Positions 1-64,000 of a stretch of DNA of 64,000 nt are shown one piece after another. Both the position numbers and the translations under genes were made by a program. Source of the DNA: Chryseobacterium sp. FH2 (lineage in GTDB: Bacteria; Bacteroidota; Bacteroidia; Flavobacteriales; Weeksellaceae); assembly GCF_001045455.1 (NCBI RefSeq), contig NZ_LFNE01000001.1, positions 372,001 to 436,000 on the forward strand, read 5' to 3'. The notes beneath the pieces were generated by a model. The model worked only from the letters and a program-made list of their open reading frames with translations, was not told where the DNA came from and searched no databases. Each line of letters begins with the position of its first letter. Position 1 is the first letter of the stretch.

Positions 1-4
1 TAAA

Positions 5-35
5 TAAAAAATCTCTCCCCAATTAGAGAGAGATT
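5..35 (-). terminator. Rho-independent terminator after accD
   Basis: Inverted repeat AATCTCTC (10-17) with GAGAGATT (28-35). Read on the minus strand, the hairpin is followed by a T-rich run (positions 10 down to 4). It lies about 20 bp beyond the accD stop codon, so it most likely ends the accD transcript. Confidence 0.7.
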
Positions 36-56
36 ATGTTGTATTTGTTACAAATA

Positions 57-911
57 TTAAGCATTTACTGCCAATAAATTTACTGTTTTAGATACAGTCT
101 CCTTAATTTCAGTTCTTTTCACGATAAAATCAACAAATCCTTTTTCCTGAAGAAATTCTGATGTCTGAAAACCTTCCGGTAAATCTCTGCCGATGGTTTC
201 ACGGATAACTCTTGGTCCGGCAAAGCCAATTAAAGCTTTTGGTTCCGCCATAATGATATCTGCTGTCATTGCGAAAGAAGCTGTAATTCCTCCAAAAGTA
301 GGGTCACACAGGTAAGCAATGTATAAAAGTCCCGCTTCTGAAAGCTGAGCCAATTTTGCCTGTACTTTTGCCAATTGCATCAAAGAATATGTTGCTTCCT
401 GCATTCTCGCACCTCCTGACTGACAAATAATCATATAGGGGAGCTTTTTTGCGATACAGTAGTCAATTGCCCTTCTGATTTTTTCACCCATTACAGAGCC
501 TAAAGATCCTCCGATAAAAGCGAAATCCATACAAGAAACCACCATTTCTGTCCCGTTTACCGTACCTACACCGTTTCTGATAGAATCGGTAAGTTTGGTT
601 TTTGCTTTTACTTCTTTTAAACGATCTGCGTAAGGTTTTGTATCTTTAAAGTTTAGGATGTCTATACTTTCAACATTAGCGTCTAATTCAGTGAATTTAC
701 CTTCGTCAAAAAGGATATCAAAAAATTCTGCACTTCCTATTCTTACATGAAATCCGTCTTCTGGAGAAACATAATTATTTCTTTTAAGTTCTTCATGCTC
801 AACTACTTTTCCTGAAGGAGTCTGATGCCAAAGACCTTTGGGAACGTCTTTTTTCTCATCAGTAGAAGTTGTAATGTTTTGTGCTTTTCTTTTAAACCAC
901 TCGAATGCCAT
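57..911 (-). CDS. accD: Acetyl-CoA carboxylase carboxyltransferase subunit beta
   Basis: Beta half of the carboxyltransferase that moves CO2 from biotin carrier protein to acetyl-CoA, the first committed step of fatty acid synthesis; cytoplasmic. The 284-aa length is typical. The crotonase-like core is clear: [18 protein letters not shown], then SGGARMQE and the GFAGPRVI stretch. The N-terminal region that is a four-Cys zinc ribbon in the E. coli enzyme is present by alignment (about residues 25-56, [10 protein letters not shown]...[10 protein letters not shown]), but all four cysteines are replaced or absent. From memory this is shared by other flavobacterial AccD proteins. It lies downstream of fbaA on the same strand, with a strong hairpin between the two. 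Confidence 0.95.
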
Positions 912-917
912 CTTGTC

Positions 918-988
918 TGTATTAATGTATAAATGTAAAATGTATTAATGTAAAAGCCTTCACTATGATTACTTTTTACATTAATACA
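918..988 (-). repeat. 15-bp inverted repeat between fbaA and accD
   Basis: TGTATTAATGTAAAA at 941-955 has its perfect reverse complement at 974-988 (18-nt loop). The first 12 bases also occur as a direct copy at 918-929. A transcript reading from fbaA toward accD would form a long AT-rich hairpin. It may act as an fbaA terminator, an attenuator or an mRNA-stabilising stem; it lacks a GC-rich core. Confidence 0.6.
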
Positions 989-1000
989 AATGTACAGTTC

Positions 1001-2071
1001 TTATTTTAAAGTATTTACGTTATTTAAATCTTCAAACGCTTTTACCAGTCTTGCAGAGAACGTTTCTTCGCCTTTTCTCATCCAGACTCTTGGGTCATAG
1101 AATTTCTTATTAGGCTTTTCTTCTCCTTCCGGGTTTCCGATTTGAGTTCTTAAATAATCGATATTTTGTACCATATAATCTCTGATTCCTTCTGTATAAG
1201 CAAACTGAAGGTCAGTATCGATGTTCATTTTGATTACACCGTAGTCAATAGCTTCTCTGATTTCTTCCAAAGTAGATCCAGAACCACCGTGGAATACGAA
1301 ATTCACTGGCTTTTCGCCAGTTCCGAATTTTTCCTGAACATATTTCTGAGAATTATCAAGAATTTTTGGAGTAAGAACTACGTTTCCTGGTTTGTAAACT
1401 CCGTGTACGTTTCCGAAAGCGGCAGCAATTGTAAAATTGTCAGAAACAGCCTTCAGTTTTTCATAAGTGTAAGCGATATCTTCCGGTTGAGTATACAATT
1501 TAGAGTTGTCTACGTCAGAGTTATCAACACCATCTTCTTCACCTCCCGTAACGCCAATCTCAACTTCCAAAGTCATCTGCATTTTAGCCATTCTTTCGAA
1601 ATATTGAGTAGAAATTTCTAAGTTTTCCTCTAAAGGTTCTTCAGAAAGATCCAGCATGTGAGAAGAGTAAAGAGATTTTCCTGTTTTTTTATAAAAATCT
1701 TCACTGGCATCCAGCAATCCATCAATCCAAGGCAACAGTTTCTTTGCACAGTGGTCTGTGTGAAGAATAACAGTAGCTCCGTAAGCTTCTGCAAGTGTAT
1801 GAATATGTTTTGCTCCGGCGATTGCTCCTAAAATAGCCGCTTTCTGACCGTCATTGCTTAATCCTTTTCCTGCATTGTAAGCAGCTCCACCATTAGAGAA
1901 CTGAATAATAACAGGTGAGTTTAGTTTTGCTGCAGTTTCCATAACCGCATTTACGTTGCTTGAACCAATTACGTTTACTGCTGGTAATGCAAATTTATTT
2001 TCTTTAGCATGCTGAAAAATATCAGTAACTAATTGACCTGTGGCAACTCCTGCCGGGAAAATTCTGCTCAT
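1001..2071 (-). CDS. fbaA: Class II fructose-bisphosphate aldolase
   Basis: Zinc-dependent aldolase that reversibly splits fructose-1,6-bisphosphate into dihydroxyacetone phosphate and glyceraldehyde-3-phosphate in glycolysis and gluconeogenesis; cytoplasmic. The 356-aa length fits the long FbaA-type class II enzymes. HTDHC at residues 104-108 carries the expected catalytic Asp106 and zinc ligand His107. Further landmarks are LEVEIGVTGGEEDG, AAFGNVHGVYK with a zinc-ligand His, and FHGGSGSTLEE with the phosphate-binding glycines, followed by MNIDTDLQ. The start MSRIFPAG is family-like. Convergent or divergent partners are absent; nadK lies 69 bp upstream on the same strand. Confidence 0.96.
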   Translation of the reverse strand: MSRIFPAGVATGQLVTDIFQHAKENKFALPAVNVIGSSNVNAVMETAAKLNSPVIIQFSNGGAAYNAGKGLSNDGQKAAILGAIAGAKHIHTLAEAYGATVILHTDHCAKKLLPWIDGLLDASEDFYKKTGKSLYSSHMLDLSEEPLEENLEISTQYFERMAKMQMTLEVEIGVTGGEEDGVDNSDVDNSKLYTQPEDIAYTYEKLKAVSDNFTIAAAFGNVHGVYKPGNVVLTPKILDNSQKYVQEKFGTGEKPVNFVFHGGSGSTLEEIREAIDYGVIKMNIDTDLQFAYTEGIRDYMVQNIDYLRTQIGNPEGEEKPNKKFYDPRVWMRKGEETFSARLVKAFEDLNNVNTLK

Positions 2072-2140
2072 GTTTTACTTTTTAGTATAATTATAGGGTG
2101 TTTTTAAATTCCTGTAAAGGTAATAATTTTTAAGATATTG

Positions 2141-3007
2141 TTAATTTCTTTTGTCTCTTCCCCAAAGTAGCTTCTGGCGGATGGTCTCATAGAAGCTCAG
2201 ATTGTTCGGCTGCACCAAAAGTATCTGAAAATTTGCTTTTTTAACGATAATTTCTTTATCTGTTTCTATGTGTATCAGTCGAGAATCAAGTGAAAGAGAG
2301 TATTGTGGTACCCGGCTTTCAACCTTAAATTTAATTTCAACGCGGTCATTCACAACCAAAGGTCTTACATTCAGGTTATGAGGAGCGATAGGTGTGATGA
2401 CAAAATTTTCGTTGTTTGGAGAAATGATGGGGCCGCCACAACTTAAAGAATAAGCAGTAGAACCAGTTGGTGTTGAAACAATAACTCCGTCTCCCCAAAA
2501 AACATTTAAAAATTCGTTATTAATATATGAATCTACCGTAATCATCGATGTTGTTTCTTTTCTTGAAATAGTAACATCATTTAAGGCATACGGAAAAAAA
2601 TCCTCCAATTCAGGAGATACCACCTGGATAACAGCACGGCGGCTTGTTTTTACATCACCTTTTAAGATAGAATCTAATTCTTTAAAGGCTTCTTCTTTGG
2701 TAAAGCTTGCCAGAAATCCTAATCTCCCTGTATTTACACCAACTATTGGAATTTCAAGATCTTCGATAAAGGTTAAAGAATTTACAATCGTTCCATCTCC
2801 CCCGAAAGTAAAGAAAAGGTCAACCTCTTTATCCAGAAGATCCTGTTTGTTGTTAAAGGTTTCGAATATTTTTGAAAACTGAAGAGCTTCAGCCATCTCA
2901 TCATATAAAACAGATTTTACACCTCTGCTTTCAAGCTCCGAAACAAATTTGCTTAAATATAAAAAAGTGTCTAGATCTTTTTTTTGAGAATATATGGCTG
3001 CCTTCAT
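2141..3007 (-). CDS. nadK: NAD kinase
   Basis: Phosphorylates NAD to NADP, the only de novo NADP source; cytoplasmic. The 288-aa protein has the signature GGDGT at residues 69-73 (catalytic Asp), the NTGRLGFLA stretch, and TPTGSTAYSLSCGGPI, the conserved substrate-binding segment of ATP-NAD kinases. The start MKAAIYSQKK gives a typical N-terminal Rossmann strand. It begins only 6 bp after the CBS-domain gene, so the two are almost certainly one operon. Confidence 0.95.
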   Translation of the reverse strand: MKAAIYSQKKDLDTFLYLSKFVSELESRGVKSVLYDEMAEALQFSKIFETFNNKQDLLDKEVDLFFTFGGDGTIVNSLTFIEDLEIPIVGVNTGRLGFLASFTKEEAFKELDSILKGDVKTSRRAVIQVVSPELEDFFPYALNDVTISRKETTSMITVDSYINNEFLNVFWGDGVIVSTPTGSTAYSLSCGGPIISPNNENFVITPIAPHNLNVRPLVVNDRVEIKFKVESRVPQYSLSLDSRLIHIETDKEIIVKKANFQILLVQPNNLSFYETIRQKLLWGRDKRN

Positions 3008-3013
3008 TAGTTT

Positions 3014-3664
3014 TTATATTTCTATGAATTTTTGGAAAAACCCAAATCTGTCCTTAAACAAATCTGATTTTTCATCAGAATAGTATTTTTCAACGATTCT
3101 ATAATCATATCGGTCGAATGTTTCATCAATAGAGCTCAGATTTTCATTGCTGATTTTTATGGTAACCTGAATAGCTTCATCTGACATAAAACTGATAAAA
3201 GCACCATAAAATTTTGAATTATTACTTTCTACAATATTCGCAATCTCAGTCATGGAGTATTTTCTGGAAGGAACCTCTACTGTAAGAATTGCTCCTGATT
3301 CCGAAAATAGCGGATACTTTGATAAATCCTGAAAAATATCTTCACAGCTGATATATCCCAAATATTTTTCAGCTTTGTTGATAACAGGAATCACATTGGC
3401 ATTGAATGTGTAAAACAACCGGATGCTGTCCATGATATTGTTATCCTCAAGAATAGCAAAACGTTCGATTTGATGTTCCAGATCTTTCAGAATTCCTTCT
3501 TCTTCATAAAGAAAATCCTGGGCAATTGCTCCGTAAAAGTGATGAGATTTTTTGATGAAAATATGAGAATATCCAAATGCTTCTAACATGTCTCTTGCTG
3601 ATTCTATCGAGTCAGTTAAACTAAAACACGGAAAGTCTTTTGAGATATAGTCCTTGATAAACAT
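3014..3664 (-). CDS. CBS-domain-containing protein
   Basis: 216 aa with no signal peptide or membrane segment. Residues 1-120 resemble a tandem CBS (Bateman) pair: a first half beginning FIKDYISKDFPCFSLTDSIESARDMLE and ending IKKSHHFYGAI, and a second with IMDSIRLFYTFNANVIPVINK then YLGYISCEDIF. The C-terminal 80 residues (ILTVEVPSRKYSMTEIANIVE onward) look like an ACT-like regulatory fold, as in other CBS-ACT proteins. Tight coupling with nadK suggests adenine-nucleotide sensing linked to NAD(P) metabolism; that link is inference from position, as the ligand cannot be read from the sequence. Confidence 0.8.
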   Translation of the reverse strand: MFIKDYISKDFPCFSLTDSIESARDMLEAFGYSHIFIKKSHHFYGAIAQDFLYEEEGILKDLEHQIERFAILEDNNIMDSIRLFYTFNANVIPVINKAEKYLGYISCEDIFQDLSKYPLFSESGAILTVEVPSRKYSMTEIANIVESNNSKFYGAFISFMSDEAIQVTIKISNENLSSIDETFDRYDYRIVEKYYSDEKSDLFKDRFGFFQKFIEI

Positions 3665-3748
3665 TGTGCTAATTTATAAAAAATTAAACGAAACTTTTTC
3701 TGAAACTCAAACTTTTTTTTAGCAAAAATGAAAAAAATGATTTTAAAA

Positions 3749-3779
3749 TTTGTTTGTGATGAAAAAAAAAGTATCTTTG
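3749..3779 (+). promoter_or_regulatory. Consensus Bacteroidota promoter, orphan orientation
   Basis: TTTG at 3749-3752, a 19-bp spacer, then TATCTTTG at 3772-3779: a full match to the Bacteroidota primary sigma consensus. It points toward the 3' end of the convergent trmH gene, and no plus-strand protein gene follows. Confidence 0.6.
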
Positions 3780-3784
3780 TCGCC

Positions 3785-3852
3785 TTTCATTTTTACTTTT
3801 TATTAGATTTATTTCAAACTGCACTGTCTTTTAGACATATGCAGTTTTTTAT
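3785..3852 (+). ncRNA. Candidate small RNA ending in a terminator
   Basis: Predicted from signals only. The consensus promoter at 3749-3779 would start a transcript near 3785. About 30 nt later comes a hairpin (AAACTGCA at 3816-3823 pairing with TGCAGTTT at 3839-3846, plus inner pairs), followed by a T-rich tail to about 3854. The RNA would be about 65 nt with an unstructured AU-rich 5' half. It stops at the 3' end of trmH on the other strand. The hairpin may instead simply terminate trmH on the minus strand, though the minus-strand T-run is poor. Confidence 0.35.
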
Positions 3853-4379
3853 TTTAAGGCCTTTGCAAACTCCCACATTACGATTCCTCCGCAAACACTT
3901 ACGTTTAGCGAATGCTTTGTTCCCAATTGTGGAATTTCCAGGAAAGAATCAATATTCTGTAATGCTTCATCGCTGATGCCTTCCACTTCATTTCCTAAAA
4001 TAACCGCGTATTTTTTTAATTTGTCTATTGTAAAATCCGTGATCATTTGGCTGTCAGTTGTCTGCTCGATGCCAACAATTTCATAACCTTTTGATTTTAA
4101 CTCATTAATCGTTGTATTAATGTCGCTTTCGTAGCCCCAGTCAACACTTTCTGTTGCTCCTAATGCAGCTTTATGAATTTCACGATGCGGCGGTTGAGGT
4201 GTAATTCCGCAAAGAATAATCTTTTCAATTAAAAAAGCATCTGCGGTTCTGAAAGTTGCACCTACATTATGCATACTTCTGATATTATCCAAAACCACAA
4301 CCAAAGGGATTTTTTCAACAGTTTTGAATGTTTCTACGTCTATTCTGTTGAGCTCTTCCAGTTTTAATTTATGTACCAA
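3849..4379 (-). CDS. TrmH-family (SpoU) RNA 2'-O-methyltransferase
   Basis: SPOUT-class enzyme that transfers a methyl group from S-adenosylmethionine to a ribose 2'-OH in tRNA or rRNA. The 176-aa protein is the bare catalytic domain without an N-terminal substrate-binding extension. The three motifs are visible: NIRSMHNVGATFRTADAF (motif 1, with the catalytic Arg), AVILGNEVEGIS (motif 2) and IPQLGTKHSLNVSVCGGI (motif 3, the trefoil-knot SAM site). Whether the target is tRNA Gm18 or another site cannot be decided from the sequence. It ends 4 bp before, and on the same strand as, the MORN gene upstream. Confidence 0.9.
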   Translation of the reverse strand: MVHKLKLEELNRIDVETFKTVEKIPLVVVLDNIRSMHNVGATFRTADAFLIEKIILCGITPQPPHREIHKAALGATESVDWGYESDINTTINELKSKGYEIVGIEQTTDSQMITDFTIDKLKKYAVILGNEVEGISDEALQNIDSFLEIPQLGTKHSLNVSVCGGIVMWEFAKALK

Positions 4380-4383
4380 TGTA

Positions 4384-5004
4384 TTATTTTGTTGAGATTA
4401 ATTTTCCGTCTTTGTAAACCTCTGTCTTTTCTATGCTTCCATCTTCCCGGTAATGAATTCTGGTTCCGTTCCATTTATCATTTACGAATTCCGTCTCTCG
4501 TTGGATTTTTCCTGATGGATAAAGCATTCTCCATTTTCCTGTAGCTAATCCGTTGTCATAATATCCGATTTGCTTTACAGATTTACCATTTTCATAATAA
4601 AGTTTATTTTCGCCCTGCAATTTACCAAATTTAAAATTTGAAACTTCAGTTATTGTTCCGGAAGGAGAATAAAAAGTTGCAGTTAAACTATTATCATAAA
4701 TGTTTTTCTCACCATTTCTAAAGACTTCTTTTGAAGTTAAAACTCCGTTTTTATCGAAATATTGCCATTCTTTTACTTTATAATCTTTCTTGTACTCTCC
4801 TTTTGCCTGCACTTTTCCGTTATCAAAATAGAAGATGGCATTGCCTTCCAGCTTTCCATTTTTCCATTCGGCGATTTCCTTTACTTGTCCGTTTTCGTAA
4901 AATTGTTTACAACTCCCTTCCTGTAATCCGTTTTTAAATCCGCAGGGCTTTTGGGCAGATATAATGCCAAATGTGAAAGGGGCTAATAAAAGTAGATATT
5001 TCAT
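4384..5004 (-). CDS. Secreted MORN-repeat (YwqK-like) protein, copy 1
   Basis: The start was set at 5004 because MKYLLLLAPFTFGIISAQ is a clean signal peptide; in-frame codons run further upstream to 5052. The mature protein is a string of about seven MORN-variant repeats of the form YENGQ-x-K-x-x-x-x-W-x-x-G-K-L-x-G (for example YFDNGKVQAKGEYKKD and YPSGKIQRETEFVNDKWNG). Such proteins are commonly labelled YwqK-family antitoxin, but here the protein is exported and no toxin activity is shown. It is divergent from the 199-aa gene at 5150; the same pair recurs at 7.8-9.0 kb. A minus-strand -7-like box TAATTTTG lies at 5019-5026. Confidence 0.82.
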   Translation of the reverse strand: MKYLLLLAPFTFGIISAQKPCGFKNGLQEGSCKQFYENGQVKEIAEWKNGKLEGNAIFYFDNGKVQAKGEYKKDYKVKEWQYFDKNGVLTSKEVFRNGEKNIYDNSLTATFYSPSGTITEVSNFKFGKLQGENKLYYENGKSVKQIGYYDNGLATGKWRMLYPSGKIQRETEFVNDKWNGTRIHYREDGSIEKTEVYKDGKLISTK

Positions 5005-5103
5005 AGTTTCTTTTTTTTCAAAATTAATATTTGTTAGAATAATTTTATTCAATGTAGGGTGTTATAATGAAAATTTAACGTTTTTTCTACCCAAATTTGG
5101 GTA

Positions 5104-5134
5104 TTTATTCTCTTTTGTAAAATATCTATATTTG
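5104..5134 (+). promoter_or_regulatory. Promoter of the copy-1 199-aa gene
   Basis: TATATTTG at 5127-5134 matches TAnnTTTG, with a weak TTTA at 5104-5107 placed 19 bp upstream. The box and its flank (TATATTTGACTAAA) are almost identical to those before the paralogue at 8418 (TATATTTGACTTAA), so the promoter was duplicated with the gene. Confidence 0.6.
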
Positions 5135-5149
5135 ACTAAAATATAGGCT

Positions 5150-5749
5150 ATGAAAAATGTACTCGTTTTAATGACCGTAGTATCTGCTTTTACTTTTACG
5201 AAAGCACAAAATACTTATTATCCACAAGCTTTCTTCGATAAACAGCTGGCTCAGGATATGATTGGTTTTGGAAATTCAACCATTGAAGGGGTGGCTTCCA
5301 CAAAACAGAAAAATAATTGGGGAATCAAACCTTTATTAGCTGAAAAGCATTATGCTAAAAAAGGAACTGTTGTTATGCTTTTTCCGGTAACTCCTTATTT
5401 TGAAGAGTTTTATAATATGCGAAGAAAATATGAAAACAAAAAAACTACAGTATATATGTCTGAAGAGGCGTTCAAATATAGAATCGAAGCTTTAACTGAC
5501 GACCGAGGAAGATTTAAATTCGAAAAATTAAAACCCGGAAAATATTATTTAGAAACAATAATCAATTTTACGGCAACAGCAAGTTATAAACAACAAACCG
5601 GACAATCAGATGCTTATAATGCCTATGGAGGATATTTATACTCCACACCAATATATCAGACGTTTTTCTATGGCTATTCTGCCGGTAACCGCGAAAGCAA
5701 ATTTGTAGAAATAAAAAAGGATGGCGAATTGAAGGAAATCAACCTGTAA
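5150..5749 (+). CDS. Secreted 199-aa protein with carboxypeptidase-regulatory-like domain, copy 1
   Basis: A signal peptide (MKNVLVLMTVVSAFTFTKAQ) is followed by a conserved block FFDKQLAQDMIGFGNSTIEG. Residues about 60-150 resemble a small beta-sandwich of the carboxypeptidase-regulatory or Cna-B kind: VVMLFPVTPYFEEF, then TDDRGRFKFEKLKPGKYYLE, the typical G-x-F-x-F-x-x-L-x-P-G-x-Y pattern. The C-terminus has a Tyr- and aromatic-rich loop and ends FVEIKKDGELKEINL. It is about 60% identical by eye to the 199-aa product at 8418. Function is unknown; a periplasmic or surface structural role is inferred. Confidence 0.8.
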   Translation: MKNVLVLMTVVSAFTFTKAQNTYYPQAFFDKQLAQDMIGFGNSTIEGVASTKQKNNWGIKPLLAEKHYAKKGTVVMLFPVTPYFEEFYNMRRKYENKKTTVYMSEEAFKYRIEALTDDRGRFKFEKLKPGKYYLETIINFTATASYKQQTGQSDAYNAYGGYLYSTPIYQTFFYGYSAGNRESKFVEIKKDGELKEINL

Positions 5750-5759
5750 AATTTGATTC

Positions 5760-6641
5760 TTACTTTTTTAATCCCATAATTTGATGAACGCTTCTTTCAA
5801 TATTTTGGGCTAACGCTTCCATCGGAATATCATTTTCATCATTGTTGAAAGGATCTTCTATTTCTTCTGCAATAAGCTCAAGACTCATTAAAACATAATA
5901 TACAAAAACCGTCAACGGAATCATAAAAAGGCCGATAGTAATAACATAGGCAATGGGTAAAGCGAAAACGTAAAGGATAATAAACTTTTTCACAAAAGAC
6001 GAATAAGAATAGGGGATGGGAGTATTTTTAATTCTCTCACATCCTCCGCAAACGTCCAGAAAGCCGGAAAGTTGAGTATCTAAATATAGCATCTCAATTT
6101 CTGAAATTTTCCTTTCTTTTTTTAATTGGTTTAATTTGTGAGTGAGCAGAATAACGATTTCACTCGGTCCGTGATGTTTTATATGTTGCTCAATTTCAGA
6201 ATAGTCTTCATCTAAGGCGAGCCTCGTTGACTCTTTTGAAAGATGTTTTGCTAAAAAGTGAGGGAAATACTTCAAATATCTTGCAATTTGTTCTGCATCC
6301 TGTCTGTTATCCCCTAAGATGGAGTTGATTTTTATGGCAAAATTTCGGGTATCATTTACCAGTTTACCCCAAAGTTTTCTTCCTTCCCACCACCTGTCAT
6401 AAGCCGTATTTGTCCTGAAAACCAATAATAAAGAAAGTACAAATCCTAATAAAGAATGAATCATTCCCACATTACTGATACCTGATTTTGAAGTAAGGTG
6501 AAGATATTCAACCTCCAGATATTCAATCCCCCAAGAATATAACCCCACCAGAACCATGGTTGGGAAAAGGATTTTCATGGTATCGCTTTTATGTAAGCTG
6601 AAGAGGATTTTCAGGAAATGTTTAGTATTGTAGGCTCTCAT
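5760..6641 (-). CDS. Bestrophin-family (YneE/UPF0187) anion channel
   Basis: Bacterial bestrophin homologue, an inner-membrane ion channel family. The start was set at 6641 (MRAYNTKHFLKILF, matching the family N-terminus); upstream in-frame Met codons exist at 6704 and 6677. Membrane segments lie near residues 25-45 (ILFPTMVLVGLYSWGI), 60-80 (SLLGFVLSLLLVF) and 205-245. Family hallmarks are FRTNTAYDRWWEGRKLWG and, near the C-terminus, EEIEDPFNNDENDIPM, the acidic cluster that is Ca2+-binding in animal bestrophins. It ends 10 bp from the convergent 199-aa gene. Confidence 0.88.
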   Translation of the reverse strand: MRAYNTKHFLKILFSLHKSDTMKILFPTMVLVGLYSWGIEYLEVEYLHLTSKSGISNVGMIHSLLGFVLSLLLVFRTNTAYDRWWEGRKLWGKLVNDTRNFAIKINSILGDNRQDAEQIARYLKYFPHFLAKHLSKESTRLALDEDYSEIEQHIKHHGPSEIVILLTHKLNQLKKERKISEIEMLYLDTQLSGFLDVCGGCERIKNTPIPYSYSSFVKKFIILYVFALPIAYVITIGLFMIPLTVFVYYVLMSLELIAEEIEDPFNNDENDIPMEALAQNIERSVHQIMGLKK

Positions 6642-6914
6642 AAACTTTATTAGTTCCACAAAGATAAAATTTTTCATTTTGACAGACTTTAGGAAAAGCC
6701 TCAATTTATTTTAAATGCATTGGAGGGTTTAGTTTTTTTGAAAAATTCTGAGATAAAATAAACTCACGCAGGTAGGGCAAATTATACATTTTTTAGCCAG
6801 AATTTAAGATAATCTGCTAAATTCATGAAATCAGCGAAAAATGAAATTTGATTTTAAATTTTTCTGAATTTCAAAAAAACACTATTTTTATTTCGTATTA
6901 AATACCAAAACAAA

Positions 6915-7787
6915 ATGATTCTCGAAAACGTAGATGTTGTAACTGATATTAGTAAAGAAGATTTTCAGAAAAATTATTTCAAAAAGCACAAACCTCTTTT
7001 GATAAAGAATTTTGCGAGCCGTTGGGGTGCTTTCGAAAAATGGAATTTTGAGTTTATCCGCGAAAAAGCTGGTGAACAGGAAGTTCCGTTATATGATAAC
7101 AAACCTGCCGATGCGTCCAAAAGTACAGACGCGCCGGTTGCGAAAATGAAAATGAAAGATTATATCGACACAATAAAAAACAAACCTTCAGATCTTCGTA
7201 TTTTCTTTTATATCATTACAGACAGGCTTCCTGAATTGTTGAAAAATTTTACCTATCCGGATTTAGGAATGAAATTTTTTAAACGGCTTCCGACTTTGTT
7301 TTTCGGAGGGAGCGAAGCTCACGTTTTGATGCATTATGATGTAGATTTAGGAGATTTTCTCCATATTCATTTTGAAGGAAAAAAAAGGATTTTATTATTT
7401 GATCAAAAACAATCTGCGTTTTTATATAAAGTTCCTTTATCGGTTCATACAATCTATGAATTAGATTATGAAAATCCTGATTATGAAAAATTCCCTGCTT
7501 TAAAATACGCTAAGGGTTTCGAAATTTTTATGGAACATGGTGACGCGCTTTTTATTCCTGGAGCATTTTGGCACTTCAACAGATATCTTGAACCGGGATT
7601 TTCAATGTCGCTTCGTGCGCTTCCCCATAAACCTAATGTTTTCCTCAATATGCTCTATCATGTTTTTATTATGAGATATACAGATAAGCTGATGCGAAAG
7701 GTTTTTAAAGCTAAATGGGTGGATTATAAACAGAAATGGGCTTTAAAAAAAGGAAATGAGGCTGCAGAAAAATACAGTAGAATATAA
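6915..7787 (+). CDS. Cupin-like (JmjC-type) domain protein
   Basis: 290-aa probable Fe(II)/2-oxoglutarate-dependent hydroxylase of the JmjC/cupin_8 group. The core has the facial-triad pattern HYD (His140, Asp142), the strand FLHIHFEGKKRILLFD, then GDALFIPGAFWH with His220 as the third ligand. The N-terminal half begins with the family-typical FQKNYFKKHKPLLIKNFASRWGAF. The substrate (protein side chain or RNA) cannot be read. There is no signal peptide, so it is cytoplasmic. It stands alone in a 273-bp divergent region shared with the bestrophin gene. Confidence 0.85.
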   Translation: MILENVDVVTDISKEDFQKNYFKKHKPLLIKNFASRWGAFEKWNFEFIREKAGEQEVPLYDNKPADASKSTDAPVAKMKMKDYIDTIKNKPSDLRIFFYIITDRLPELLKNFTYPDLGMKFFKRLPTLFFGGSEAHVLMHYDVDLGDFLHIHFEGKKRILLFDQKQSAFLYKVPLSVHTIYELDYENPDYEKFPALKYAKGFEIFMEHGDALFIPGAFWHFNRYLEPGFSMSLRALPHKPNVFLNMLYHVFIMRYTDKLMRKVFKAKWVDYKQKWALKKGNEAAEKYSRI

Positions 7788-7824
7788 ATTTGGAAGCAGG
7801 AAAAGATTTAATAATATGCCTTAA

Positions 7825-8358
7825 TTATTTTGCAGAAATCAATTTCCCGGTTTGATAAATTTCGGTTTCTTCTAAGCTTCCGTTTTCTTTATATGAAAAC
7901 TGTTCGCCTTCTCGAAGTCCGTTCACGAAATTAGATTCATACTGCAGTTTTCCATTTTCGTAGAAGTATTTCCATTTGCCTTTCTTTTCCGTTGACAAAT
8001 TTTCCGTAACGGATAATTTTCTCATTTTTAAAATAAGTATTTTCAGATTCGTCACTATAAACATCGCCTTTCCAGCTGTTGTATGTTTCGGTGCCGGTTT
8101 TTGATCCGCTTTGGTCATAGTAAACCCATTCACCAACTTTTCGGCCTTTTTTATAAACTCCTTTTGCTTTTTCTTTTTCAAAATAAGCAATATAATTTCC
8201 GTCTAATTTTCCTTTTTTCCAATTCAGATCCCACTTTTTTTGTCCATTCTCATAGAAGAAAATGCAATTTCCTTCTTGAAGACCATCTATAAAGCCGCAT
8301 TTTTTTGAGCTTGTAAAGCAATACTCCAAAATAATAGAGCAAATAGTATTTTTTTCAT
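7825..8358 (-). pseudogene. Broken MORN-repeat protein, copy 2
   Basis: Paralogue of the gene at 4384-5004 with two frameshifts. An ATG at 8358 opens a good signal peptide (MKKILFALLFWSIALQAQ). The frame is then lost at an A7 tract near 8290-8296: one extra A would restore the expected QKKCGFIDGLQEG continuation. MORN repeats run on in the second frame to about 7985, where one extra base shifts the frame again (NGKERQ instead of an NGK-KGKWKYFYENG join). The tail ends ETEIYQTGKLISAK, matching copy 1. Both breaks sit in A-rich runs, so base-calling error is possible. Confidence 0.75.
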
Positions 8359-8363
8359 AAAAA

Positions 8364-8394
8364 GTTGTATTTAATGCCAAATATATTATATTTG
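8364..8394. promoter_or_regulatory. Back-to-back divergent promoters in a palindrome
   Basis: CAAATATATTATATTTG at 8378-8394 is a 17-bp palindrome with one central base. Its right half is a plus-strand -7 box TATATTTG (8387-8394) with TTG at 8365-8367 exactly 19 bp upstream. Its left half is the same box on the minus strand (8378-8385), about 20 bp before the MORN pseudogene start. Each polymerase would cover the other start site, so the two promoters should compete. Confidence 0.6.
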
Positions 8395-8417
8395 ACTTAA
8401 CAACAAATGTAAATCAG

Positions 8418-9017
8418 ATGAAAACAAAAATTATTTTCACACTTTTCCTGTTATCAGGAGCTTTTTCTTATGCTCAAAATAAACTTTTTCCGCAAAGCTT
8501 TTTTGATAAAAAATTAGCTCAGGAAATGCTTGCTTTCGGAACATCAACCATTGAAGGAAGAGCAGATACAAAACAAAAAAATACGTATGGTCTAAATTCC
8601 GACGCCAATGCAAAACATTATGCTCCGCAAGGAAGTGTAGTAACATTGTTTCCAATGACACCTTATTTTGAAGAATTTTTAAAATTAAGAAGGCAAAAAG
8701 AAAATAAAAAAACAATAGTATATTTATCTGAAGAGGCATTTAAATACAGACTGGAAACTAAAACAGATGAATACGGAAGATTTAAATTTGAAAAGTTAAA
8801 ACCTGGAAAATATTATATTGAATGTATGGTGGCTTTCACAGCAGTGGGAGGTTACACTCAGCAAACCGGAGTTACAACGACTTACAACGGATATGGAAAT
8901 GCAATTGCTTCGTCGCCTTATTATGAAAATTTTTTCTATAATTATGATTCAGCAAACCGCGAAACTAAAATTGTAGAAATAAAAAAAGATGGTGAATTGC
9001 TAAACATAAAATTGTAA
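8418..9017 (+). CDS. Secreted 199-aa protein with carboxypeptidase-regulatory-like domain, copy 2
   Basis: Same length and architecture as the product at 5150: a signal peptide ending FSYAQ, the block FFDKKLAQEMLAFGTSTIEG, the central VVTLFPMTPYFEEF and TDEYGRFKFEKLKPGKYYIE pattern, and an end in IVEIKKDGELLNIKL. Differences are spread along the protein and are densest in the aromatic loop before the C-terminus (residues 150-185). This copy is intact while its MORN partner is broken, so the protein may function without the partner, or with copy 1 of it. The role is unknown. Confidence 0.8.
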   Translation: MKTKIIFTLFLLSGAFSYAQNKLFPQSFFDKKLAQEMLAFGTSTIEGRADTKQKNTYGLNSDANAKHYAPQGSVVTLFPMTPYFEEFLKLRRQKENKKTIVYLSEEAFKYRLETKTDEYGRFKFEKLKPGKYYIECMVAFTAVGGYTQQTGVTTTYNGYGNAIASSPYYENFFYNYDSANRETKIVEIKKDGELLNIKL

Positions 9018-9029
9018 GAGATTATTTAA

Positions 9030-9075
9030 TAACTTTGAAACCCTAAATTTAATACATAAATTTGGGGTTTTATTT
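9030..9075 (+). terminator. Hairpin between the 199-aa gene and mutS
   Basis: AAACCCTAAATTTA (9038-9051) pairs with TAAATTTGGGGTTT (9057-9070), 14 bp with one G-T pair, followed by TATTTT. It terminates the gene ending at 9017, yet it is only 10 bp before the mutS ATG. A TAACTTTG box (9030-9037) sits just before it, so the same hairpin could also form the 5' end of the mutS mRNA. Confidence 0.65.
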
Positions 9076-9079
9076 TAAT

Positions 9080-11671
9080 ATGGCAAAAACAGCAAAGAAA
9101 GAAACCCCGTTAATGACGCAGTACAATACCATCAAGGCGAAATATCCTGATGCTCTTTTACTATTCAGAGTAGGGGATTTCTACGAAACTTTCGGACAGG
9201 ATGCTGTTAGAACTTCTCAGATTTTAGGAATTGTCCTTACGAAAAGAGCGAACGGTGATGGGCATATAGAATTAGCAGGATTTCCGCACCATTCCGTGGA
9301 TTCTTACCTTCCTAAATTGGTGAGAGCGGGAATGAGAGTTGCTATTTGCGACCAACTGGAAGACCCGAAAATGGTCAAAGGAATTGTAAAAAGGGGGGTA
9401 ACGGAATTGGTGACACCCGGAGTTACTTTTAATGATCAGGTTTTGAACTCAAAAAAGAATAATTTCCTGTTGTCTCTTCACAAGGAAAAAGAAAAATTCG
9501 GGATTGCTTTGGTTGATATTTCTACAGGAGAATTTTTGGTAAGTGAAGGAAATTTAGAAAAGCTGCTTCACATTGTCAATACCTTTGATCCGAGCGAAAT
9601 TATTTACCAGAGAAGTGCCCAGATTCCGGAACAGATTAAAAATAAAAACGCCTTTAAACTTGAAGATTGGGCATATCAATACAATTTTGCGTACGAAAAA
9701 CTGACGAATCATTTTAAAACGAATTCATTAAAGGGTTTTGGAGTTGAAAATCAACCATTGGCAATTACGGCCGCAGGAGCGATTTTCGCTTACCTGGTTG
9801 AAGATACTCATCATAATTTACTTTCTCACATCACAAAAATTCAGATTATTCCACAGGAAGATTTTCTGATGATGGATAATTTTACGTTGAGAAATCTTGA
9901 AATTGTTTATCCGAGCAATGCACAGGGTAAATCTTTGCTGGATATTATCGATAAAACATCAACCCCAATGGGTGGAAGATTGTTGAGAAGGCGGATTATT
10001 TTGCCATTGAAGTCGGTTAACGAAATTAATAGAAGGCTTTCTTTAATTGATTTTTTAAATGAAAAAGATAATCTTAAATATGATATTTCCCAATTACTAA
10101 AATCTATTTCAGATTTGGATCGGCTGATGGGAAAACTGGCTGCGGAAAAAATTTCACCAAAAGAATTAGGATATCTTCGTCAAAGTTTGATTAATATTCA
10201 TAAAATTAAAGCTTTAATTCATCCTCATGCTGATGTGTTAGCCTGGCTTGAGCCGCTTTATGATCAGGATGAATTGATCAAAATTTTAGAAAATCATCTT
10301 AATGAAGAGCTTCCTGTAAGCCTTGCAAAAGGGAATGTAATAAAAGAAGGTATTTCTGAGGAATTAGACCGATTGAGAGGGCTTCAAAGTAAGGGACGCG
10401 GGTTTTTAGACGAAATGTGCCAAAGAGAAATCGAACGAACAGGAATTACAAGCCTTAAAATTGATTTTAATAATGTTTTCGGATATTATATTGAAGTCCG
10501 AAATACTCATAAAGATAAAGTTCCGGCTGATTGGCTTCGAAAACAGACGCTGGTAAATGCCGAACGTTACATCACGGAAGAATTAAAAGAATATGAAAAT
10601 CAGATTCTTGGAGCGGAAGAGAAAATCGGGGTGTTAGAAAATCAGCTGTACAGAAATGTGTGTGCTGAAACAATGATTTATATCGACCAGATTCAGGAAA
10701 ATTCAAATATAATTGCCCAATTGGATGTTGCGGTTGGCTTATCAGAACTGGCCGTTTCCGAGAGCTATACTAAACCAATTTTAACTGAAAATTTTGCGAT
10801 TGATTTAAAGGAAGCAAGACACCCAATCATCGAAAATGCCCTTCCTTTAGGCGAAAAATATATCCCGAATGATATTTTTCTAGATAAAGATTCTCAACAG
10901 ATTATTATGGTTACAGGCCCGAACATGGCGGGTAAATCTGCAATTCTACGTCAGACAGCAATTGTTTGTTTATTGGCTCAAATTGGAAGCTTTGTCCCGG
11001 CAAAACATGCTGAAATCGGGATTTTAGATAAAATTTTCACAAGAGTAGGGGCGACGGATAATATTTCCGCAGGGGAATCAACTTTTATGGTTGAAATGAA
11101 CGAGGCTGCGAATATTTTGAATAATATTTCTGAACGAAGCCTGATTTTATTAGATGAAATCGGACGTGGAACTTCTACGTATGACGGAGTATCTATTGCT
11201 TGGGCAATTGCGGAATATCTTCATCAGCATCCGACTCAGGCAAAGACCTTATTTGCAACGCATTATCACGAGTTGAATGAAATGACCGTAAATTTTGAGC
11301 GTGTAAAAAATTTCCATGTTTCTATTCAGGAGAACAAAGGAAATATTATTTTCCTGAGAAAGCTGATTTCGGGTGGAAGTGAGCACAGTTTTGGTATTCA
11401 CGTGGCAAAATTGGCAGGAATGCCTTCAAAAGTGGTAAACAGGGCTAATGAAATTCTAAAAACGCTGGAAGCAAGCCGTTCTCAAAGCGGAGGTTCATCA
11501 GAAAAGATAAAAAGAGTAACAGAAGAAAATATACAGCTTTCTTTCTTTCAGCTGGATGATCCTGTTTTGGAAAATATCCGTGAAGAGCTGACGAAAATTG
11601 ATATTAATACATTGACACCAATAGAGGCTTTAATGAAGCTCAATGCAATAAAAAAAATGATCGGTAAATAG
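9080..11671 (+). CDS. mutS: DNA mismatch repair protein MutS
   Basis: Recognises mismatches and small loops in DNA and starts mismatch repair with MutL. The start at 9080 (MAKTAKKETPLMTQY) was preferred over an upstream ATG at 9062 that would lie inside the preceding hairpin. Motifs: GDFYETF, the mismatch-binding Phe-x-Glu loop of domain I; the core lever/clamp region in the middle; Walker A TGPNMAGKSAILRQ; STFMVEMNE; Walker B LLDEIGRGTSTYDG; and the FATHYHEL switch. A short helix-turn-helix dimer segment and a tail follow. About 863 aa, normal for MutS1. No mutL is in the window. Confidence 0.97.
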   Translation: MAKTAKKETPLMTQYNTIKAKYPDALLLFRVGDFYETFGQDAVRTSQILGIVLTKRANGDGHIELAGFPHHSVDSYLPKLVRAGMRVAICDQLEDPKMVKGIVKRGVTELVTPGVTFNDQVLNSKKNNFLLSLHKEKEKFGIALVDISTGEFLVSEGNLEKLLHIVNTFDPSEIIYQRSAQIPEQIKNKNAFKLEDWAYQYNFAYEKLTNHFKTNSLKGFGVENQPLAITAAGAIFAYLVEDTHHNLLSHITKIQIIPQEDFLMMDNFTLRNLEIVYPSNAQGKSLLDIIDKTSTPMGGRLLRRRIILPLKSVNEINRRLSLIDFLNEKDNLKYDISQLLKSISDLDRLMGKLAAEKISPKELGYLRQSLINIHKIKALIHPHADVLAWLEPLYDQDELIKILENHLNEELPVSLAKGNVIKEGISEELDRLRGLQSKGRGFLDEMCQREIERTGITSLKIDFNNVFGYYIEVRNTHKDKVPADWLRKQTLVNAERYITEELKEYENQILGAEEKIGVLENQLYRNVCAETMIYIDQIQENSNIIAQLDVAVGLSELAVSESYTKPILTENFAIDLKEARHPIIENALPLGEKYIPNDIFLDKDSQQIIMVTGPNMAGKSAILRQTAIVCLLAQIGSFVPAKHAEIGILDKIFTRVGATDNISAGESTFMVEMNEAANILNNISERSLILLDEIGRGTSTYDGVSIAWAIAEYLHQHPTQAKTLFATHYHELNEMTVNFERVKNFHVSIQENKGNIIFLRKLISGGSEHSFGIHVAKLAGMPSKVVNRANEILKTLEASRSQSGGSSEKIKRVTEENIQLSFFQLDDPVLENIREELTKIDINTLTPIEALMKLNAIKKMIGK

Positions 11672-11688
11672 CCAATCATTTTTTTTAT
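11652..11688 (+). terminator. Terminator overlapping the end of mutS
   Basis: AATGAT-c-GG pairs with CC-a-ATCATT around a 7-nt loop that contains the mutS stop codon, followed by eight T residues. A strong intrinsic terminator whose stem includes the last mutS codons. Confidence 0.75.
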
Positions 11689-12130
11689 TTAGTCAAAACT
11701 TAACGTTAAAATATTTAGTAATTTATAGCAACATTAAGGAAACTTTACAGGAAACCTGGATCTTACATTTTGACTTTCAAACTGTGCAGGATTCCACTTT
11801 TGTTTACAATTCTGAATTGCTTTTATTATCATTTCATTTCTAAAGCCGGACTGACCCGTTATGTATTCCGGAAATATATCAGCCTGTTCGTATGGTTCTT
11901 TGTTACCATAGATTTTTTCTTTTTTTTTGTGCTGAAGAAAAGGTGCAAATGGTGATGATGAATATTGTAAGAATTTTTTTCATTGTTAAATTTAGATGGA
12001 ATAGCAAATGTTTTTTAATCAAAGTTTCTGAACTTATAGCGAACCTTTGCGCCATTCAGTTCTGATGATATTTCTTATTTGAAATTTTCAGAAATCATTT
12101 TTTGAAAAACATTTACACAAAAATAACATT
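11689..12130. other. Intergenic stretch without a recognisable gene
   Basis: About 440 bp between mutS and the convergent TonB-like gene. A short open frame (11770-11955) encodes a Phe-rich peptide without family features or a believable start region, and is probably chance. No tRNA, repeat or clear promoter was seen. Confidence 0.5.
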
Positions 12131-12577
12131 TTAATATTTCTTCAATGTCAAAGGGAAAGTATAAAGATATCGAACGGGCTCTCCATTGATTGTTGCGGGT
12201 TTCCATTTTACAAATAACCTTCTTACGGCAATTTCTGCAGCTTGAGAATGCTTTTTATTATCTCCTGTTGCGGTCACAAATCTTACATATCCATTCTTTT
12301 CGACAATAAAGTAAATGCGGGTATTGATTTTATTGGTTTTAACATCAATGACATCCATTTTCTCTGCAAATTGTCTTTTGAAAGCCGCTTCTCCACCGGG
12401 AAATTCAGGTGATACGTCCGCTTTGGTTACCACATCTTCCAGTTTCATCCTTGTCTTTAAAATCCCATAATCCGGAATACCTGTTACACTGCTGAATTCA
12501 GGGGTATATGTATTCGTATTTTGTGCAAATGTTATAATGCTAAATAATACGACTAAACAAGGTATTAATTTTCTCAT
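12131..12577 (-). CDS. TonB C-terminal-like periplasmic protein
   Basis: A signal peptide (MRKLIPCLVVLFSIITFAQ) is followed directly by a TonB_C-type fold: FPGGEAAFKRQFAEKM, then RIYFIVEKNGYVRFVTATGD and AVRRLFVKWKPATINGEPVRYLYTFPLTL. The FPGG...F motif and the W-x-P-A...G-x-P-V pattern are typical of the many short Bacteroidota proteins annotated as energy transducer TonB. It lacks the inner-membrane helix and Pro-rich spacer of true TonB, so it cannot couple ExbBD energy by itself; a periplasmic interaction role is more likely. Confidence 0.75.
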   Translation of the reverse strand: MRKLIPCLVVLFSIITFAQNTNTYTPEFSSVTGIPDYGILKTRMKLEDVVTKADVSPEFPGGEAAFKRQFAEKMDVIDVKTNKINTRIYFIVEKNGYVRFVTATGDNKKHSQAAEIAVRRLFVKWKPATINGEPVRYLYTFPLTLKKY

Positions 12578-12694
12578 AGCTCAATATTTTGTGTTGTTAC
12601 AGCAAAAAAAGAGCCTAACATTTTAAATTTGATTGAAAATACACTTTAGCTGGTGTTAAATTCGCAAAAACAAATACTTTTAGTAAATTTAAGC

Positions 12695-13180
12695 ATGAAA
12701 AATTTGCTTACTATAATACTGTTGTTTTTATGTATTACTTTCTTTAAAGCACAACAAACAACAGTCTCTTCAGTAAAATATGAAGAACTTGAAAAAAAAA
12801 TTCAGGAGGAGAATGATAAATTTCTTATTGTCAATTTTTGGTCAACAACCTGTGCTCCGTGTGTGAAAGAGCTTCCGCATTTTATGGAAATTAATAATAA
12901 AAATGCTGATAACCCAAAGTTTAAGATGATTTTGGTTTCGCTGGATAGATTGGTTGATAAAGAAAGAGTGATAAAATTTATCAAAAATAAAAACCTTGCC
13001 GCTGAGGTGGTTTTATTGGATGATATTAAAAGAATGAATACATGGATTCCGCGTTTTGAGAAAGATTGGGACGGAAACATCCCTGTGACGATTTTCTATA
13101 AAAACGGAGAGAAAGTACATTTTAATGATGGTGAAATGAGCAAGGAAGAATTGGAAAATATAATTTCAAAATATTTATAA
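12695..13180 (+). CDS. TlpA/ResA-like periplasmic thioredoxin
   Basis: The start was set at 12695 because MKNLLTIILLFLCITFFKAQ is a signal peptide; an in-frame ATG 42 bp upstream would bury it. The thioredoxin fold has active site FWSTTCAPCVKELP (Cys53, Cys56), a family cis-Pro segment GNIPVTIFYKNG, and an intermediate LVSLDRL strand. It is probably a disulphide reductase for exported proteins. It is followed after 12 bp by a second thioredoxin-fold gene in the same direction, likely one operon. Confidence 0.85.
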   Translation: MKNLLTIILLFLCITFFKAQQTTVSSVKYEELEKKIQEENDKFLIVNFWSTTCAPCVKELPHFMEINNKNADNPKFKMILVSLDRLVDKERVIKFIKNKNLAAEVVLLDDIKRMNTWIPRFEKDWDGNIPVTIFYKNGEKVHFNDGEMSKEELENIISKYL

Positions 13181-13192
13181 ATATATATACCT

Positions 13193-13849
13193 ATGAAAAA
13201 TTTCAAAATTGTAATGGCAGCTTTTATTGTCGGGCTTGGTCTGCTGAGTTTTACAACAATAAATCATGATAAAAACAAGACTGAAAATCAAAATGCTTCT
13301 TCTGTAAAAGGATATGAAGTGGGAGATGAGGCAACAGATTTTAAACTTAAAAATGTTAACGGTAAAATGGTTTCTTTGAGCGATTTTAAAACGGCAAAGG
13401 GGTTTATTGTTGTTTTCACATGCAATCATTGTCCGTATGCAAAAAAATATGAAGACAGAATTATAGAACTAGATAAAAAATATAAGTCTCAGGGATATCC
13501 TGTTATTGCTATTAATCCTAATGATCCGGGTGTACAGCCTGAGGACGGATACAAAGAAATGATTGAAAGAGCAAAACAAAAGGGTTTTACATTCCCTTAT
13601 TTAGTGGATGAGGGACAGAAGATTTTTCCTCAGTATGGTGCAACAAAAACGCCTCATGTTTTCCTTCTACAGAAAGAAAATGGTAAAAATATTGTGAAAT
13701 ATATCGGCGCTATTGACAATAATTATGAAAATCCGGATGATGTTTCAGAATATTATGTACAGGATGCAGTGAATTCTTTGATTAAGGGAGAACCTGTAAA
13801 AATGACAAAAACTGTTGCCATAGGATGTACAGTGAAAGTAAAGAAATAA
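13193..13849 (+). CDS. Thioredoxin-family protein, AhpC/TSA-like, exported
   Basis: 218 aa with an N-terminal hydrophobic segment (FKIVMAAFIVGLGLLSF) that is a signal peptide or anchor. GDEATDFKLKNVNGKMVSLSDF is the peroxiredoxin-like lead-in, and the active site reads FTCNHCPYAKKYEDRI (Cys77, Cys80). TKTPHVFLLQ is the cis-Pro loop. This belongs to the common bacterial group with a CNHCPYA motif, often found beside TlpA-type genes. A thiol reductase or peroxidase role in the periplasm is inferred. The C-terminus has an extra Cys in AIGCTVKVKK, a typical end of the family. Confidence 0.85.
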   Translation: MKNFKIVMAAFIVGLGLLSFTTINHDKNKTENQNASSVKGYEVGDEATDFKLKNVNGKMVSLSDFKTAKGFIVVFTCNHCPYAKKYEDRIIELDKKYKSQGYPVIAINPNDPGVQPEDGYKEMIERAKQKGFTFPYLVDEGQKIFPQYGATKTPHVFLLQKENGKNIVKYIGAIDNNYENPDDVSEYYVQDAVNSLIKGEPVKMTKTVAIGCTVKVKK

Positions 13850-13914
13850 TATATTTGCTAAATAAAAATCGGGATTCTTTTTGAATGCCGATTTTTTATG
13901 TATTAATTTGAAAA

Positions 13915-14298
13915 ATGATGAAATTTAAATTCACCCTGAAATACTTTCTTTTAGCAATTGTAATCCTCTTCATTGAAGTTTTAATTGCTACAAAATTGAA
14001 GGATATTTTCTTTGTAAGAGCTTATCTGGGAGATGTTATTGTAGTGATGCTTATTTATACTTTTATTAAAAGTTTCATTAAAATTAATAACAATCAAAAG
14101 CTGATTTTAGGAATTTTTATCTTTTCATGTCTGATAGAATTTGCACAATACTTCAATATTGCAGAAAAACTAGGCTTCCAACCTGGAAGCCTGATGTATA
14201 TTGTGATTGGAAATTCATTTTCCTGGATTGATATCCTTTGTTATGCTGTTGGATGCTTGTTGCTTTCTCTTTTTGCGGGATTTACTTCAAGAAAATAA
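13915..14298 (+). CDS. DUF2809-family small membrane protein
   Basis: 127 aa with about four hydrophobic helices: YFLLAIVILFIEVLIATKL, LGDVIVVMLIYTFIKSF, KLILGIFIFSCLIEFAQYF and a C-terminal pair around WIDILCYAVGCLLLSLFAGF. The pattern RAYLGDV...E(F)AQ...GNSFSWIDILCYAVG is that of DUF2809. Function unknown. The stop abuts the stop of the convergent YARHG gene (14298/14299), leaving no room for a terminator between them. Confidence 0.75.
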   Translation: MMKFKFTLKYFLLAIVILFIEVLIATKLKDIFFVRAYLGDVIVVMLIYTFIKSFIKINNNQKLILGIFIFSCLIEFAQYFNIAEKLGFQPGSLMYIVIGNSFSWIDILCYAVGCLLLSLFAGFTSRK

Positions 14299-15213
14299 TT
14301 ATCTTCCAAAACTGTCATATTTATCCTCTGCATATTTGATAAAACGGCTCAATAAAGCCACATTTTCTTTTTCCAAAGGAGATAGATCATTATCCACATT
14401 GTTTGAAACCGGGATATACCAATCTGTCTGCTCAAAAAAGTTTCTGTAAGTAGCTTTTTTAAAGGAATAACCGTGTCTTGCAAAAACCGAATTTTTAATG
14501 ATTTCCATATCCAGCTTCCGAAGATTTTTAAGGTCTTTTTCCGTTAATTTTTGTTTTGAAGCATTTAATTTAAAAACAGCATCAGAAGCAACTCTGTTTT
14601 TCTGAGTGGTATATTTTTCGGTATTTCCGTTTTCGTCTGTATATTTTTCAACAAAATCTTTCGGATTTTCCCAATCTACCAGGTTTGAATCTTCATCCAG
14701 CATAAAATTCGGGTTATAAACGAATTCTTTTTTAGCCAATTTTAATGTTTTAAGAGGCGCTTTTACGGTTGCTTTGTTAAATGCAGACCATTTTCCGCTC
14801 AAACTGTCACCATTTAATTTTACCTCAAATCTGCCATCTGTTTTATCATTTCCAGGTTCGTCAAGCGTAAATGATTTTGAAATTTCATTAAAAATTCCTC
14901 GGAACGGGCGCTGATTTCCATTGACGATACTTTGACCATAAACACTGTCCTTTGTAATTCTGTTAATTTTTAAAGCAATTTTTTTATAAACATTACCTTC
15001 ATACTCTTCGCCGTCTTCAGAGGTAATCATCTCTTTTCCTGCAAAATCACCCATGTAAATTCCGTAATATTCTTTAAAAATTTCCGGAGGAACTAATGAA
15101 TCTTGTTTTGCAGTAAGGCTGTCTTTGGAAGAATTTACAGATTTTCCATCCTTCTTACAGGCAACTAAAGTAATTGTAAATAAGGAGATTAATGTTAATT
15201 TTAAAAATTTCAT
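14299..15213 (-). CDS. YARHG-domain lipoprotein
   Basis: A lipoprotein signal (MKFLKLTLISLFTITLVACKK, lipobox LVAC) is followed by a long beta-rich middle, with a C-terminal YARHG domain: NSVFARHGYSFKKATYRNFFEQTDWY, then NDLSPLEKENVALLSRF. YARHG domains are extracellular modules of unknown ligand. 304 aa. The start codon overlaps the stop of the upstream DUF2306 gene by ATGA, so the two are translationally coupled. Confidence 0.85.
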   Translation of the reverse strand: MKFLKLTLISLFTITLVACKKDGKSVNSSKDSLTAKQDSLVPPEIFKEYYGIYMGDFAGKEMITSEDGEEYEGNVYKKIALKINRITKDSVYGQSIVNGNQRPFRGIFNEISKSFTLDEPGNDKTDGRFEVKLNGDSLSGKWSAFNKATVKAPLKTLKLAKKEFVYNPNFMLDEDSNLVDWENPKDFVEKYTDENGNTEKYTTQKNRVASDAVFKLNASKQKLTEKDLKNLRKLDMEIIKNSVFARHGYSFKKATYRNFFEQTDWYIPVSNNVDNDLSPLEKENVALLSRFIKYAEDKYDSFGR

Positions 15214-15848
15214 ATATGTTTTTTTGCGATTAAATATTCAATTAATAATAAGTTGGGAACCCACCCCAGCCATGCGATAATCTGGTAAACATCCATCGGA
15301 TTTGGGTGAAATAAATATACAATAATAACTTTCCACATTCTTAATGTAATAGCTGAAATTGTAAGGGCAAAACTGCGCCACATCCATTGTTTATGTTCTT
15401 TAAATTTTTTATGTCGCGCAAATTGGTATGCTTTAAATGTTGAAAACCACCACAAACAACCCAAAATCAAGAAAGAAATTTTAGATAAAATTCCGCCGTT
15501 GGCAAAAATTCCCATATAAATTCCTGATGGAGCAGCGAAAAGAAGAATTAGAAAAATATAAATTTTTCCTGCATTTTTATGGAAATTTTTAAACCCAAAA
15601 TCTTTTCTTAAAATGGCTGAAAATCCCGATAATAAAACAAAAATACTTGTATAGACATGTGTGTAAAAAAAGTAGAGGTATTCTGCTCTTTGCCCAACTT
15701 CGGTTTGTTTTATCATGAGAAAGCTCACCTCTGTTTTAAATGGGATATATTCTAAAGTAATTTTCAGCATAAGCCAAAAGAAATATCCGAATCCTAAGAT
15801 TAAAAGGATTTTTAAAATATTCGAAATATTTTTTTTGACTAAAAGCAT
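15210..15848 (-). CDS. DUF2306-family membrane protein
   Basis: 212 aa with about six membrane helices. Family features are RAEYLYFFYTHVYTSIFVLLSGF, KNFHKNAGKIYIFLILLFAAPSG, a helix with the FARHKKFKEHKQWMWRSFALT motif rich in His and Arg, and a final Trp-rich helix. This is the usual DUF2306 pattern, with conserved His residues that could bind haem or metal; that part is inference. It is first gene of a two-gene unit with the YARHG lipoprotein. Confidence 0.75.
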   Translation of the reverse strand: MLLVKKNISNILKILLILGFGYFFWLMLKITLEYIPFKTEVSFLMIKQTEVGQRAEYLYFFYTHVYTSIFVLLSGFSAILRKDFGFKNFHKNAGKIYIFLILLFAAPSGIYMGIFANGGILSKISFLILGCLWWFSTFKAYQFARHKKFKEHKQWMWRSFALTISAITLRMWKVIIVYLFHPNPMDVYQIIAWLGWVPNLLLIEYLIAKKHI

Positions 15849-15930
15849 TTTTATAATTTGTGTTCTTTATTATCGAATTTACGGTTAACTTATCTTTCTG
15901 ACAAAGGAAGATCTAAACCTATTCATTAGA

Positions 15931-15977
15931 GATTCTCCGTTTCATTCCGTTTCATTCCGTTTCATTCAGAATAACAG
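15931..15977 (+). repeat. Dispersed intergenic repeat with internal TTCATTCCGT tandem
   Basis: The 10-bp unit TTCATTCCGT occurs at 15941-15950 and 15951-15960, with a partial third (15961-15967). Read on the minus strand the segment starts TGTTATTCTGAATGAAA, and it ends in GGAGAATCTC. Related TGTCATT... segments occur at 23542 and 60342. Such TGTCATTCNGA elements are common between flavobacterial genes. Confidence 0.55.
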
Positions 15978-15986
15978 GGGCAGTTA

Positions 15987-17198
15987 CTAAATAAATGATT
16001 TCAAATTTAAATCCTGTGCAATCAACCATGCTTCGCTCCAACACGCCTGAAAATTAAAACCTCCGGTCACCGCATCAATATTTAAGACTTCTCCGGCAAT
16101 GTAAAAATTAGGTAAAATTTTCGAAGACATATTTTTAAAGTTAATTTCCTTTAAATCAATACCTCCTGCAGTTACAAATTCATCTTTAAAAGTAGATTTC
16201 CCGGTTACGTGGAATTTCTTTTTACATAAACATTCAGTAATGGTCTGTATTTCTTTTCCTGAAACATTCGCAACCTGTTTATTTAAATCAACTTTTGAAA
16301 CTTCCAAAATTCTCTGCCAAAAACGATTCGTTATATCAAAAAGTTTCGATTGTCCAATGGTTTTTTTAGGATTTAGCTGCCTGAAATTTTGGAATATTTC
16401 TTCAGCCTCATCCATTGATTTTGAAATAAAATTTACTTCAACTTCGAAATTATATTTCATTTTAGCCAAATTCACCGCTTCCCAAGCCGAAATTTTCAAA
16501 ATTGCAGGTCCTGAAAGTCCCCAATGTGTTATTAAAAGTGGCCCGCTTTCCTTTGTTTTCAATGTTGGGATAGAGGTTTCTGCCATTTCAAAGCTTGTTC
16601 CGGCTAAATCTTTCAACAAATCATCTTTAATATTAAAGGTAAAAAGTGAAGGAACCAAATCAATGATTTTATGTCCTAAATTTTCAATGATTTTTAATGA
16701 TTTCGGAGAACTTCCCGTTGTATAAATTACAAAATCTGCTTCGAAATCTCCTAAAGTTGTTTTAATGACATATTTTTCATCTTGTTTTTCAATTTCTTTT
16801 ACAGAGCATTTTGTTTTTATTTCAACATTTTTTTGCTGGATTTCGTTCAAAAAAGTATTGATGATTGTTTGTGAAGAATTGCTTTCCGGAAAGATTCTGT
16901 TGTCATTTTCTATCTTCAACGAAACTTTTCGTTTATCAAACCAATCCATTGTATCGCCCGGCTGAAATTTGGTGAAAACACTTAATAATTCTTTGTTTCC
17001 ACGGGGATAAAACTGTACCAGTTCTCTTGGGTCAAAACAGGCATGAGTCACATTACATCTTCCGCCTCCCGAGATTTTAACTTTCTGAAGGACATCCGAA
17101 TTTTGCTCAAGAATAGTGATTCTATATTTCTTTCCGTCAAGATTTGATGCCGCGAAAAACCCTGCCGCACCACCTCCGATAATGATAATTTGCTTCAT
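15987..17198 (-). CDS. BaiN/HI0933-family NAD(P)/FAD-dependent oxidoreductase
   Basis: The start was set at 17198 (MKQIIIIGGGAAGFFAASNL), since the dinucleotide-binding strand begins there; an in-frame ATG lies 45 bp upstream. Family marks: GGGAAG FAD site, KVKISGGGRCNVTH, FYPRGNKELLSVF, the LLITHWGLSGPAILKIS segment, and C-terminal AGEVLNIDAVTGGFNFQACWSEAW. 403 aa, normal length. Members are flavoproteins of mostly unknown substrate (some act in bile-acid metabolism in gut bacteria); here a general reductase role is all that can be said. Confidence 0.88.
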   Translation of the reverse strand: MKQIIIIGGGAAGFFAASNLDGKKYRITILEQNSDVLQKVKISGGGRCNVTHACFDPRELVQFYPRGNKELLSVFTKFQPGDTMDWFDKRKVSLKIENDNRIFPESNSSQTIINTFLNEIQQKNVEIKTKCSVKEIEKQDEKYVIKTTLGDFEADFVIYTTGSSPKSLKIIENLGHKIIDLVPSLFTFNIKDDLLKDLAGTSFEMAETSIPTLKTKESGPLLITHWGLSGPAILKISAWEAVNLAKMKYNFEVEVNFISKSMDEAEEIFQNFRQLNPKKTIGQSKLFDITNRFWQRILEVSKVDLNKQVANVSGKEIQTITECLCKKKFHVTGKSTFKDEFVTAGGIDLKEINFKNMSSKILPNFYIAGEVLNIDAVTGGFNFQACWSEAWLIAQDLNLKSFI

Positions 17199-17311
17199 AA
17201 TTATTGTAATCTTATGCTCAAGATTATTTTTCCAAAAGTACAATTTTTATAAACCATCTTATTTGAGTAATTTTGAAGAATATAATTAATTATTCTAAAA
17301 CCGATATTTAA

Positions 17312-17803
17312 ATGATTTTTTACCATAAATTCGAAGTTCGTTGGAGTGATCTTGATGCCAACAAACATTTAGCAAATTCATCTTACGTACAATATTGTGC
17401 CCAAACCAGAATGGCTTTTATGAAGCAGGAAAAAATGGGTGTTACGCAGATGAGCCGATGGGGAATTGGCCCTGTTATCATGCATGAAAGATTTTCTTTT
17501 TTTAAGGAAATATTTGCAGACCAAACCGTGATTGTAAGTCTGGAAGTTGATGCCTGTGCAGAAGATTGTTCTATTTATCGTTTTGTACACAAATTTTATA
17601 CTCCTGAAGGAGAGCATTGCGCAACTTCTGAAGCTACAGGGGTTTGGATTGATACAATGTTGAGAAAAATGACGACTCCGCCGGATGATGTGGTAGAGGC
17701 CATCAATAAATACAAAACTCCGAATACAGTTGTTTTGACAAGAGAAGATTTTAAAAAGTTGCCTTTCCGTCCGGAAAATGTTGATCCATCCACATTTGCC
17801 TAA
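17312..17803 (+). CDS. Acyl-CoA thioesterase (4HBT, hotdog fold)
   Basis: 163 aa. The hotdog signature FYHKFEVRWSDLDANKHLAN contains the catalytic Asp in the D-x-N-x-H pattern of the 4-hydroxybenzoyl-CoA thioesterase type, followed by YVQYCAQTRMAFM and a second strand FVHKFYTPEGEHCATSEATGVWID. It probably hydrolyses acyl-CoA or acyl-ACP in the cytoplasm; acyl chain preference unknown. It stands 77 bp before thiL on the same strand. Confidence 0.88.
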   Translation: MIFYHKFEVRWSDLDANKHLANSSYVQYCAQTRMAFMKQEKMGVTQMSRWGIGPVIMHERFSFFKEIFADQTVIVSLEVDACAEDCSIYRFVHKFYTPEGEHCATSEATGVWIDTMLRKMTTPPDDVVEAINKYKTPNTVVLTREDFKKLPFRPENVDPSTFA

Positions 17804-17880
17804 AATGGTTTTAAGTTTAATGTTTTGAGTTTAAAAGCATTTACTTATTACCAATTACTCATTATTTATAATTAAAAGAT

Positions 17881-18942
17881 ATGTTTGAAGATAAAGAACC
17901 TGAATTAACGCCGATTTCAAAATTGGGCGAATTTGGACTAATTAAACACTTAACGGAATTTTTTCCTTTATCCAATGAATCTTCGGAGCTTGGGGTAGGA
18001 GACGATGCGGCAGTTATTAATCCTGAAAATAAAAGAGTTGTCCTTACAACGGATGTTTTGGCGGAAGGAGTTCATTTCAATTTAGGGTATGTTCCGTTGA
18101 AGCATTTGGGTTATAAAGCTGTTGTTGTGAATCTTAGTGATATTGCAGCAATGAATGCGGCCCCAACGCAGATTTTGGTTTCTTTGGCGGTTTCAAATCG
18201 TTTTCCGGTGGAAGCTTTAGAGGAAATTTATGCCGGAATTCAGGCTGCTTGTGGTCGTTATAAAGTGGATTTAATTGGTGGTGATACAACAAGTTCAAAC
18301 TCAGGTCTTGTGATGAGTATCACGGCTGTTGGAATTGAAAATGAAGAAAATATCGTAAAAAGAAGTACTGCAAAACCAAACGACTTACTTGTTGTGACAG
18401 GTGATTTGGGTGGAGCATACATGGGACTGCAAATTTTGGAAAGAGAGCATGCTGTTTTTTTAGCTGATCCAAATATGCAGCCTGAGATGGAAGGTTACGA
18501 CTATATCCTGGAAAGACAGTTGAAGCCTGAAGCAAGAACAGATGTGAAAGGAATTTTAAAACAATTGGATATTAAACCAACTTCTATGATTGATATTTCT
18601 GATGGTCTGGCTTCCGAAATTCTGCATCTTTCTGACCAGTCGAAAGTTGGTTTCAGATTGTATGAAGAGAAGGTTCCGATGGATAATCTGACGATTACAA
18701 CAGCAGATGAATTTAATTTAAATCCTGTTATGACGGCTTTAAGTGGTGGTGAAGATTACGAATTATTGTTTACGATTTCACCGAATGATTTTGATAAAAT
18801 TAAAAATCATCCGGATTTTACAATTATCGGACATGCTGTTGAAAAGGAAGAAGGAAATTTTATGGTGGCACGAGGCTCTAATCAATTGATTGCTTTAACG
18901 GCTCAGGGATGGGACGCTTTTTTAGGAAACCAACAAGGATGA
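17881..18942 (+). CDS. thiL: Thiamine-monophosphate kinase
   Basis: Phosphorylates thiamine monophosphate to thiamine pyrophosphate, the last step of cofactor synthesis. 353 aa with the family N-terminus SKLGEFGLIKHL, ELGVGDDAAVI (metal-binding acidic loop), TTDVLAEGVHFNLGY, NLSDIAAMNA, LIGGDTTSS, and MIDISDGLASEILHLS and ALSGGEDYELLFT at the ATP site. An AIR synthase-related fold. No other thi genes are nearby, so it sits apart from the pathway cluster. Confidence 0.95.
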   Translation: MFEDKEPELTPISKLGEFGLIKHLTEFFPLSNESSELGVGDDAAVINPENKRVVLTTDVLAEGVHFNLGYVPLKHLGYKAVVVNLSDIAAMNAAPTQILVSLAVSNRFPVEALEEIYAGIQAACGRYKVDLIGGDTTSSNSGLVMSITAVGIENEENIVKRSTAKPNDLLVVTGDLGGAYMGLQILEREHAVFLADPNMQPEMEGYDYILERQLKPEARTDVKGILKQLDIKPTSMIDISDGLASEILHLSDQSKVGFRLYEEKVPMDNLTITTADEFNLNPVMTALSGGEDYELLFTISPNDFDKIKNHPDFTIIGHAVEKEEGNFMVARGSNQLIALTAQGWDAFLGNQQG

Positions 18943-18960
18943 TTTTGATTAATTTTAAAT

Positions 18961-18992
18961 AAAAAAGCCAGCTCATTTGAGCTGGCTTTCAA
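18961..18992. terminator. Bidirectional terminator between thiL and pepT
   Basis: AAAGCCAGCTCA (18964-18975) pairs with TGAGCTGGCTTT (18978-18989). A runs precede and T residues follow, so it can serve both convergent genes. Confidence 0.85.
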
Positions 18993-19008
18993 TTTTATAT
19001 GCAAAACA

Positions 19009-20256
19009 TTACGCTTTCACAATATTAATAATCACCTCCGTTGCTTTCTCCATACTTTCCAATGCCACATACTCATAAGGTCCGTGGAAATTAATTCCTC
19101 CTGCGAAAATATTCGGGCAAGGTAATCCCATATAAGACAGCTGCGCACCGTCGGTTCCTCCTCTTATAGCCTTGATTTTAGGCTCAATCCCGGCTTCTTT
19201 CATCGCTTCTGCTGCAATATCGATGATGTGCATTTTTCCTTCAAACTGCTGCTTCATATTTCTGTATTGCTCTTTAATCTCAATTTCAGCCGTTCCAGCT
19301 CCGTGTTTTTGATTAAATTCAGCCACTTTTTCTTCCATGAATTTCTTTCTTGCTTCAAATTTATCAGCATCATGATCACGGATGATATATTGAAGTTTAG
19401 CCTCAGAAATATCAGCGTTTATATCCATTAAATGATAAAAGCCGTCAAACCCTTTCGTTGTAGCCGGAGTTTCATTGGCTGGAAGCATCTGGGTAAATTC
19501 AGAAGCTAATAAAGCTGCATTTACCATTTTTCCGTACGCATAACCAGGGTGAACGCTCAATCCGTGGATTTTCACGACGGCGCCTGCGGCATTGAAGTTC
19601 TCATATTCCAATTCTCCAACTTCACCACCATCCATTGTATAGGCAAATTCCGCCCCGAATTTAGCCACATCAAATTTGTGTGCGCCCCTTCCGATTTCTT
19701 CATCAGGCGTAAAGCCAATTGCAATTCTTCCGTGTTTGATTTCCGGATGAGCGATTAGATATTCTGCTGCTGTTACAATTTCTGCACAACCTGCTTTGTC
19801 ATCGGCTCCAAGAAGTGTGTTTCCGTCAGTTGTAATTAAAGTCTGACCGATATATTTTTTTAAACTTTCAAATTTTGAAGGAGATAATGTAAATTCTGTG
19901 GTCTGATTTAAAACCAAATCACTTCCGTCATAATTTTCCCAAACCTGTGGTTTTACATTTTCCCCACTGAAATCCGGTGACGTGTCATAATGTGAAATAA
20001 ATCCAATCGTTGGTTTGTCATCGTTTTCAAGATTTGAGGGAACGTAGCCCATGATGTAACCGTTGTCATCAATCGATACATTTTCAAGACCTATCGTTTT
20101 CAATTCTTCAACGATATAATTGGCGATATCCCACTGTCTTTCTGTCGAAGGGGTAGTTTCGCTTTCCGCGTCGCTCGTTGAATAGATTTTTACATAATTG
20201 ATAAAACGGTTCAGTAACTTTTCTTTCCACAATTGGCTGAATTCTATTGCACTCAT
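19009..20256 (-). CDS. pepT: Peptidase T (tripeptidase)
   Basis: Zinc aminotripeptidase of the M20 family that removes the N-terminal residue from tripeptides; cytoplasmic. 415 aa, normal length. Metal and catalytic elements: FISHYDTSPDFSG (His ligand and catalytic Asp), TLLGADDKAG (bridging Asp), FTPDEEIGRGAHKFD (general-base Glu and ligand Glu), YTMDGGEVGELEYENFNAA, the dimerisation-domain SVHPGYAYGKMVNA, and INFHGPYEYV with the last His ligand. Confidence 0.95.
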   Translation of the reverse strand: MSAIEFSQLWKEKLLNRFINYVKIYSTSDAESETTPSTERQWDIANYIVEELKTIGLENVSIDDNGYIMGYVPSNLENDDKPTIGFISHYDTSPDFSGENVKPQVWENYDGSDLVLNQTTEFTLSPSKFESLKKYIGQTLITTDGNTLLGADDKAGCAEIVTAAEYLIAHPEIKHGRIAIGFTPDEEIGRGAHKFDVAKFGAEFAYTMDGGEVGELEYENFNAAGAVVKIHGLSVHPGYAYGKMVNAALLASEFTQMLPANETPATTKGFDGFYHLMDINADISEAKLQYIIRDHDADKFEARKKFMEEKVAEFNQKHGAGTAEIEIKEQYRNMKQQFEGKMHIIDIAAEAMKEAGIEPKIKAIRGGTDGAQLSYMGLPCPNIFAGGINFHGPYEYVALESMEKATEVIINIVKA

Positions 20257-20376
20257 TATTCATATAAATTTTAACAAAGTTAACAAATTTGATACTGAGA
20301 ATAATTTATTTGCAATTGAATTAAATCATTAAAATTTCAAATGACAGTATAACTGAAGATCAAATAAAGTAGTTTT

Positions 20377-20595
20377 TTAAACCGCATAAACCGCTTTATT
20401 CTGAAAAACATTCATAACGGCAATTTTATTATTGGCTGTATTGTAGGCAATTTCTACAGTAAAACATGAAAGTTCATAAAGAACATACTTTAAAGTATCT
20501 ATTGTCCTTTCGTTCATTACACGTCCATTATTTACAACCATATTGCATTGGGCCTGATCCGTCAAATTCTTGAAATCGTAGTAAGAAATATTCAT
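20377..20595 (-). CDS. Small hypothetical protein (72 aa)
   Basis: The start was set at 20595 (MNISYYDFKNLTDQAQ); the in-frame extension upstream is Lys/Ile-rich and looks non-coding. The product is soluble with an alternating pattern: CNMVVNNGRVMNERTIDTL, KYVLYELSCFTVEIAYN, then KIAVMNVFQNKAVY. This looks like a two-layer alpha/beta domain, and I have a weak memory of similar 70-aa proteins in other flavobacteria. Monocistronic, with unknown function. Confidence 0.6.
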   Translation of the reverse strand: MNISYYDFKNLTDQAQCNMVVNNGRVMNERTIDTLKYVLYELSCFTVEIAYNTANNKIAVMNVFQNKAVYAV

Positions 20596-20967
20596 AGCTG
20601 TAATTTTTATTAGTTTAATTGTCTTATTACTTATATACAATTTGTTTACCAATTTGCTTAGATAAAATACCACATTTTCAATTTATTTTATTTAAATAGA
20701 GTGATTAATGACAAATTATAATGATGGTGATTGATTTTTTGATTTTTACTTAAATTTTTAAATGATAATTTCATCTTTCACAATGTTGGGTTTTTAATGT
20801 GTTTCTGTGAAATCATTCTTAATGAATGCTTTATTTGTAAATGAATATTAAGTATTGAAATTATAAATTGAATATAAAATGTTGGAAATCAAAATAATGT
20901 TAGCTTTGTCTTCATTATATCTAAACTTATTTAGTTTTATTATATTTGAGAAAATCAAAACGTAAAA
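20596..20967. other. AT-rich intergenic region with HMG-CoA lyase promoter box
   Basis: About 370 bp of very AT-rich sequence between the divergent 72-aa gene and the HMG-CoA lyase gene. TATATTTG at 20941-20948 matches the -7 box and would give a leader of about 14 nt for the gene at 20968; no good -33 box is placed before it. No small gene or RNA was recognised. Confidence 0.45.
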
Positions 20968-21816
20968 ATGTTTCTTACTGAATGTCCACGTGATGCAATG
21001 CAGGGTTGGGGAGAATTTATCCCTACCGATAAAAAAATAGATTATATCAACTCTTTGATGGATGTTGGTTTTGATGTATTGGATTGTCTGAGTTTTGTGT
21101 CTCCAAAAGCGATTCCACAGATGGCTGATTCTGCTGAGGTTGCCGAAAATATAGATAAATCACTTTCCAATACAAAGGTTTCTGCGATTATCGGAAATTA
21201 CAGGGGTGCCGAAAAAGCACTACAGCATCAGTCGGTAGATATTCTAGGGTTTCCATTTTCTATTTCCGAAACTTTTCAGCACAGGAATACCAATAAAAGT
21301 CAGGAAGAAGCTTTTGAAGAAATCATCAAAATGCTTGAACTGGTAAAAACTGAAGGGAAACAATTAAATATCTATTTTTCAATGGCTTTCGGGAACCCTT
21401 ACGGGGAAATGTGGAAATGGGAAGATGTAGAGTTTTGGGCTCAAAGATTTTCGGAAATCGGAGTTAAAGATATCTTGCTTTCTGATACTACAGGAGTTGC
21501 AACACCGGAAACAATTGCCCTTTTATTCGATAAAATACCTTCAAAATATCCTGAGATTAATTTCGGAGGTCATTTTCATAACCGTTATGAAGATTCTTAT
21601 TCTAAATTAAAAGCTGCTTATGATCAGGGTTGCAGAAGATTTGACAGTGCAATCAAAGGAATCGGCGGCTGTCCGATGGCAAAAGATGATTTGGTGGGGA
21701 ATATGCCGACAGAGCAGGTTATCAACTTCATGAGCGTAGAAAAAGTAGATCACAAATTGAATTTATTAAACTTCGAAAGTTCTTACAACAAAGCGAAAGA
21801 TATTTTTCATTTTTAA
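20968..21816 (+). CDS. Hydroxymethylglutaryl-CoA lyase
   Basis: Cleaves 3-hydroxy-3-methylglutaryl-CoA to acetyl-CoA and acetoacetate, the last step of leucine catabolism; TIM-barrel of the HMGL-like family. Visible: TECPRDAMQGWGEFIPT (family TERDGLQ-like opening with the catalytic Arg and Asp), FVSPKAIPQMAD, SMAFGNPYGE, LLSDTTGVATPE, GGHFHNRY (metal-ligand His pair), and GIGGCPMAKDDLVGNMPTE, which holds the flexible-loop catalytic Cys. 282 aa. Standalone; other Leu-degradation genes are not in view. Confidence 0.9.
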   Translation: MFLTECPRDAMQGWGEFIPTDKKIDYINSLMDVGFDVLDCLSFVSPKAIPQMADSAEVAENIDKSLSNTKVSAIIGNYRGAEKALQHQSVDILGFPFSISETFQHRNTNKSQEEAFEEIIKMLELVKTEGKQLNIYFSMAFGNPYGEMWKWEDVEFWAQRFSEIGVKDILLSDTTGVATPETIALLFDKIPSKYPEINFGGHFHNRYEDSYSKLKAAYDQGCRRFDSAIKGIGGCPMAKDDLVGNMPTEQVINFMSVEKVDHKLNLLNFESSYNKAKDIFHF

Positions 21817-21839
21817 TAATATAAAACAGTAAGTGATTC

Positions 21840-22592
21840 CTATCTTGCGGAATCACTTATTGCTTCTACTGCTGGTTCTTTTTCATCATTTCCTTCTTCA
21901 TAATCACCTTGATTTTTCATGTCATCAAGTTCTTGTTTAGAATATTGGTGATATTCTTCAAATTTTTTTATCTTACTATTATAAACAAGTGCAATTTTTC
22001 TGTAATTATTAAACTTTACAATTAATCCGTCTTCTGGTGATGGCTGTAGATCTGTATTTTCCATGAAAATTTTACTTCCTTTTGTAAAGCTATTAATAAT
22101 AGGGAGCTCTCCATCATATTCCTGCCAATGTAAAAGATCACCGCTACTGGAAATGACGTAAATGGCACTGCTTTTAAAGTCATTTTTCTCTAAAATAAAA
22201 GCCATGTCTTTGCCATCGTGTTCTGTTTTTCCGGTGAAGTTTCCAAAAGCGTAAACATTTTTTGCCCTGTCTTTGATTCTCGTGAAATAATAGTAAGCTT
22301 CTCCGTCTTTTGGCTGGTAGTAATTATTATCAATGAAGATTTTGACTATAGCCTTTTTGTAGTTTTCAGGAATATCATCATATTCACTTACCCGAAAAGT
22401 TGTATTTTTCCAATAATCATACTCATCTTGAGTGGCAAATGCATCTCCCGAGGATACTTCTAAAGTATAGTTTTGTTGCTGAGATTTCTTTTTATACGCA
22501 TAAAAGCTTAATCCTAAACATAGGATTAATACAATTATTGAGATTAAAATAATGATCTTTTTTCTGTTTGGTTTCTTTTTTTCCGGTTCCAT
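21840..22592 (-). CDS. Membrane-anchored hypothetical protein
   Basis: 250 aa. A Lys-rich N-terminus (MEPEKKKPNRKK) precedes one hydrophobic helix (IIILISIIVLILCLGLSFYAY), giving an N-in, periplasm-facing topology. The outer part is beta-rich with Tyr and Trp residues (WKNTTFRVSEYDDIPENY, YYYFTRIKDRAKNVYAFGNFTG, FILEKNDF, LLHWQEYDGELP) and ends in an acidic tail. I do not recognise the family. Its 5' end overlaps the untranslated upstream part of the rhodanese gene on the other strand. Confidence 0.6.
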   Translation of the reverse strand: MEPEKKKPNRKKIIILISIIVLILCLGLSFYAYKKKSQQQNYTLEVSSGDAFATQDEYDYWKNTTFRVSEYDDIPENYKKAIVKIFIDNNYYQPKDGEAYYYFTRIKDRAKNVYAFGNFTGKTEHDGKDMAFILEKNDFKSSAIYVISSSGDLLHWQEYDGELPIINSFTKGSKIFMENTDLQPSPEDGLIVKFNNYRKIALVYNSKIKKFEEYHQYSKQELDDMKNQGDYEEGNDEKEPAVEAISDSAR

Positions 22593-22687
22593 TTGTGTTT
22601 TTGTTTAATTTTATGCAAATTAAAAATTTTTTAATAAACAAAGCTGATTTTCATAAGCTTAAATTAATTTCAACTAAAAATAACATT

Positions 22688-23524
22688 ATGTCACCAATAA
22701 TTTCCGCGTCTGAATTAAGAAATCTGTCAGGCGAAAATCTTATTATTCTCGATGCAAGAGCAGGAAAAGATGCTTATCAAAATTATCTGAACCAACATAT
22801 CAAAGGAGCTCGATTTATCGATTTAGATAACGATTTAGCTGATATTGGAGAAGATGCAGCTTTTGGTGGAAGACATCCGCTTCCGACTATTGAAAAATTT
22901 GCACAAACACTTTCCGGTCTTGGAATTTCGGAAGATTCTCATGTTGTTGTCTATGACGATAAAAATGGGTCTAACGCAGCAGCAAGAGCTTGGTGGATGC
23001 TTAAATCTTTTGGTTTAAAAAATGTTCAGGTTTTAGACGGTGGATTTCAAAATGCAGGAAGAGAAAGCTTGGAATTTACATCAGATGAAGAAACTTTTAA
23101 AAAGGCTGATTTAATTAAAAAGGTTCATTGGATTCTTCCGATTTCGACTCTGGAAAATGTTGAAAATGAATTAATAAACAATTCCTCAACAGTAATTGAC
23201 GTAAGAGATGCCTACCGCTATAAAGGAGAGTCTGAACCCATCGATTTGGTTGCGGGACATATTCCTGGTGCTATCAATATTCCTTTTTCTGAAAATATTG
23301 ACGAAAACGGAAATTTTCTAAAGCCTGAAATATTAAAAGAAAAATATTCAGAACTTCTGAAAGATAAATCTCAGGGGTTAATCATTCACTGTGGTTCGGG
23401 AGTGACGGCTTGTCATACCATTTTGGCTTTGGATTATGCAGGGTTCCCAATTCCTAACTTATATGTGGGCTCATGGAGTGAATGGAGCAGAAGAGAAGGA
23501 AAAGAAATTGCAAAAGAAATTTAA
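22688..23524 (+). CDS. sseA: Thiosulfate/3-mercaptopyruvate sulfurtransferase (tandem rhodanese)
   Basis: The start was set at 22688 (MSPIISASELRNLSGENLI); the upstream in-frame Phe-rich extension does not resemble the family. Two rhodanese domains: an inactive N-terminal one (LIILDARAGKDAYQNYLNQHIKGARF, SHVVVYDDKNGSNAAARAWW) and a catalytic C-terminal one (TVIDVRDAYRYKGE, AGHIPGAINIPF, HCGSGVTACHTILAL with Cys of CGSGVTA). The CGSGVTA loop suits 3-mercaptopyruvate, while thiosulfate enzymes tend to have CRKGVT; this preference is family knowledge and was not tested here. Confidence 0.88.
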   Translation: MSPIISASELRNLSGENLIILDARAGKDAYQNYLNQHIKGARFIDLDNDLADIGEDAAFGGRHPLPTIEKFAQTLSGLGISEDSHVVVYDDKNGSNAAARAWWMLKSFGLKNVQVLDGGFQNAGRESLEFTSDEETFKKADLIKKVHWILPISTLENVENELINNSSTVIDVRDAYRYKGESEPIDLVAGHIPGAINIPFSENIDENGNFLKPEILKEKYSELLKDKSQGLIIHCGSGVTACHTILALDYAGFPIPNLYVGSWSEWSRREGKEIAKEI

Positions 23525-23541
23525 ACATTAATTGCTCTGTT

Positions 23542-23576
23542 TGTCATTTCGACGAAAGAAGAATCTGTTTAGATCC
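23542..23576 (+). repeat. TGTCATT-type intergenic repeat
   Basis: TGTCATTTCGACGAAAGAAG followed by AATCTGTTTAGATCC. Related to the segments at 15931-15977 and 60342-60374 in its TGTCATT start and GAATCT end. Probably a degenerate copy of a dispersed flavobacterial intergenic repeat. Confidence 0.5.
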
Positions 23577-23618
23577 TTTTCTGTTTTCGCTCTGCTCTAA
23601 ATGAACTAGTTTCAAGTA

Positions 23619-23660
23619 AAAAATAAAAGGCTGCCAAAATTGACAGCCAGTTTTATTTTT
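23619..23660. terminator. Bidirectional terminator between sseA and the SufT-like gene
   Basis: GGCTGCCAA (23629-23637) pairs with TTGACAGCC (23640-23648) with one mismatch. AAAATAAAA lies on the left and TTTTATTTTT on the right, so it works in both directions. Confidence 0.8.
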
Positions 23661-23670
23661 AATTTGAATT

Positions 23671-23997
23671 TTAAAGCATTCCTAATTCAAATTTAGCTTC
23701 TTCACTCATCATATCCTTGTTCCAGCTAGGCTCAAATGTAAGCTCTAAATCGACACTTTTTACGTGTTCTACCTCTCCTACTTTGTCTTTTACCTCTTGC
23801 GGAAGTGTTTCTGCAACAGGGCAGTTAGGAGTCGTAAGTGTCATTATGATTTTAACATCCGCATCGTCAGAAATCTGAACATCATAAACTAACCCCAATT
23901 CGTAGATGTCTACCGGAATTTCAGGGTCATATACGCTTTTTAGAACCTTGATGATTTCTTCACCGATGTCGGCAATCTGATCGTCTGTAAATTTCAT
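23671..23997 (-). CDS. SufT-like MIP18/DUF59 iron-sulfur assembly protein
   Basis: 108-aa DUF59 protein involved in Fe-S cluster maturation. Typical features: EEIIKVLKSVYDPEIPVDIYELGLVYDV, then the invariant MTLTTPNCPVAETLP loop with its Cys (near residue 63) and VKSVDLELTFEPSW. In Bacteroidota, proteins of this type usually sit in or near suf operons and are named SufT-like; here it is 35 kb from the suf cluster, ahead of the exonuclease gene, whose stop is separated from it by 3 bp, suggesting cotranscription. Confidence 0.85.
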   Translation of the reverse strand: MKFTDDQIADIGEEIIKVLKSVYDPEIPVDIYELGLVYDVQISDDADVKIIMTLTTPNCPVAETLPQEVKDKVGEVEHVKSVDLELTFEPSWNKDMMSEEAKFELGML

Positions 23998-24000
23998 TTT

Positions 24001-24705
24001 TTAATCTAAATTGATATATCTTTTCAACAAATCTTCCTGACGCATTCGCCGGAAAATATTTGCCAAAGTTAAGACATCTTTTTCACAATAGTCAACTATT
24101 CTTTGCAAGTCTTTTTCTATGTAATAGATTGATGAAACCATTGAGCCGTCGATATCGTCTTTCGGGGTAGGGATTCCGAAAAGATGAGCCAGTAATTCTA
24201 AAGAAACGAAACTTTTGTAATCTCCAAATTTCCACAACTCCATCGTATCGATATGCGGAATCTCCCAGGGCTTTTTTCCAAACATCTGGAATGGAGCAGG
24301 AGGCATCATTCCATTGATTAAGAATCTTCGGGCAATCCAGGGAAAATCAAACTCCTTCCCGTTGTGAGCACAAAGAATAACATCACGAAGTCTCGGGCTG
24401 TTAAAAATTTCACCAAATTCCTGCAGCATTTTCTTTTCATCATCATCAGCAAAACTTTTGATTTTCAGCGTATCATTTTTTTCGACCATTCCTATCGTGA
24501 TGCAGATTATTTTTCCGAATTCAGCCATAATTCCGGCTCTTTCATGATAAAACTCTTCTGCGGAAATATCGTCCTTTCTTTGGAACCTTGTTTTTTTATC
24601 CCAAAGAATTTGCTCTGTTTCGGATAATTCATCCCAAACTCCCGATCCAGGAACGGTCTCAATATCAATGAATAAAATTCGTTCTAAAGGAATATTTTGT
24701 ATCAT
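24001..24705 (-). CDS. DEDDy 3'-5' exonuclease (predicted, PolB-exo-like)
   Basis: 234-aa RNase H-fold exonuclease. Exo I: LFIDIETVPGSG (Asp and Glu metal ligands). Exo II: ILCAHNGKEFDFPWIARR (Asp). Exo III: IVDYCEKDVLTLANIF, with the Y-x-x-x-D pattern that makes it DEDDy. The region MAEFGKIICITIG is typical of this predicted 3'-5' exonuclease group related to the DNA polymerase B proofreading domain. Substrate (DNA or RNA) is unknown. It is part of a minus-strand run with csaA and the HExxH gene. Confidence 0.85.
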   Translation of the reverse strand: MIQNIPLERILFIDIETVPGSGVWDELSETEQILWDKKTRFQRKDDISAEEFYHERAGIMAEFGKIICITIGMVEKNDTLKIKSFADDDEKKMLQEFGEIFNSPRLRDVILCAHNGKEFDFPWIARRFLINGMMPPAPFQMFGKKPWEIPHIDTMELWKFGDYKSFVSLELLAHLFGIPTPKDDIDGSMVSSIYYIEKDLQRIVDYCEKDVLTLANIFRRMRQEDLLKRYINLD

Positions 24706-24720
24706 GTATTTTATAATTTT

Positions 24721-25068
24721 TTAACCAACCTGCATTCCATTTTTTGTTGGCAATGAAGGAGTTAAAAGTGTAACGTCCTTTTTGTCTTCACTGTACAGTC
24801 CCAACACTAAACATTCACTGAAAAAATTAGCAATTTGTTTTTTTGGAAAATTAATGACAGCCAGGATCTGCTTTCCGATTAATTCTTCTTTCCTATACAA
24901 TGAAGTGATTTGCGCAGATGATTTTTTAATACCTAAATCGCCAAAGTCTATTTCTAATTGATAAGAAGGATTTCTGGCTTTTTCAAAATCATTTACGGAA
25001 ATGATTGTTCCGCTTCGGATGTCTATTTTTTCAAAATCTGCCCAAGAAATTTCTGGTTTTATATTCAT
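24721..25068 (-). CDS. csaA: tRNA-binding, CsaA-like protein
   Basis: 115-aa OB-fold protein of the tRNA_bind (EMAP/Trbp111) family. FEKIDIRSGTIISVNDFEKARNPSYQLEIDFGDLG is the classical opening; IKKSSAQITSLYRKEELIGKQILAVINFPKK and SECLVLGLYSED follow. CsaA acts as a tRNA-binding chaperone or secretion helper in Bacillus; the role in Bacteroidota is not established. Its start overlaps the stop of the preceding gene by ATGA. Confidence 0.9.
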   Translation of the reverse strand: MNIKPEISWADFEKIDIRSGTIISVNDFEKARNPSYQLEIDFGDLGIKKSSAQITSLYRKEELIGKQILAVINFPKKQIANFFSECLVLGLYSEDKKDVTLLTPSLPTKNGMQVG

Positions 25069-25580
25069 GATGATGAGTTGATTAGCTGTTCTATTTCTTT
25101 TTTCTGTTCCGCATATTTTTGTTGTAGCTCTGAGCCATCGCCCATTCTTTTGTAATATTCCAATGCTTTATTACCGAAAAATTTTCTGTGAAAATCTGAG
25201 ACGTCCGGGATTTGAGGAAAAACTTTGTGAAAAAGCATTTCATAATAAGCCTGAAATTCTCTTTCATTTTTATCTTCAACCACTTGCCCCGGAGCTTTTT
25301 GTCTTACATGAAGCATTTCATGGGCGACCATATTTAAGACCAAATTCAAATCAAAATCAAAAATGTTTCTGGGGATCATTACCTTTTGTGGCCGTCCTAA
25401 TTCCCCTTCGGCTGTTAAAAGCATAGAATTGGGTGAAAGTTCTTCTCTAAAACCGAATCCTGCAAAGTTTTCATGTTCTAAATTAAATGAATAAACTAAA
25501 AATTTTGCAGCATCTATAATTTGGTTGTGCTCTTTGTAAGCGTTAAGGTGTAGATTGACTTGTTCTAAATTCATTCCCAA
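25065..25580 (-). CDS. Hypothetical protein with HExxH motif (metallopeptidase-like)
   Basis: 171 aa without a signal peptide. Residues about 80-95 read NLVLNMVAHEMLHVRQKAPG, a gluzincin-type HExxH helix with hydrophobic flanks, plus acidic residues further on (NEREFQAYYEML), which could provide the third zinc ligand Glu. The C-terminus is Lys/Glu-rich. It resembles SprT- or DUF4157-like mini-peptidases but I cannot name the family. Start is MGMNLEQ; the second Met at 25574 is equally possible. Translationally coupled to csaA. Confidence 0.6.
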   Translation of the reverse strand: MGMNLEQVNLHLNAYKEHNQIIDAAKFLVYSFNLEHENFAGFGFREELSPNSMLLTAEGELGRPQKVMIPRNIFDFDLNLVLNMVAHEMLHVRQKAPGQVVEDKNEREFQAYYEMLFHKVFPQIPDVSDFHRKFFGNKALEYYKRMGDGSELQQKYAEQKKEIEQLINSSS

Positions 25581-25776
25581 ATATGTTTTAACAAATGTAT
25601 TAAAATAATAAAAACAGTAGTGCTATTTTGTTAGATTGAAATTTTTATTGTTTAAAATCAATGAGTTATAAAAAAATAACTGAATTTCTGAAATATTCAT
25701 GCAAGATTCTTCAAAAAACGGATTTATTTAATGAGTACTCAAAATAAGTAATGTTTAATGAACTGAATTTAAAATA

Positions 25777-26355
25777 ATGAAAAAATTAATGGTACTTAAA
25801 GCTTTTATAATTGCTTTTATTTCTTTTTTAGGATTGTCTTTGATGACGTCTTGCAATGACGATGTGTATGAGCCAATTCCCGTGAAGAATGGTGATGAAA
25901 ATGGAACGTACAGAGCCAAACTAATTACAACACAGGGAATTAACCGGACAGAAAAAATTATTGATTTTGTGACAAAAGATTCTGTCATTACCTATAAGGA
26001 ATTTCCAATAAAGGAAATTGTAAAAGCGGTGATAAAGGATGATGCAAAAGCAAATGCAGCTGTTACGGCAATGGGAAAAATTGAGTATAAACTTAATTTT
26101 TCCCCGAAAATAATTACAGAGCATAATGTAATAGAACTGACTTTTGCTCCTGAAAAACTGATATTGCAAATTCCTGTTGACGGACAAACGAAAAATACCG
26201 TAGTGACATTGGCAACATCAGAAAAAGGATACTTTATAGGACAAGATTTTTCGATGAGATTTGGTTTTGTAGCAGATAAAATTACGGTAGACGGAACGGA
26301 TTTGACTCCTTATGAGAAAATTAAATATGATTTCCCATACTGTTTAAAGTATTAA
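25777..26355 (+). CDS. Lipoprotein, DUF4840-like
   Basis: The signal MKKLMVLKAFIIAFISFLGLSLMTSCNDD has a lipobox MTSC. The remaining 165 aa are beta-rich: NGTYRAKLITTQG, FVTKDSVITYKEFPIKEIV, KIEYKLNFSPKI, VIELTFAPEKLILQIPVDGQTK and a terminal FPYCLKY. The pattern fits the DUF4840 family of Bacteroidota lipoproteins; this is a memory-based match of moderate strength. It is followed by a terminator and then the sigma factor gene. Confidence 0.65.
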   Translation: MKKLMVLKAFIIAFISFLGLSLMTSCNDDVYEPIPVKNGDENGTYRAKLITTQGINRTEKIIDFVTKDSVITYKEFPIKEIVKAVIKDDAKANAAVTAMGKIEYKLNFSPKIITEHNVIELTFAPEKLILQIPVDGQTKNTVVTLATSEKGYFIGQDFSMRFGFVADKITVDGTDLTPYEKIKYDFPYCLKY

Positions 26356-26374
26356 TTAATGTTTATGGCCCCCG

Positions 26375-26411
26375 AATAGGTTGTGCTTTGTAAAAAGGCA
26401 GCCTATTTTTG
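26375..26411 (+). terminator. Terminator after the DUF4840-like gene
   Basis: AATAGGTTG (26375-26383) pairs with CAGCCTATT (26399-26407, one G-T pair), followed by TTTTG. The 3' end also reads TATTTTTG (26404-26411), a possible -7 box for the sigma gene at 26462, without a good -33 element. Confidence 0.65.
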
Positions 26412-26461
26412 TATTATGTTAAATAAATCAATTATTAAAATAGGTATGTTGTAAATTTTAC

Positions 26462-27028
26462 ATGGAAATAAGCAAGGAACAGATTTTGGTAAACCGTCTT
26501 TTGAAAAAGGAAGAAACCGCTTGGAAAGAGCTTTTTGGGGCTTATTCAGGTAACCTTACTTATGTCTGTTCGCGATATATTACAGGTAGAGATAACGTGC
26601 ATGACGTATTGCAAAACAGCTTTATTAAAATGTTTAACTCCATTGGTTCTTTTGAATATAGAGGCGAAGGATCTTTGAAGGCATGGCTTACGAGAATTGT
26701 AGTTAATGAATCTTTAAAACACCTCAAGCAAAATATGAATAGCGGGAATTTTACAGATGTGTTGGAGATACCCGATGTACCCAATGAAGAGGAACCTAAT
26801 CTGGAAGAAATCCCGAAACCTGTGATGATGGAAATGATTCGTCAGCTTCCTGACGGATACCGGACGGTTTTTAACCTTTTTGTATTTGAGAGAAAGAGCC
26901 ATAAAGAAATTGCAGAAGATTTAGGAATAGCTGAAAACTCTTCTGCCTCACAGCTTCACAGAGCAAAGGCAATGCTTGTTCGGAAAGTAAATGAATATAA
27001 AATGTCAAAAAAAGCGCAATATGGATGA
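26462..27028 (+). CDS. ECF RNA polymerase sigma factor
   Basis: 188-aa extracytoplasmic-function sigma factor. Region 2: WKELFGAYSGNLTYVCSRYI, DNVHDVLQNSFIKMFNSIGSF (region 2.2/2.3), EGSLKAWLTRIVVNESLKHL. A linker with acidic repeats (EIPDVPNEEEPNLEEIPKP) precedes region 4: MIRQLPDGYRTVFNLFVFERKSHKEIAEDLG, then ENSSASQLHRAKAMLVRKV, the DNA-binding helix-turn-helix. Its last 8 bases overlap the start of the downstream gene (ATGGATGA), the classic layout for a sigma factor and its anti-sigma factor. Confidence 0.93.
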   Translation: MEISKEQILVNRLLKKEETAWKELFGAYSGNLTYVCSRYITGRDNVHDVLQNSFIKMFNSIGSFEYRGEGSLKAWLTRIVVNESLKHLKQNMNSGNFTDVLEIPDVPNEEEPNLEEIPKPVMMEMIRQLPDGYRTVFNLFVFERKSHKEIAEDLGIAENSSASQLHRAKAMLVRKVNEYKMSKKAQYG

Positions 27029-28403
27029 TCAATGGTTAAATAATCTGCGCAATAAAATGGAAGATCACTCAGAGGATGTTCCGGACGGATTGTGGGATGC
27101 TATCAGAGATGAATTATTCTATGAAGGTGATGAAAATAAAATTATAAGATTAAATTTAGAAAATGAACTAAAAGCGCAGGAAAAATCTGCCCAAATTGAT
27201 ATTAAAACGAAAATTTACCGTGCTGTGGGGATTGCGGCTGTTCTTGCTGCATGCTTTTTTGTGGGTAAAGAATTATTAAATCTAAATACTTCTGAACAGA
27301 AAAAAGCGTCAACAAAAGTTTATGCCAATAAAGATAATGTAAAAACAGTTAATAAAACTTCTGAAACTCAACACGCTTCAATACGAAATGAAAATATAAT
27401 CCCTAAACAGACTTTTAGGTCTGATAATTGTCTGAATAGTAGTGTTTTAACTCAAAATGTAAAGAAAAATATTTCAGGTCAAAAATTAAGAGAAGAAAAA
27501 ACGAACGATAATATTTTTTTGAAGCCTCAGGAAGAGTCTAAAGCAACAAATTTATTCAGCCAAAATCAAAGTATTGCTAAGGAAAATCAAGTTGTTACAG
27601 AAAATGTGAATCCCGCTGAGAAAGGTGAAGAAAATAAAGAGCTTCTTGCTGATAATCAAAATATTTTGAGCCCCAAAAGTGCTGATGAAGCAAAGCAGAA
27701 AACCCCAAAATCTACAAAATGGATGTTGAGTATGCTTACGGGAAATGCTTCTTCAGGTTCTGCGGAACAGTTCCCGGGGTATGCAACTGCTGCGGGGAAA
27801 CCAATGAGTGTAGCTGAAGTATATCAAAGTTCTGACGGAGATCCTTTTGTGGAGGTGCTTTTGGCGAATCAAAACAAAGAAGTTGAAGCAAGGGTAAGGC
27901 ATAAAACGCCGGTTACTTTTGGCTTGTCTTTATACTATAATCTTGGCAAAAGATGGGGTATAGGAACGGGTATGAATTACACCAAACTATCCTCAGAAAT
28001 TCACTCAGGGAGCAGTACGAATTATATTAGGACAGATCAGTCGGTTCACTATATCGGAATTCCTGTTCAGGTTAATTATAATATTGTCAAGAAAGGAAGA
28101 TTTACAGGATATATTACTGCAGGGGCATTGGCTGAAAAAGCGATTTCAGGAAAGCAAAAGACTCAATATGTTGTAGATAATATTGTAAAAGATGAGTTTA
28201 CGGAGAAAGTTGATGTAACCCCTCTGCAGGTTTCTGTAAACAGTGCCGCCGGACTTCAGTTTAAAGTAATACATAACATAGGTATTTATGCGGAGCCGGG
28301 TGTAGCGTATCATTTCAGGGATGACAGCCAGCTGAATACGATTTACAAAGAAAAACCATTTAATTTCAATATGAAGTTCGGAATCAGGCTGCAGATTGAT
28401 TAA
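27021..28403 (+). CDS. Probable anti-sigma factor fused to an outer-membrane beta-barrel
   Basis: The start was set at 27021 (MDDQWLNNLRNKMEDHSEDV), which gives the 8-bp overlap with the sigma gene. Order: a cytoplasmic segment of about 60 residues with DVPDGLWDAIRDELF, one membrane helix (YRAVGIAAVLAACFFVGKELL), a disordered, Gln/Asn/Lys-rich stretch of about 190 residues, and a C-terminal barrel of about 160 residues (TFGLSLYYNLGKRWGIGTGM, YIGIPVQVNYNIVKKGRFTGY, AAGLQFKVIHNIGIYAEPG, FNMKFGIRLQI) of PorT/OMP_b-brl type. A single chain spanning both membranes could relay an outer-membrane signal to the sigma factor. Topology is inferred. Confidence 0.75.
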   Translation: MDDQWLNNLRNKMEDHSEDVPDGLWDAIRDELFYEGDENKIIRLNLENELKAQEKSAQIDIKTKIYRAVGIAAVLAACFFVGKELLNLNTSEQKKASTKVYANKDNVKTVNKTSETQHASIRNENIIPKQTFRSDNCLNSSVLTQNVKKNISGQKLREEKTNDNIFLKPQEESKATNLFSQNQSIAKENQVVTENVNPAEKGEENKELLADNQNILSPKSADEAKQKTPKSTKWMLSMLTGNASSGSAEQFPGYATAAGKPMSVAEVYQSSDGDPFVEVLLANQNKEVEARVRHKTPVTFGLSLYYNLGKRWGIGTGMNYTKLSSEIHSGSSTNYIRTDQSVHYIGIPVQVNYNIVKKGRFTGYITAGALAEKAISGKQKTQYVVDNIVKDEFTEKVDVTPLQVSVNSAAGLQFKVIHNIGIYAEPGVAYHFRDDSQLNTIYKEKPFNFNMKFGIRLQID

Positions 28404-28527
28404 ATAATTTTTTTGAAATAATAACATCTAATGTTTTTGGATATCAGTGCTGTATTTTGTAGCCCTGTAGATAATCACATGCCTGTTTTTAATTATTGAA
28501 ACTTAATACAACCAATAAATATTTTAT

Positions 28528-29496
28528 ATGAGAGTAAAATTAATTTTTTTAGCGTGTTATTTATTTTTAAATATCTTGAATATCAATGCGCAGTGTACAC
28601 CGACCATCACAAGTCCCAGACTTGGAGTAATGTTTCAGGATAAAGTAGTTTTTTGTACTACGGAAACTGAAATTCTTTCCGTAACGCAAACTTATGATAC
28701 CTATCAATGGTATAAACAAGAGTGGGATTGGCAGAGCCCGAATAATAATCCTTGGGTTGCTATTCCGAACGCAACATCACAGACACTGACAATCAATGGA
28801 GCGGATGATATGCTTTATTATTTTAAAGTCGCTGTTACCCAGGGGGGATGTTCCGCAGAGAGCCCGGCGATAATGTCAGACGGATATGCTTATGGACTTC
28901 CTTTTATGATGGCAGATTTCATACCGGGAACTTATCAGGAAATACAGCCGGGAGAATATAACGTTTGTTCCGGAGCAACTGTGCAACTTGACAATGGATT
29001 TCCTTTGGTGTATGGAACACATACTTGGTTTAAATGTATTCCAAGCAGTAATCCGCCTTCGCCTACAGATCCTTGTATCATTCCTGGAGCTACAGGTGAT
29101 ACTTTCGTTGCGCATGATTCCGGTGAATATGGTTTCTATGCCTGTACAGAATATTGTCCGGATATGTGTGAAATGCTAAGTGATGCGGCCTTTATAAAAT
29201 TAAATTTTGGAGAATGGGGCTTCTGTAGCTTAGGAACAGGAGAAACGAAGCCGAAACAGAATAATCTGAGCATTTATCCCAACCCTACGACACAATTTTT
29301 ATATATCGGAAAGGAATCTGACAAATCATATGCAGATATTTCCATCATAGATATGTCTGGGAAAATTGCTTTACAAAAACAAAATCATAAATACACAGAA
29401 GCGATTGATGTAAGTAAGCTTGTTCCGGGAACGTATTTTATTATTTCAAAAAATGCAGAAGGAAAAGTGTATAAAAACAAGTTTATCAAAAAATAA
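28528..29496 (+). CDS. T9SS-secreted protein (type A sorting domain)
   Basis: A signal peptide (MRVKLIFLACYLFLNILNINAQ) is followed by two Ig-like or PKD-like segments rich in Cys and Trp (TYDTYQWYKQEWDWQ, TQGGCSAESPAI, GTHTWFKC, SGEYGFYACTEYCPDMCEM). The C-terminal 75 residues are a sorting domain: LSIYPNPTTQFLYIGKE, ADISIIDMSGKIAL, LVPGTYFIISKNAEGKVYKNKFIKK. So it is exported by type IX secretion and released or anchored at the cell surface. Probably a gene of the sigma-factor locus by position; the ligand is unknown. Confidence 0.85.
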   Translation: MRVKLIFLACYLFLNILNINAQCTPTITSPRLGVMFQDKVVFCTTETEILSVTQTYDTYQWYKQEWDWQSPNNNPWVAIPNATSQTLTINGADDMLYYFKVAVTQGGCSAESPAIMSDGYAYGLPFMMADFIPGTYQEIQPGEYNVCSGATVQLDNGFPLVYGTHTWFKCIPSSNPPSPTDPCIIPGATGDTFVAHDSGEYGFYACTEYCPDMCEMLSDAAFIKLNFGEWGFCSLGTGETKPKQNNLSIYPNPTTQFLYIGKESDKSYADISIIDMSGKIALQKQNHKYTEAIDVSKLVPGTYFIISKNAEGKVYKNKFIKK

Positions 29497-29547
29497 AGAA
29501 GTTCGGTGTTATCGGATTTTAGTTTTTTCAATAAATATCCTTGGTCG

Positions 29548-29580
29548 GCGCAGACATTTTGTCTGCGCTGTTTTTTTTAT
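29548..29580 (+). terminator. Strong terminator after the T9SS gene
   Basis: GCGCAGACA (29548-29556) and TGTCTGCGC (29560-29568) form a 9-bp GC-rich stem with a 3-nt loop, followed by TG and eight T. Confidence 0.85.
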
Positions 29581-29689
29581 TTAAAATTAAATTTAAACTA
29601 TCAAAATTATGTTTTTGCTGAAATTTATAAAGATTAATATTGATTTTGTAAAATGAAATATTAATTATTTTTACACCAAAACACAGTGT

Positions 29690-31225
29690 ATGCTGATAAA
29701 AATTTACGGAAGTGCAATTCACGGGGTTGCCGCTCAAACAATTACTATTGAAGTAAATATAGATACCGGTGGAGTAGGTTATCACCTTGTTGGTCTGCCT
29801 GATAATGCAATAAAGGAAAGTAGCTACAGGATTTCGGCAGCTTTAAAAAATGTTGGTTATAAAATTCCCGGAAAAAAAATTACGATTAATATGGCTCCCG
29901 CCGATCTTAGAAAAGAAGGTGCGGCGTATGATTTGAGCATTGCCGTGGGAATTTTGACAGCTTCGGACCAGATTTTAGCTGAAAATGTTCAGGATTATAT
30001 CATTATGGGAGAGCTTTCATTGGATGGAAGCTTACAGCCGATCAAAGGGGTTTTGCCAATCGCTATTCAGGCCAGAGAAGAAGGTTTTAAAGGGATTATT
30101 TTACCTAAACAAAATACCAGAGAAGCGGCAATTGTTAACAATCTTGATGTATTTGCCGCTGAAAATATTAAACAGGTTATTGATTTCTTTAATGAAGGAA
30201 AGCCTCTCGAAAAAGTTGAAATTGACACCCGAAAAGAATTTCAGGAAAGGATAAATGATTTTCCTTTTGATTTTTCTGAAGTTAAAGGTCAGGAAACGGC
30301 AAAAAGAGCCATGGAAGTTGCGGCTGCAGGAGGACACAATATTATTCTTATCGGCCCTCCCGGAAGCGGAAAAACCATGCTGGCAAAACGTGTTCCGAGT
30401 ATTCTTCCTCCATTGACTTTAAAAGAAGCTTTGGAAACTACAAAAATACATTCTGTTGCAGGAAAAATGGGAAGAAATACATCTTTAATGACGATTCGTC
30501 CTTTTAGAAATCCACATCATACAATATCTGATGTTGCATTGGTTGGCGGTGGCGGTTATCCACAGCCCGGCGAAATTTCTTTGGCGCACAATGGTGTTTT
30601 GTTTCTGGATGAAATGCCGGAATTCAAAAGAACTGTTTTAGAAGTAATGAGACAACCTTTAGAAGATCGGGAGGTAACAATTTCAAGAGCAAGGTTTACG
30701 GTAAATTATCCCGCAAGTTTTATGTTGGTTGCATCGATGAATCCCAGCCCGAGCGGATATTTTCCGGATGATCCGAATAATACCTCATCAACTTATGAAA
30801 TGCAACGCTATATGAATAAGCTTTCAGGACCGCTTTTGGATAGAATAGATATTCATATTGAAGTACAGAAAGTGGAATTTGAGCAACTGGCAGAAAAGAG
30901 AAAAGGAGAAAAAAGTGGAGATATTAGAAAACGTGTTTTAAAGGCGCGTGAAATTCAGGAGGAAAGATATAAAGATTTAAAAATCAGTTATAACGCTCAA
31001 ATCGGGCCAAAGGAAATTGAAAAACATTGTGCATTGAACCAGGCTTCTTTCGACTTGATAAAAATGGCAATGGAAAAACTTAATCTTTCTGCAAGAGCCT
31101 ATGACAGAATTTTAAAAGTTGCAAGGACAATTGCTGATCTGGATGAATCTGAAAATATTCTTTCCGAACACATTTCTGAAGCGATACAATACAGAAGCCT
31201 GGATAGAGAATTTTGGAATGTTTAG
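29690..31225 (+). CDS. comM: YifB-family magnesium-chelatase-like AAA+ ATPase (ComM)
   Basis: 511 aa in three parts: an N-terminal Lon-protease-like domain (IYGSAIHGVAAQTITIEVNI, GLPDNAIKESSYRISAAL, YDLSIAVGIL, GELSLDGSLQPIKGVLPI), the AAA+ core with Walker A IGPPGSGKTMLAKR, HHTISDVALVGGGG, Walker B VLFLDEMPEF and sensor ASMNPSPSGY, and a C-terminal helical part (LSARAYDRILKVARTIADL). In naturally transformable bacteria ComM is a branch-migration helicase that extends integrated single strands. dprA, also in the window, is in line with a transformation role. Confidence 0.92.
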   Translation: MLIKIYGSAIHGVAAQTITIEVNIDTGGVGYHLVGLPDNAIKESSYRISAALKNVGYKIPGKKITINMAPADLRKEGAAYDLSIAVGILTASDQILAENVQDYIIMGELSLDGSLQPIKGVLPIAIQAREEGFKGIILPKQNTREAAIVNNLDVFAAENIKQVIDFFNEGKPLEKVEIDTRKEFQERINDFPFDFSEVKGQETAKRAMEVAAAGGHNIILIGPPGSGKTMLAKRVPSILPPLTLKEALETTKIHSVAGKMGRNTSLMTIRPFRNPHHTISDVALVGGGGYPQPGEISLAHNGVLFLDEMPEFKRTVLEVMRQPLEDREVTISRARFTVNYPASFMLVASMNPSPSGYFPDDPNNTSSTYEMQRYMNKLSGPLLDRIDIHIEVQKVEFEQLAEKRKGEKSGDIRKRVLKAREIQEERYKDLKISYNAQIGPKEIEKHCALNQASFDLIKMAMEKLNLSARAYDRILKVARTIADLDESENILSEHISEAIQYRSLDREFWNV

Positions 31226-31952
31226 AAATTAAAAAACCACTGGGAACAGCTAGTGTTGATTTGATATTATTAAACTTATTATGTGATTGTTACTTTATAA
31301 AGCCTTTGCGTAAACCACTTTATGAAACCTATAAATTTCTACCGATTATAAAATATATTTTATAATTAATCACATCGTTATTTATAAACATTTGATTATG
31401 TAGATATCTATAGGAGTAATAATATTAAATATCAATTTCAGTTCTTAAGTGATTCAATAATCCGAACCACCATTTTAATATAGTTTCTGTATCCATACTT
31501 TCTCCATTGTACATTATTCTAATGTCTTTTTGATGTACAATTTAAAAAGTCATAGATACGAGAGAGATATTTCTATATTGTTTTCTGTGACCTTTTGTTT
31601 AATTAAAGCATCTATATGAATCTTTTTAATCTAAGTTCATTTTTGTTGGGAAAAAAGAAAGCAGTACTAACTTGCTTTCTTTCGTGTTTTTAGAATCAAT
31701 CGTTTATTAAAAAATGTTTGGAAAGTAATTAGGAGAGGGAGAGTTATCCTAATTACCTAGTTAATACCTTTAGAATTCATGAGTTAGTTGATCTATTTTA
31801 AATCACATAATTTAATAGTTTATTAAGTTAAGAATGAATGGTTTAATATTGTGTTTATAGTGTGCAAAAGTATATATTGCCAATATTCAAAACTAATAAT
31901 AGTCTGTAACTAATCGGAAAAATAATATATACTTTAATGTGTATTATGCCTT
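31226..31952. other. Gene-poor AT-rich region with hairpins
   Basis: About 730 bp without an intact gene. It holds a hairpin AAAGAAAGCA / TGCTTTCTTT (31654-31663, 31673-31682) followed by CGTGTTTTT, which looks like a plus-strand terminator without a gene, and a 10-bp inverted repeat GTAATTAGGA / TCCTAATTAC (31725-31734, 31747-31756). A possible minus-strand coding remnant is listed separately. The mixture of orphan terminator, inverted repeat and remnant points to past insertion and decay. Confidence 0.5.
31425..31622 (-). pseudogene. Possible decayed coding remnant
   Basis: On the minus strand a short frame ends at 31425 with a peptide MDTETILKWWFGLLNHL, preceded in frame by VHQKDIRIMYNGES and, in other frames back to about 31622, by segments such as DALIKQKVTENNIEISL. 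The codon use and helix-like composition look coding, but stops and frame changes interrupt it. No family was recognised; chance reading frames in AT-rich DNA are a real alternative. Confidence 0.25.
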
Positions 31953-33530
31953 TTATTCTCTTGTTTTTTTTGAAAGTTGTTGAGCGATGAATTCAGACGG
32001 AGAGATTTTCATTTCTTTTTTAAACATTTGAGTAAAACGACTATGTGAGGAATAACCAGTGATTTCTGCCAAATAATCGATTTTGTAATTAAGATATTCT
32101 GGATTATTTATCATTTTTTTTATAATGTATCTAATCCTAATATTATTTAGATAATCACTAAAATTCTTCCCTCTGTAGTTTTGTAATAAATAATTAATAT
32201 ATTTTGTATTACTATTAAAAATAATAGCCATATTTGATATATTGAAGTTCTTACCAGTAAAAATTTCACTATTTTCAAATTCCTCTAATTTTTGTAATAA
32301 CTCAGTAGTTTTCTTTTCAGATAAGGGTTCTTTAGAGGTAGTGTTTACTTTAGATGAAACACTTTGAATTTCTTTGTTTTTTACTTTCTCAAAATCATCA
32401 ATGATTTTCTCATATTGAATTTTTATTTTTTTATTTTGGTAGTTTTTGTACCCCCCTATGAATAAAGTAAATACTATTAATAAAATTGAAATAATGATAA
32501 ATAATAACGAAACCTTTTTCTCAGTTTTAATTTCATTTTTAGTCTTTTTTAAAATATTCTTTGCGGCTGTTTCTTTTGAATTTGAAACTAAAATACCATT
32601 GTCGATTATTCTTTTTTTTATACTATCCGCCTTTTTTACTTCCTTATTCAAAGTATAGTATTCATCAAATACTTCATCTATTTGCAGTTCCAAATTCTTG
32701 TCGGCCATTTTATCGGCTAAAGTTTTGGATTTATTAATATAAATAAGCGCTGAATTTATATTCTTCAACTTTATTTCTGCAGCAGCATAACGAATATAGA
32801 AATAGGCCAAATAGAAATTATTATTATCATCAATTGCCTTCAATCCTTTTTCATAATAAAATTTTGAAAGTTTATAATTTTGTAGGTTATAATAGTTAAC
32901 GCCAATATTTAACAAAGCTGGTATATAGGCTTTTGAATAGCCAGCAAAGGGAAATTCTTTTTTTAAATCTTCCAAGTAGCTAAGTGCTAATAAGTTTGCA
33001 GATAGAGCTTTCTTATGTTTTTTTTGTTTACTATAGACGGCTGAAATTCTCTGATAAATTATTGATCTATCAATTAAAAAGTTTTCTCTATCAAGTTTAC
33101 TAGTGTACTGAAGTGCTCGCTCTAAATATTCATTACTTTCAGCTTCCATATTTAGATTATTATACAAGGATGCAATTATGCCACTAGTCTTTGGTTTAAA
33201 ATAAATAAGGTTTGATTTTATTGCAATAGAATCTGCTTTTAGAGATACATCTAAGGAAGAAGACAAATTGTGTTGCATTTCATATCCTTGTATAATAACA
33301 AATAAAGCTTTTACTCTTTGCCAATCATTGATAGATGACCTATATAAAGAGTCACCTTTTAGTAGGATTTCATCAGAAGTAATTTTCTTATCATTTCTTA
33401 AAATTTTATCTGTAATATGATTAAAATATCTATTTTCTTTTGATATACTTAAGTCCTGACAAAAAATATTTGCATAATTTATTAGAAAACAAAATATAAA
33501 AATATGTTTTATTATTAAGTGATTTATCAT
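31953..33530 (-). CDS. TPR-TM-AraC-type transcriptional regulator
   Basis: 525 aa with a signal-like N-terminus (IFIFCFLINYANIFCQ), then a TPR-like periplasmic region of about 270 residues (NSALIYINKSKTLADKMADK, LINIGVNYYNLQNYKLS-type helices), a single membrane helix (VSLLFIIISILLIVFTLFIG, about residue 345-365), a short linker and a C-terminal AraC/HTH domain: FSDYLNNIRIRYIIKKMI, DYLAEITGYSSHSRFTQMFKKEMKISPSEF. This one-component layout, with a periplasmic TPR sensor and a membrane-bound AraC domain, is widespread in Chryseobacterium. Its target could be the adhesin-like gene transcribed behind it on the same strand; that is inference. Confidence 0.82.
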   Translation of the reverse strand: MINHLIIKHIFIFCFLINYANIFCQDLSISKENRYFNHITDKILRNDKKITSDEILLKGDSLYRSSINDWQRVKALFVIIQGYEMQHNLSSSLDVSLKADSIAIKSNLIYFKPKTSGIIASLYNNLNMEAESNEYLERALQYTSKLDRENFLIDRSIIYQRISAVYSKQKKHKKALSANLLALSYLEDLKKEFPFAGYSKAYIPALLNIGVNYYNLQNYKLSKFYYEKGLKAIDDNNNFYLAYFYIRYAAAEIKLKNINSALIYINKSKTLADKMADKNLELQIDEVFDEYYTLNKEVKKADSIKKRIIDNGILVSNSKETAAKNILKKTKNEIKTEKKVSLLFIIISILLIVFTLFIGGYKNYQNKKIKIQYEKIIDDFEKVKNKEIQSVSSKVNTTSKEPLSEKKTTELLQKLEEFENSEIFTGKNFNISNMAIIFNSNTKYINYLLQNYRGKNFSDYLNNIRIRYIIKKMINNPEYLNYKIDYLAEITGYSSHSRFTQMFKKEMKISPSEFIAQQLSKKTRE

Positions 33531-33891
33531 ATTTATTTCGATTACATAAATATATTTTAATTATTATACAAATAAACAAATAATAAATAAGTGTATTAAT
33601 GAATAATTAAAATTTTATTTTCTGAATAACTATAAAAAAGTATAAGGCAAGTAGCTAAAAGTTTAAAGTGAGTAGCACTTCCACCAAGTCAATTGATAAG
33701 AAAGGGCTTAACTGAAATCTCCTTGGATAAAAGATGGAGAGTTTTTTTGAATAGGTATGGATGAATGAAGCTGTCTCAAAAAGTAATATATATTCCTGAA
33801 ACCTCCTAAGTAACAAAGTTTGCTAAGTTAAAAGCCGGGTTATTATTTGAGACAGCCTCTTTACAAAGGACAAGTATATTATGATTATATT
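33531..33891. other. Intergenic region with hairpin and inverted-repeat element
   Basis: About 360 bp between the regulator and the adhesin-like gene, both on the minus strand. TCTCC (33718-33722) and GGAGA (33736-33740) flank a 13-nt loop followed by GTTTTTTT, a weak plus-strand terminator. The small inverted-repeat element at 33768-33859 follows. No gene was seen. Confidence 0.5.
33768..33859. mobile_element. MITE-like or IS-end remnant
   Basis: Imperfect inverted repeats GA[A/G]GCTGTCTCAAA bound 92 bp: the left end is AGCTGTCTCAAA (33769-33780) and the right end TTTGAGACAGCCT (33846-33858). The GGCTGTCTCAAA sequence resembles terminal inverted repeats seen on insertion sequences. No transposase is present. 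It may instead be a plain terminator hairpin with a very long loop; no target duplication was identified. Confidence 0.4.
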
Positions 33892-34740
33892 CTATTGTTG
33901 AATACGAACGGCTGTAATAGTATTTTCACCCCAATTTCCACCAACTGCAGAAAAGGTTTTATTGTTGCTTGGTGTACCTATAACTGCTATATTTCCAACA
34001 AGTAAGTAATAAGTTTTATTTGCTCCAGAGGTGTTATTTACATAAAGACTTCCAGAGCCTATGTTATATTTAGCCTGAACTCCAGTTGGAGCTGCTGGGC
34101 AAGGCCCTTGAAAGCCCATGGATACTAGACGGCCTGCAGCAGGAGGAAGGTCGGAACTTATTGCGGGAACAGTGGGTGAGTCTCCTAAAGAAAATCTTAC
34201 CCAAATCCAATCATCCGCAAGGAAGGGCTCAGTCCCATTATAACGTAATAATTGCGTAATATCAACTTTCCATCTCCCCGGAGCAAGAGTTATATAAGTC
34301 CCAGGTCTAACAGTATATGTAAGAGTAGATTGAAATGGAACATCTCCGCTTGAATCAGGAATACTAGTAATTACCCCTTGCGCTAACCCAATTGAAGCAG
34401 GCCTCCAGGTCCCCACGCCGTTCGTATCGGCGGTAAGTACGTAATCCGTTTTTTGATTTCCATCAGACAATTTAAACCCTGTTATAGGGGCGCTTGTTGT
34501 TCCTCCCGTATTAATTTCCAATTTTTGAGATGGTGTTGTTGTTCCTATCCCAACCTTACCTGACGCATCTACAACAAAATCATTTAGTTGTTGAGTTGCA
34601 TTAGGCGCAACTGTAGCTGGATTGTCCTTGGCTCCATCCACATGAAAAATACCTTGTGGCTTTTGGTTATTAATACCTACCTGAGAAAATAAAATACCTG
34701 ATACTAATAAATATGAGGCAATCATAAATTTGTTTTTCAT
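33892..34740 (-). CDS. Secreted adhesin-like protein with tail-fibre-type N-terminus
   Basis: A signal peptide (MKNKFMIASYLLVSGILFSQ) is followed by the Bacteroidota-typical lead VGINNQKPQGIFHVDGAKDN, then ATQQLNDFVVDASGKVGIGTTTPSQKLEI, which resembles phage-tail-fibre or trimeric-adhesin shaft repeats, and a C-terminal beta-rich globular part (RPGTYITLAPGRWKVDITQL, YYLLVGNIAVIG, NWGENTITAVRIQQ). No T9SS sorting domain is seen. 282 aa. It has its own promoter (34805-34835). Likely surface-exposed; ligand unknown. Confidence 0.75.
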   Translation of the reverse strand: MKNKFMIASYLLVSGILFSQVGINNQKPQGIFHVDGAKDNPATVAPNATQQLNDFVVDASGKVGIGTTTPSQKLEINTGGTTSAPITGFKLSDGNQKTDYVLTADTNGVGTWRPASIGLAQGVITSIPDSSGDVPFQSTLTYTVRPGTYITLAPGRWKVDITQLLRYNGTEPFLADDWIWVRFSLGDSPTVPAISSDLPPAAGRLVSMGFQGPCPAAPTGVQAKYNIGSGSLYVNNTSGANKTYYLLVGNIAVIGTPSNNKTFSAVGGNWGENTITAVRIQQ

Positions 34741-34804
34741 TGTGTTGTATTTTTAGAATTATGCTTGATTTAAAATAAAAAATCGCGTGCTGTCATTTGT
34801 TTTG

Positions 34805-34835
34805 CAAAAGTAGCCTGAGATTCATTTATTAGCAA
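34805..34835 (-). promoter_or_regulatory. Promoter of the adhesin-like gene
   Basis: On the minus strand TTG (34833-34835), a 20-bp spacer, then TACTTTTG (34805-34812) matches the Bacteroidota consensus. The start site would be near 34799, giving a leader of about 60 nt. Confidence 0.6.
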
Positions 34836-35141
34836 GATTTAGTATGTTGCTATTCCGAAAAATAACAACTAAAACCAAGACATATTGAGTAGGTGGTTTT
34901 GATTAAACTATTATTACAAAAGAGTTCCGGCAAGATTAGCAAATAACACCGGAAATAGATTTTAACATTTAATTATATTCTTTGATTGATTATCTTAAAA
35001 TTAAAATATGGATAGGAAGAAAGTTGGATTTTCCACTTTTATTTTCGTTCAAAAAGTGTAAATGATCGAGTAATTATTAATTCATTAGAAAAATTAATTA
35101 TCTTATAAATATCTGATATTAAAATATTTAAGTCAATATAA
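34836..35141. other. AT-rich intergenic sequence
   Basis: About 300 bp upstream of the adhesin promoter and before the decayed gene. No open frame, repeat or RNA gene stands out. Confidence 0.4.
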
Positions 35142-35623
35142 TTGTTGCTTTACCGAATAGTTACAGTTTATTATGGATCCTCTGGTCCTGTTGCACTAAA
35201 TGTTAGAAACTTGTATTCTGAATATAGAGCATACAGTTGGAAGTGAGTAAAGGAAATAACATTAATGTTTGGGGAAGAGTAAAAGCTTATGCCAGTTGGT
35301 CGGATAAGGTAGTCAAGCAGAATTAAATCTTCTTAATTCAAAATTAGACAGGTTAAATGCTAACCTTAAAAATGAAAAAAAAGGTGCCTATTATTTTCAT
35401 ATTTCATATTTTAATTCTTAAATAAAAGTAAATACAAAAAAGGATGTTGAAATTTTTTGTTAGAATCCAGTGTGTCAATGAAGCGTTCACTAGATTCTAC
35501 TTATCCCTATAAATATAAAATAATACTCATAACGACTATATTGTTGAACCACAAGGTTTTATTGGTAAACCTATACGTTATGAGTGTAATGAGCCTTATC
35601 TTCCTGAAAGGATAATTATTTAA
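35142..35623 (+). pseudogene. Decayed gene, at least four frame breaks
   Basis: Joining three plus-strand frames gives protein-like segments in a constant order: TVYYGSSGPVALNV and LYSEYRAYSW; NNINVWGRVKAYASWSDKV; LNLLNSKLDRLNANLKNEKK followed by GAYYFHISYFN; LESSVSMKRSLDSTYPYKYK; and a last segment NDYIVEPQGFIGKPIRYECN that ends at a TAA at 35621-35623. The breaks lie near 35241, 35318, 35421-35460 and 35517. No signal peptide or family was recognised. Two inverted repeats (35461-35499 and 35525-35585) lie inside it. The composition is far from random intergenic DNA, so loss of a former gene is the best explanation. Confidence 0.5.
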
Positions 35624-35633
35624 AATCTACATA

Positions 35634-35665
35634 AAAACCCGTGAAAGATAGCTTTCACGGGTTTT
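35634..35665 (-). terminator. Terminator after the S46 peptidase gene
   Basis: AAAACCCGTGAAAG (35634-35647) pairs with CTTTCACGGGTTTT (35652-35665) around a 4-nt loop, 14 bp perfect. It lies 20 bp past the peptidase stop codon. Confidence 0.85.
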
Positions 35666-35684
35666 AAAATATATTCAGCGAATA

Positions 35685-37898
35685 TTATTTTTTCTTTTTA
35701 CCTGTTGCAGGTTTTGCGTGTTCTGGTTTAGCAGCACGGGTTTTAGTATCAGCTGGAGTATTTTCGTCTCTTACCAATTGCAATTCATCGATAATTCTTC
35801 TTGCTCCGGCATATTTGTCGATAGTCCAAAGAACGAAACGAACGTCAACATTGATGGTTTTTTGCCATTCTGGTTCAAAAACGATATCTCCGCTTAAAGC
35901 TTCACTGTTTCCGTCGAATGCAATACCGATAAGGTTTCCATCACCGTCGATTACAGGAGAGCCAGAGTTACCACCGGTAATATCATTGTTTGAAAGGAAG
36001 TTTACAGGCATATAACCTTTAGCATCGGCATACTGACCGAAGTCTTTCATATTGTAAAGGTCGATTACTCTTTGTGGAAGGTCAAATTCTTCGTCACCTT
36101 TCTTGTATTTTCCTACAAGACCAGCCATATCTGTGTAATAGTTATCCGTAACACCGAAATAGTTTCTGTCATCTCTGATTGGTAATGTATCCACAGTTCC
36201 GTAAGTCAGTCTCATAGTAGAGTTTGCATCCGGATAGAATTTTTTCTCAGGCATAGATTTCATTAAACCAGCTAAGAAAAGACGATTGTTTTTCGCAAAA
36301 TTATCATCTATTTTCACAAATCTTTCATTAGATGCTTTTTGGTCAGCAACGATTCCGTCAGCAATTTTCAAAAGCGGATCTGCATCTAATTTTAAACGGT
36401 CTGGGTTTAAAATAAAGTTTGTAACGGATGTTTTATTAGCAAAGATTGAAGAGTAAGCTACGTTAGAAAGATTTTTAGAATCTAATCCCATAATCGTAGG
36501 AGAAGCAACATCTTTGTTTACTCTTGACTGGTAAAGCCCAACCATAGAGTTCATCATTTCACCTTCAAGCTTAGTGTTGATATTTTCGTAAGCAGCTTTT
36601 ACGGCAGCTTCTACTTTTGGTTTCATTGCTAATCTTCCTGCCATATCCTGTTCGGCATAAGCTTTAAGAACAGAGCCTACTTGTAAAGCAACCGAGAAAT
36701 ATTTAGAGTTTCTCAAAAGCTGAGAAGCATAATTTCTTTCAACACTTCTATCAGATGTTTGTTTATAATAAATAGCAATATCATCTAAAACACTTTCATA
36801 CTCAGCAATGTTTGCCGGTTGTACCGCCCATGCTTTGAAGGTAGCTTCCAGCTTTTGTTTGTCGGTAATTGTTCCGTTTTTGATAACGGCATCAATAGTT
36901 CCCTGTCTGTTTTTCCAGTAGTTGGCTACTGAAGCGTACTGAGAAGCATAGTTAAGCTGAGTTCCTTTATCCTTATCCATGTACTTTTTCATAATATCCA
37001 TAGCTAATTTTGAAGCTTCAACCCAAGCCGGATAATCTTTGCCTACCATCTGCTGAATTCCGTAAGAAGTCAAATAACGGTTCGTTCTTCCCGGATAGCC
37101 CATGATCATTGAGAAATCACCAGGCTTAATTCCTTTCAAAGAAACAGGTAAGAAATGTTTAGGTTTCAGAGGAGTATTACTTGGAGAATATTCAGCAGGG
37201 TTTCCTGCTGCATCGGCATATACTCTGAAAACCGTAAAGTCTGCAGTGTGTCTTGGCCATTCCCAGTTATCTGTATCACCTCCGAATTTTCCTAATGATG
37301 AAGGCGGTGCACCTACTAATCTGATATCTTTGTAATCTTGGTATACGAAATAGTAGAATTCATTTCCGTTGAAAAAATCTCTTACCACTACGGTATATTT
37401 CCCGTTTTCAGAATTTTCTGTCTGGATGGCTTTGGTTTCTGCATCAATCACAGCTTTTCTCTCTTCACCAGACATATTGTTGTTTAGTTTAGAATTGATT
37501 CTTTGCGTAGCATCATCCATTCTAACTAAAAATCTTACATAAAGATCTTTTGCATTGAATTCATCTTTTTGCTTCATTGCCCAGAAACCATTCTTCAAAT
37601 AGTCTTTTTCCGGAGTAGAAGCTGCCGCAACAGCACCATAACCACAGTGGTGATTGGTAAAGATAAGTCCTTGATTAGAAACAATTTCACCTGTACAGAA
37701 GCCGCCGAAACTTACGATAGCATCTTTCATACTTGAGTTGTTTACTGAATAAATTTCTTCAGGTGTCAAATGCAAACCTTCTTTTTGCATGTCAACACCA
37801 TTTAATCTCTTGATGAGCATCAACAGCCACATCCCTTCATCTGCTCTCATCTGAGCAAAGCCCAATAGAAAAGTGAATAGTAGAAATAGTCTTTTCAT
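35685..37898 (-). CDS. S46-family dipeptidyl peptidase (DPP7-like)
   Basis: Periplasmic exopeptidase that frees dipeptides from oligopeptide N-termini, feeding the amino-acid metabolism of asaccharolytic Bacteroidota. Signal peptide MKRLFLLFTFLLGFAQMRA; mature chain with EGMWLLMLIKRLNG (family start), FTNHHCGYGAV (catalytic His84), DNWEWPRHTADFTVFR (catalytic Asp segment), and NDITGGNSGSPVIDGDGN (catalytic Ser645). The residue 18 positions after this Ser, which sets P1 preference (Gly in DPP7, Arg in DPP11), is Gly here, in IAFDGNSEAL. So hydrophobic P1 residues are expected. The tail is Lys/Ala/Pro-rich. Confidence 0.92.
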   Translation of the reverse strand: MKRLFLLFTFLLGFAQMRADEGMWLLMLIKRLNGVDMQKEGLHLTPEEIYSVNNSSMKDAIVSFGGFCTGEIVSNQGLIFTNHHCGYGAVAAASTPEKDYLKNGFWAMKQKDEFNAKDLYVRFLVRMDDATQRINSKLNNNMSGEERKAVIDAETKAIQTENSENGKYTVVVRDFFNGNEFYYFVYQDYKDIRLVGAPPSSLGKFGGDTDNWEWPRHTADFTVFRVYADAAGNPAEYSPSNTPLKPKHFLPVSLKGIKPGDFSMIMGYPGRTNRYLTSYGIQQMVGKDYPAWVEASKLAMDIMKKYMDKDKGTQLNYASQYASVANYWKNRQGTIDAVIKNGTITDKQKLEATFKAWAVQPANIAEYESVLDDIAIYYKQTSDRSVERNYASQLLRNSKYFSVALQVGSVLKAYAEQDMAGRLAMKPKVEAAVKAAYENINTKLEGEMMNSMVGLYQSRVNKDVASPTIMGLDSKNLSNVAYSSIFANKTSVTNFILNPDRLKLDADPLLKIADGIVADQKASNERFVKIDDNFAKNNRLFLAGLMKSMPEKKFYPDANSTMRLTYGTVDTLPIRDDRNYFGVTDNYYTDMAGLVGKYKKGDEEFDLPQRVIDLYNMKDFGQYADAKGYMPVNFLSNNDITGGNSGSPVIDGDGNLIGIAFDGNSEALSGDIVFEPEWQKTINVDVRFVLWTIDKYAGARRIIDELQLVRDENTPADTKTRAAKPEHAKPATGKKKK

Positions 37899-37986
37899 TT
37901 TATAAAAATTAATTTTTGTGTCGCTAATTTACTAATTTTTACGATATTCTCCCTGCGATTGGTACGGAAATGGATTATTGTGCGTT

Positions 37987-38442
37987 ATGAAAAAAATACT
38001 GTTATCATTTTTTACGATCTTGTTTCTTGGAATGACTTTGAATTGTACTTCTACAATCAGACAAAGTTCTCAGACTGTAGCTCAGAATCCTAAAATCCAA
38101 CGGGAATGGATGTTGGTGGCATTCGGAAACTTTACAAAACCGGATTTAGAAAAAAATAAAGCTAAAATTGATTTGACAGGAAATATCGCTAAGGGAAAAA
38201 TTAAAGGAGGGGCTTTTATGGGCTGTAACGATATGTTTTTTGATTCTGAATTTAAAGATGATGGAAGCATGAAAATTTCAGGGATAGGCTCTACAATGAA
38301 ATCCTGCCAAAATATGGACTTAGAGACCTTATTTTCAAAAAATTTCAGAAGTATGATAAAATATTTTATTGAAGGACATTTTTTAACATTATCTGATAAT
38401 AATGGACAGACTATGAAGTTTGTAGCTGCCGATTGGGATTGA
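37987..38442 (+). CDS. META-domain (HslJ-like) lipoprotein
   Basis: The start was placed at 37987 (MKKILLSFFTILFLGMTLNC, lipobox MTLNC); a second Met lies three codons upstream. The META domain follows: IQREWMLVAFGNF, KAKIDLTGNIAKGKIKGGAFMGCNDMFFDSEF, IGSTMKSCQNMDLETLFSKNF, YFIEGHFLTLSDNNGQTMKF. META/HslJ domains occur in stress-related lipoproteins; no enzymatic role is known. It faces the minus-strand surface-protein genes and shares a bidirectional terminator with them. Confidence 0.82.
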   Translation: MKKILLSFFTILFLGMTLNCTSTIRQSSQTVAQNPKIQREWMLVAFGNFTKPDLEKNKAKIDLTGNIAKGKIKGGAFMGCNDMFFDSEFKDDGSMKISGIGSTMKSCQNMDLETLFSKNFRSMIKYFIEGHFLTLSDNNGQTMKFVAADWD

Positions 38443-38465
38443 TTTTAGTAATTAACTTCAAAATA

Positions 38466-38500
38466 TAAATAAAAGTCCACCAAAAGTGGACTTTTATTTA
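38466..38500. terminator. Bidirectional terminator
   Basis: TAAATAAAAGTCCAC (38466-38480) and GTGGACTTTTATTTA (38486-38500) form a perfect 15-bp stem with a CAAAA loop. It lies between the convergent META gene and the exported-protein genes. Confidence 0.9.
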
Positions 38501-38524
38501 GTTGAAAATCTAGTTATTTGATTA

Positions 38525-38941
38525 TTAGTTTTTAGGAATTGTCTTTTTTATTTCGTCTAAAGTTGCCGTATTGGGAAGCCCCTGAATATTATTTGTGTTC
38601 CTAGAATTTACTGTATGGTTGGCTGCCTGTCTGTTGGGAATTGTACTTTTAATTTCTTCAAGAGTTGCCGTATTTTCTAATAGTTTTCCGGAATTGCTTG
38701 TAGATACCTGAGTTTTCGGCTCCTGTTTCTTCACTTCAAGGCCCTGATCTGAAACCAGCGTTGTAGGGGTTGTTTTTTTCTCCGCTCGGTCTTTTGCTTC
38801 TTTTAGCATTTTGGTTTCAAATTCTTTTGATTGCTTAAAAGACAGATCTTCCTGTACTTGTGCTTCAGAAACTTTTTTGTTTTCCTGGGCATAAATATTT
38901 AGACTTAAAGCTAAAAATGTGATGATATATAGTGATTTCAT
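38525..38941 (-). CDS. Exported protein with duplicated NTATL-EIK-TIP motif
   Basis: 138 aa. Signal peptide MKSLYIITFLALSLNIYAQ; then a charged, probably coiled or disordered region (EDLSFKQSKEFETKMLKEAKD), a Thr/Ser-rich linker and two near-identical 14-residue units, NTATLEEIKSTIPN (90-103) and NTATLDEIKKTIPK (124-137). The last unit ends the protein, and each would form a short amphipathic helix. Family unknown. It ends the minus-strand run and is 6 bp behind the 848-aa gene, so the two are probably cotranscribed. Confidence 0.7.
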   Translation of the reverse strand: MKSLYIITFLALSLNIYAQENKKVSEAQVQEDLSFKQSKEFETKMLKEAKDRAEKKTTPTTLVSDQGLEVKKQEPKTQVSTSNSGKLLENTATLEEIKSTIPNRQAANHTVNSRNTNNIQGLPNTATLDEIKKTIPKN

Positions 38942-38947
38942 GGTTTA

Positions 38948-41494
38948 TTATTTAATGTTTACTAATACTTTTATTTTCCCGGTTTCGTTTTGATCATAAT
39001 CCTGGAGGGCTTTACCTAATACTTGTCCTATTTTTACTTTCTTAAGATTAGCTTTCATGGCAACTCCTGATTTTGATGAGGTTACTAAAAGATCTCCTCT
39101 TTTAATTGCTCCTCCTTCCAGACAAACTTTTGTAGGAATGACTCCAATTACTCCCATCGGAACTTTTCCGGTTAATTCAGAATCAATATTTTCTTCTGTT
39201 AAAAGAACTCCCGGCTTCGTAGCATAAACTCCTGCAACAAGATGAGAATATGGTTTAGACGATTTTTCTACTGTTCTGTCAGAATCTATTGAAATAACTA
39301 AAATATCACCGGGTTCGTACTCTGAGGTATTTCCTTCTACATCAAACGCTTCTGCAACGTCGGCACCACTATTCTGAGTTCCTCCGTTGAAAAATCCCGT
39401 ACCGGATTTATTTACTCTCGCAACATTGGTCCCCGCACTTTGGAATATCGCGATATTCCCGGAAGATCCGGTATGATTTACAAAAAATCCTGTTCCTGTA
39501 CCGGCATTCGTCACAGATAATACGGGGGTCGCATTGGCTGCATTAAAGTTTCTGAAATATCCTGCCCTACCTGTCCCGAAGTTTGGCACCCAGCCATACA
39601 TAGCGCTTCCTGTTCCATCTGCTGTGGATTCTATACCATTTCCATTTTTTCCGGCATTGGCTGTTATGCCGTTTCCGTTTCCTTCTGTTAAAGCAATTAA
39701 AGCAGGCCCGTTTCCATTTACATTGCTTTGATAGAATAAGCCTGCAAAACCGCCCGTTCCTATTGACTCTCCGTAGATACCTGCAGTTCCGAAGTTGGCA
39801 AACTGAGAGTTTACTTTTCCGTGTACGGCAGGTGAAGTCCCCAATGTATTATCTACGAAAAAGTCTCCGGCCATGTTGTTGCCGACGGTCTTGGCTGTAA
39901 GTACGGGGTTTATATTTGAGGTGTTAAAATTTTGAAATTCGGCTGCTTTTCCTGTGCTGAAAGTAGGGATCCACCCATAAATTGCACGTCCTGCTCCATC
40001 TACGTTTGCTTCTATTGCATCTCCGTCTTTACCTGCATTAGCCACAAAAGCATCTCCATTTCCATCTGTTAATGCAACTAAGGCACGACCGTTTCCTGAA
40101 GTATTTGATGAATAAAATAGCCCTCCAAAGCCTCCGGTTCCCGAAGAAACCCCAAAAATACCTGCGGCGCCAAAGTTCCCAAAAATGGTTTTTACTTCAC
40201 CTCTTACAGCTGCACTTACACTGTTTGCATTATTGGAAAGGAAAGAAGCAACGTTTCCTAGGGTATTATCGGGAATATTTCCTGTACTGTTTGATTCTAC
40301 TTCGAACGTGTTTCTGTCATTTGTTGAGTTTAGATTTTCGAATCTTCCTGCACGTCCTTTACCGCTATTTAATCCAACCTGTCCAAAAACGCCCACGGAA
40401 GTTCCTGTAGTATTGGAGGCTACAAAACCTCTTACGCCATACCCGCCACCATCGTTTCTACCTACTACAGCACCTGCAATATCACTTGTGTTTCTGCCTA
40501 CTACAGCTTCACCTGATCCATTATTATCTCCTATAATCCCGGCAGAGGTTTGTGCGCTTGTTATACCATGAACAGCAAATCCTGATCCGGTGGAACTCTC
40601 AATACCTGCTCCCGTCCCTGTGGTGGAAACATTAATAACCGTTCCGTTTCCGACAGTATTTGCATTAAGCACATTGTTATTATTGGCGTTATTAAATATA
40701 CCTATAGCTGCTGCAATTCCATTGGTACTTGTTGCATTAAGACCTGTTCCTGAATTACTATTGGCATAAACACCATAACCTGATGCGGATGAATTGCCAT
40801 ATATCCCTAGCCCGTTTGGAGTAACACCATAAACACCCCATCCGCTTCCGTTCTGGCTTCCCCAGACACCGACACCTAAACCTCCGGTTCCGTTATTAAT
40901 CCCCCGGATTCCGGAAGAAAATCCTCCGGGAGCCGTACTGCTTACAATACCTCTTACTGAAGCAATACTTGAAGTGGTTGTATTGTTTATGCCTTCTACA
41001 GAGGTTCCGTCTCCGTCATTTATTAAAGTGAAAAGCGTTCCGGCGTTGTTGACTGTATTTGTATATGGAATTGTAAAATTCCCACCCGTTCCGCCTGCAG
41101 ATTTTGCATACATAGCAAATGGCACACTTAATAACTGGCTTGTTCCCGTAATGGTATAGTTGGTTCCACCTGCAGGATCTGTTTCTGTTTTTAAATAGTA
41201 ATTTCCTGTAGACCAGTTGATTGTATTAAAGGTTCCGGATAAAACTGTTCCTGTTCCAAGCTCAAGAGTAATAAGACCGTTCAAATTGGTGTTTCCTGTA
41301 AGCCTTTCCGAATAAACGGCAGCACCCGCAGGAGAACCCTGTAAAATGCTCGCTCTGATCCCTATACTTTGATTGGAAAGAATTTGTCCGCCGGTATTTC
41401 GAACGATTGCCTGATAACTCATTTTTTCAGGAACCTGTGCGAAGGCTGTAATTGTGCCCAGCAAAATTCCCATCAATAATAATATTTTTTTCAT
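38948..41494 (-). CDS. 848-aa Gly/Asn-rich secreted surface protein
   Basis: A signal peptide (MKKILLLMGILLGTITAFAQ) precedes VPEKMSYQAIVRNTGGQILSNQ, a common head in Bacteroidota surface proteins, with a domain to about residue 135. Residues about 150-700 are Gly- and Asn-rich repeats of about 12-20 residues (YGNSSASGYGVYANSNSGTG), likely a beta-helix or fibre shaft. Within this a segment of about 116 residues is duplicated (about 420-535 and 552-667), each containing GNGxALxALTxGNG and GTGGFxGLFY. The C-terminus (GADVAEAFDV, EPGDILVIS, VPMGVIGVIPTKVCLEGG) resembles tail-fibre-type C-terminal domains. No T9SS signal. Confidence 0.8.
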   Translation of the reverse strand: MKKILLLMGILLGTITAFAQVPEKMSYQAIVRNTGGQILSNQSIGIRASILQGSPAGAAVYSERLTGNTNLNGLITLELGTGTVLSGTFNTINWSTGNYYLKTETDPAGGTNYTITGTSQLLSVPFAMYAKSAGGTGGNFTIPYTNTVNNAGTLFTLINDGDGTSVEGINNTTTSSIASVRGIVSSTAPGGFSSGIRGINNGTGGLGVGVWGSQNGSGWGVYGVTPNGLGIYGNSSASGYGVYANSNSGTGLNATSTNGIAAAIGIFNNANNNNVLNANTVGNGTVINVSTTGTGAGIESSTGSGFAVHGITSAQTSAGIIGDNNGSGEAVVGRNTSDIAGAVVGRNDGGGYGVRGFVASNTTGTSVGVFGQVGLNSGKGRAGRFENLNSTNDRNTFEVESNSTGNIPDNTLGNVASFLSNNANSVSAAVRGEVKTIFGNFGAAGIFGVSSGTGGFGGLFYSSNTSGNGRALVALTDGNGDAFVANAGKDGDAIEANVDGAGRAIYGWIPTFSTGKAAEFQNFNTSNINPVLTAKTVGNNMAGDFFVDNTLGTSPAVHGKVNSQFANFGTAGIYGESIGTGGFAGLFYQSNVNGNGPALIALTEGNGNGITANAGKNGNGIESTADGTGSAMYGWVPNFGTGRAGYFRNFNAANATPVLSVTNAGTGTGFFVNHTGSSGNIAIFQSAGTNVARVNKSGTGFFNGGTQNSGADVAEAFDVEGNTSEYEPGDILVISIDSDRTVEKSSKPYSHLVAGVYATKPGVLLTEENIDSELTGKVPMGVIGVIPTKVCLEGGAIKRGDLLVTSSKSGVAMKANLKKVKIGQVLGKALQDYDQNETGKIKVLVNIK

Positions 41495-41499
41495 GGTAG

Positions 41500-41985
41500 T
41501 TATTTTTTTATGATTTTAAATGTTTTGATATTCTTCCCATTCTGATTTATCCGGATAATATACATAGCGGAAGGAAGAGAAGAGAAATTGAATTCAGACT
41601 TAGGCTGAGAAATTTTATCTTTTATAATCAACTTGCCTTGTGCATCAAATAGTTGATAGTCTGAATTCTTGTAATCATTTGTGGTAAAATCCAGATACAG
41701 ATAATCTTTAAATGGATTCGGGTACAGTAAAATACCTTTTTCTGTTTCCTGGGTTTCGTTTGTGGCAAGTGTGGTTGTGATTTCGTAAGCTTGCTGCACA
41801 CCTTCTAAAATTTCGTTGTTGCTGCCCTTTGCAAGATATGCGGCTTGCCCTACACTGTAAGAAACCGAGCCGTTACTTCCTGTAGCATTTGCTCCGGTTG
41901 CCGGTACTGCACTTTGGGCTTTCAGTAATCCGGGGACTATAAAGAGCGGAATGAAAAAGAAGCAGTGAATAGATGTTCTTTTCAT
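41500..41985 (-). CDS. Small T9SS-sorted secreted protein
   Basis: 161 aa. Signal peptide KRTSIHCFFFIPLFIVPGLLKAQ; a middle part SVSYSVGQAAYLAKGSNNEILEGVQQAYEI that recurs in front of many sorting domains in Flavobacteriia; then a type A sorting domain: ILLYPNPFKDYLYLDFTTND, YQLFDAQGKLIIKDKI, LPSAMYIIRINQNGKNIKTFKIIKK. The protein is little more than a sorting signal and may be anchor or partner to the 848-aa product; the genes are 5 bp apart. Confidence 0.8.
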   Translation of the reverse strand: MKRTSIHCFFFIPLFIVPGLLKAQSAVPATGANATGSNGSVSYSVGQAAYLAKGSNNEILEGVQQAYEITTTLATNETQETEKGILLYPNPFKDYLYLDFTTNDYKNSDYQLFDAQGKLIIKDKISQPKSEFNFSSLPSAMYIIRINQNGKNIKTFKIIKK

Positions 41986-42180
41986 ATTGAGTAATTTTGT
42001 GGTTATTAATTGGTAAATGCAAAGTGAAAATTTTTATCACTTTGGGAATACTAAATTACCATAAAACAGGAACGGGATTTTTGGAAAATAGATAAACGAC
42101 AAGATTAATCGACAAACGACAAAAGTGGAGTTATTTTGTAAAAATAAATCGAAACCGGTGTAGTATATGGAAAAGCAGTA

Positions 42181-42894
42181 TTAATGATTTGGAGTGAAAA
42201 AATCCAGATTTTCTTTGTACATTCTCCCAATAGGAAGTTTGATCTGATGTACAAGTTCTACTTCATGAGTGTTTTTACTCCGAATTAAATGTCTTGGAAC
42301 GGCATAACTTCTGTGTATTCTCACAAAGGAATCAAAATAGTTTTTATGTAGAAGATTTCCCAAAGAATCTAAGATGCAGTGTTTTTTATCAGAGGTGATG
42401 ATTCTTGTATAGTCTTTTAATGCTTCAAGATACAGAATGTCAGTGATTTTAACTTGGTAAATATTTCCTCCCTCCTTTATTTTAATGCTGTTTTCACCAA
42501 GCAAAGTATCAAAACATTCACATTTTTCTTTCATTTCGAAGTAATCGAAAAGTTTTTGCATAGAATAATTAAAACGGTCTGTTTTTAAAGGTTTTGTAAT
42601 AAAATCTAAAGTATCAAGTTCAAAGGTGTCAATAGCAAATTCGGGATACGAACTGATAAAAATGCAAGCTGGGATTTTATGAGCTAATTTTCTGAATTCC
42701 AGGCCACTCATTCCTTTTATTTTAGTTTCGATAAATAAAAGGTCAATTGGAATGCTGAGGTAGGGGATTGCTTTTTCGATTGAGTCAAAAGACGCAACAA
42801 TTTCAATATTTTCATATTGTTTGATGTGATGGTGAAGAACCAGCCTGTCCAATTCATCATCATCAATAATCATACATCTAATACTGCTAATCAT
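42181..42894 (-). CDS. LytTR-family response regulator lacking the phospho-acceptor Asp
   Basis: 237 aa with an N-terminal receiver domain (CMIIDDDELDRLVLHHHI acidic pocket; KP at 101-102) and a C-terminal LytTR DNA-binding domain (IYQVKITDILYLEALKDYTRIITSD, HKNYFDSFVRIHRSYAV). The receiver strand that normally reads LxD reads DLLFIETKIKGMSG: Glu56 replaces the Asp that is phosphorylated. Glu there often mimics the active state. No histidine kinase is encoded beside it. It precedes the T9SS/848-aa genes with a 195-bp gap on the same strand, so control of that set is plausible but unproven. Confidence 0.88.
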   Translation of the reverse strand: MISSIRCMIIDDDELDRLVLHHHIKQYENIEIVASFDSIEKAIPYLSIPIDLLFIETKIKGMSGLEFRKLAHKIPACIFISSYPEFAIDTFELDTLDFITKPLKTDRFNYSMQKLFDYFEMKEKCECFDTLLGENSIKIKEGGNIYQVKITDILYLEALKDYTRIITSDKKHCILDSLGNLLHKNYFDSFVRIHRSYAVPRHLIRSKNTHEVELVHQIKLPIGRMYKENLDFFTPNH

Positions 42895-43031
42895 GATATT
42901 GGTTTTAAATAATTTTCAGAGATAAATATTTAAAAATCAAAAAATTACTTTATAAAGTTATTAATTTTCGGAATATCAATACAGGAATGAACTTAAATTA
43001 ACATTAAAATATTTCTTAAAATTAAAAATCA

Positions 43032-43062
43032 TTTTGTTTTTTGTAGCGAAAATGGTAACTTG
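43032..43062 (+). promoter_or_regulatory. Possible hflX promoter
   Basis: TTTTG (43032-43036), 19 bp, then TAACTTG (43056-43062), one T short of the TAnnTTTG consensus. It would give a leader of about 20 nt before hflX. A near match only. Confidence 0.4.
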
Positions 43063-43090
43063 TAAAAATCACAAACATAGATAGAATTTA

Positions 43091-44314
43091 ATGCTAGAAA
43101 AGAAAGAACATAATTACGAAAAAGCAGTTTTGGTAGGTGTTGTGACCCAGCACCAGAACGAGGAAAAGCTTCAGGAATATATGGATGAATTGGAGTTTTT
43201 AGCCTTCACAGCGGGAGCTACGGTTGACAGACGTTTTACTCAAAAGTTAACACAGCCAGACTCCAAAACCTTTATCGGAAGCGGAAAAGCTCAGGAAATA
43301 AAAGAATACGTAAAAGAAAACGAAATAGGAACGGTCATTTTTGACGACGAATTATCTCCTTCACAACTTAAAAATCTGGAAAGAGAAATGGAGGTTAAAA
43401 TCCTTGACAGAACAAACCTTATTCTCGATATATTTGCCCAAAGAGCAACAACTTCTTATGCGAGAACTCAGGTAGAGCTGGCTCAGTATCAATATCTTTT
43501 GCCTCGATTGACCAGAATGTGGACTCACTTGGAGCGTCAGAAAGGGGGAATCGGGATGAGAGGCCCCGGAGAAACGGAAATCGAAACTGACCGCCGTATT
43601 ATTCGTGACAGGATTTCATTGTTGAAAGATAAGCTGAAAACGATTGATAAGCAAATGGCCACCCAGAGAAATAACCGTGGAAAAGTCGTGAGGGCAGCTT
43701 TGGTAGGATACACCAACGTTGGAAAATCGACTTTGATGAATGCTTTGTCAAAATCTGAAGTTTTTGCTGAAAATAAATTGTTTGCAACACTGGATACGAC
43801 CGTAAGAAAGGTTGTTATCGGAAATTTACCTTTCCTTTTAACGGATACTGTTGGTTTCATCAGAAAATTGCCGACTCAGTTGGTAGAATCTTTTAAATCG
43901 ACTCTTGACGAGGTACGTGAAGCTGATCTGCTGATCCATGTGGTAGATATTTCTCATGAAAGTTTCGAAGATCATATCGATTCTGTGAATCAGATTTTAA
44001 TGGAAATTAATGCTCATCAAAAACCGATGATAATGGTTTTCAACAAGATTGATGATTTCAGTTATGAGAAAAAGGATGATGATGATTTGACGCCGGCTTC
44101 CAGAAAAAATGTTTCTCTTGAAGAATGGAAAAAAACGTGGATGGGAAAATCTAAATATCCTACCGTTTTCATCTCTGCTTTGACGAAAGAAAACTTCCCG
44201 GAAATGAAGAAAATGATCTATGATGAGGTAATGAAGATTCATATTTCTAGGTTTCCTTACAATGATTTCCTCTTCGAATATTTCGATGATGAGGATTATG
44301 AAAATAACGATTAA
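43091..44314 (+). CDS. hflX: Ribosome-associated GTPase HflX
   Basis: GTPase that splits stalled ribosomes under stress. 407 aa: N-terminal HflX domain (EYMDELEFLAFTAGATVDRRF, IGSGKAQEIKEY, FDDELSPSQLKNLE, DRTNLILDIFAQRATTSYAR), a helical linker (WTHLERQKGGIGMRGPGETEIETDRR), then the G domain with P-loop GYTNVGKSTLMNAL, switch DTTVRKV, DTVGFIRKLP (G3), and NKID (G4). The C-terminus carries an acidic tail (DDEDYENND). The stop overlaps the next start by one base (TAATG). Confidence 0.96.
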   Translation: MLEKKEHNYEKAVLVGVVTQHQNEEKLQEYMDELEFLAFTAGATVDRRFTQKLTQPDSKTFIGSGKAQEIKEYVKENEIGTVIFDDELSPSQLKNLEREMEVKILDRTNLILDIFAQRATTSYARTQVELAQYQYLLPRLTRMWTHLERQKGGIGMRGPGETEIETDRRIIRDRISLLKDKLKTIDKQMATQRNNRGKVVRAALVGYTNVGKSTLMNALSKSEVFAENKLFATLDTTVRKVVIGNLPFLLTDTVGFIRKLPTQLVESFKSTLDEVREADLLIHVVDISHESFEDHIDSVNQILMEINAHQKPMIMVFNKIDDFSYEKKDDDDLTPASRKNVSLEEWKKTWMGKSKYPTVFISALTKENFPEMKKMIYDEVMKIHISRFPYNDFLFEYFDDEDYENND

Positions 44315-44943
44315 TGAAAAAATATCTTTTCTTTTTGCTGCTTTTTATTTCGTGTTTTGGTTTTAGTCAAAAATTAAAACCTGAGTTGAAAGGCATTGAG
44401 AGAAATCTTAACGATTCAAAGTCTCCGTATAATTACGAGAAATTGATTTTTAAATATAAAGCCTATCCGCAATCGCTGGACAGCATTGAGGCTCAGCATC
44501 TTTATTATGGAAGGAACTTTAAAGGAGAGGTGATTTCAACCTCCGGGGATGAATTTAAAAAACTGGCAGAAGCTTTCAAAGACAAAAATTTTAGTGAGTG
44601 TATTGCTCAGGGAAACGCCTTGTTTCAGAGAGATCCTACAAACATGGATGTTCTGTTGATACTGCTTCGTGCGTATGATTCAAAACAGGATGGAAGTAAG
44701 TTTACCTATCATTTAAACCAATTCCGGGTGTTGACAAATGCCATGAAGCTGTCTGGGGACGGGAAGTCTGAAAAAACTCCGTATGTGGTAAATTCTGTCG
44801 GTGATGAGTATATTTTACTCAATATGTTGAAAGTTGGAGAAGAATATACCCGAGGATCAAAATCTACCAAGAACGGGATATTAGACATTTGGCAAAAAGA
44901 CGATGATAAGATATATATTAAAATACTTTATTTAAACCTTTAA
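44314..44943 (+). CDS. Exported DUF4919 protein
   Basis: 209 aa with a signal peptide (MKKYLFFLLLFISCFGFSQ). Family features: IERNLNDSKSPYNYEKLIFKYK, SIEAQHLYYGRNF, then FKDKNFSECIAQGNALFQRDPTNMDVL, a TPR-like helix pair, and GKSEKTPYVVNSVGDEYILL and ILDIWQKDDDKIYIKILYLNL. DUF4919 proteins are periplasmic or outer-membrane-associated with no known activity. Translation is coupled to hflX. Confidence 0.8.
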   Translation: MKKYLFFLLLFISCFGFSQKLKPELKGIERNLNDSKSPYNYEKLIFKYKAYPQSLDSIEAQHLYYGRNFKGEVISTSGDEFKKLAEAFKDKNFSECIAQGNALFQRDPTNMDVLLILLRAYDSKQDGSKFTYHLNQFRVLTNAMKLSGDGKSEKTPYVVNSVGDEYILLNMLKVGEEYTRGSKSTKNGILDIWQKDDDKIYIKILYLNL

Positions 44944-44966
44944 TTTTAATCTAAAAAAACACTTTA

Positions 44967-46253
44967 GTGGAGTTATATTATTCATTTTCAGCTTTAATAG
45001 TTTTAGCATCAATATTCGCCTATCTTAATTACAGATTTCTTAAACTTCCGAGTACCATCGGGATTATGGTTATTGCCATCGTGGTTTCTATTATATTGGT
45101 TTTATTCGGGGAGAGTTTCCTTCCAAGGACTTTTGGTCATCTTAATAATTTGATGAATAGTATTGACTTTACTGAGGTTTTGATGGGAGCTATGCTTAAT
45201 TTCCTTCTCTTTGCGGGAGGGATCCATATTAATATTAATGATTTGAAAGAGCAGTTGCGTCCTGTTGTGATATTTTCTACGGTGGGAGTTGTGATTTCAA
45301 CATTTATTGTAGGTTTTGGAATGTTTTATCTGTTGCCTTTAGTGGGTTTAAAACTTCCGTTTATCTATTGTTTAGTATTTGGAGCTCTGATATCGCCGAC
45401 CGATCCTGTGGCGGTTTTAAGTATTTTAAAACAGGCAAACGTATCAAAATCACTGGAAACTAAAGTCGCAGGAGAGTCTCTTTTCAATGATGGTATGGCG
45501 GTTGTAGTTTTCACGGTTGTGTTACAGCTGGCTATTGGAAATGAAGTGGATTTAGGATTAGAAAATATTGGCTTATTACTAATCAAGGAAGCTGGTGGGG
45601 GAATATTTCTGGGTGTTTTACTAGGTTGGATTACTTCCAGGCTGATGCGTGAAGTAGATGACTATATCATTTCGGTTTTGGTAACACTTTCTGTAGTGAT
45701 GGGCGGTTACCTTGTTGCAAGACAAATGCACATTTCAGGACCATTGACGATGGTGGCAGCGGGTTTATTTATGGGGAATTTCAATGTTAAATTTAAAATG
45801 AAATCCATCACTCAGGACTATTTGATAAAATTCTGGGAGCTTATTGATGAAATTCTGAATGCTGTATTATTCCTATTTATTGGTTTCGAACTTTTAATGA
45901 TAAAAGATTTTAAAGAGTACATGATTCCGGGATTGCTTGCCATTATTGTGGTTTTATTCGCAAGATTTATTTCAATTTGGGGCCCTACAAAGTTTATGTC
46001 TTTACGAACCAGGTTTAATCCTCAAACAGTAAAAGTATTGGTTTGGGGAGGTATTCGTGGCGGTGTTTCCATTGCGTTGGCGATGTCTATTCCAAAAGGG
46101 GAATATAGCAATGTCATTTTAAGTATTACCTATTGTGTTGTCGTATTTTCGATTATCGTCCAAGGGCTTACAATTGCTAAGGTTGCCAATCCTAAACAAA
46201 TTGCCGAAGAAGAAAAAGTGTTGGAAAGTACTGCTTTAGATGAAAGTCATTAA
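44967..46253 (+). CDS. CPA1-family Na+(or K+)/H+ antiporter
   Basis: The start is a GTG at 44967 (encoded product begins MELYYSFSAL). 428 aa with about 12 membrane helices. Motifs: GALISPTDPVAVLSILKQ (the DP pair of CPA1 transport helices), KVAGESLFNDGMAVVVFTVVL (ND pair, the cation-binding Asp), VWGGIRGGVSIALAMSIP (R-G-G motif in the last helices). This resembles NhaP-type exchangers. It exchanges Na+ or K+ for H+ at the inner membrane; the ion cannot be told. A regulatory C-terminal domain is absent. Confidence 0.9.
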   Translation: MELYYSFSALIVLASIFAYLNYRFLKLPSTIGIMVIAIVVSIILVLFGESFLPRTFGHLNNLMNSIDFTEVLMGAMLNFLLFAGGIHININDLKEQLRPVVIFSTVGVVISTFIVGFGMFYLLPLVGLKLPFIYCLVFGALISPTDPVAVLSILKQANVSKSLETKVAGESLFNDGMAVVVFTVVLQLAIGNEVDLGLENIGLLLIKEAGGGIFLGVLLGWITSRLMREVDDYIISVLVTLSVVMGGYLVARQMHISGPLTMVAAGLFMGNFNVKFKMKSITQDYLIKFWELIDEILNAVLFLFIGFELLMIKDFKEYMIPGLLAIIVVLFARFISIWGPTKFMSLRTRFNPQTVKVLVWGGIRGGVSIALAMSIPKGEYSNVILSITYCVVVFSIIVQGLTIAKVANPKQIAEEEKVLESTALDESH

Positions 46254-46278
46254 ATGATATAAAATCATACCAATACAG

Positions 46279-46995
46279 ATGAGCATAGTTAAAGAAATCC
46301 AGGGTGCATTAGCTGTTTTGTCAATTCCTGAAAAAGCAGAGTTTTTCCCAAAATTTTTCAAAACCGGGAAAGGAGAGTATGGAGAAGGAGATGTATTTCT
46401 TGGGGTAAAAGTACCTGATCAAAGGGCGGTGGCAAAAGAGTATTATTCCAGAATATCTTTGGATGATTTAAGTAAGTTACTTTCCTCAAAATATCATGAG
46501 CATCGTTTGACGGCTTTGTTTATACTGATTTCAAAATTTGAAAAAACAAAAGACCCAAAGATTAAAGAAGAAGTCATTGATTTTTATATAAACCACCTTC
46601 AATATGTCAATAATTGGGATTTGGTAGACTCTTCTTGTTATAAGATTTTGGGAAGATATGCCTTTGAAAATCAAAAAGAAGACTTGCTGAGAAGCTTATC
46701 TGATTCTGAAGAAATGTGGCACAAAAGAATTGCTGTTGTCGGAACAATGTATTACGTAAAAAAGGGATTTTTTGAGCTGACTATAGAATTTGTAACGGGC
46801 AATTTAAAACACACTCATGATTTAATGCATAAGGCAAATGGCTGGCTCTTAAGAGAAATAGGGCAAAAAAATGAAGCGGAACTGATTAATTATCTAAACA
46901 AATACTATAAAGAAATGCCAAGAACCTGCCTGAGATATGCTATTGAAAAACTTGATGAAGAAGTGAGACAGGATTATTTAAAAGGAAGGGTTTAA
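46279..46995 (+). CDS. AlkD-like DNA alkylation repair glycosylase
   Basis: 238-aa HEAT-like-repeat enzyme of the AlkC/AlkD family that removes N3- and N7-alkylated bases. The active-site residues known from the Bacillus enzyme (Trp109, Asp113, Arg148) correspond to Trp113 and Asp117 in NNWDLVDSS and Arg150 in MWHKRIAVV. Other marks are GVKVPDQRAVAKEYY, HEHRLTALFILI and KANGWLLREIG. So the protein is predicted active. It lies alone on the plus strand between the antiporter and a lipoprotein gene. Confidence 0.9.
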   Translation: MSIVKEIQGALAVLSIPEKAEFFPKFFKTGKGEYGEGDVFLGVKVPDQRAVAKEYYSRISLDDLSKLLSSKYHEHRLTALFILISKFEKTKDPKIKEEVIDFYINHLQYVNNWDLVDSSCYKILGRYAFENQKEDLLRSLSDSEEMWHKRIAVVGTMYYVKKGFFELTIEFVTGNLKHTHDLMHKANGWLLREIGQKNEAELINYLNKYYKEMPRTCLRYAIEKLDEEVRQDYLKGRV

Positions 46996-47030
46996 AAATA
47001 AGATGTATTTTTGTTGATTAAAACTCAACT

Positions 47031-47699
47031 ATGAAATTATTTCTCAAGCAACTGGTTCTGCTTTTTCCTTTATTGTTGTTGACTAGTTGTTTCGACATCT
47101 TAGATAAAGTCAATGTAAAAGCTGATGGAAGTGGGGAATATACGATTATTCTGAATGCAAGTAAAAGCAAAACCAGACTGGCTTCAATCTCAAAAATGGA
47201 AACGATCAACGGAAAAAAAGTCCCGCAAAAACCTGAAATTGAAAGTAAAATTAATGAGGCTGCGAAAATTTTCAGAGTAACCCCAGGAATCAGCAATGTA
47301 AAAACTTCTTTGGATTTTGAAAATTATATTATTAAATTAAGCTGTAATTTCAAAAAAATTGAAAATATCAATGCCGGATTAGAGCAGTTAAAAGCTAAGA
47401 ATATTCTCGGAAAAATGATTCCAACACAGATTTATAGTCAAAATATTGAGAATAAGTCATTTACAAGAAACAAAGTAAACACATTCAAAACAGATTACGA
47501 CAAAATGAGTACGGCAGATAAAGAAATCTTTAATAATGCCAGATATACTTCTGTCCTGCAGTTTGAAAATACGATAAAATCTCAGACAAACAGCTCTTAT
47601 CTGCTTTCGCCCAATAAAAAAGCGGTGAAGCTGGACGCCAATGTTTTAGATTTTATACTTCAAAAGAAACAAATACAAAATAACATCCTTTTTCAATAA
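47031..47699 (+). CDS. Lipoprotein, first gene of a three-gene envelope operon
   Basis: 222 aa. A lipoprotein signal MKLFLKQLVLLFPLLLLTSCFD (lipobox LTSC) is followed by a beta-rich domain: VNVKADGSGEYTIILNASKSKTRLAS (start typical of lipoproteins with a LolA/VCBS-like sandwich), then ISNVKTSLDFENYIIKLSCNFKKIENI and a C-terminal region ending QKKQIQNNILFQ. I do not recognise the family. It is 10 bp before the 680-aa gene. Confidence 0.65.
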   Translation: MKLFLKQLVLLFPLLLLTSCFDILDKVNVKADGSGEYTIILNASKSKTRLASISKMETINGKKVPQKPEIESKINEAAKIFRVTPGISNVKTSLDFENYIIKLSCNFKKIENINAGLEQLKAKNILGKMIPTQIYSQNIENKSFTRNKVNTFKTDYDKMSTADKEIFNNARYTSVLQFENTIKSQTNSSYLLSPNKKAVKLDANVLDFILQKKQIQNNILFQ

Positions 47700-47709
47700 T
47701 TTCTAAACC

Positions 47710-49752
47710 ATGAAATCTATTTTACAAAAGACCCAAACGATTGCCCTTCTACTTTTGGGTTGTATGTTTGTTTTTGCACAACAAAAAATGAGAATTCCCA
47801 ATGATGTTGCATTTTATATGGAAATCAACGGAAAACAGCTTAATAAAAAAATTAATTGGCAGAAATTCAATCCTTTTTTGCAGGAAGTGGCTAAAAAAGG
47901 CAAAGAAAAACCTTCATGGACAGACTATTCTAAAACAGGAATCAAATATGATGCGACTCAATATCATTATGCTACTTTCAACGATTCTGTACAGGTGTAT
48001 ACAGCCCACTTTATTTTAGATAATAGAGAAAAATTTCAGGAATTCATTAATTCCACAAAGAAAAAAGGATTGGAAATTTCTAAGAAAAACAATTATTCTT
48101 ACATTGATATAGATGATGATATTTTTGTTGCGTGGAACGAAGATCGCGCTATTCTCAGCATGATAAATTATAATAAACATTCTAAAGATATCTGGGAAGA
48201 CGCCGCCATATCAGATAGTATTGTTGCTGACAGTGCGGCCGTTGCTGTTGACAGCGTTTATACAGAAGAACCGGAAAAACCTTTTGATTATAAAGAAGAG
48301 ATAGGATATCTGAAAGATGATATTAAATATTTAAAAGAAAGCATACAGAATAATAATGCTGAAATTGCAAGAAAGCAAAAGGATATCAAATATCTGGAAA
48401 AACATCATCAATATCCAAAAGAAAAGAAAGATATCAATGCTACAGATAAAGAATATTCCGGCAATAACAGTGAAATTTTGCCACCTCTTAAAGATAAAAG
48501 TTTTGAGGATGAGACAGAAGAAGATTTAGCTTATCAAAAAGAATTGGATTCTATAAAGATTGAAAAATTCAAAGTTGTAAAGAAGATTGCAGAGGAGCGG
48601 TTTGATATATATTTCAGTTCAAATTTAGAAATAGAACCGACTAAAGGCATGACAGCTTTCCGAGATGTAAATTCCGACGTTTTTGTCTACACGGATTACG
48701 GAAGAATCGTTGCAGACGGGATTTATGGCAAAATGATGAAGCATTACGGATTTGGGCAGATTTTCAATAAGGCATACAATTCAACCTCTTCATACAACCT
48801 GTATTTTGATAATGATAAGGTAAAACTGGTCAACAGTTATCAGCATAAAGATCCTGAAGTTCAAAAAAGTTTTTCAGAGGTGTATAAAGGCCGGAAAAAT
48901 AAAAAACTATCATCGCTTATCAATGATAAAAGCATTGGATATTATGTTATCAATGTAGATAGTAGCAAATATTTTGATATTCTCTACAGTATGCTTAAAG
49001 ACTCCGGAGAAGGTGATTACCAAAAGGAAGTGGAACTGATGATGGAAACCATGAAGATTGTTCTTGATGAAAAAGCCATTGCCAAAGTCGCACGGGGAAA
49101 CGGAATTTTTGTTTTAAATGAACTGAAATCTAAAACAGTAGAATATACAGACTATGACTACGATGATGATTATAATGAAAAAGAAGTAAAAAAAACAAAA
49201 GAAGTAATGGTTCCAAATTTTACTTTTGCTTTTGCAACCGAAAATGAAGGCTATTGGAACCGTGTTTTCAATTTATTGATAACAAACAAAAAAACAGCTA
49301 AAAGCTTTACTAAGAATGGAGATTTTTATTCTTTTAAAGATGATAAAGCCAAAGACGGATATTTAGATCAATTATTCTTTACGGTAAAAGACGGATTGGT
49401 TTATCTTACAACATCAACAGACAATGTACTGCCTAAAAAACAATCTGAAATTTCCAGACAATGGGCGAAAGATTCATATAAATATCCTATGTCAGGAAGG
49501 TTTGATGCACAGAAACTATTAATTGGTCTGGAAAAGGAATTCAACAGTATCTCGGAAAGAAAAATCCTGGATCTATTCAGAAAGAATGTTGGTGAAATGT
49601 ACTTTAAAACAGAAGTAAAAGGAGAGAGAATAGAAACAGAAATGAATTATAATATTAAAAATTCTTCCGAAAACAGCCTGATGTATTTCTTCGATTTGTT
49701 TGACGAAATTTTTAAAATCAAAGAATCTGAAAAAAAACAGCAAATTCTATAA
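47710..49752 (+). CDS. 680-aa exported protein of unknown function
   Basis: Signal peptide MKSILQKTQTIALLLLGCMFVFAQ. The N-terminal part begins MRIPNDVAFYMEINGKQLNKKI and continues with a repeated mix of short strands (FILDNREKFQEFINSTKKKG, YSYIDIDDDIFVAWNEDRAILSM). Residues about 190-250 are a charged coiled coil (KDDIKYLKESIQNNNAEIARKQKDIKYLEK). The C-terminal half carries FAFATENEGYWNRVFNLLI and KDGLVYLTTSTDNV, with strands resembling the N-terminal ones, so it may be an internal repeat of a DUF4836-type fold. Periplasmic or outer-membrane; unknown role. Its stop is directly followed by the next start (TAAATG). Confidence 0.65.
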   Translation: MKSILQKTQTIALLLLGCMFVFAQQKMRIPNDVAFYMEINGKQLNKKINWQKFNPFLQEVAKKGKEKPSWTDYSKTGIKYDATQYHYATFNDSVQVYTAHFILDNREKFQEFINSTKKKGLEISKKNNYSYIDIDDDIFVAWNEDRAILSMINYNKHSKDIWEDAAISDSIVADSAAVAVDSVYTEEPEKPFDYKEEIGYLKDDIKYLKESIQNNNAEIARKQKDIKYLEKHHQYPKEKKDINATDKEYSGNNSEILPPLKDKSFEDETEEDLAYQKELDSIKIEKFKVVKKIAEERFDIYFSSNLEIEPTKGMTAFRDVNSDVFVYTDYGRIVADGIYGKMMKHYGFGQIFNKAYNSTSSYNLYFDNDKVKLVNSYQHKDPEVQKSFSEVYKGRKNKKLSSLINDKSIGYYVINVDSSKYFDILYSMLKDSGEGDYQKEVELMMETMKIVLDEKAIAKVARGNGIFVLNELKSKTVEYTDYDYDDDYNEKEVKKTKEVMVPNFTFAFATENEGYWNRVFNLLITNKKTAKSFTKNGDFYSFKDDKAKDGYLDQLFFTVKDGLVYLTTSTDNVLPKKQSEISRQWAKDSYKYPMSGRFDAQKLLIGLEKEFNSISERKILDLFRKNVGEMYFKTEVKGERIETEMNYNIKNSSENSLMYFFDLFDEIFKIKESEKKQQIL

Positions 49753-50979
49753 ATGAACCGCAAAAAACTTTTTGTCACGGCTGTTTTTCTCATTGCAACA
49801 GCTTTCTATTTTGTGTTTTATCATAAAGACAAAACTTTAAAATTTGTTCCGAAAAATGCAGATGTGGTAATTTTGGTTGATGTGAAAAATGTTACGAGAC
49901 AATACATCTGTGCTCTTGCCTTTCATCCTTCGCAATGGTTTAGAGGTGGAAAAAATAAGATTTCTATAAAAAAATCGGGGTTGAAAATTCCTGATTTTTT
50001 GCAGGTGTTTCACATTAAAGATACCAAATTTTCAGATTGGTATAGTATTTTTGAGATTAAAGATAAGCAGGCATTTCTGTCGTTTTTAAAGCAGGAAAAG
50101 TTTGTAAACGAAGGTGAAAACCTTTTTCAAAAAGATAATTTTTTTATTAAAATAGAAGGCCAGAACTGTATTGTGGGAACCTCTGCTTCAGCCTTTGAAA
50201 ATATAAACCGTTTGTTTTTGCAGTTTTCTCAAAGGACGGTTTACAGTGCTGATCAATATATTGATAATACTTCCGGGAGTATTTCTTTCATTTCCGGAGA
50301 GAAAATTCAGAATTTTTCTATTGAGCTGAATCATGGTGATATTGAGATAAAAAACAGTTCAAAATCAATTGATTTTACTTCACTTATTGATATGTTAGAG
50401 AGAAAAGTCCGGTTTTCGGATATAGAATTAGATGCTAAAAATATAAAAAATTATGCTGGATTTTTTGATAAAAGTATTTCGGATTCTTCTCAAATTAATT
50501 ATTTCAAATTAACTTCCGATTTAGAGCAGGTAAGCTATACAATCATAACTTACGGCTATGATGATAATTTTAATGAAATTGAAAAAAAGAGCTTTCAGAA
50601 AATTATTCAGCCAAATTATAGTATTTCCCTTCAAAGTTCCAATCCCGGCAAAACGTGGGAATATTTCCAACATAAAAAGTGGATTAATGCTCAGAATCAA
50701 TTTACGATTATCCCGTTTCAGCCCAATAATATCAGCAAAATAAAAGATGGTTTTGAAATTAAATCTATGAGAAAACCAGTTCCGTTGTCTCAAAAACTAA
50801 ACGAAAATTATATTTTTGTAAGAAATAATGATTCGCTTTTATCTTCATTCAATATTTTAAATGTGGCAGAAAAGAAAATAATTTCTGCTGTTGATTATAT
50901 TTTTTATGGAAACAGAGGACAGGATTATTATGTGAGAATAAAAGGAAAGAAAGGAGATTTACCTTTGATTTTAAGGTGA
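49753..50979 (+). CDS. Membrane-anchored protein, third gene of the envelope operon
   Basis: 408 aa. One N-terminal hydrophobic helix (KKLFVTAVFLIATAFYFVFYHK) anchors it; the rest is periplasmic. KFVPKNADVVILVDVKNV opens the outer part, which shares the layout of the 680-aa product: KDTKFSDWYSIFEIKDKQAFLSFLKQEKF, NFFIKIEGQNCIVGTSASAFENI, SGSISFISGEK, and a tail DSLLSSFNILNVAEKKII. Likely a distant paralogue of its neighbour. Zero spacing to it argues for one operon and complex. No catalytic motif was seen. Confidence 0.65.
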   Translation: MNRKKLFVTAVFLIATAFYFVFYHKDKTLKFVPKNADVVILVDVKNVTRQYICALAFHPSQWFRGGKNKISIKKSGLKIPDFLQVFHIKDTKFSDWYSIFEIKDKQAFLSFLKQEKFVNEGENLFQKDNFFIKIEGQNCIVGTSASAFENINRLFLQFSQRTVYSADQYIDNTSGSISFISGEKIQNFSIELNHGDIEIKNSSKSIDFTSLIDMLERKVRFSDIELDAKNIKNYAGFFDKSISDSSQINYFKLTSDLEQVSYTIITYGYDDNFNEIEKKSFQKIIQPNYSISLQSSNPGKTWEYFQHKKWINAQNQFTIIPFQPNNISKIKDGFEIKSMRKPVPLSQKLNENYIFVRNNDSLLSSFNILNVAEKKIISAVDYIFYGNRGQDYYVRIKGKKGDLPLILR

Positions 50980-51016
50980 AAATTAAAAGTTCTTATAATC
51001 TGAAAAGAATAGTTTT

Positions 51017-51358
51017 ATGATTTCCTCCGAAACTGCAATTTGGCTAAAACCATGTATACATTATTTCCTGCATTTGGTTTTTCCTGTTTTTATCGCATTG
51101 ATTTTTTATCGTGAAAAGTGGCAAAAGGTTTATTTCATTTTTTTGGCAACGATGCTGGTAGATTTAGATCATTTATTTGCCCATCCGATTTTTGATCCCA
51201 ATAGGGGAAGTGTAGGGTTTCACTTTTTACATTCCTATTATGCAATTGCGGTGTATTTTTTGATGCTATTTTTTAAAGGAAATACTAGGATTGTGGGTAT
51301 TGGCCTGCTTTTTCATATGTTGACTGATTTACAGGACTTTTATTGCTGGCATTATTAA
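51017..51358 (+). CDS. DUF6122-family small membrane protein
   Basis: 113 aa, about four helices: YFLHLVFPVFIALIFYREKW, YFIFLATMLVDLDHLFAHPIFDP, YYAIAVYFLMLFFKG and IVGIGLLFHMLTDLQDFYCWHY. The His and Asp residues in LDHLFAHP, HFLHSYY and HMLTDLQD form a conserved pattern, as in membrane metal-dependent hydrolases of the YdjM/LexA-induced type; that link is inference. Function unknown. Confidence 0.75.
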   Translation: MISSETAIWLKPCIHYFLHLVFPVFIALIFYREKWQKVYFIFLATMLVDLDHLFAHPIFDPNRGSVGFHFLHSYYAIAVYFLMLFFKGNTRIVGIGLLFHMLTDLQDFYCWHY

Positions 51359-51424
51359 AAAGCTATTAATATTTTCTTTTGAAATTGTAAAAACCATAGG
51401 TTTTTTGTATTTTGTAGTCGCTTT

Positions 51425-52495
51425 ATGAAATTAAAAGAACTTTTACATTATACGTATATTTTTCCTGTCCTGGCGGTAGTTTACTACTTTTCCGGATTGA
51501 TAGGAGGCGGGGTTGTTTATGATGTTGTTGCCGGAATTTTACTTACCGGTAGCGTATTATCGGCAGTCCATCATGCTGAAGTGGTTGCCCATAAAGTAGG
51601 AGAACCTTTTGGAACAATTATTTTAGCTCTTTGTATTACGATTATTGAAGTGGCGTTGATTATCTCACTAATGGTTGCTGGTGGGGATCAGGCAATCACG
51701 CTGGCCAGAGATACTATTTTTGCTGCAGTAATGCTTATTTTGAACGGTATTTTAGGCATCTGTATTTTGGTAGGAGGAGTAAAGTATCACGAACAGTTTT
51801 TTGCCAGAACATCTGCTACGACATATTTAGTAAGTATTATTTCTATTCTGGTGTTTACGCTGATTCTTCCTAATTTTACCTCAAGTGTTAACGGGCCGTT
51901 TTATAATCAGGCCCAATTGGTATTTGTTTCTATTGCCTGTTTGGTAATTTATGGGATATTTCTAATGGTTCAGACCGTACGGCACAGAAGTTACTTCATT
52001 GTTCCTGATGAACATCCTGAAGAACATTATATTCCTTCTTTAACAAAAACTCTTATCAGCTTTGTTTTTCTGGTTATCTGTCTGGCTATTGTCGTAATGA
52101 TGGCAAAAGGTCTTTCTACAACGATTGAAGATATGGTAAGAGGGTTGGGTGCTCCGAAATCTTTGGTTGGAGTAATTATCGCAGCGGTAGTTTTACTTCC
52201 TGAAGGCGTGGCGGCAATCAGAGCTGCCAAAAGCAACCAGATACAGTCTAGTCTGAACCTCGCTTTAGGTTCTGCTTTAGCAAGTATTGGATTGACAATT
52301 CCAGCGGTTTCTGTGGTTTGTATTACGTATGATATCCCTTTGGTTTTGGGATTGGACAAAAAAGATATCATCTTACTTTCACTTTCAGTATTTATTGTAA
52401 TGCTTTCTTTAAGCAGGGGAAAAACAAATGTTCTTTACGGAACGGTTCTGCTGGTCAATCTTGCGGCGTATATTTTTACGGTAATTGTTCCGTAG
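51425..52495 (+). CDS. chaA: Ca2+/H+ (cation/proton) antiporter, ChaA-like
   Basis: 356 aa, about 11 membrane helices, calcium/cation antiporter superfamily. Two inverted repeats carry the signature: GEPFGTIILALCITIIEVALI and LPEGVAAIRAAKSNQIQSSLNLALGSALASIGLTIPA, each with the acidic residue used for Ca2+ or Na+ exchange. It exports Ca2+ (or Na+/K+) in exchange for protons at the inner membrane. It has no neighbour of related function; the trHb gene is convergent 7 bp away. Confidence 0.88.
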   Translation: MKLKELLHYTYIFPVLAVVYYFSGLIGGGVVYDVVAGILLTGSVLSAVHHAEVVAHKVGEPFGTIILALCITIIEVALIISLMVAGGDQAITLARDTIFAAVMLILNGILGICILVGGVKYHEQFFARTSATTYLVSIISILVFTLILPNFTSSVNGPFYNQAQLVFVSIACLVIYGIFLMVQTVRHRSYFIVPDEHPEEHYIPSLTKTLISFVFLVICLAIVVMMAKGLSTTIEDMVRGLGAPKSLVGVIIAAVVLLPEGVAAIRAAKSNQIQSSLNLALGSALASIGLTIPAVSVVCITYDIPLVLGLDKKDIILLSLSVFIVMLSLSRGKTNVLYGTVLLVNLAAYIFTVIVP

Positions 52496-52501
52496 CTGAG
52501 A

Positions 52502-52882
52502 TTAAAGTCTTCTTGCTAAATCCATTTTAAAAGCCATCAGTTTGGCAATGTTTTCAGATTTTGAAATGGCCATATCTGCGTTTTCACCTGCGAAGTTTTC
52601 TTCAATGGTTATTCGCCACATTTCAAGCCATCTTTCAAAATGTTTTTGTTCCATAGCCTGAATTTCATTGATGGGAAAATGTGCTCCCATTGGATTGCCT
52701 TTATACGTCATTTGCCCGAAAAGAATTGTTTCCCAAAAAGAATACATTTTAGGAAGATGCTTGTCCCAATCCACTTTGGCAACATCTTTAAAGAAGAATC
52801 CAATAGTCTCATCCTTAACTACTTTAGCATAAAATGAATTGACAAGACGCTCAATGTCTTCTCGTGTTTCCAATTTTTTCAT
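52502..52882 (-). CDS. Group III truncated haemoglobin
   Basis: 126-aa two-over-two globin. TrHb3 features: INDLVNSFY-like opening (EDIERLVNSFYAKVVKDETIGFFF), PKMYSFWETILFGQMTYKGNPM, the proximal His81 in KHFERWLEMWR, and a C-terminal helix ENIAKLMAFKMDLARR. Binds haem; group III members are linked to NO or O2 handling, as in Campylobacter Ctb. The -7 box CAAATTTA (minus strand TAAATTTG, 52887-52894) ends 5 nt before the ATG, so the mRNA may start at or very near the start codon. Confidence 0.9.
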   Translation of the reverse strand: MKKLETREDIERLVNSFYAKVVKDETIGFFFKDVAKVDWDKHLPKMYSFWETILFGQMTYKGNPMGAHFPINEIQAMEQKHFERWLEMWRITIEENFAGENADMAISKSENIAKLMAFKMDLARRL

Positions 52883-52954
52883 ACTCCAAATTTAGCGTAA
52901 AATCAATTGAAAAATTCAATCGTGAACTTGATAAATTTCATGAAAACAATATTT

Positions 52955-52962
52955 TATCTTTG
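52955..52962 (+). promoter_or_regulatory. -7 promoter box before the YkgJ-type gene
   Basis: TATCTTTG fits TAnnTTTG; no clear TTTG lies 19-22 bp upstream. Transcription from about 52968 would produce a leader of about 145 nt. Confidence 0.45.
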
Positions 52963-52967
52963 CATGT

Positions 52968-53113
52968 CGGGTTTCAACATAAACAGAGGGTTTAAGAAAA
53001 GGCAAAGGTTTTTAGAATAGAGCCTGTCAAAAGATAAATAACCCTACAGTACCGGATTAGGATAAAATTAATGAATGTAAGGCTGTGGAGATGCCTTAGT
53101 GGATTAAAAATAA
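52968..53113 (+). ncRNA. Possible structured 5' leader of the YkgJ-type gene
   Basis: About 145 nt of leader with nested complementary segments: AGGGTT (52987-52992) with AACCCT (53040-53045), enclosing AGGC (53000-53003) with GCCT (53022-53025), and near the start codon TAAGGC (53078-53083) with GCCTTA (53093-53098). The AAGGC and GCCT partners can also be exchanged between the two stems, so two structures are possible. No known riboswitch class was recognised. Stems are short and chance pairing is possible. Confidence 0.3.
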
Positions 53114-53602
53114 ATGAATTTAGAATCATATAAAAAACAGGCTTTACAAAAGCAGAAAGAACATAGAAAGTTTTTAGACGGATTGAAGAAAAAACCGCCT
53201 AAAAATCTTGATTATATGGTGCAGGAAACGCATGATAAGGTTTTTGAAGAAATAGACTGCCTGCAATGCGCAAACTGCTGTAAAACTACGGGACCTCTAT
53301 ATACGGAAAAAGATATTGAGCGTATTGCCAGACATCTTCGTATGAAACCTGCAGATTTTGAGGTTAAATTCCTTCGTGTGGATGAGGATAACGACAAAGT
53401 CTTACAGAATCTTCCATGCTTCTTTTTGAATAATGACAATACTTGCTCTATCTATGACGTTCGCCCAAAAGCTTGCAGGGAATACCCCCATACAGACCGG
53501 AAAAAGATATATCAGATAAATAATTTAATGATAAAAAATACGGTAATTTGTCCTGCTGCATTCGTATTTGTAGAAAAAATTATGAAGAATTTAGAAAAAT
53601 AA
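53114..53602 (+). CDS. YkgJ-family cysteine-cluster protein
   Basis: 162 aa, cytoplasmic. The CxxCxxCC block reads DCLQCANCCKTTGP; further cysteines occur at LPCFFL, CSIYDVRPKACREYP and VICPAAFVF, a pattern of seven or eight Cys expected to bind zinc or an Fe-S cluster. The YPHTDRKKI stretch and the IYDVRPKACREYP motif are family-typical (CxxCC and P-x-x-C-R-x-[FY]P). Function is unknown; oxidoreductase or metal-storage roles have been proposed for the family. Confidence 0.85.
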   Translation: MNLESYKKQALQKQKEHRKFLDGLKKKPPKNLDYMVQETHDKVFEEIDCLQCANCCKTTGPLYTEKDIERIARHLRMKPADFEVKFLRVDEDNDKVLQNLPCFFLNNDNTCSIYDVRPKACREYPHTDRKKIYQINNLMIKNTVICPAAFVFVEKIMKNLEK

Positions 53603-53719
53603 ATTATAATCCTAAATCGTCTTAAAAAATTATAAAGTACGTTAAATAAGAATCTTACATATAATTAAATATAAAATATGCCGTTTAATTTAAACAATCA
53701 TTTAAAATATTATATTATT

Positions 53720-54001
53720 ATGAAAAAGTTAATTTTAACTGCAGCGTTCTCATTAGTCGGAGTAATCACAGTATCGGCACAGGAAACAACTCAAAAATCT
53801 ACAGACACCACTAACCAGACAACTCAAAATGAACAGAATCAGTCAGCAACAGATCCGAATGCTGGAGCGACACAAAATACAGCGACAGTAGATGCGTCTG
53901 CTTACAGCTCAACAGCTACTGCAGATACAACACTGAATGCTACAGCGCCTCAAGATGCAACGAAAGAAGAGAAGAAGGCGAAGAAAAAAAATAAAAAGTA
54001 A
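53720..54001 (+). CDS. Small Thr/Gln-rich exported protein
   Basis: Start at 53720 (MKKLILTAAFSLVGVITVSAQ, signal peptide); the in-frame start at 53678 would place a polar segment before it. The mature 70 residues are low-complexity (QETTQKSTDTTNQTTQNEQN) with Asn/Thr/Ala/Asp repeats, ending in a Lys-rich tail KEEKKAKKKNKK. Such proteins are common in Chryseobacterium but their role is unknown. A good terminator follows. Confidence 0.65.
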   Translation: MKKLILTAAFSLVGVITVSAQETTQKSTDTTNQTTQNEQNQSATDPNAGATQNTATVDASAYSSTATADTTLNATAPQDATKEEKKAKKKNKK

Positions 54002-54027
54002 GTCCTTTTTTTAAAAAGTAGAAATGG

Positions 54028-54060
54028 AAATCCTGAAATGTAATGTTTCAGGATTTTTTA
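54028..54060 (+). terminator. Terminator after the Thr-rich gene
   Basis: AAATCCTGAAA (54028-54038) and TTTCAGGATTT (54046-54056) with a 7-nt loop, followed by TTTA. Confidence 0.8.
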
Positions 54061-54090
54061 TAACAGAATAAACTAGTTCCGATATTAAAA

Positions 54091-54120
54091 AATAAAAAAG
54101 CGCTGAATAATCAACGCTTT
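54091..54120 (-). terminator. Distal gdhA terminator
   Basis: AAAGCG (54097-54102) pairs with CGCTTT (54115-54120). Read on the minus strand, the stem is followed by TTTTTTATTTTTT, a strong U-tract. It probably backs up the hairpin at 54178. Confidence 0.6.
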
Positions 54121-54177
54121 CTCCTTTCACTTTTTACTTTTTTCCCTATTATTGCCCCGGGAACAGGCTATAACAAA

Positions 54178-54203
54178 AAAGGCCGGGAATTTTCCCAACC
54201 TTT
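54178..54203 (-). terminator. Proximal gdhA terminator
   Basis: AAAGG-cc-GGGAA pairs with TTCCC-aa-CCTTT. On the minus strand it is followed by TTTTTTG. It begins 7 bp past the gdhA stop codon. Confidence 0.75.
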
Positions 54204-54209
54204 ATATTT

Positions 54210-55568
54210 TTATACTACACCCTGAGCTAACATTGCTTCTGCAACTTTTACGAATCCGGCGATATTTGCGCCTTTTACGTAGTTTACATAGCCATCTTCC
54301 TCTTTTCCATAGTCTCTACAAGCTTTATGGATTCCAATCATGATTTCCTTTAATCTTGCATCTACTTCTTCAGATGTCCAGTTTAGACGGATAGAGTTCT
54401 GAGTCATTTCCAAGCCTGAGGTAGCTACGCCACCCGCATTAGATGCTTTGCCAGGAGAGAACAATACTTTGTTGTCTAGGAAATAATTGATTGCGTCTAG
54501 TGTTGAAGGCATATTTGCTGCTTCAGTTACACAAAGGCAGCCGTTTTCAACCAATGATTTTGCATCTTCCAAATCTAATTCGTTTTGAGTTGCAGAAGGG
54601 ATGGCAACATCACATTTCACTTCCCAAGGGCGTTTTCCGGCGTGGAATTCCGCAGAAGGATATTTTTTAGCATAATCTTCAGCTCTGTTGTTTCCTGAAG
54701 ATCTTAATTCTAATAAATAATCAATTTTTTCTCCGTCTATACCGTCTTTATCATAGATATATCCATCCGGTCCGGAAAGAGTCACTACCTTTCCTCCCAG
54801 TTCAGACACTTTTTTGATAACTCCCCAAGCTACGTTTCCGAAACCTGAAACTGTTACCGTTTTATCTTTGAAAGTTTGTCCGATAGTTTTTAACATTTGC
54901 TCAGCGAAATAAACAACTCCGTATCCTGTAGCTTCAGGACGGATAAGTGAGCCTCCGTAAGCAAGACCTTTACCTGTCAGTACTCCTGTAAACTCATTTC
55001 TGATTTTTTTGTATTGTCCGAATAAATATCCGATCTCTCTTGCACCAACACCGATGTCTCCTGCAGGAACGTCTGTCTCAGGACCGATATGCTTACATAA
55101 TTCTGTCATGAAAGCTTGGCAAAAACGCATTACTTCCATATCAGATTTACCTTGCGGGTCAAAATCTGAACCTCCTTTACCACCACCCATTGGAAGGGTT
55201 GTCAGAGAGTTTTTGAATACCTGCTCGAAAGCTAAGAATTTAAGAACCGAAAGGTTCACGGTAGGATGGAAACGGATTCCTCCTTTGTATGGTCCGATTG
55301 CAGAGTTCATCTGAATTCTGAAACCTCTGTTTACTTGAATTTCGCCTTTGTCATCAACCCACGGAACTCTGAAAATAATGATTCTCTCAGCTTCAGCCAT
55401 TCTTTCTAGAAGCTTCATTCCTGTATATTCCTTTTTGGTCATGATAAACGGAATCACAGTGACTGCTACTTCTTTTACTGCTTGTAAAAATTCCGGTTCA
55501 TTCGGGTTTTTTGCCTCAATTTTTGCAATAAACTCTTGGATTTTCTGGTCAATATTATATTGTTCCAT
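54210..55568 (-). CDS. gdhA: NADP-specific glutamate dehydrogenase
   Basis: Interconverts 2-oxoglutarate plus ammonia with glutamate; key for nitrogen assimilation. 452 aa, hexameric short-type GDH. Visible: FRVPWVDDKGEIQVNRGFRIQ, KGGIRFHPTVNLSVLKFLAFEQVFKN, PMGGGKGGSDFDPQGKSD (catalytic Lys), PAGDIGVGAREIGYL, the nucleotide-binding fold VTVSGFGNVAWGV, and the C-terminal TEAANMPST and SPGKASNAGGVATSGLEM. Own promoter at 55595-55624; two tandem terminators follow. Confidence 0.96.
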   Translation of the reverse strand: MEQYNIDQKIQEFIAKIEAKNPNEPEFLQAVKEVAVTVIPFIMTKKEYTGMKLLERMAEAERIIIFRVPWVDDKGEIQVNRGFRIQMNSAIGPYKGGIRFHPTVNLSVLKFLAFEQVFKNSLTTLPMGGGKGGSDFDPQGKSDMEVMRFCQAFMTELCKHIGPETDVPAGDIGVGAREIGYLFGQYKKIRNEFTGVLTGKGLAYGGSLIRPEATGYGVVYFAEQMLKTIGQTFKDKTVTVSGFGNVAWGVIKKVSELGGKVVTLSGPDGYIYDKDGIDGEKIDYLLELRSSGNNRAEDYAKKYPSAEFHAGKRPWEVKCDVAIPSATQNELDLEDAKSLVENGCLCVTEAANMPSTLDAINYFLDNKVLFSPGKASNAGGVATSGLEMTQNSIRLNWTSEEVDARLKEIMIGIHKACRDYGKEEDGYVNYVKGANIAGFVKVAEAMLAQGVV

Positions 55569-55594
55569 ATATTAAGGTTGAATATTATTGTCAA

Positions 55595-55624
55595 CAAATT
55601 TAATTTTTTTTTCAAAATTCACAA
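55595..55624 (-). promoter_or_regulatory. gdhA promoter
   Basis: On the minus strand TTG (55622-55624), a 19-bp spacer, then TAAATTTG (55595-55602), a strong match. The start would be near 55588, with a leader of about 20 nt. Confidence 0.65.
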
Positions 55625-55758
55625 TACCTTATTTAAACATTGCTGAAAATTTAATAATAATGTTTCGAAATATTATTAAATTAATAATTTGTGATTAAAT
55701 TTTATTAAAAATTAAATGTTATGTCTGAAATAATGCAATATTAAGAAATCGTTAATTC

Positions 55759-56868
55759 TTAAATTGCTAAAAATTGTCTCCCGGAAAATGATTTTACTTT
55801 CCCCAAAAGTTCCAACTCCAAAATTATTGGTAAAATTTTGTGGGAAGGAAGGGCAATTTTATCAGTCAAATCATCTAATGAAATCTGTGGATTGTTAAAT
55901 ATGGATTTATATATTAATTCTTGATTATCAGAAAGTTGTATTGTGTTTTCACTTTGAGGAAATAATTCTTCAATTTTGTCTTTCGGGTTGTTAAATCCAA
56001 GTAAATCTGTAAGGTCTTTGATGGTAGAAATTGCTGTTGCCCTGTTCTGGAAAATAAGCTGATTACAGCCTTGGCTATATTTATCTGTTATTTTTCCGGG
56101 AAGTGCAAAAACTTCTCTATTATAGCTGTTGGCGAAAGTTGCCGTACTGATAGAACCTCCTCCGAAAGCTGTTTCCACGACAACCGTAGAAGGAGAAATT
56201 CCTGCAACAATTCTATTTCTTTGAATGAAATTTTCCCTGTCCGGTTTTTGGGAAGAATTAAATTCAGTGAATAGAGCTCCTTTATTTTGCAGGATTTTTT
56301 CAGCCAGCTTTTTATTTTTTGCAGGATATAAAGTGTGAAAACCATGTGCTAAAACTCCAACTGTAGGAATCTGATAATGAACAGACTGCTCATGAACTTC
56401 CTTGTCGACTCCTAATGCCAGACCGCTAATTGAAATAAAATCGGAATATTGACTTTCTTCAAAGAAGTCGTAGATAAACTTTTTACCATAGGGGGTGATA
56501 TTTCGTGTTCCCACAATGCTCACCGTATTCAAAGAATTATTGAAGGTTCCCTTTTGGTATATAATTGCAGGAGCATCATCACATTCTTTAAGCAAGGAAG
56601 GAAAATCCCCGAGATGCCTTAAATTGATTTTAATATTATTCTTTTCACAAAAAAATAATTCATTTTCTGCAAATTTTAAATGTTCTGTATTGCCAATATC
56701 GAAGACTGTTTTTCTTCCGATTCCATCTACTTTGCTATATTCTTTTTTAGCGTTTTGCCAGACTTGTTTTGCACTTCCAAATGCCCTTACAAGTTTATGG
56801 AAATTGATGTCTCCAATGAGATTGCACTCGCGCAAAGCAATTGAGTATAGATATTCTTCAGAATACAT
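55759..56868 (-). CDS. dprA: DNA-processing protein DprA
   Basis: Binds incoming single-stranded DNA and loads RecA in natural transformation. 369 aa: an N-terminal helical (SAM/HhH-like) part, HLGDFPSLLKECDDAPAIIYQKG, then the Rossmann-like core VSIVGTRNITPYGKKFI, ISGLALGVDKEVHEQSV, PTVGVLAHGFHTLYPAKNKKLAEKI, GALFTEFNSSQKPDRENFIQRNRIVAG and STATFANSYNREVFALPG, and a C-terminal winged-helix-like DprA domain. With comM earlier in the window this suggests a retained DNA uptake or processing route. It is followed on the same strand by no partner. Confidence 0.95.
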   Translation of the reverse strand: MYSEEYLYSIALRECNLIGDINFHKLVRAFGSAKQVWQNAKKEYSKVDGIGRKTVFDIGNTEHLKFAENELFFCEKNNIKINLRHLGDFPSLLKECDDAPAIIYQKGTFNNSLNTVSIVGTRNITPYGKKFIYDFFEESQYSDFISISGLALGVDKEVHEQSVHYQIPTVGVLAHGFHTLYPAKNKKLAEKILQNKGALFTEFNSSQKPDRENFIQRNRIVAGISPSTVVVETAFGGGSISTATFANSYNREVFALPGKITDKYSQGCNQLIFQNRATAISTIKDLTDLLGFNNPKDKIEELFPQSENTIQLSDNQELIYKSIFNNPQISLDDLTDKIALPSHKILPIILELELLGKVKSFSGRQFLAI

Positions 56869-56905
56869 TTGTGTTTTGTTTTGAACAAATGTAATAAATA
56901 AAGTT

Positions 56906-57673
56906 TTATTTTCCTCTTAATTCGTCCAAATGATCCCAAATATCATCTCTTTTTTTATAAGGTAATTCTAAGAAATCTTCCGGGTGATTTTCTTTGTATT
57001 CCTGCCAAAGTTTATCATCTTTTTCATTGTAATAATTCGGAAATTCCCAGATATATCTCTTCTTTTTTTCGCCGATATTTTTAAAAGCAAAAGCAATAAT
57101 ACTTCCTACAACGGCACCGGAGAGGTGAGCCTGCCAAGAAATTTTACTGGGCTCGTGGAGATTATAAAAAAGCTCTTCGGGAAACATTCCCCAAATCAAA
57201 CTGCCGTAATATAAAACAACAAGCATCGATATGGTAAGAAGTTTTGTATTCCATTTAAAAACTCCGCTAAAGAATAGGTAAAAGGCTAGAACATAGACCA
57301 CACCACTGGCACCGATAGTACAGGTGTACATATATTGACCTGTAAGAATATCAACAGGAGGCAAAAGCCAAACTAATAAACCTGTAGCCAGCCATCCTAT
57401 AATAAATACTTTATTGGCAACGAGAGGATAAAATTGATATAAAAGGAACATCAAAATGGCAATTGGAATAGAATTTCCTATGATATGATCGATATTTCCA
57501 TGTAAAAGGGGAGAGGTAATCACACCAAGTAAACCTTCTGGTAATAAAGGAATGATTGCCCCAAAGCAACTGCCAAAAAAGCCGTGCATCTGTAAAAAGT
57601 ATCCGAACCACATTGCAGCAAGCATCAGCAAAGGATAAGTGATAGCTCTTTTGGAAATTACATTTTTAAACAT
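56906..57673 (-). CDS. Rhomboid-family intramembrane serine protease
   Basis: The start was set at 57673 (MFKNVISKRAITYP), since the upstream in-frame extension is unlike rhomboids. 255 aa. Six membrane helices with the catalytic dyad Ser123 in TIGASGVVY and His183 in WQAHLSGAVVG. The oxyanion/His-Asn motif H58-x4-H63-x3-N67 in LLHGNIDHIIGN fits the HxxxxHxxxN of GlpG-type enzymes. A C-terminal cytoplasmic tail of about 65 residues is rich in charged residues (EYKENHPEDFLELPYKKR). Cleaves membrane proteins within the membrane; substrates unknown. Its start precedes dprA by 38 bp in the other reading order: dprA is upstream of nothing shared. Confidence 0.85.
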   Translation of the reverse strand: MFKNVISKRAITYPLLMLAAMWFGYFLQMHGFFGSCFGAIIPLLPEGLLGVITSPLLHGNIDHIIGNSIPIAILMFLLYQFYPLVANKVFIIGWLATGLLVWLLPPVDILTGQYMYTCTIGASGVVYVLAFYLFFSGVFKWNTKLLTISMLVVLYYGSLIWGMFPEELFYNLHEPSKISWQAHLSGAVVGSIIAFAFKNIGEKKKRYIWEFPNYYNEKDDKLWQEYKENHPEDFLELPYKKRDDIWDHLDELRGK

Positions 57674-57887
57674 ATTTTTATTTATGAGTAATGGAAATCG
57701 CAAAACGAAAGCCAATCATAAATTTCGGAAAATTTGGCGATGATTTTTATCTCTTCAATTTTATTTAAGACAAAAGGTAATGATTTTCATCAGGTTTATA
57801 GATTTATTCAAAATTTTGACATCGTATTCTATTAAACTGGCTTGTTTTTAGTAGGTTAAAAAAAGTTTAATATTACAAAAGGAGAGG

Positions 57888-57921
57888 TTTGGGTTAAAGA
57901 AAAATTATATTTATACTTTTG
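57888..57921 (+). promoter_or_regulatory. Promoter of the DUF3078 gene
   Basis: TTTG (57888-57891), 22 bp, TACTTTTG (57914-57921). Leader about 14 nt. Confidence 0.55.
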
Positions 57922-57940
57922 TAATGTAAAATATTAATTT

Positions 57941-58867
57941 ATGAAGAAGTTTTTATTGTTTATCTCCATTTCTATGGGGATTTTTGTATATGCACAGGAA
58001 AAAATAGAGAAAGATTCTGTAGTTGTAGACACGGTAAAACACTGGTCAGTTTTAGGGAAGAATTCATTAATGATTAATCAGGCAGCTTTTTCTAACTGGG
58101 TTGGAGGTGGAGCTAATAATATTGGCTGGCTTGCAGGAGCAAATTACAACATTACATATGAAAAAGGCAAGGATCTTTGGGAAAATATCATTATTCTGGG
58201 TTATGGACAAAATAATACAAAAGGTTTGGGAACAAGAAAGACTCAGGATGTATTGAATGTTTCCACAAACTATGGGAGGCAGTTTTCTAAAAGCTGGTAT
58301 TTTTCTGGAGGTATAGGATTTCAGTCGCAATTTTCTGCCGGATATGAAGACGGAAATAATCCTTCTGCAAAGAAAATTTCAAATTTCATGGCTCCTGGAT
58401 ACTTTAATATTGGTTTGGGGATTACATACAGGCCGAGTGATGATATAAATGTTACGTTACGACCTGTCAACGCCAGATGGACATTTGTTTTGGATAAAGA
58501 GCTTCAAACTGCAGGAACGTATGGTTTAAAGGCTGATGGCGATAATTCATTATTGCAGTTCGGTTTCTTGGGAACAGCTTATTACAAGATTAAACTCATG
58601 GAAAATGTGCATTTGACTAATACAGCTTCGGTATTTTCAAATTATATTGATCATCCTGAAAGATTAGTTCTCGCCTATGGAGCTATTTTAAATTTGAAAG
58701 TAAACAAATTTATCTCTTCAAACATAACGGTGGATGTTTTGTATGATCACAATCAGATTCAGAAAACACAGCTGAAACAGACATTAGGAATTGGTTTTGC
58801 CTATACTTTGGATAATGGTGTAAAACGCTCTGACAGAAAGGACAGTCAGTGGTGGCTTAAAAAATAG
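57941..58867 (+). CDS. DUF3078-family outer-membrane beta-barrel protein
   Basis: 308 aa with a signal peptide (MKKFLLFISISMGIFVYAQ). DUF3078 features: HWSVLGKNSLMINQAAFSNW, VGGGANNIGWLAGANYNI, RKTQDVLNVSTNYGRQFSKSWYFSGG, GYFNIGLGITYRPSDDINV, and an end rich in aromatic strand tails. Alternating hydrophobic strands are those of a porin-like barrel of about 12 strands. Function unknown; typical of Bacteroidota. Followed by a good bidirectional terminator. Confidence 0.85.
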   Translation: MKKFLLFISISMGIFVYAQEKIEKDSVVVDTVKHWSVLGKNSLMINQAAFSNWVGGGANNIGWLAGANYNITYEKGKDLWENIIILGYGQNNTKGLGTRKTQDVLNVSTNYGRQFSKSWYFSGGIGFQSQFSAGYEDGNNPSAKKISNFMAPGYFNIGLGITYRPSDDINVTLRPVNARWTFVLDKELQTAGTYGLKADGDNSLLQFGFLGTAYYKIKLMENVHLTNTASVFSNYIDHPERLVLAYGAILNLKVNKFISSNITVDVLYDHNQIQKTQLKQTLGIGFAYTLDNGVKRSDRKDSQWWLKK

Positions 58868-58882
58868 TTTTTTCCACTTTAA

Positions 58883-58918
58883 AAATAAAAAGCACTTCAA
58901 CTTGAAGTGCTTATTTAT
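58883..58918. terminator. Bidirectional terminator between the DUF3078 gene and sufD
   Basis: AAGCACTTC (58890-58898) pairs with GAAGTGCTT (58904-58912), flanked by AAAAATAAA on the left and TTATTTATT on the right. Confidence 0.8.
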
Positions 58919-58934
58919 TATCAATTATATATTG

Positions 58935-60242
58935 TTAAAACTCTATATCAACTTCTAATTTCTCAGCCAGAAGCTTCGAAATTTTTTCTTTTAAAGGCTC
59001 GATGTCAATATTCTGCATTGCATCGTTAGCAAAAGCGTACAACAGTAAAGCCTGGGCTTCTTTTTTAGAAATACCTCTGGCTCTTAAATAGAACAGAGCA
59101 TCTTCGTTCAGCTGACCAACTGTACAGCCGTGAGAACACTTCACGTCGTCTGCAAAAATCTCCAATTGAGGTTTTGTATCGATAGTTGCTCCTTCGCTTA
59201 ATAAAACATTGTTATTTTGTTGATAAGCATTCGTCTTCTGAGCAATCTTATCTACAAAAACTTTCCCGTTGAAAACCCCGTGAGAATTTCCACTATAAAT
59301 GCCTTTGTAATTTTGATAACTTTCACAGTTCGGTTGATTGTGGTGCACTGCCGTATGGTGGTCTACCAATTGATCTTTTCCGATGATTGTGATTCCGTTC
59401 ATAAATGAATTGATATTTGATCCATTTTGAATAAAATCAAGATTGTTTCTTACCAGTTTTCCTCCGAAAGAAAAAGTGTTCACAGTCGTTAAGCTGTCTT
59501 TTTCCTGTTTTGCGAAAGTACTGTCAATCAAATAAGACGTATCGTTATCATTTTGGAGTTTATGCCAATCTGCTTTTGCATTTGGATATGTAAAAATTTC
59601 TGTCACGGAATTTGTCAGCACATATGTGCTGTCAAAATTGTGGTGACTCTCAATGATTTCCACTTTTGCTCCTTCTTCTACGATTAATAAATTTCTCGTG
59701 TTATAGAAAGTGTTTTCTTCCTGATTTTGAGAAATATAGAAGACGTGTATTGGTTTTTCAATCACTACATTTTTAGGAACCTTCAAAAAGAAGCCGTACT
59801 TGCAGTAAGCCTGGTTCAAATTTGTAAAAGCAGAATCCTTAGAAGCGATTGTATTAAAATATTTATCAAAAACATCTTTATGGTTATCATCGTTCAAGGC
59901 ATAGTTGAAGGATAAAAATTCAACGTTTTCGATAGACACGTTTGATAGTTCTTTGCGAAGTTTACCATTCACAAAAGTGATCCAGTCAAAATTTTCTTCA
60001 CCAAGATGCAGTTGTTCCAGCTGCTCCTTCGTGATATTGTGACCCTCTTTTGGGAAAAAATTATACCCTTTTTCAGTAATCTCTCTTAGATTGGTATATT
60101 TATATTCTTCGTCTTTTTTCGTCGGAAAACCAACGCTTTCGAATCTTTGAAGAGCGGCTTTTCTGTCCTCGTCTAAAAATTTATGACTAAGAGTCTCCAA
60201 AAATTTGCTATGGTTTTCTGTAATTTGTTCGTATAAAGCCAT
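58935..60242 (-). CDS. sufD: Fe-S cluster assembly protein SufD
   Basis: Partner of SufB in the SufBC2D scaffold that builds Fe-S clusters. The start was set at 60242 (MALYEQITENHSKFLETL); seven further in-frame codons lie upstream. 435 aa, right-handed beta-helix core (FGGKLVRNNLDFIQNGSNINSFM, DHHTAVHHNQPNCESYQNYKGIYSGNS, NAYQQNNNVLLSEGATIDTKPQLEIFADDVKCSHGCTVG). The C-terminal DVKCSHGCTVGQLNEDALFYLRARGISKKEAQ is the SufD hallmark, with the conserved Cys/His. Last gene of the suf operon. Confidence 0.93.
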   Translation of the reverse strand: MALYEQITENHSKFLETLSHKFLDEDRKAALQRFESVGFPTKKDEEYKYTNLREITEKGYNFFPKEGHNITKEQLEQLHLGEENFDWITFVNGKLRKELSNVSIENVEFLSFNYALNDDNHKDVFDKYFNTIASKDSAFTNLNQAYCKYGFFLKVPKNVVIEKPIHVFYISQNQEENTFYNTRNLLIVEEGAKVEIIESHHNFDSTYVLTNSVTEIFTYPNAKADWHKLQNDNDTSYLIDSTFAKQEKDSLTTVNTFSFGGKLVRNNLDFIQNGSNINSFMNGITIIGKDQLVDHHTAVHHNQPNCESYQNYKGIYSGNSHGVFNGKVFVDKIAQKTNAYQQNNNVLLSEGATIDTKPQLEIFADDVKCSHGCTVGQLNEDALFYLRARGISKKEAQALLLYAFANDAMQNIDIEPLKEKISKLLAEKLEVDIEF

Positions 60243-60341
60243 TACTGATATTTCGGCCATCACAGCTTATTTATATTTTTAAAATAAAATTGTTTCAATA
60301 TGTACGGATTTTCCCGTTTTTTACCATTCTTGAATTAAGCT

Positions 60342-60374
60342 TTCCACTTCACTTCGACTTATTCAGAATGACAT
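60342..60374 (-). repeat. TGTCATT-type intergenic repeat
   Basis: On the minus strand TGTCATTCTGAATAAGTCGA followed by AGTGAAGTGGAA. It resembles the segments at 15931-15977 (minus strand TGTTATTCTGAATGAA) and 23542-23576, and sits between sufC and sufD. Confidence 0.5.
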
Positions 60375-60387
60375 GTTTGGTCCCTCG

Positions 60388-61131
60388 TTAATTAAGGAGC
60401 CAATCGTACCCTTTTTCTTCAAGCTCTAAAGCAAGAGACTTATCACCGGTTTTGATGATTTTTCCATTTGCTAAAACATGAACATAGTCAGGTTGAATAT
60501 AATTAAGCAATCTTTGATAGTGAGTAATCAAAAGAACCGCATTTCCTTCATTTTTAAATGCATTTACACCATCAGCAACGATTCTTAAAGCATCAATGTC
60601 TAATCCCGAATCTGTTTCATCAAGAATAGCCAGTTTGGGATTAAGCATCATCATCTGGAAAATCTCGTTTCTTTTCTTTTCACCTCCGGAAAATCCTTCG
60701 TTTAATGATCTTGAAAGGAAATCTTTTTTGATTCCTAATTGCTCAGACTTCTCGCGGATCAAGGCAAGCATTTCTTTTGCCGGCATTTCTGTCAATCCAT
60801 TTGCTTTTCTGTTTTCGTTCAAAGCAGCTTTGATGAAGTTTGTTACAGAAACCCCCGGGATTTCTACCGGATATTGAAAGGAAAGGAAAATTCCTTTGTG
60901 AGCTCTTTCCTCCGGAGCATCTTCAATGATGTTGTCTCCACCGAAAATAATTTCTCCGTCTGTTACTTCATAATCTTCTTTCCCTGCGATTACAGATGAA
61001 AGAGTAGATTTTCCAGCGCCGTTCGGTCCCATAATAGCATGTACTTCGCCCGGTTTTATTTCAAGATTGATACCTTTTAAAATTTCTGCGCCATCTTCAA
61101 TTTTGGCGTGCAAGTTTTTTATTTCTAACAT
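60388..61131 (-). CDS. sufC: Fe-S cluster assembly ATPase SufC
   Basis: ABC-type ATPase of the SufBC2D complex. 247 aa: Walker A GPNGAGKS (residues 35-42), Q-loop LSFQYPVEIPG, SufC-specific signature NEGFSGGEKKRNEI, Walker B LAILDETDSGLDIDAL (the SufC variant has D-E-T-D-S-G), and H-loop LLITHYQRLL. It belongs with sufB and sufD; the 400-bp gap to sufB holds a decayed GNAT gene instead of the usual few bases. Confidence 0.96.
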   Translation of the reverse strand: MLEIKNLHAKIEDGAEILKGINLEIKPGEVHAIMGPNGAGKSTLSSVIAGKEDYEVTDGEIIFGGDNIIEDAPEERAHKGIFLSFQYPVEIPGVSVTNFIKAALNENRKANGLTEMPAKEMLALIREKSEQLGIKKDFLSRSLNEGFSGGEKKRNEIFQMMMLNPKLAILDETDSGLDIDALRIVADGVNAFKNEGNAVLLITHYQRLLNYIQPDYVHVLANGKIIKTGDKSLALELEEKGYDWLLN

Positions 61132-61149
61132 TTTTATTTGCTAAACAAA

Positions 61150-61529
61150 TTATTTTTGAATTTTATATACTAAACTTTCAGGCTGATTGGGAACATCATT
61201 AAGCTTTCCAATTGAATCAATTCCTGCCTTTTCTAATACTTTAACAGAAGCAATATTATCAGGACGGGCAACTCCGAATATTTCTCCTTTATCAATATTG
61301 TTAAATCCTAAGTCTATAATTTCTTTGTAAATTCTTTTCCCCAAGCTTCTGGAGAAAATCGATACCCGAGATTTAATTTTTTTTTATCTCCATACATTTT
61401 ATAGCTTAGCCCTCCAAAACAACAATGCTTTCTTGATTTTCTTTTGCTATAACAGCCCATCCTCCGAAATTATATTTATCCCAATGTTCAAGCATTTTGT
61501 TGAATGTATTCTCTTTCCGTAACTTCCAT
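61150..61529 (-). pseudogene. Decayed GNAT N-acetyltransferase between sufB and sufC
   Basis: In order along the minus strand from 61529: MEVTEREYIQQ, LEHWDKYNFGGWAVIAKENQ, FGGLSYKMYGDKKKLNLGYR, then RFSPEAWGKEFTKK, and finally the intact last frame GKRIYKEIIDLGFNN and VARPDNIASVKVLEKAGI to the stop. These are consecutive parts of one RimJ-type GNAT domain, but they lie in three frames with breaks near 61496, 61413 and 61338. The usual N-terminal 45 residues are also missing. So it is an N-truncated, frameshifted remnant. Confidence 0.75.
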
Positions 61530-61536
61530 AATTATG

Positions 61537-62985
61537 TTATCCAACAGATCCCTCTAATGAAATTTCCAATAATTTTTGAGCCTCAATAGCAAATTCCATT
61601 GGAAGCTTATTTAAAACTTCTTTACTGAACCCGTTCACTATCAATGCAATTGCTCTTTCTGTATCAATACCTCTCTGGTTACAATAAAAAATCTGGTCTT
61701 CCCCGATTTTTGAAGTTGTTGCTTCGTGTTCCAATTGGGCTGTCGGATCTTTGATTTCAATATAAGGGAAAGTGTGCGCTCCGCATTCGTTACCCATCAG
61801 TAAGGAATCACACTGAGAGAAGTTTCTCGCTCCTTTTGCAGTTGGCATTACTTTCACCAAACCTCTGTATGAATTTTGAGATTTTCCGGCAGAAATACCT
61901 TTAGAAATAATCGTTGACTTCGTGTTTTTCCCGATGTGGATCATTTTTGTTCCCGTATCTGCATATTGGTGATTGTTTGTCACTGCGATAGAGTAGAACT
62001 CTCCGATAGAGCCGTCTCCTTTTAAGATACAGGATGGATATTTCCAGGTTACGGCAGAACCTGTTTCCACTTGTGTCCAAGAGATTTTTGCTTTTCTTTC
62101 ACAAAGTCCTCTTTTCGTTACAAAGTTGAAAACTCCACCTTTTCCTTCTTCATTTCCCGGATACCAGTTTTGAACTGTTGAATATTTAATTTCGGCATTA
62201 TCCATCGCGATCAATTCAACAACTGCCGCGTGAAGCTGATTTTCGTCTCTTGACGGAGCTGTACATCCCTCAAGATAAGAAACGTAACTTCCTTCATCAG
62301 CAATAACGAGAGTTCTTTCAAACTGCCCTGTTCCTGCCTGATTAATACGGAAATAGGTTGAAAGTTCCATTGGACATCTCACGCCTTTTGGAATATAGCA
62401 GAAACTTCCGTCAGAAAATACCGCGGAATTTAATGCTGCATAAAAATTATCACCTCTAGGGACTACTTTCCCGAGATATTTTCTTACTAAATCAGGGTGA
62501 TTTTTGATAGCTTCAGAAATGGAACAGAAAATAATTCCTTTTTCCATTAAAGTTTCCTGAAAAGTCGTCTTTACAGAAACTGAATCTATTACGATATCTA
62601 CCGCAACTCCTGAAAGCCTTTTTTGCTCTTCTATATTGATTCCTAATTTTGCAAAAGTTTTTAATAACTCAGGATCTACCTCATCTAAACTTTCTAATTC
62701 AGGTTTTGCTTTTGGAGCTGCATAATATTTAATCGCCTGGAAATCCGGTTTTTCATACTTGATGTTTGCCCAAGTAGGTTCTACCATTTTTTTCCAAATC
62801 CTGAAAGACTCCAAACGCCATTCTGTCATCCATTCGGGTTCCTCTTTTTTAGCGGAGATCGCACGGACGATGTCTTCATTTAAGCCGGTTGGGAAGTCTT
62901 CATAATCAATCTTCGTTTCCCAGCCGAATTCGTATTTTTTATTTTCTAAATCGACTCTTAAGTCGTCTTCAGTATATTTACTCAT
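61537..62985 (-). CDS. sufB: Fe-S cluster assembly protein SufB
   Basis: Scaffold subunit of SufBC2D. 482 aa with the standard landmarks: [40 protein letters not shown]-type [62 protein letters not shown], the beta-helix core, [63 protein letters not shown]-type segment with the conserved Cys and Glu of the cluster site, and a C-terminus [22 protein letters not shown]. It heads the scaffold genes after sufA. Confidence 0.96.
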
Positions 62986-63062
62986 TTTAATAGATTTTAG
63001 ATATTAGATTTAGAAGCTAGTTTTCGCGATATGCTATCCTAATCTCTATTTCTAATTTCTAA

Positions 63063-63392
63063 TTATAAAGAAAAACTCTCTCCACAACCACACGTTCTGG
63101 ATGCATTAGGATTATTAAAAATAAATCCTTTCCCGTTCAAACCTCCTGAATACTCAAGAACTGTTCCTGCCAAATAGAGGATAGACTTTTTATCTACAAT
63201 AATTTTAATGTCATTGTCTTCAAAAACCTGATCTGTGTCTGTCTTTTCGTTGTCAAACTTCAAAACATATTCTAAACCAGAACATCCCCCGCTTTTTACG
63301 CCCACTCTTATATAGTCTTCAAAAGGTTTAAAACCATCTTCTGTCATCAGTTGGATGGCTTTTGCTTTTGCTTGATCTGATACTTTTATCAT
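63063..63392 (-). CDS. sufA: HesB/IscA-type Fe-S carrier (SufA-like)
   Basis: 109-aa A-type carrier. Three Cys form the cluster site: Cys37 in VKSGGCSGLEYVLKF, and Cys101 and Cys103 in RTCGCGESFSL. FIFNNPNASRTCGCG is the family end. First gene of the suf unit, 77 bp before sufB, with a strong promoter upstream; no SufR-type regulator is in view. Confidence 0.92.
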   Translation of the reverse strand: MIKVSDQAKAKAIQLMTEDGFKPFEDYIRVGVKSGGCSGLEYVLKFDNEKTDTDQVFEDNDIKIIVDKKSILYLAGTVLEYSGGLNGKGFIFNNPNASRTCGCGESFSL

Positions 63393-63420
63393 TGTATTTA
63401 TTTAGAATGATTTAATCTTG

Positions 63421-63452
63421 CAAAAATACGAACTAATTTCCGCAATCTCAAA
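63421..63452 (-). promoter_or_regulatory. suf operon promoter
   Basis: On the minus strand TTTG (63449-63452), 20 bp, TATTTTTG (63421-63428): both boxes match. Start near 63415, leader about 23 nt. Confidence 0.7.
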
Positions 63453-63590
63453 TTGATGATGTCTATTTTATCGATTTTACTTATAGACATTCTTGAAGGT
63501 GTTAAAAATTATATAAATTATCTTTTGCAAATATGGTGATTCTGTTTTTGATTTAACTTTGAAAAGTATTTTTTATCTATAAGAATAACA

Positions 63591-64000
63591 ATGAGAAATA
63601 AATTACTTGCTTTTTTTGCATTATTTTTAATAACAGCAGCAGCTTACGGGCAGACTGTGAGATACGTGTATGAAACTTCTGTCAATCCAGATTCTATTAA
63701 TCTGGTGAGCCTGAAAAACGAAAAAACGTTTTTGGACGTCAAAGGGAACCAATCTTTGTTTATTAGCGAAAATAGATTGATAAAAGATTCTTTACTTGCT
63801 TCTTTTAAACCGGAAGAAAAAAAGGAAAATAAAAAAGGGGAGAAAGATTTTTCAAAATTGGGAGGAAAAAAACATATTGAGCCTACTTTTTTTGAATATT
63901 TTATCATTAAAAATATTCCTGAACAAAAAATTTACTATTACGATAAAGTGTTTGATAAGCAAATTTATTATCAGGAAGACAGACCTTTGAAATGGGAAAT
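63591..64000 (+). CDS. GLPGLI-family exported protein (cut by the window end)
   Basis: Start ATG at 63591 with signal peptide MRNKLLAFFALFLITAAAYGQ. The next segment (TVRYVYETSVNPDSINL, LDVKGNQSLFISENRLIKDS) has the beta-strand pattern of GLPGLI proteins, a Bacteroidota family of periplasmic or outer-membrane proteins near TonB-dependent receptors; a Lys/Glu-rich insert follows, then FEYFIIKNIPEQKIYYYDK. The C-terminus lies beyond 64000. A TAACTTTG box at 63554-63561 may be its -7 element. Confidence 0.65.
   Translation, partial: MRNKLLAFFALFLITAAAYGQTVRYVYETSVNPDSINLVSLKNEKTFLDVKGNQSLFISENRLIKDSLLASFKPEEKKENKKGEKDFSKLGGKKHIEPTFFEYFIIKNIPEQKIYYYDKVFDKQIYYQEDRPLKWE

What the first reader, a model, noticed from the sequence alone, without database searches (positions are those of the whole stretch)
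4384..9017. Duplicated divergent two-gene module: secreted MORN protein plus 199-aa secreted protein
Two copies of the same unit lie 3-4 kb apart: a MORN-repeat protein on the minus strand facing a 199-aa carboxypeptidase-regulatory-like protein on the plus strand, both with signal peptides, and with the same -7 box TATATTTGACT(A/T)AA before the 199-aa gene. Conservation of the pair through duplication suggests that the two products work together. MORN proteins of this type are often labelled antitoxins, so a secreted effector and partner, or a cell-envelope structural pair, are both open. I know of no described function for this pair.
Basis: partly seen in the sequence, partly recalled or inferred. 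Interest (0 to 1): 0.6.

Follow-up and report, generated by a model that had tools for sequence, protein, structure and literature searches.

The report
Paired secreted MORN and PA1324-like proteins
Two neighbouring bacterial genes for exported proteins, one made of MORN repeats and one resembling a Pseudomonas envelope protein, stay together in some distant relatives and are fused into one protein in one of them, so they probably act together in the cell envelope, although the second copy in this genome has a dead MORN gene.

Summary
The two divergent MORN/199-aa gene pairs are real, but not as described. Pair 1 is intact. In pair 2 the MORN gene is a frameshifted pseudogene, and the pair is no simple local duplicate: its type also occurs alone, between a cupin gene and mutS, in two related genomes, and about 1 kb of it was recently exchanged with one of them (96-100% identity inside, mostly 77-91% outside).

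The idea that the products work together holds for a subtype. MORN proteins with an N-terminal CG-x9-C motif were seen only beside the 199-aa family (or fused to it), with one unrelated-looking exception: in the genus (77 of 77), in six genomes of the Pedobacter family (another order), in one genome of another family, and in another genus of its own family. One genome encodes both as a single 298-aa protein. The reverse fails: most 199-aa homologues outside the genus have no MORN neighbour.

The 199-aa protein is a remote homologue of P. aeruginosa PA1324, an AlgU-controlled envelope protein (profile E 7e-10; structural Z 14.2). A toxin-antitoxin reading is disfavoured. Best explanation: an envelope protein with an accessory MORN partner, made from back-to-back promoters. 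Function is unproven.

The parts
4384..5004 (-). MORN1: exported (by eye) MORN_2-repeat protein, 206 aa, N-terminal CG-x9-C motif after the signal peptide
5005..5149 (.). Divergent promoter region of pair 1: TAnnTTTG boxes on both strands, 14 nt before the MORN1 ATG and 15 nt before the P199a ATG; about 90 nt longer than in most relatives
5150..5749 (+). P199a: exported (by eye) 199-aa PA1324-like beta-sandwich protein
7825..8358 (-). MORN2: pseudogene of a shorter MORN protein of the same CG-x9-C type, broken by frameshifting deletions; an intact relative exists in G306
8359..8417 (.). Divergent promoter region of pair 2: the two TAnnTTTG boxes lie back to back, 1 nt apart
8418..9017 (+). P199b: intact second PA1324-like protein, 59% identical to P199a
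7800..8900 (.). Recombination tract shared with G046: 93% in the first 100-nt bin and 96-100% in the next ten, gaps not counted, against mostly 77-91% in flanking genes

Best explanation
The pair encodes a two-part cell-envelope module. P199 is an exported, PA1324-like single-domain beta-sandwich protein and is the core part. MORN1 is an exported beta-strand-repeat protein of a special type (CG-x9-C) that binds P199, or works on the same target, as an accessory subunit. Both are transcribed from back-to-back sigma-A type promoters, in most relatives so close that two polymerases could hardly use them at once, which would tie their expression together. By analogy with PA1324, the likely role is envelope maintenance or stress, perhaps glycan binding at the outer membrane. 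Shown here: the association, the fusion, the motif, the fold and homology of P199, the promoter layout, and the asymmetry (P199 without MORN is common; MORN of this type without P199 was hardly seen; MORN2 decays while P199b stays intact). Inferred: physical binding, periplasmic or outer-membrane location, mutual exclusion at the promoter, and the envelope-stress or glycan role.
For: (1) Of 148 sampled genus genomes, 77 have a P199a orthologue (78% identity or more) and the same 77 have MORN1, divergently adjacent in all; match ends are 54-147 nt apart in 75 and further apart in G038 and G063, whose genes are interrupted. (2) The head-to-head pair recurs elsewhere: in 6 of 28 P199-positive genomes among 251 of the Pedobacter family, next to a pnp gene in all 4 named Pedobacter loci; in G477 of another family of the order, beside an mfd-like gene; in G166, another genus of the family, between an Nramp-like gene and bestrophin; in G306 between cupin and mutS. 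Names pnp, mfd and Nramp are my reading of the sequences. (3) G303 encodes signal peptide + P199 + CG-x9-C MORN as one 298-aa protein, also next to pnp. (4) The motif is in every unbroken P199-adjacent MORN held and in the fusion, but in 1 of 26 loci with a MORN_2 gene and no P199. (5) P199 profile against PDB: PA1324 3qec E 6.6e-10, 1xpn 1.8e-9; P199a model (pLDDT 83.6) against 3qec: Foldseek E 1.5e-7, VIA Z 14.2 over 136 residues, next unrelated row 7.2. (6) PA1324 is called AlgU-regulated (passage of PMC6444534) and is listed with values 15.2 and 23.8 among genes induced when lipoprotein transport is inhibited (passage of PMC7685553). An F. nucleatum MORN/'YwqK' gene is activated by a sigma-E-dependent small RNA (passages of PMC11005410). 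(7) TAnnTTTG boxes on both strands in 36 of 36 distinct short divergent regions of the genus, 10 nt apart in all, and 1-4 nt apart in pair 2, G306, G166 and G477; both appear in 0.05-0.35% of plain letter shuffles of the ten short regions tested.
Against: No binding or expression data. Within the genus the whole neighbourhood is syntenic, so adjacency there adds little. Outside the genus most P199 homologues have no MORN neighbour (2 of 15, 6 of 28 and 2 of 8 inspected genomes have one); over all loci held, 83 of 173 (redundant, some with only 1.5 kb of flank) have none. Paired P199s are not one clade (at least 4 changes, 2 forced). Corrected distance correlation of MORN1 and P199a is only 0.37, hardly above other gene pairs (up to 0.35). 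The full-length fusion is in 1 of 36 genomes of its genus. The three Pedobacter divergent regions tested lack exact TAnnTTTG boxes, and of 7 distinct long regions in the window's own clade only the window's has both. NOMO2, a long protein of repeated domains, scores better than PA1324 in the profile search (E 1.3e-11), though no single domain is significant. PA1324 fell 6-fold under copper stress (passage), so it is not a general stress marker. Glycan binding by PA1324 is recalled, plus a PDB title; the original paper is not held.
Confidence: 0.48

Rival explanations
1. Surface or adhesion pair: the MORN protein is a surface-exposed binding or adhesin-like protein and P199 a pilin- or Cna-B-like envelope domain that presents it.
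For: MORN1 gives a sub-threshold hit to the Leptospira LIC20035 adhesin model (61.6 bits, cut-off 250). MORN2-domain proteins of F. nucleatum are found in outer-membrane vesicles and proposed as adhesion or invasion factors, which the same paper says is unproven (passages of PMC10434195). Pilin and Cna-B-type domains are among the next structural neighbours of P199 (Z 5.7-7.0).
Against: PA1324 is a far better match than any pilin (Z 14.2). No C-terminal sorting domain was listed in the Pfam/NCBIfam scans. Some unpaired homologues look like lipoproteins by eye.
Confidence: 0.2
2. No functional link: the genes are neighbours by shared history and short-range synteny only.
For: In the genus the neighbours nadK, CBS, SpoU, bestrophin, cupin and mutS are conserved too. 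Most P199 homologues outside the genus are unpaired. Distance correlation is not special. In G000 and G046 MORN2 has decayed while P199b stays.
Against: Same orientation and partner subtype at several different chromosomal sites across two orders, a fusion, and a motif nearly confined to partnered MORN proteins.
Confidence: 0.17
3. Toxin and antidote (or effector and immunity) pair, with the MORN protein as YwqK-type antitoxin or as the toxin and P199 as immunity protein.
For: NCBI labels many MORN_2 proteins YwqK family antitoxins (recalled; the label appears). Loss of one partner with the other kept (MORN2 and P199b), and the many lone P199 genes, would fit orphan immunity genes.
Against: No hit in PADLOC and no toxin family in Pfam or NCBIfam. 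If P199 were the toxin, G046 (intact P199b, only MORN1 match broken) should not live. Both proteins look exported, unlike a cytoplasmic antitoxin. A fusion of both is unexpected. P199a is under purifying selection (dN 0.030, dS 1.2 between G000 and G075; dS near saturation).
Confidence: 0.06

Closest known systems
PA1324 of Pseudomonas aeruginosa (PDB 3qec, 1xpn)
   Same: Same beta-sandwich fold over most of the mature protein (Z 14.2, 136 residues) and a shared stretch (LxPxTxY ... tDxxGxFxF ... GxYY); single domain
   Different: Only about 20% identity; called a lipoprotein in PMC6444534 while P199a has no lipobox by eye; no MORN partner appears in the passages read, though PA1323 is induced with it (PA1323 not examined)
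MORN_2 (PF07661) proteins, including YwqK family 'antitoxins'
   Same: MORN1 is built of MORN_2 repeats (E 1.9e-24); model matches solved MORN proteins (6t69, E 1.1e-6)
   Different: Looks exported, has a CG-x9-C motif, and its partner is a PA1324-like protein and not an LXG toxin
SdrD_B / Cna-B / CarboxypepD_reg domains
   Same: Transthyretin-like beta-sandwich core (Z about 6-7)
   Different: All Pfam hits of P199 are below the curated cut-offs; PA1324 fits much better

Membership tests
PA1324-like proteins (P199a/b) | Significant profile similarity to PA1324 | tested here: met
   hmmsearch of A1 (26 sequences) against PDB: 3qec E 6.6e-10, 1xpn E 1.8e-9
PA1324-like proteins (P199a/b) | Same fold over the domain | tested here: met
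   P199a model: Foldseek E 1.5e-7; VIA Z 14.2, rmsd 2.7, 136 residues
PA1324-like proteins (P199a/b) | Envelope-stress / AlgU-type control | not testable with these tools
   only literature passages on PA1324
CarboxypepD_reg (PF13620) | Score above Pfam gathering cut-off 32.3 | tested here: not met
   17.0 and 20.2 bits
MORN_2 (PF07661) | Score above gathering cut-off, repeated units | tested here: met
   MORN1: 83.3 bits, 5 stretches, cut-off 29.6; MORN fold in model
YwqK antitoxin (ywqJ-ywqK) | Gene next to an LXG or other polymorphic toxin | tested here: not met
   neighbours are P199, SpoU methylase and bestrophin; no PADLOC hit for the pair; ywqJ-ywqK pair from passages of PMC8321402
YwqK antitoxin (ywqJ-ywqK) | Cytoplasmic (no signal peptide) | tested here: inconclusive
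   N-terminus MKYLLLLAPFTFGIISAQ looks like a signal peptide by eye; no predictor was run
LIC20035 adhesin (NF033566) | Score above NCBI cut-off 250 | tested here: not met
   61.6 bits

The most novel reading that the evidence does not exclude
The pair is a previously undescribed envelope module of Bacteroidota in which a PA1324-like protein and its dedicated MORN partner are made in balance from a shared, mutually exclusive divergent promoter whose 26-bp core has flipped orientation, perhaps more than once, in the genus, so that the two promoter halves are exchanged between the two genes.
Probability: 0.12. Interest if true: 0.7.

Novelty: new variant of a known kind. Interest (0 to 1): 0.48.

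Why it matters
MORN_2 proteins are abundant in bacteria but few have a known partner, and many carry the label 'antitoxin' (recalled). A partner suggested by recurrence in two orders, by a fusion and by a partner-linked motif gives a testable hypothesis for one exported subtype and links it to PA1324, a structurally solved but poorly understood envelope protein.

Tried and rejected
Local duplication as explanation of pair 2: rejected, because in the genus sample (148 genomes) only G000 and G046 show P199b-type matches (58-59% identity to P199a), G046 and G306 have the cupin-mutS pair without pair 1, and the tract is recombinant. An older duplication or transfer that founded the second type is not excluded.

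Mirror-tree test for co-evolution (28 loci, 20 of them with every gene used, 190 distances): not decisive.

Co-occurrence within the genus (77 both, 0 with only one orthologue) may reflect few events, since the locus is inherited as a block; I did not count independent losses.

Toxin-antitoxin reading: see rivals. Papers: I found no description of this pair in the listings of searches (open-licence PMC papers only). The R. anatipestifer 'carboxypeptidase regulatory-like' competence gene in PMC8459023 (passages) was not compared by sequence; nothing links it to P199. The PA1324 structure paper (Mercier 2009) was seen only as a reference and is not held.

Not done: a signal-peptide predictor, modelling of the complex, PA1323, family scans of the pnp-, mfd- and Nramp-like neighbours, and the loci of 4 of the 19 P199-positive genomes of the family outside the genus (G191, G206, G216, G251) and of 2 phylum-sample hits (G489, G728). 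For G217 the second-best match was inspected, not the best.

Dropped or merged rows: in the P199 tree I kept 7 of the 51 loci in the ranges L010-L034 and L055-L080, left out loci that repeat the same gene, and three fragments (L123, L157, L166) were too short. G038 and G063 are counted among the 77 although their genes are interrupted; in G063 other genes at the locus are interrupted too, so sequence error is likely. Of the 26 motif-control loci two overlap (L187, L199) and one (L104) is a 49-aa C-terminal fragment.
Full report
OBSERVATION. Pair 1 is intact: MORN1 (minus, 4384-5004, 206 aa) and P199a (plus, 5150-5749, 199 aa), 145 nt apart. P199b (plus, 8418-9017) is intact and 59% identical to P199a. 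The MORN gene of pair 2 is a pseudogene: the ATG frame stops after 23 codons, two overlapping ORFs in different frames hold the rest, and alignment with the intact relative in G306 shows frameshifting deletions plus an in-frame loss. G046 carries the same gene broken at different places, so it seems to have decayed twice. The own genome holds no further copies at E <= 0.01.

PAIR 2 IS NOT A SIMPLE LOCAL DUPLICATE. In the sampled genus (148 genomes) the usual site is SpoU - MORN1 / P199a - bestrophin - cupin - mutS (G003 lacks the cupin). The second site, between cupin and mutS, is occupied in G000, G046 and G306; G046 and G306 have the pair only there. Between G000 and G046 the bins from 7900 to 8899 are 96-100% identical (gaps not counted), against mostly 77-91% in the flanks (a few flank bins reach 93-96% and one intergenic stretch is lower), and P199b has dS 0.11 against 0.77-1.43 for three flanking genes. 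This tract ends inside P199b and looks like recent recombination between species. In G075 the cupin-mutS gap holds a transposase-like ORF (my reading of the sequence).

THE PARTNERSHIP WITHIN THE GENUS. 77 of 148 genomes have a P199a orthologue, and the same 77 have MORN1, divergently adjacent in all 77. Match ends are 54-58 nt apart in 65 of them and up to 147 nt in the rest, except G038 and G063, whose genes are interrupted. As the whole locus is syntenic, this alone is weak.

OUTSIDE THE GENUS. The named Pedobacter loci (P. paludis, P. aquatilis, P. frigidisoli, Pedobacter sp. Leaf194) have the same head-to-head pair next to a pnp gene. In a family sample around G721, 28 of 251 genomes have P199 homologues and 6 of these the pair; four of the six give MORN scores identical to the named loci and are probably the same genomes. 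G477, of another family of the order, has it beside an mfd-like gene. G166, another genus of the family, has it between an Nramp-like gene and bestrophin. In G303 a single 298-aa ORF holds signal peptide, P199 domain and MORN domain, also next to pnp; the full-length fusion is in 1 of 36 genomes of its genus. Against this, most P199 homologues outside the genus are unpaired: of 19 P199-positive genomes of the own family I inspected 15, and only G166 and G303 have a MORN neighbour or fusion; of 10 phylum-sample hits outside the genus I inspected 8, and only G477 and G721 have it. The P199 family itself is patchy: 37 of 346 genomes of the order sample and 15 of 395 of the phylum sample.

PARTNERED MORN PROTEINS ARE A SUBTYPE. 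After the signal peptide they carry CG-x9-C (91 of 125 MORN ORFs held, always nine residues). The motif is in all unbroken P199-adjacent MORN ORFs held and in the fusion (CGRINNQMFGKC). In the main set of genus loci 69 of 74 ORFs have it, and the five without are fragments of broken genes. Of 26 loci with a MORN_2 gene and no P199 in the held flanks, one (L192, a 620-aa frame) matches the motif by pattern. Searches with the partnered-MORN profile gave 6 hits in 181 and 12 in 194 genomes of two families at E <= 1e-20; the three strongest of the first set and G477 in the second are the paired ones.

ASYMMETRY. P199 homologues without a MORN neighbour are common: 83 of 173 loci held, with redundancy and sometimes only 1.5 kb of flank, including a fusion behind DUF3108 and lipoprotein-like forms (by eye). 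The tree of 98 P199 domains needs at least 4 changes of the paired state, 2 forced by well-supported branches, so the partner was lost, or gained, more than once. Together with the decay of MORN2 beside intact P199b, this suggests P199 as core and MORN as accessory (inference).

WHAT P199 IS. Pfam hits are all below cut-off. A profile of the family finds PA1324 of P. aeruginosa in the PDB (E 6.6e-10 and 1.8e-9) and, with a better E-value, one long protein of repeated domains, NOMO2 (E 1.3e-11, no single domain significant). The AlphaFold2 model of P199a (pLDDT 83.6, eight sequences; the five models range from 48 to 84) matches PA1324 at Foldseek E 1.5e-7 and VIA Z 14.2, the next unrelated row being 7.2. 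The MORN1 model (pLDDT 82.9; the other four models 43-54) matches MORN proteins, with Rhs and OspA sheets behind. PA1324 is described as under AlgU control and 6-fold lower under copper (passages), listed among genes induced by blocked lipoprotein transport and among vesicle proteins. An F. nucleatum MORN gene is activated by a sigma-E-dependent small RNA (passages). Both halves thus point, by analogy only, to the stressed envelope.

PROMOTERS. All 36 distinct short divergent regions (54-64 nt) of the genus carry TAnnTTTG on both strands, 10 nt apart. In the five Chryseobacterium-type regions measured the boxes lie 14-15 nt before each ATG; in pair 2, G306 and G166 the boxes are 1 nt apart, in G477 4 nt (pair 2 and G306 have a second minus-strand match). 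Both boxes occur in 0.05-0.35% of 2000 plain letter shuffles of these ten short regions, and in 1.6% for window pair 1, which has an extra 90 nt between them. Of 7 distinct long regions only the window's has both boxes, and the three Pedobacter regions tested have neither. In L058 and C. shigense (L117) the 26-bp core is the exact (26/26) or near-exact (25/26) reverse complement of the usual order; a tree of five flanking genes prefers two separate flips (93% of 200 bootstrap trees), but one is not ruled out. Mutual exclusion of the two promoters is my inference.

VERDICT. A real, undescribed (in the searches named) two-gene envelope module with fair to good evidence for a functional link of this MORN subtype with P199, and none yet for its biochemical role. 

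Noticed in passing
L058 and L117, region between MORN1 and P199a: The 26-bp promoter core is inverted (26/26 and 25/26 to the reverse complement of the usual sequence), flanked by short inverted repeats by eye; a locus tree prefers two separate flips but does not exclude one.
   Followed up: partly
window 7800-8900: Recombination tract with G046, much more similar than most of the flanking genes and ending inside P199b.
   Followed up: yes
L111 (G075), cupin-mutS gap: A transposase-like open frame of 452 aa (by eye) sits in the same gap that holds pair 2 in the window, so the gap looks insertion-prone.
   Followed up: no
L093-L096, L147, L150-L156, L163-L165: Open frames of 416-479 aa with a P199 domain at the C-terminal end; in L093 the front part is DUF3108 (E 1.3e-21), the others were not scanned.
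   Followed up: partly
L035 and L104 (G092): A lone P199 gene 67-69% identical to P199a without a MORN gene, and a 49-aa C-terminal MORN fragment elsewhere in the same genome.
   Followed up: no
L119 (P. aquatilis) P199 gene: The P199 frame ends at a stop a few codons before the end that its relatives have.
   Followed up: no
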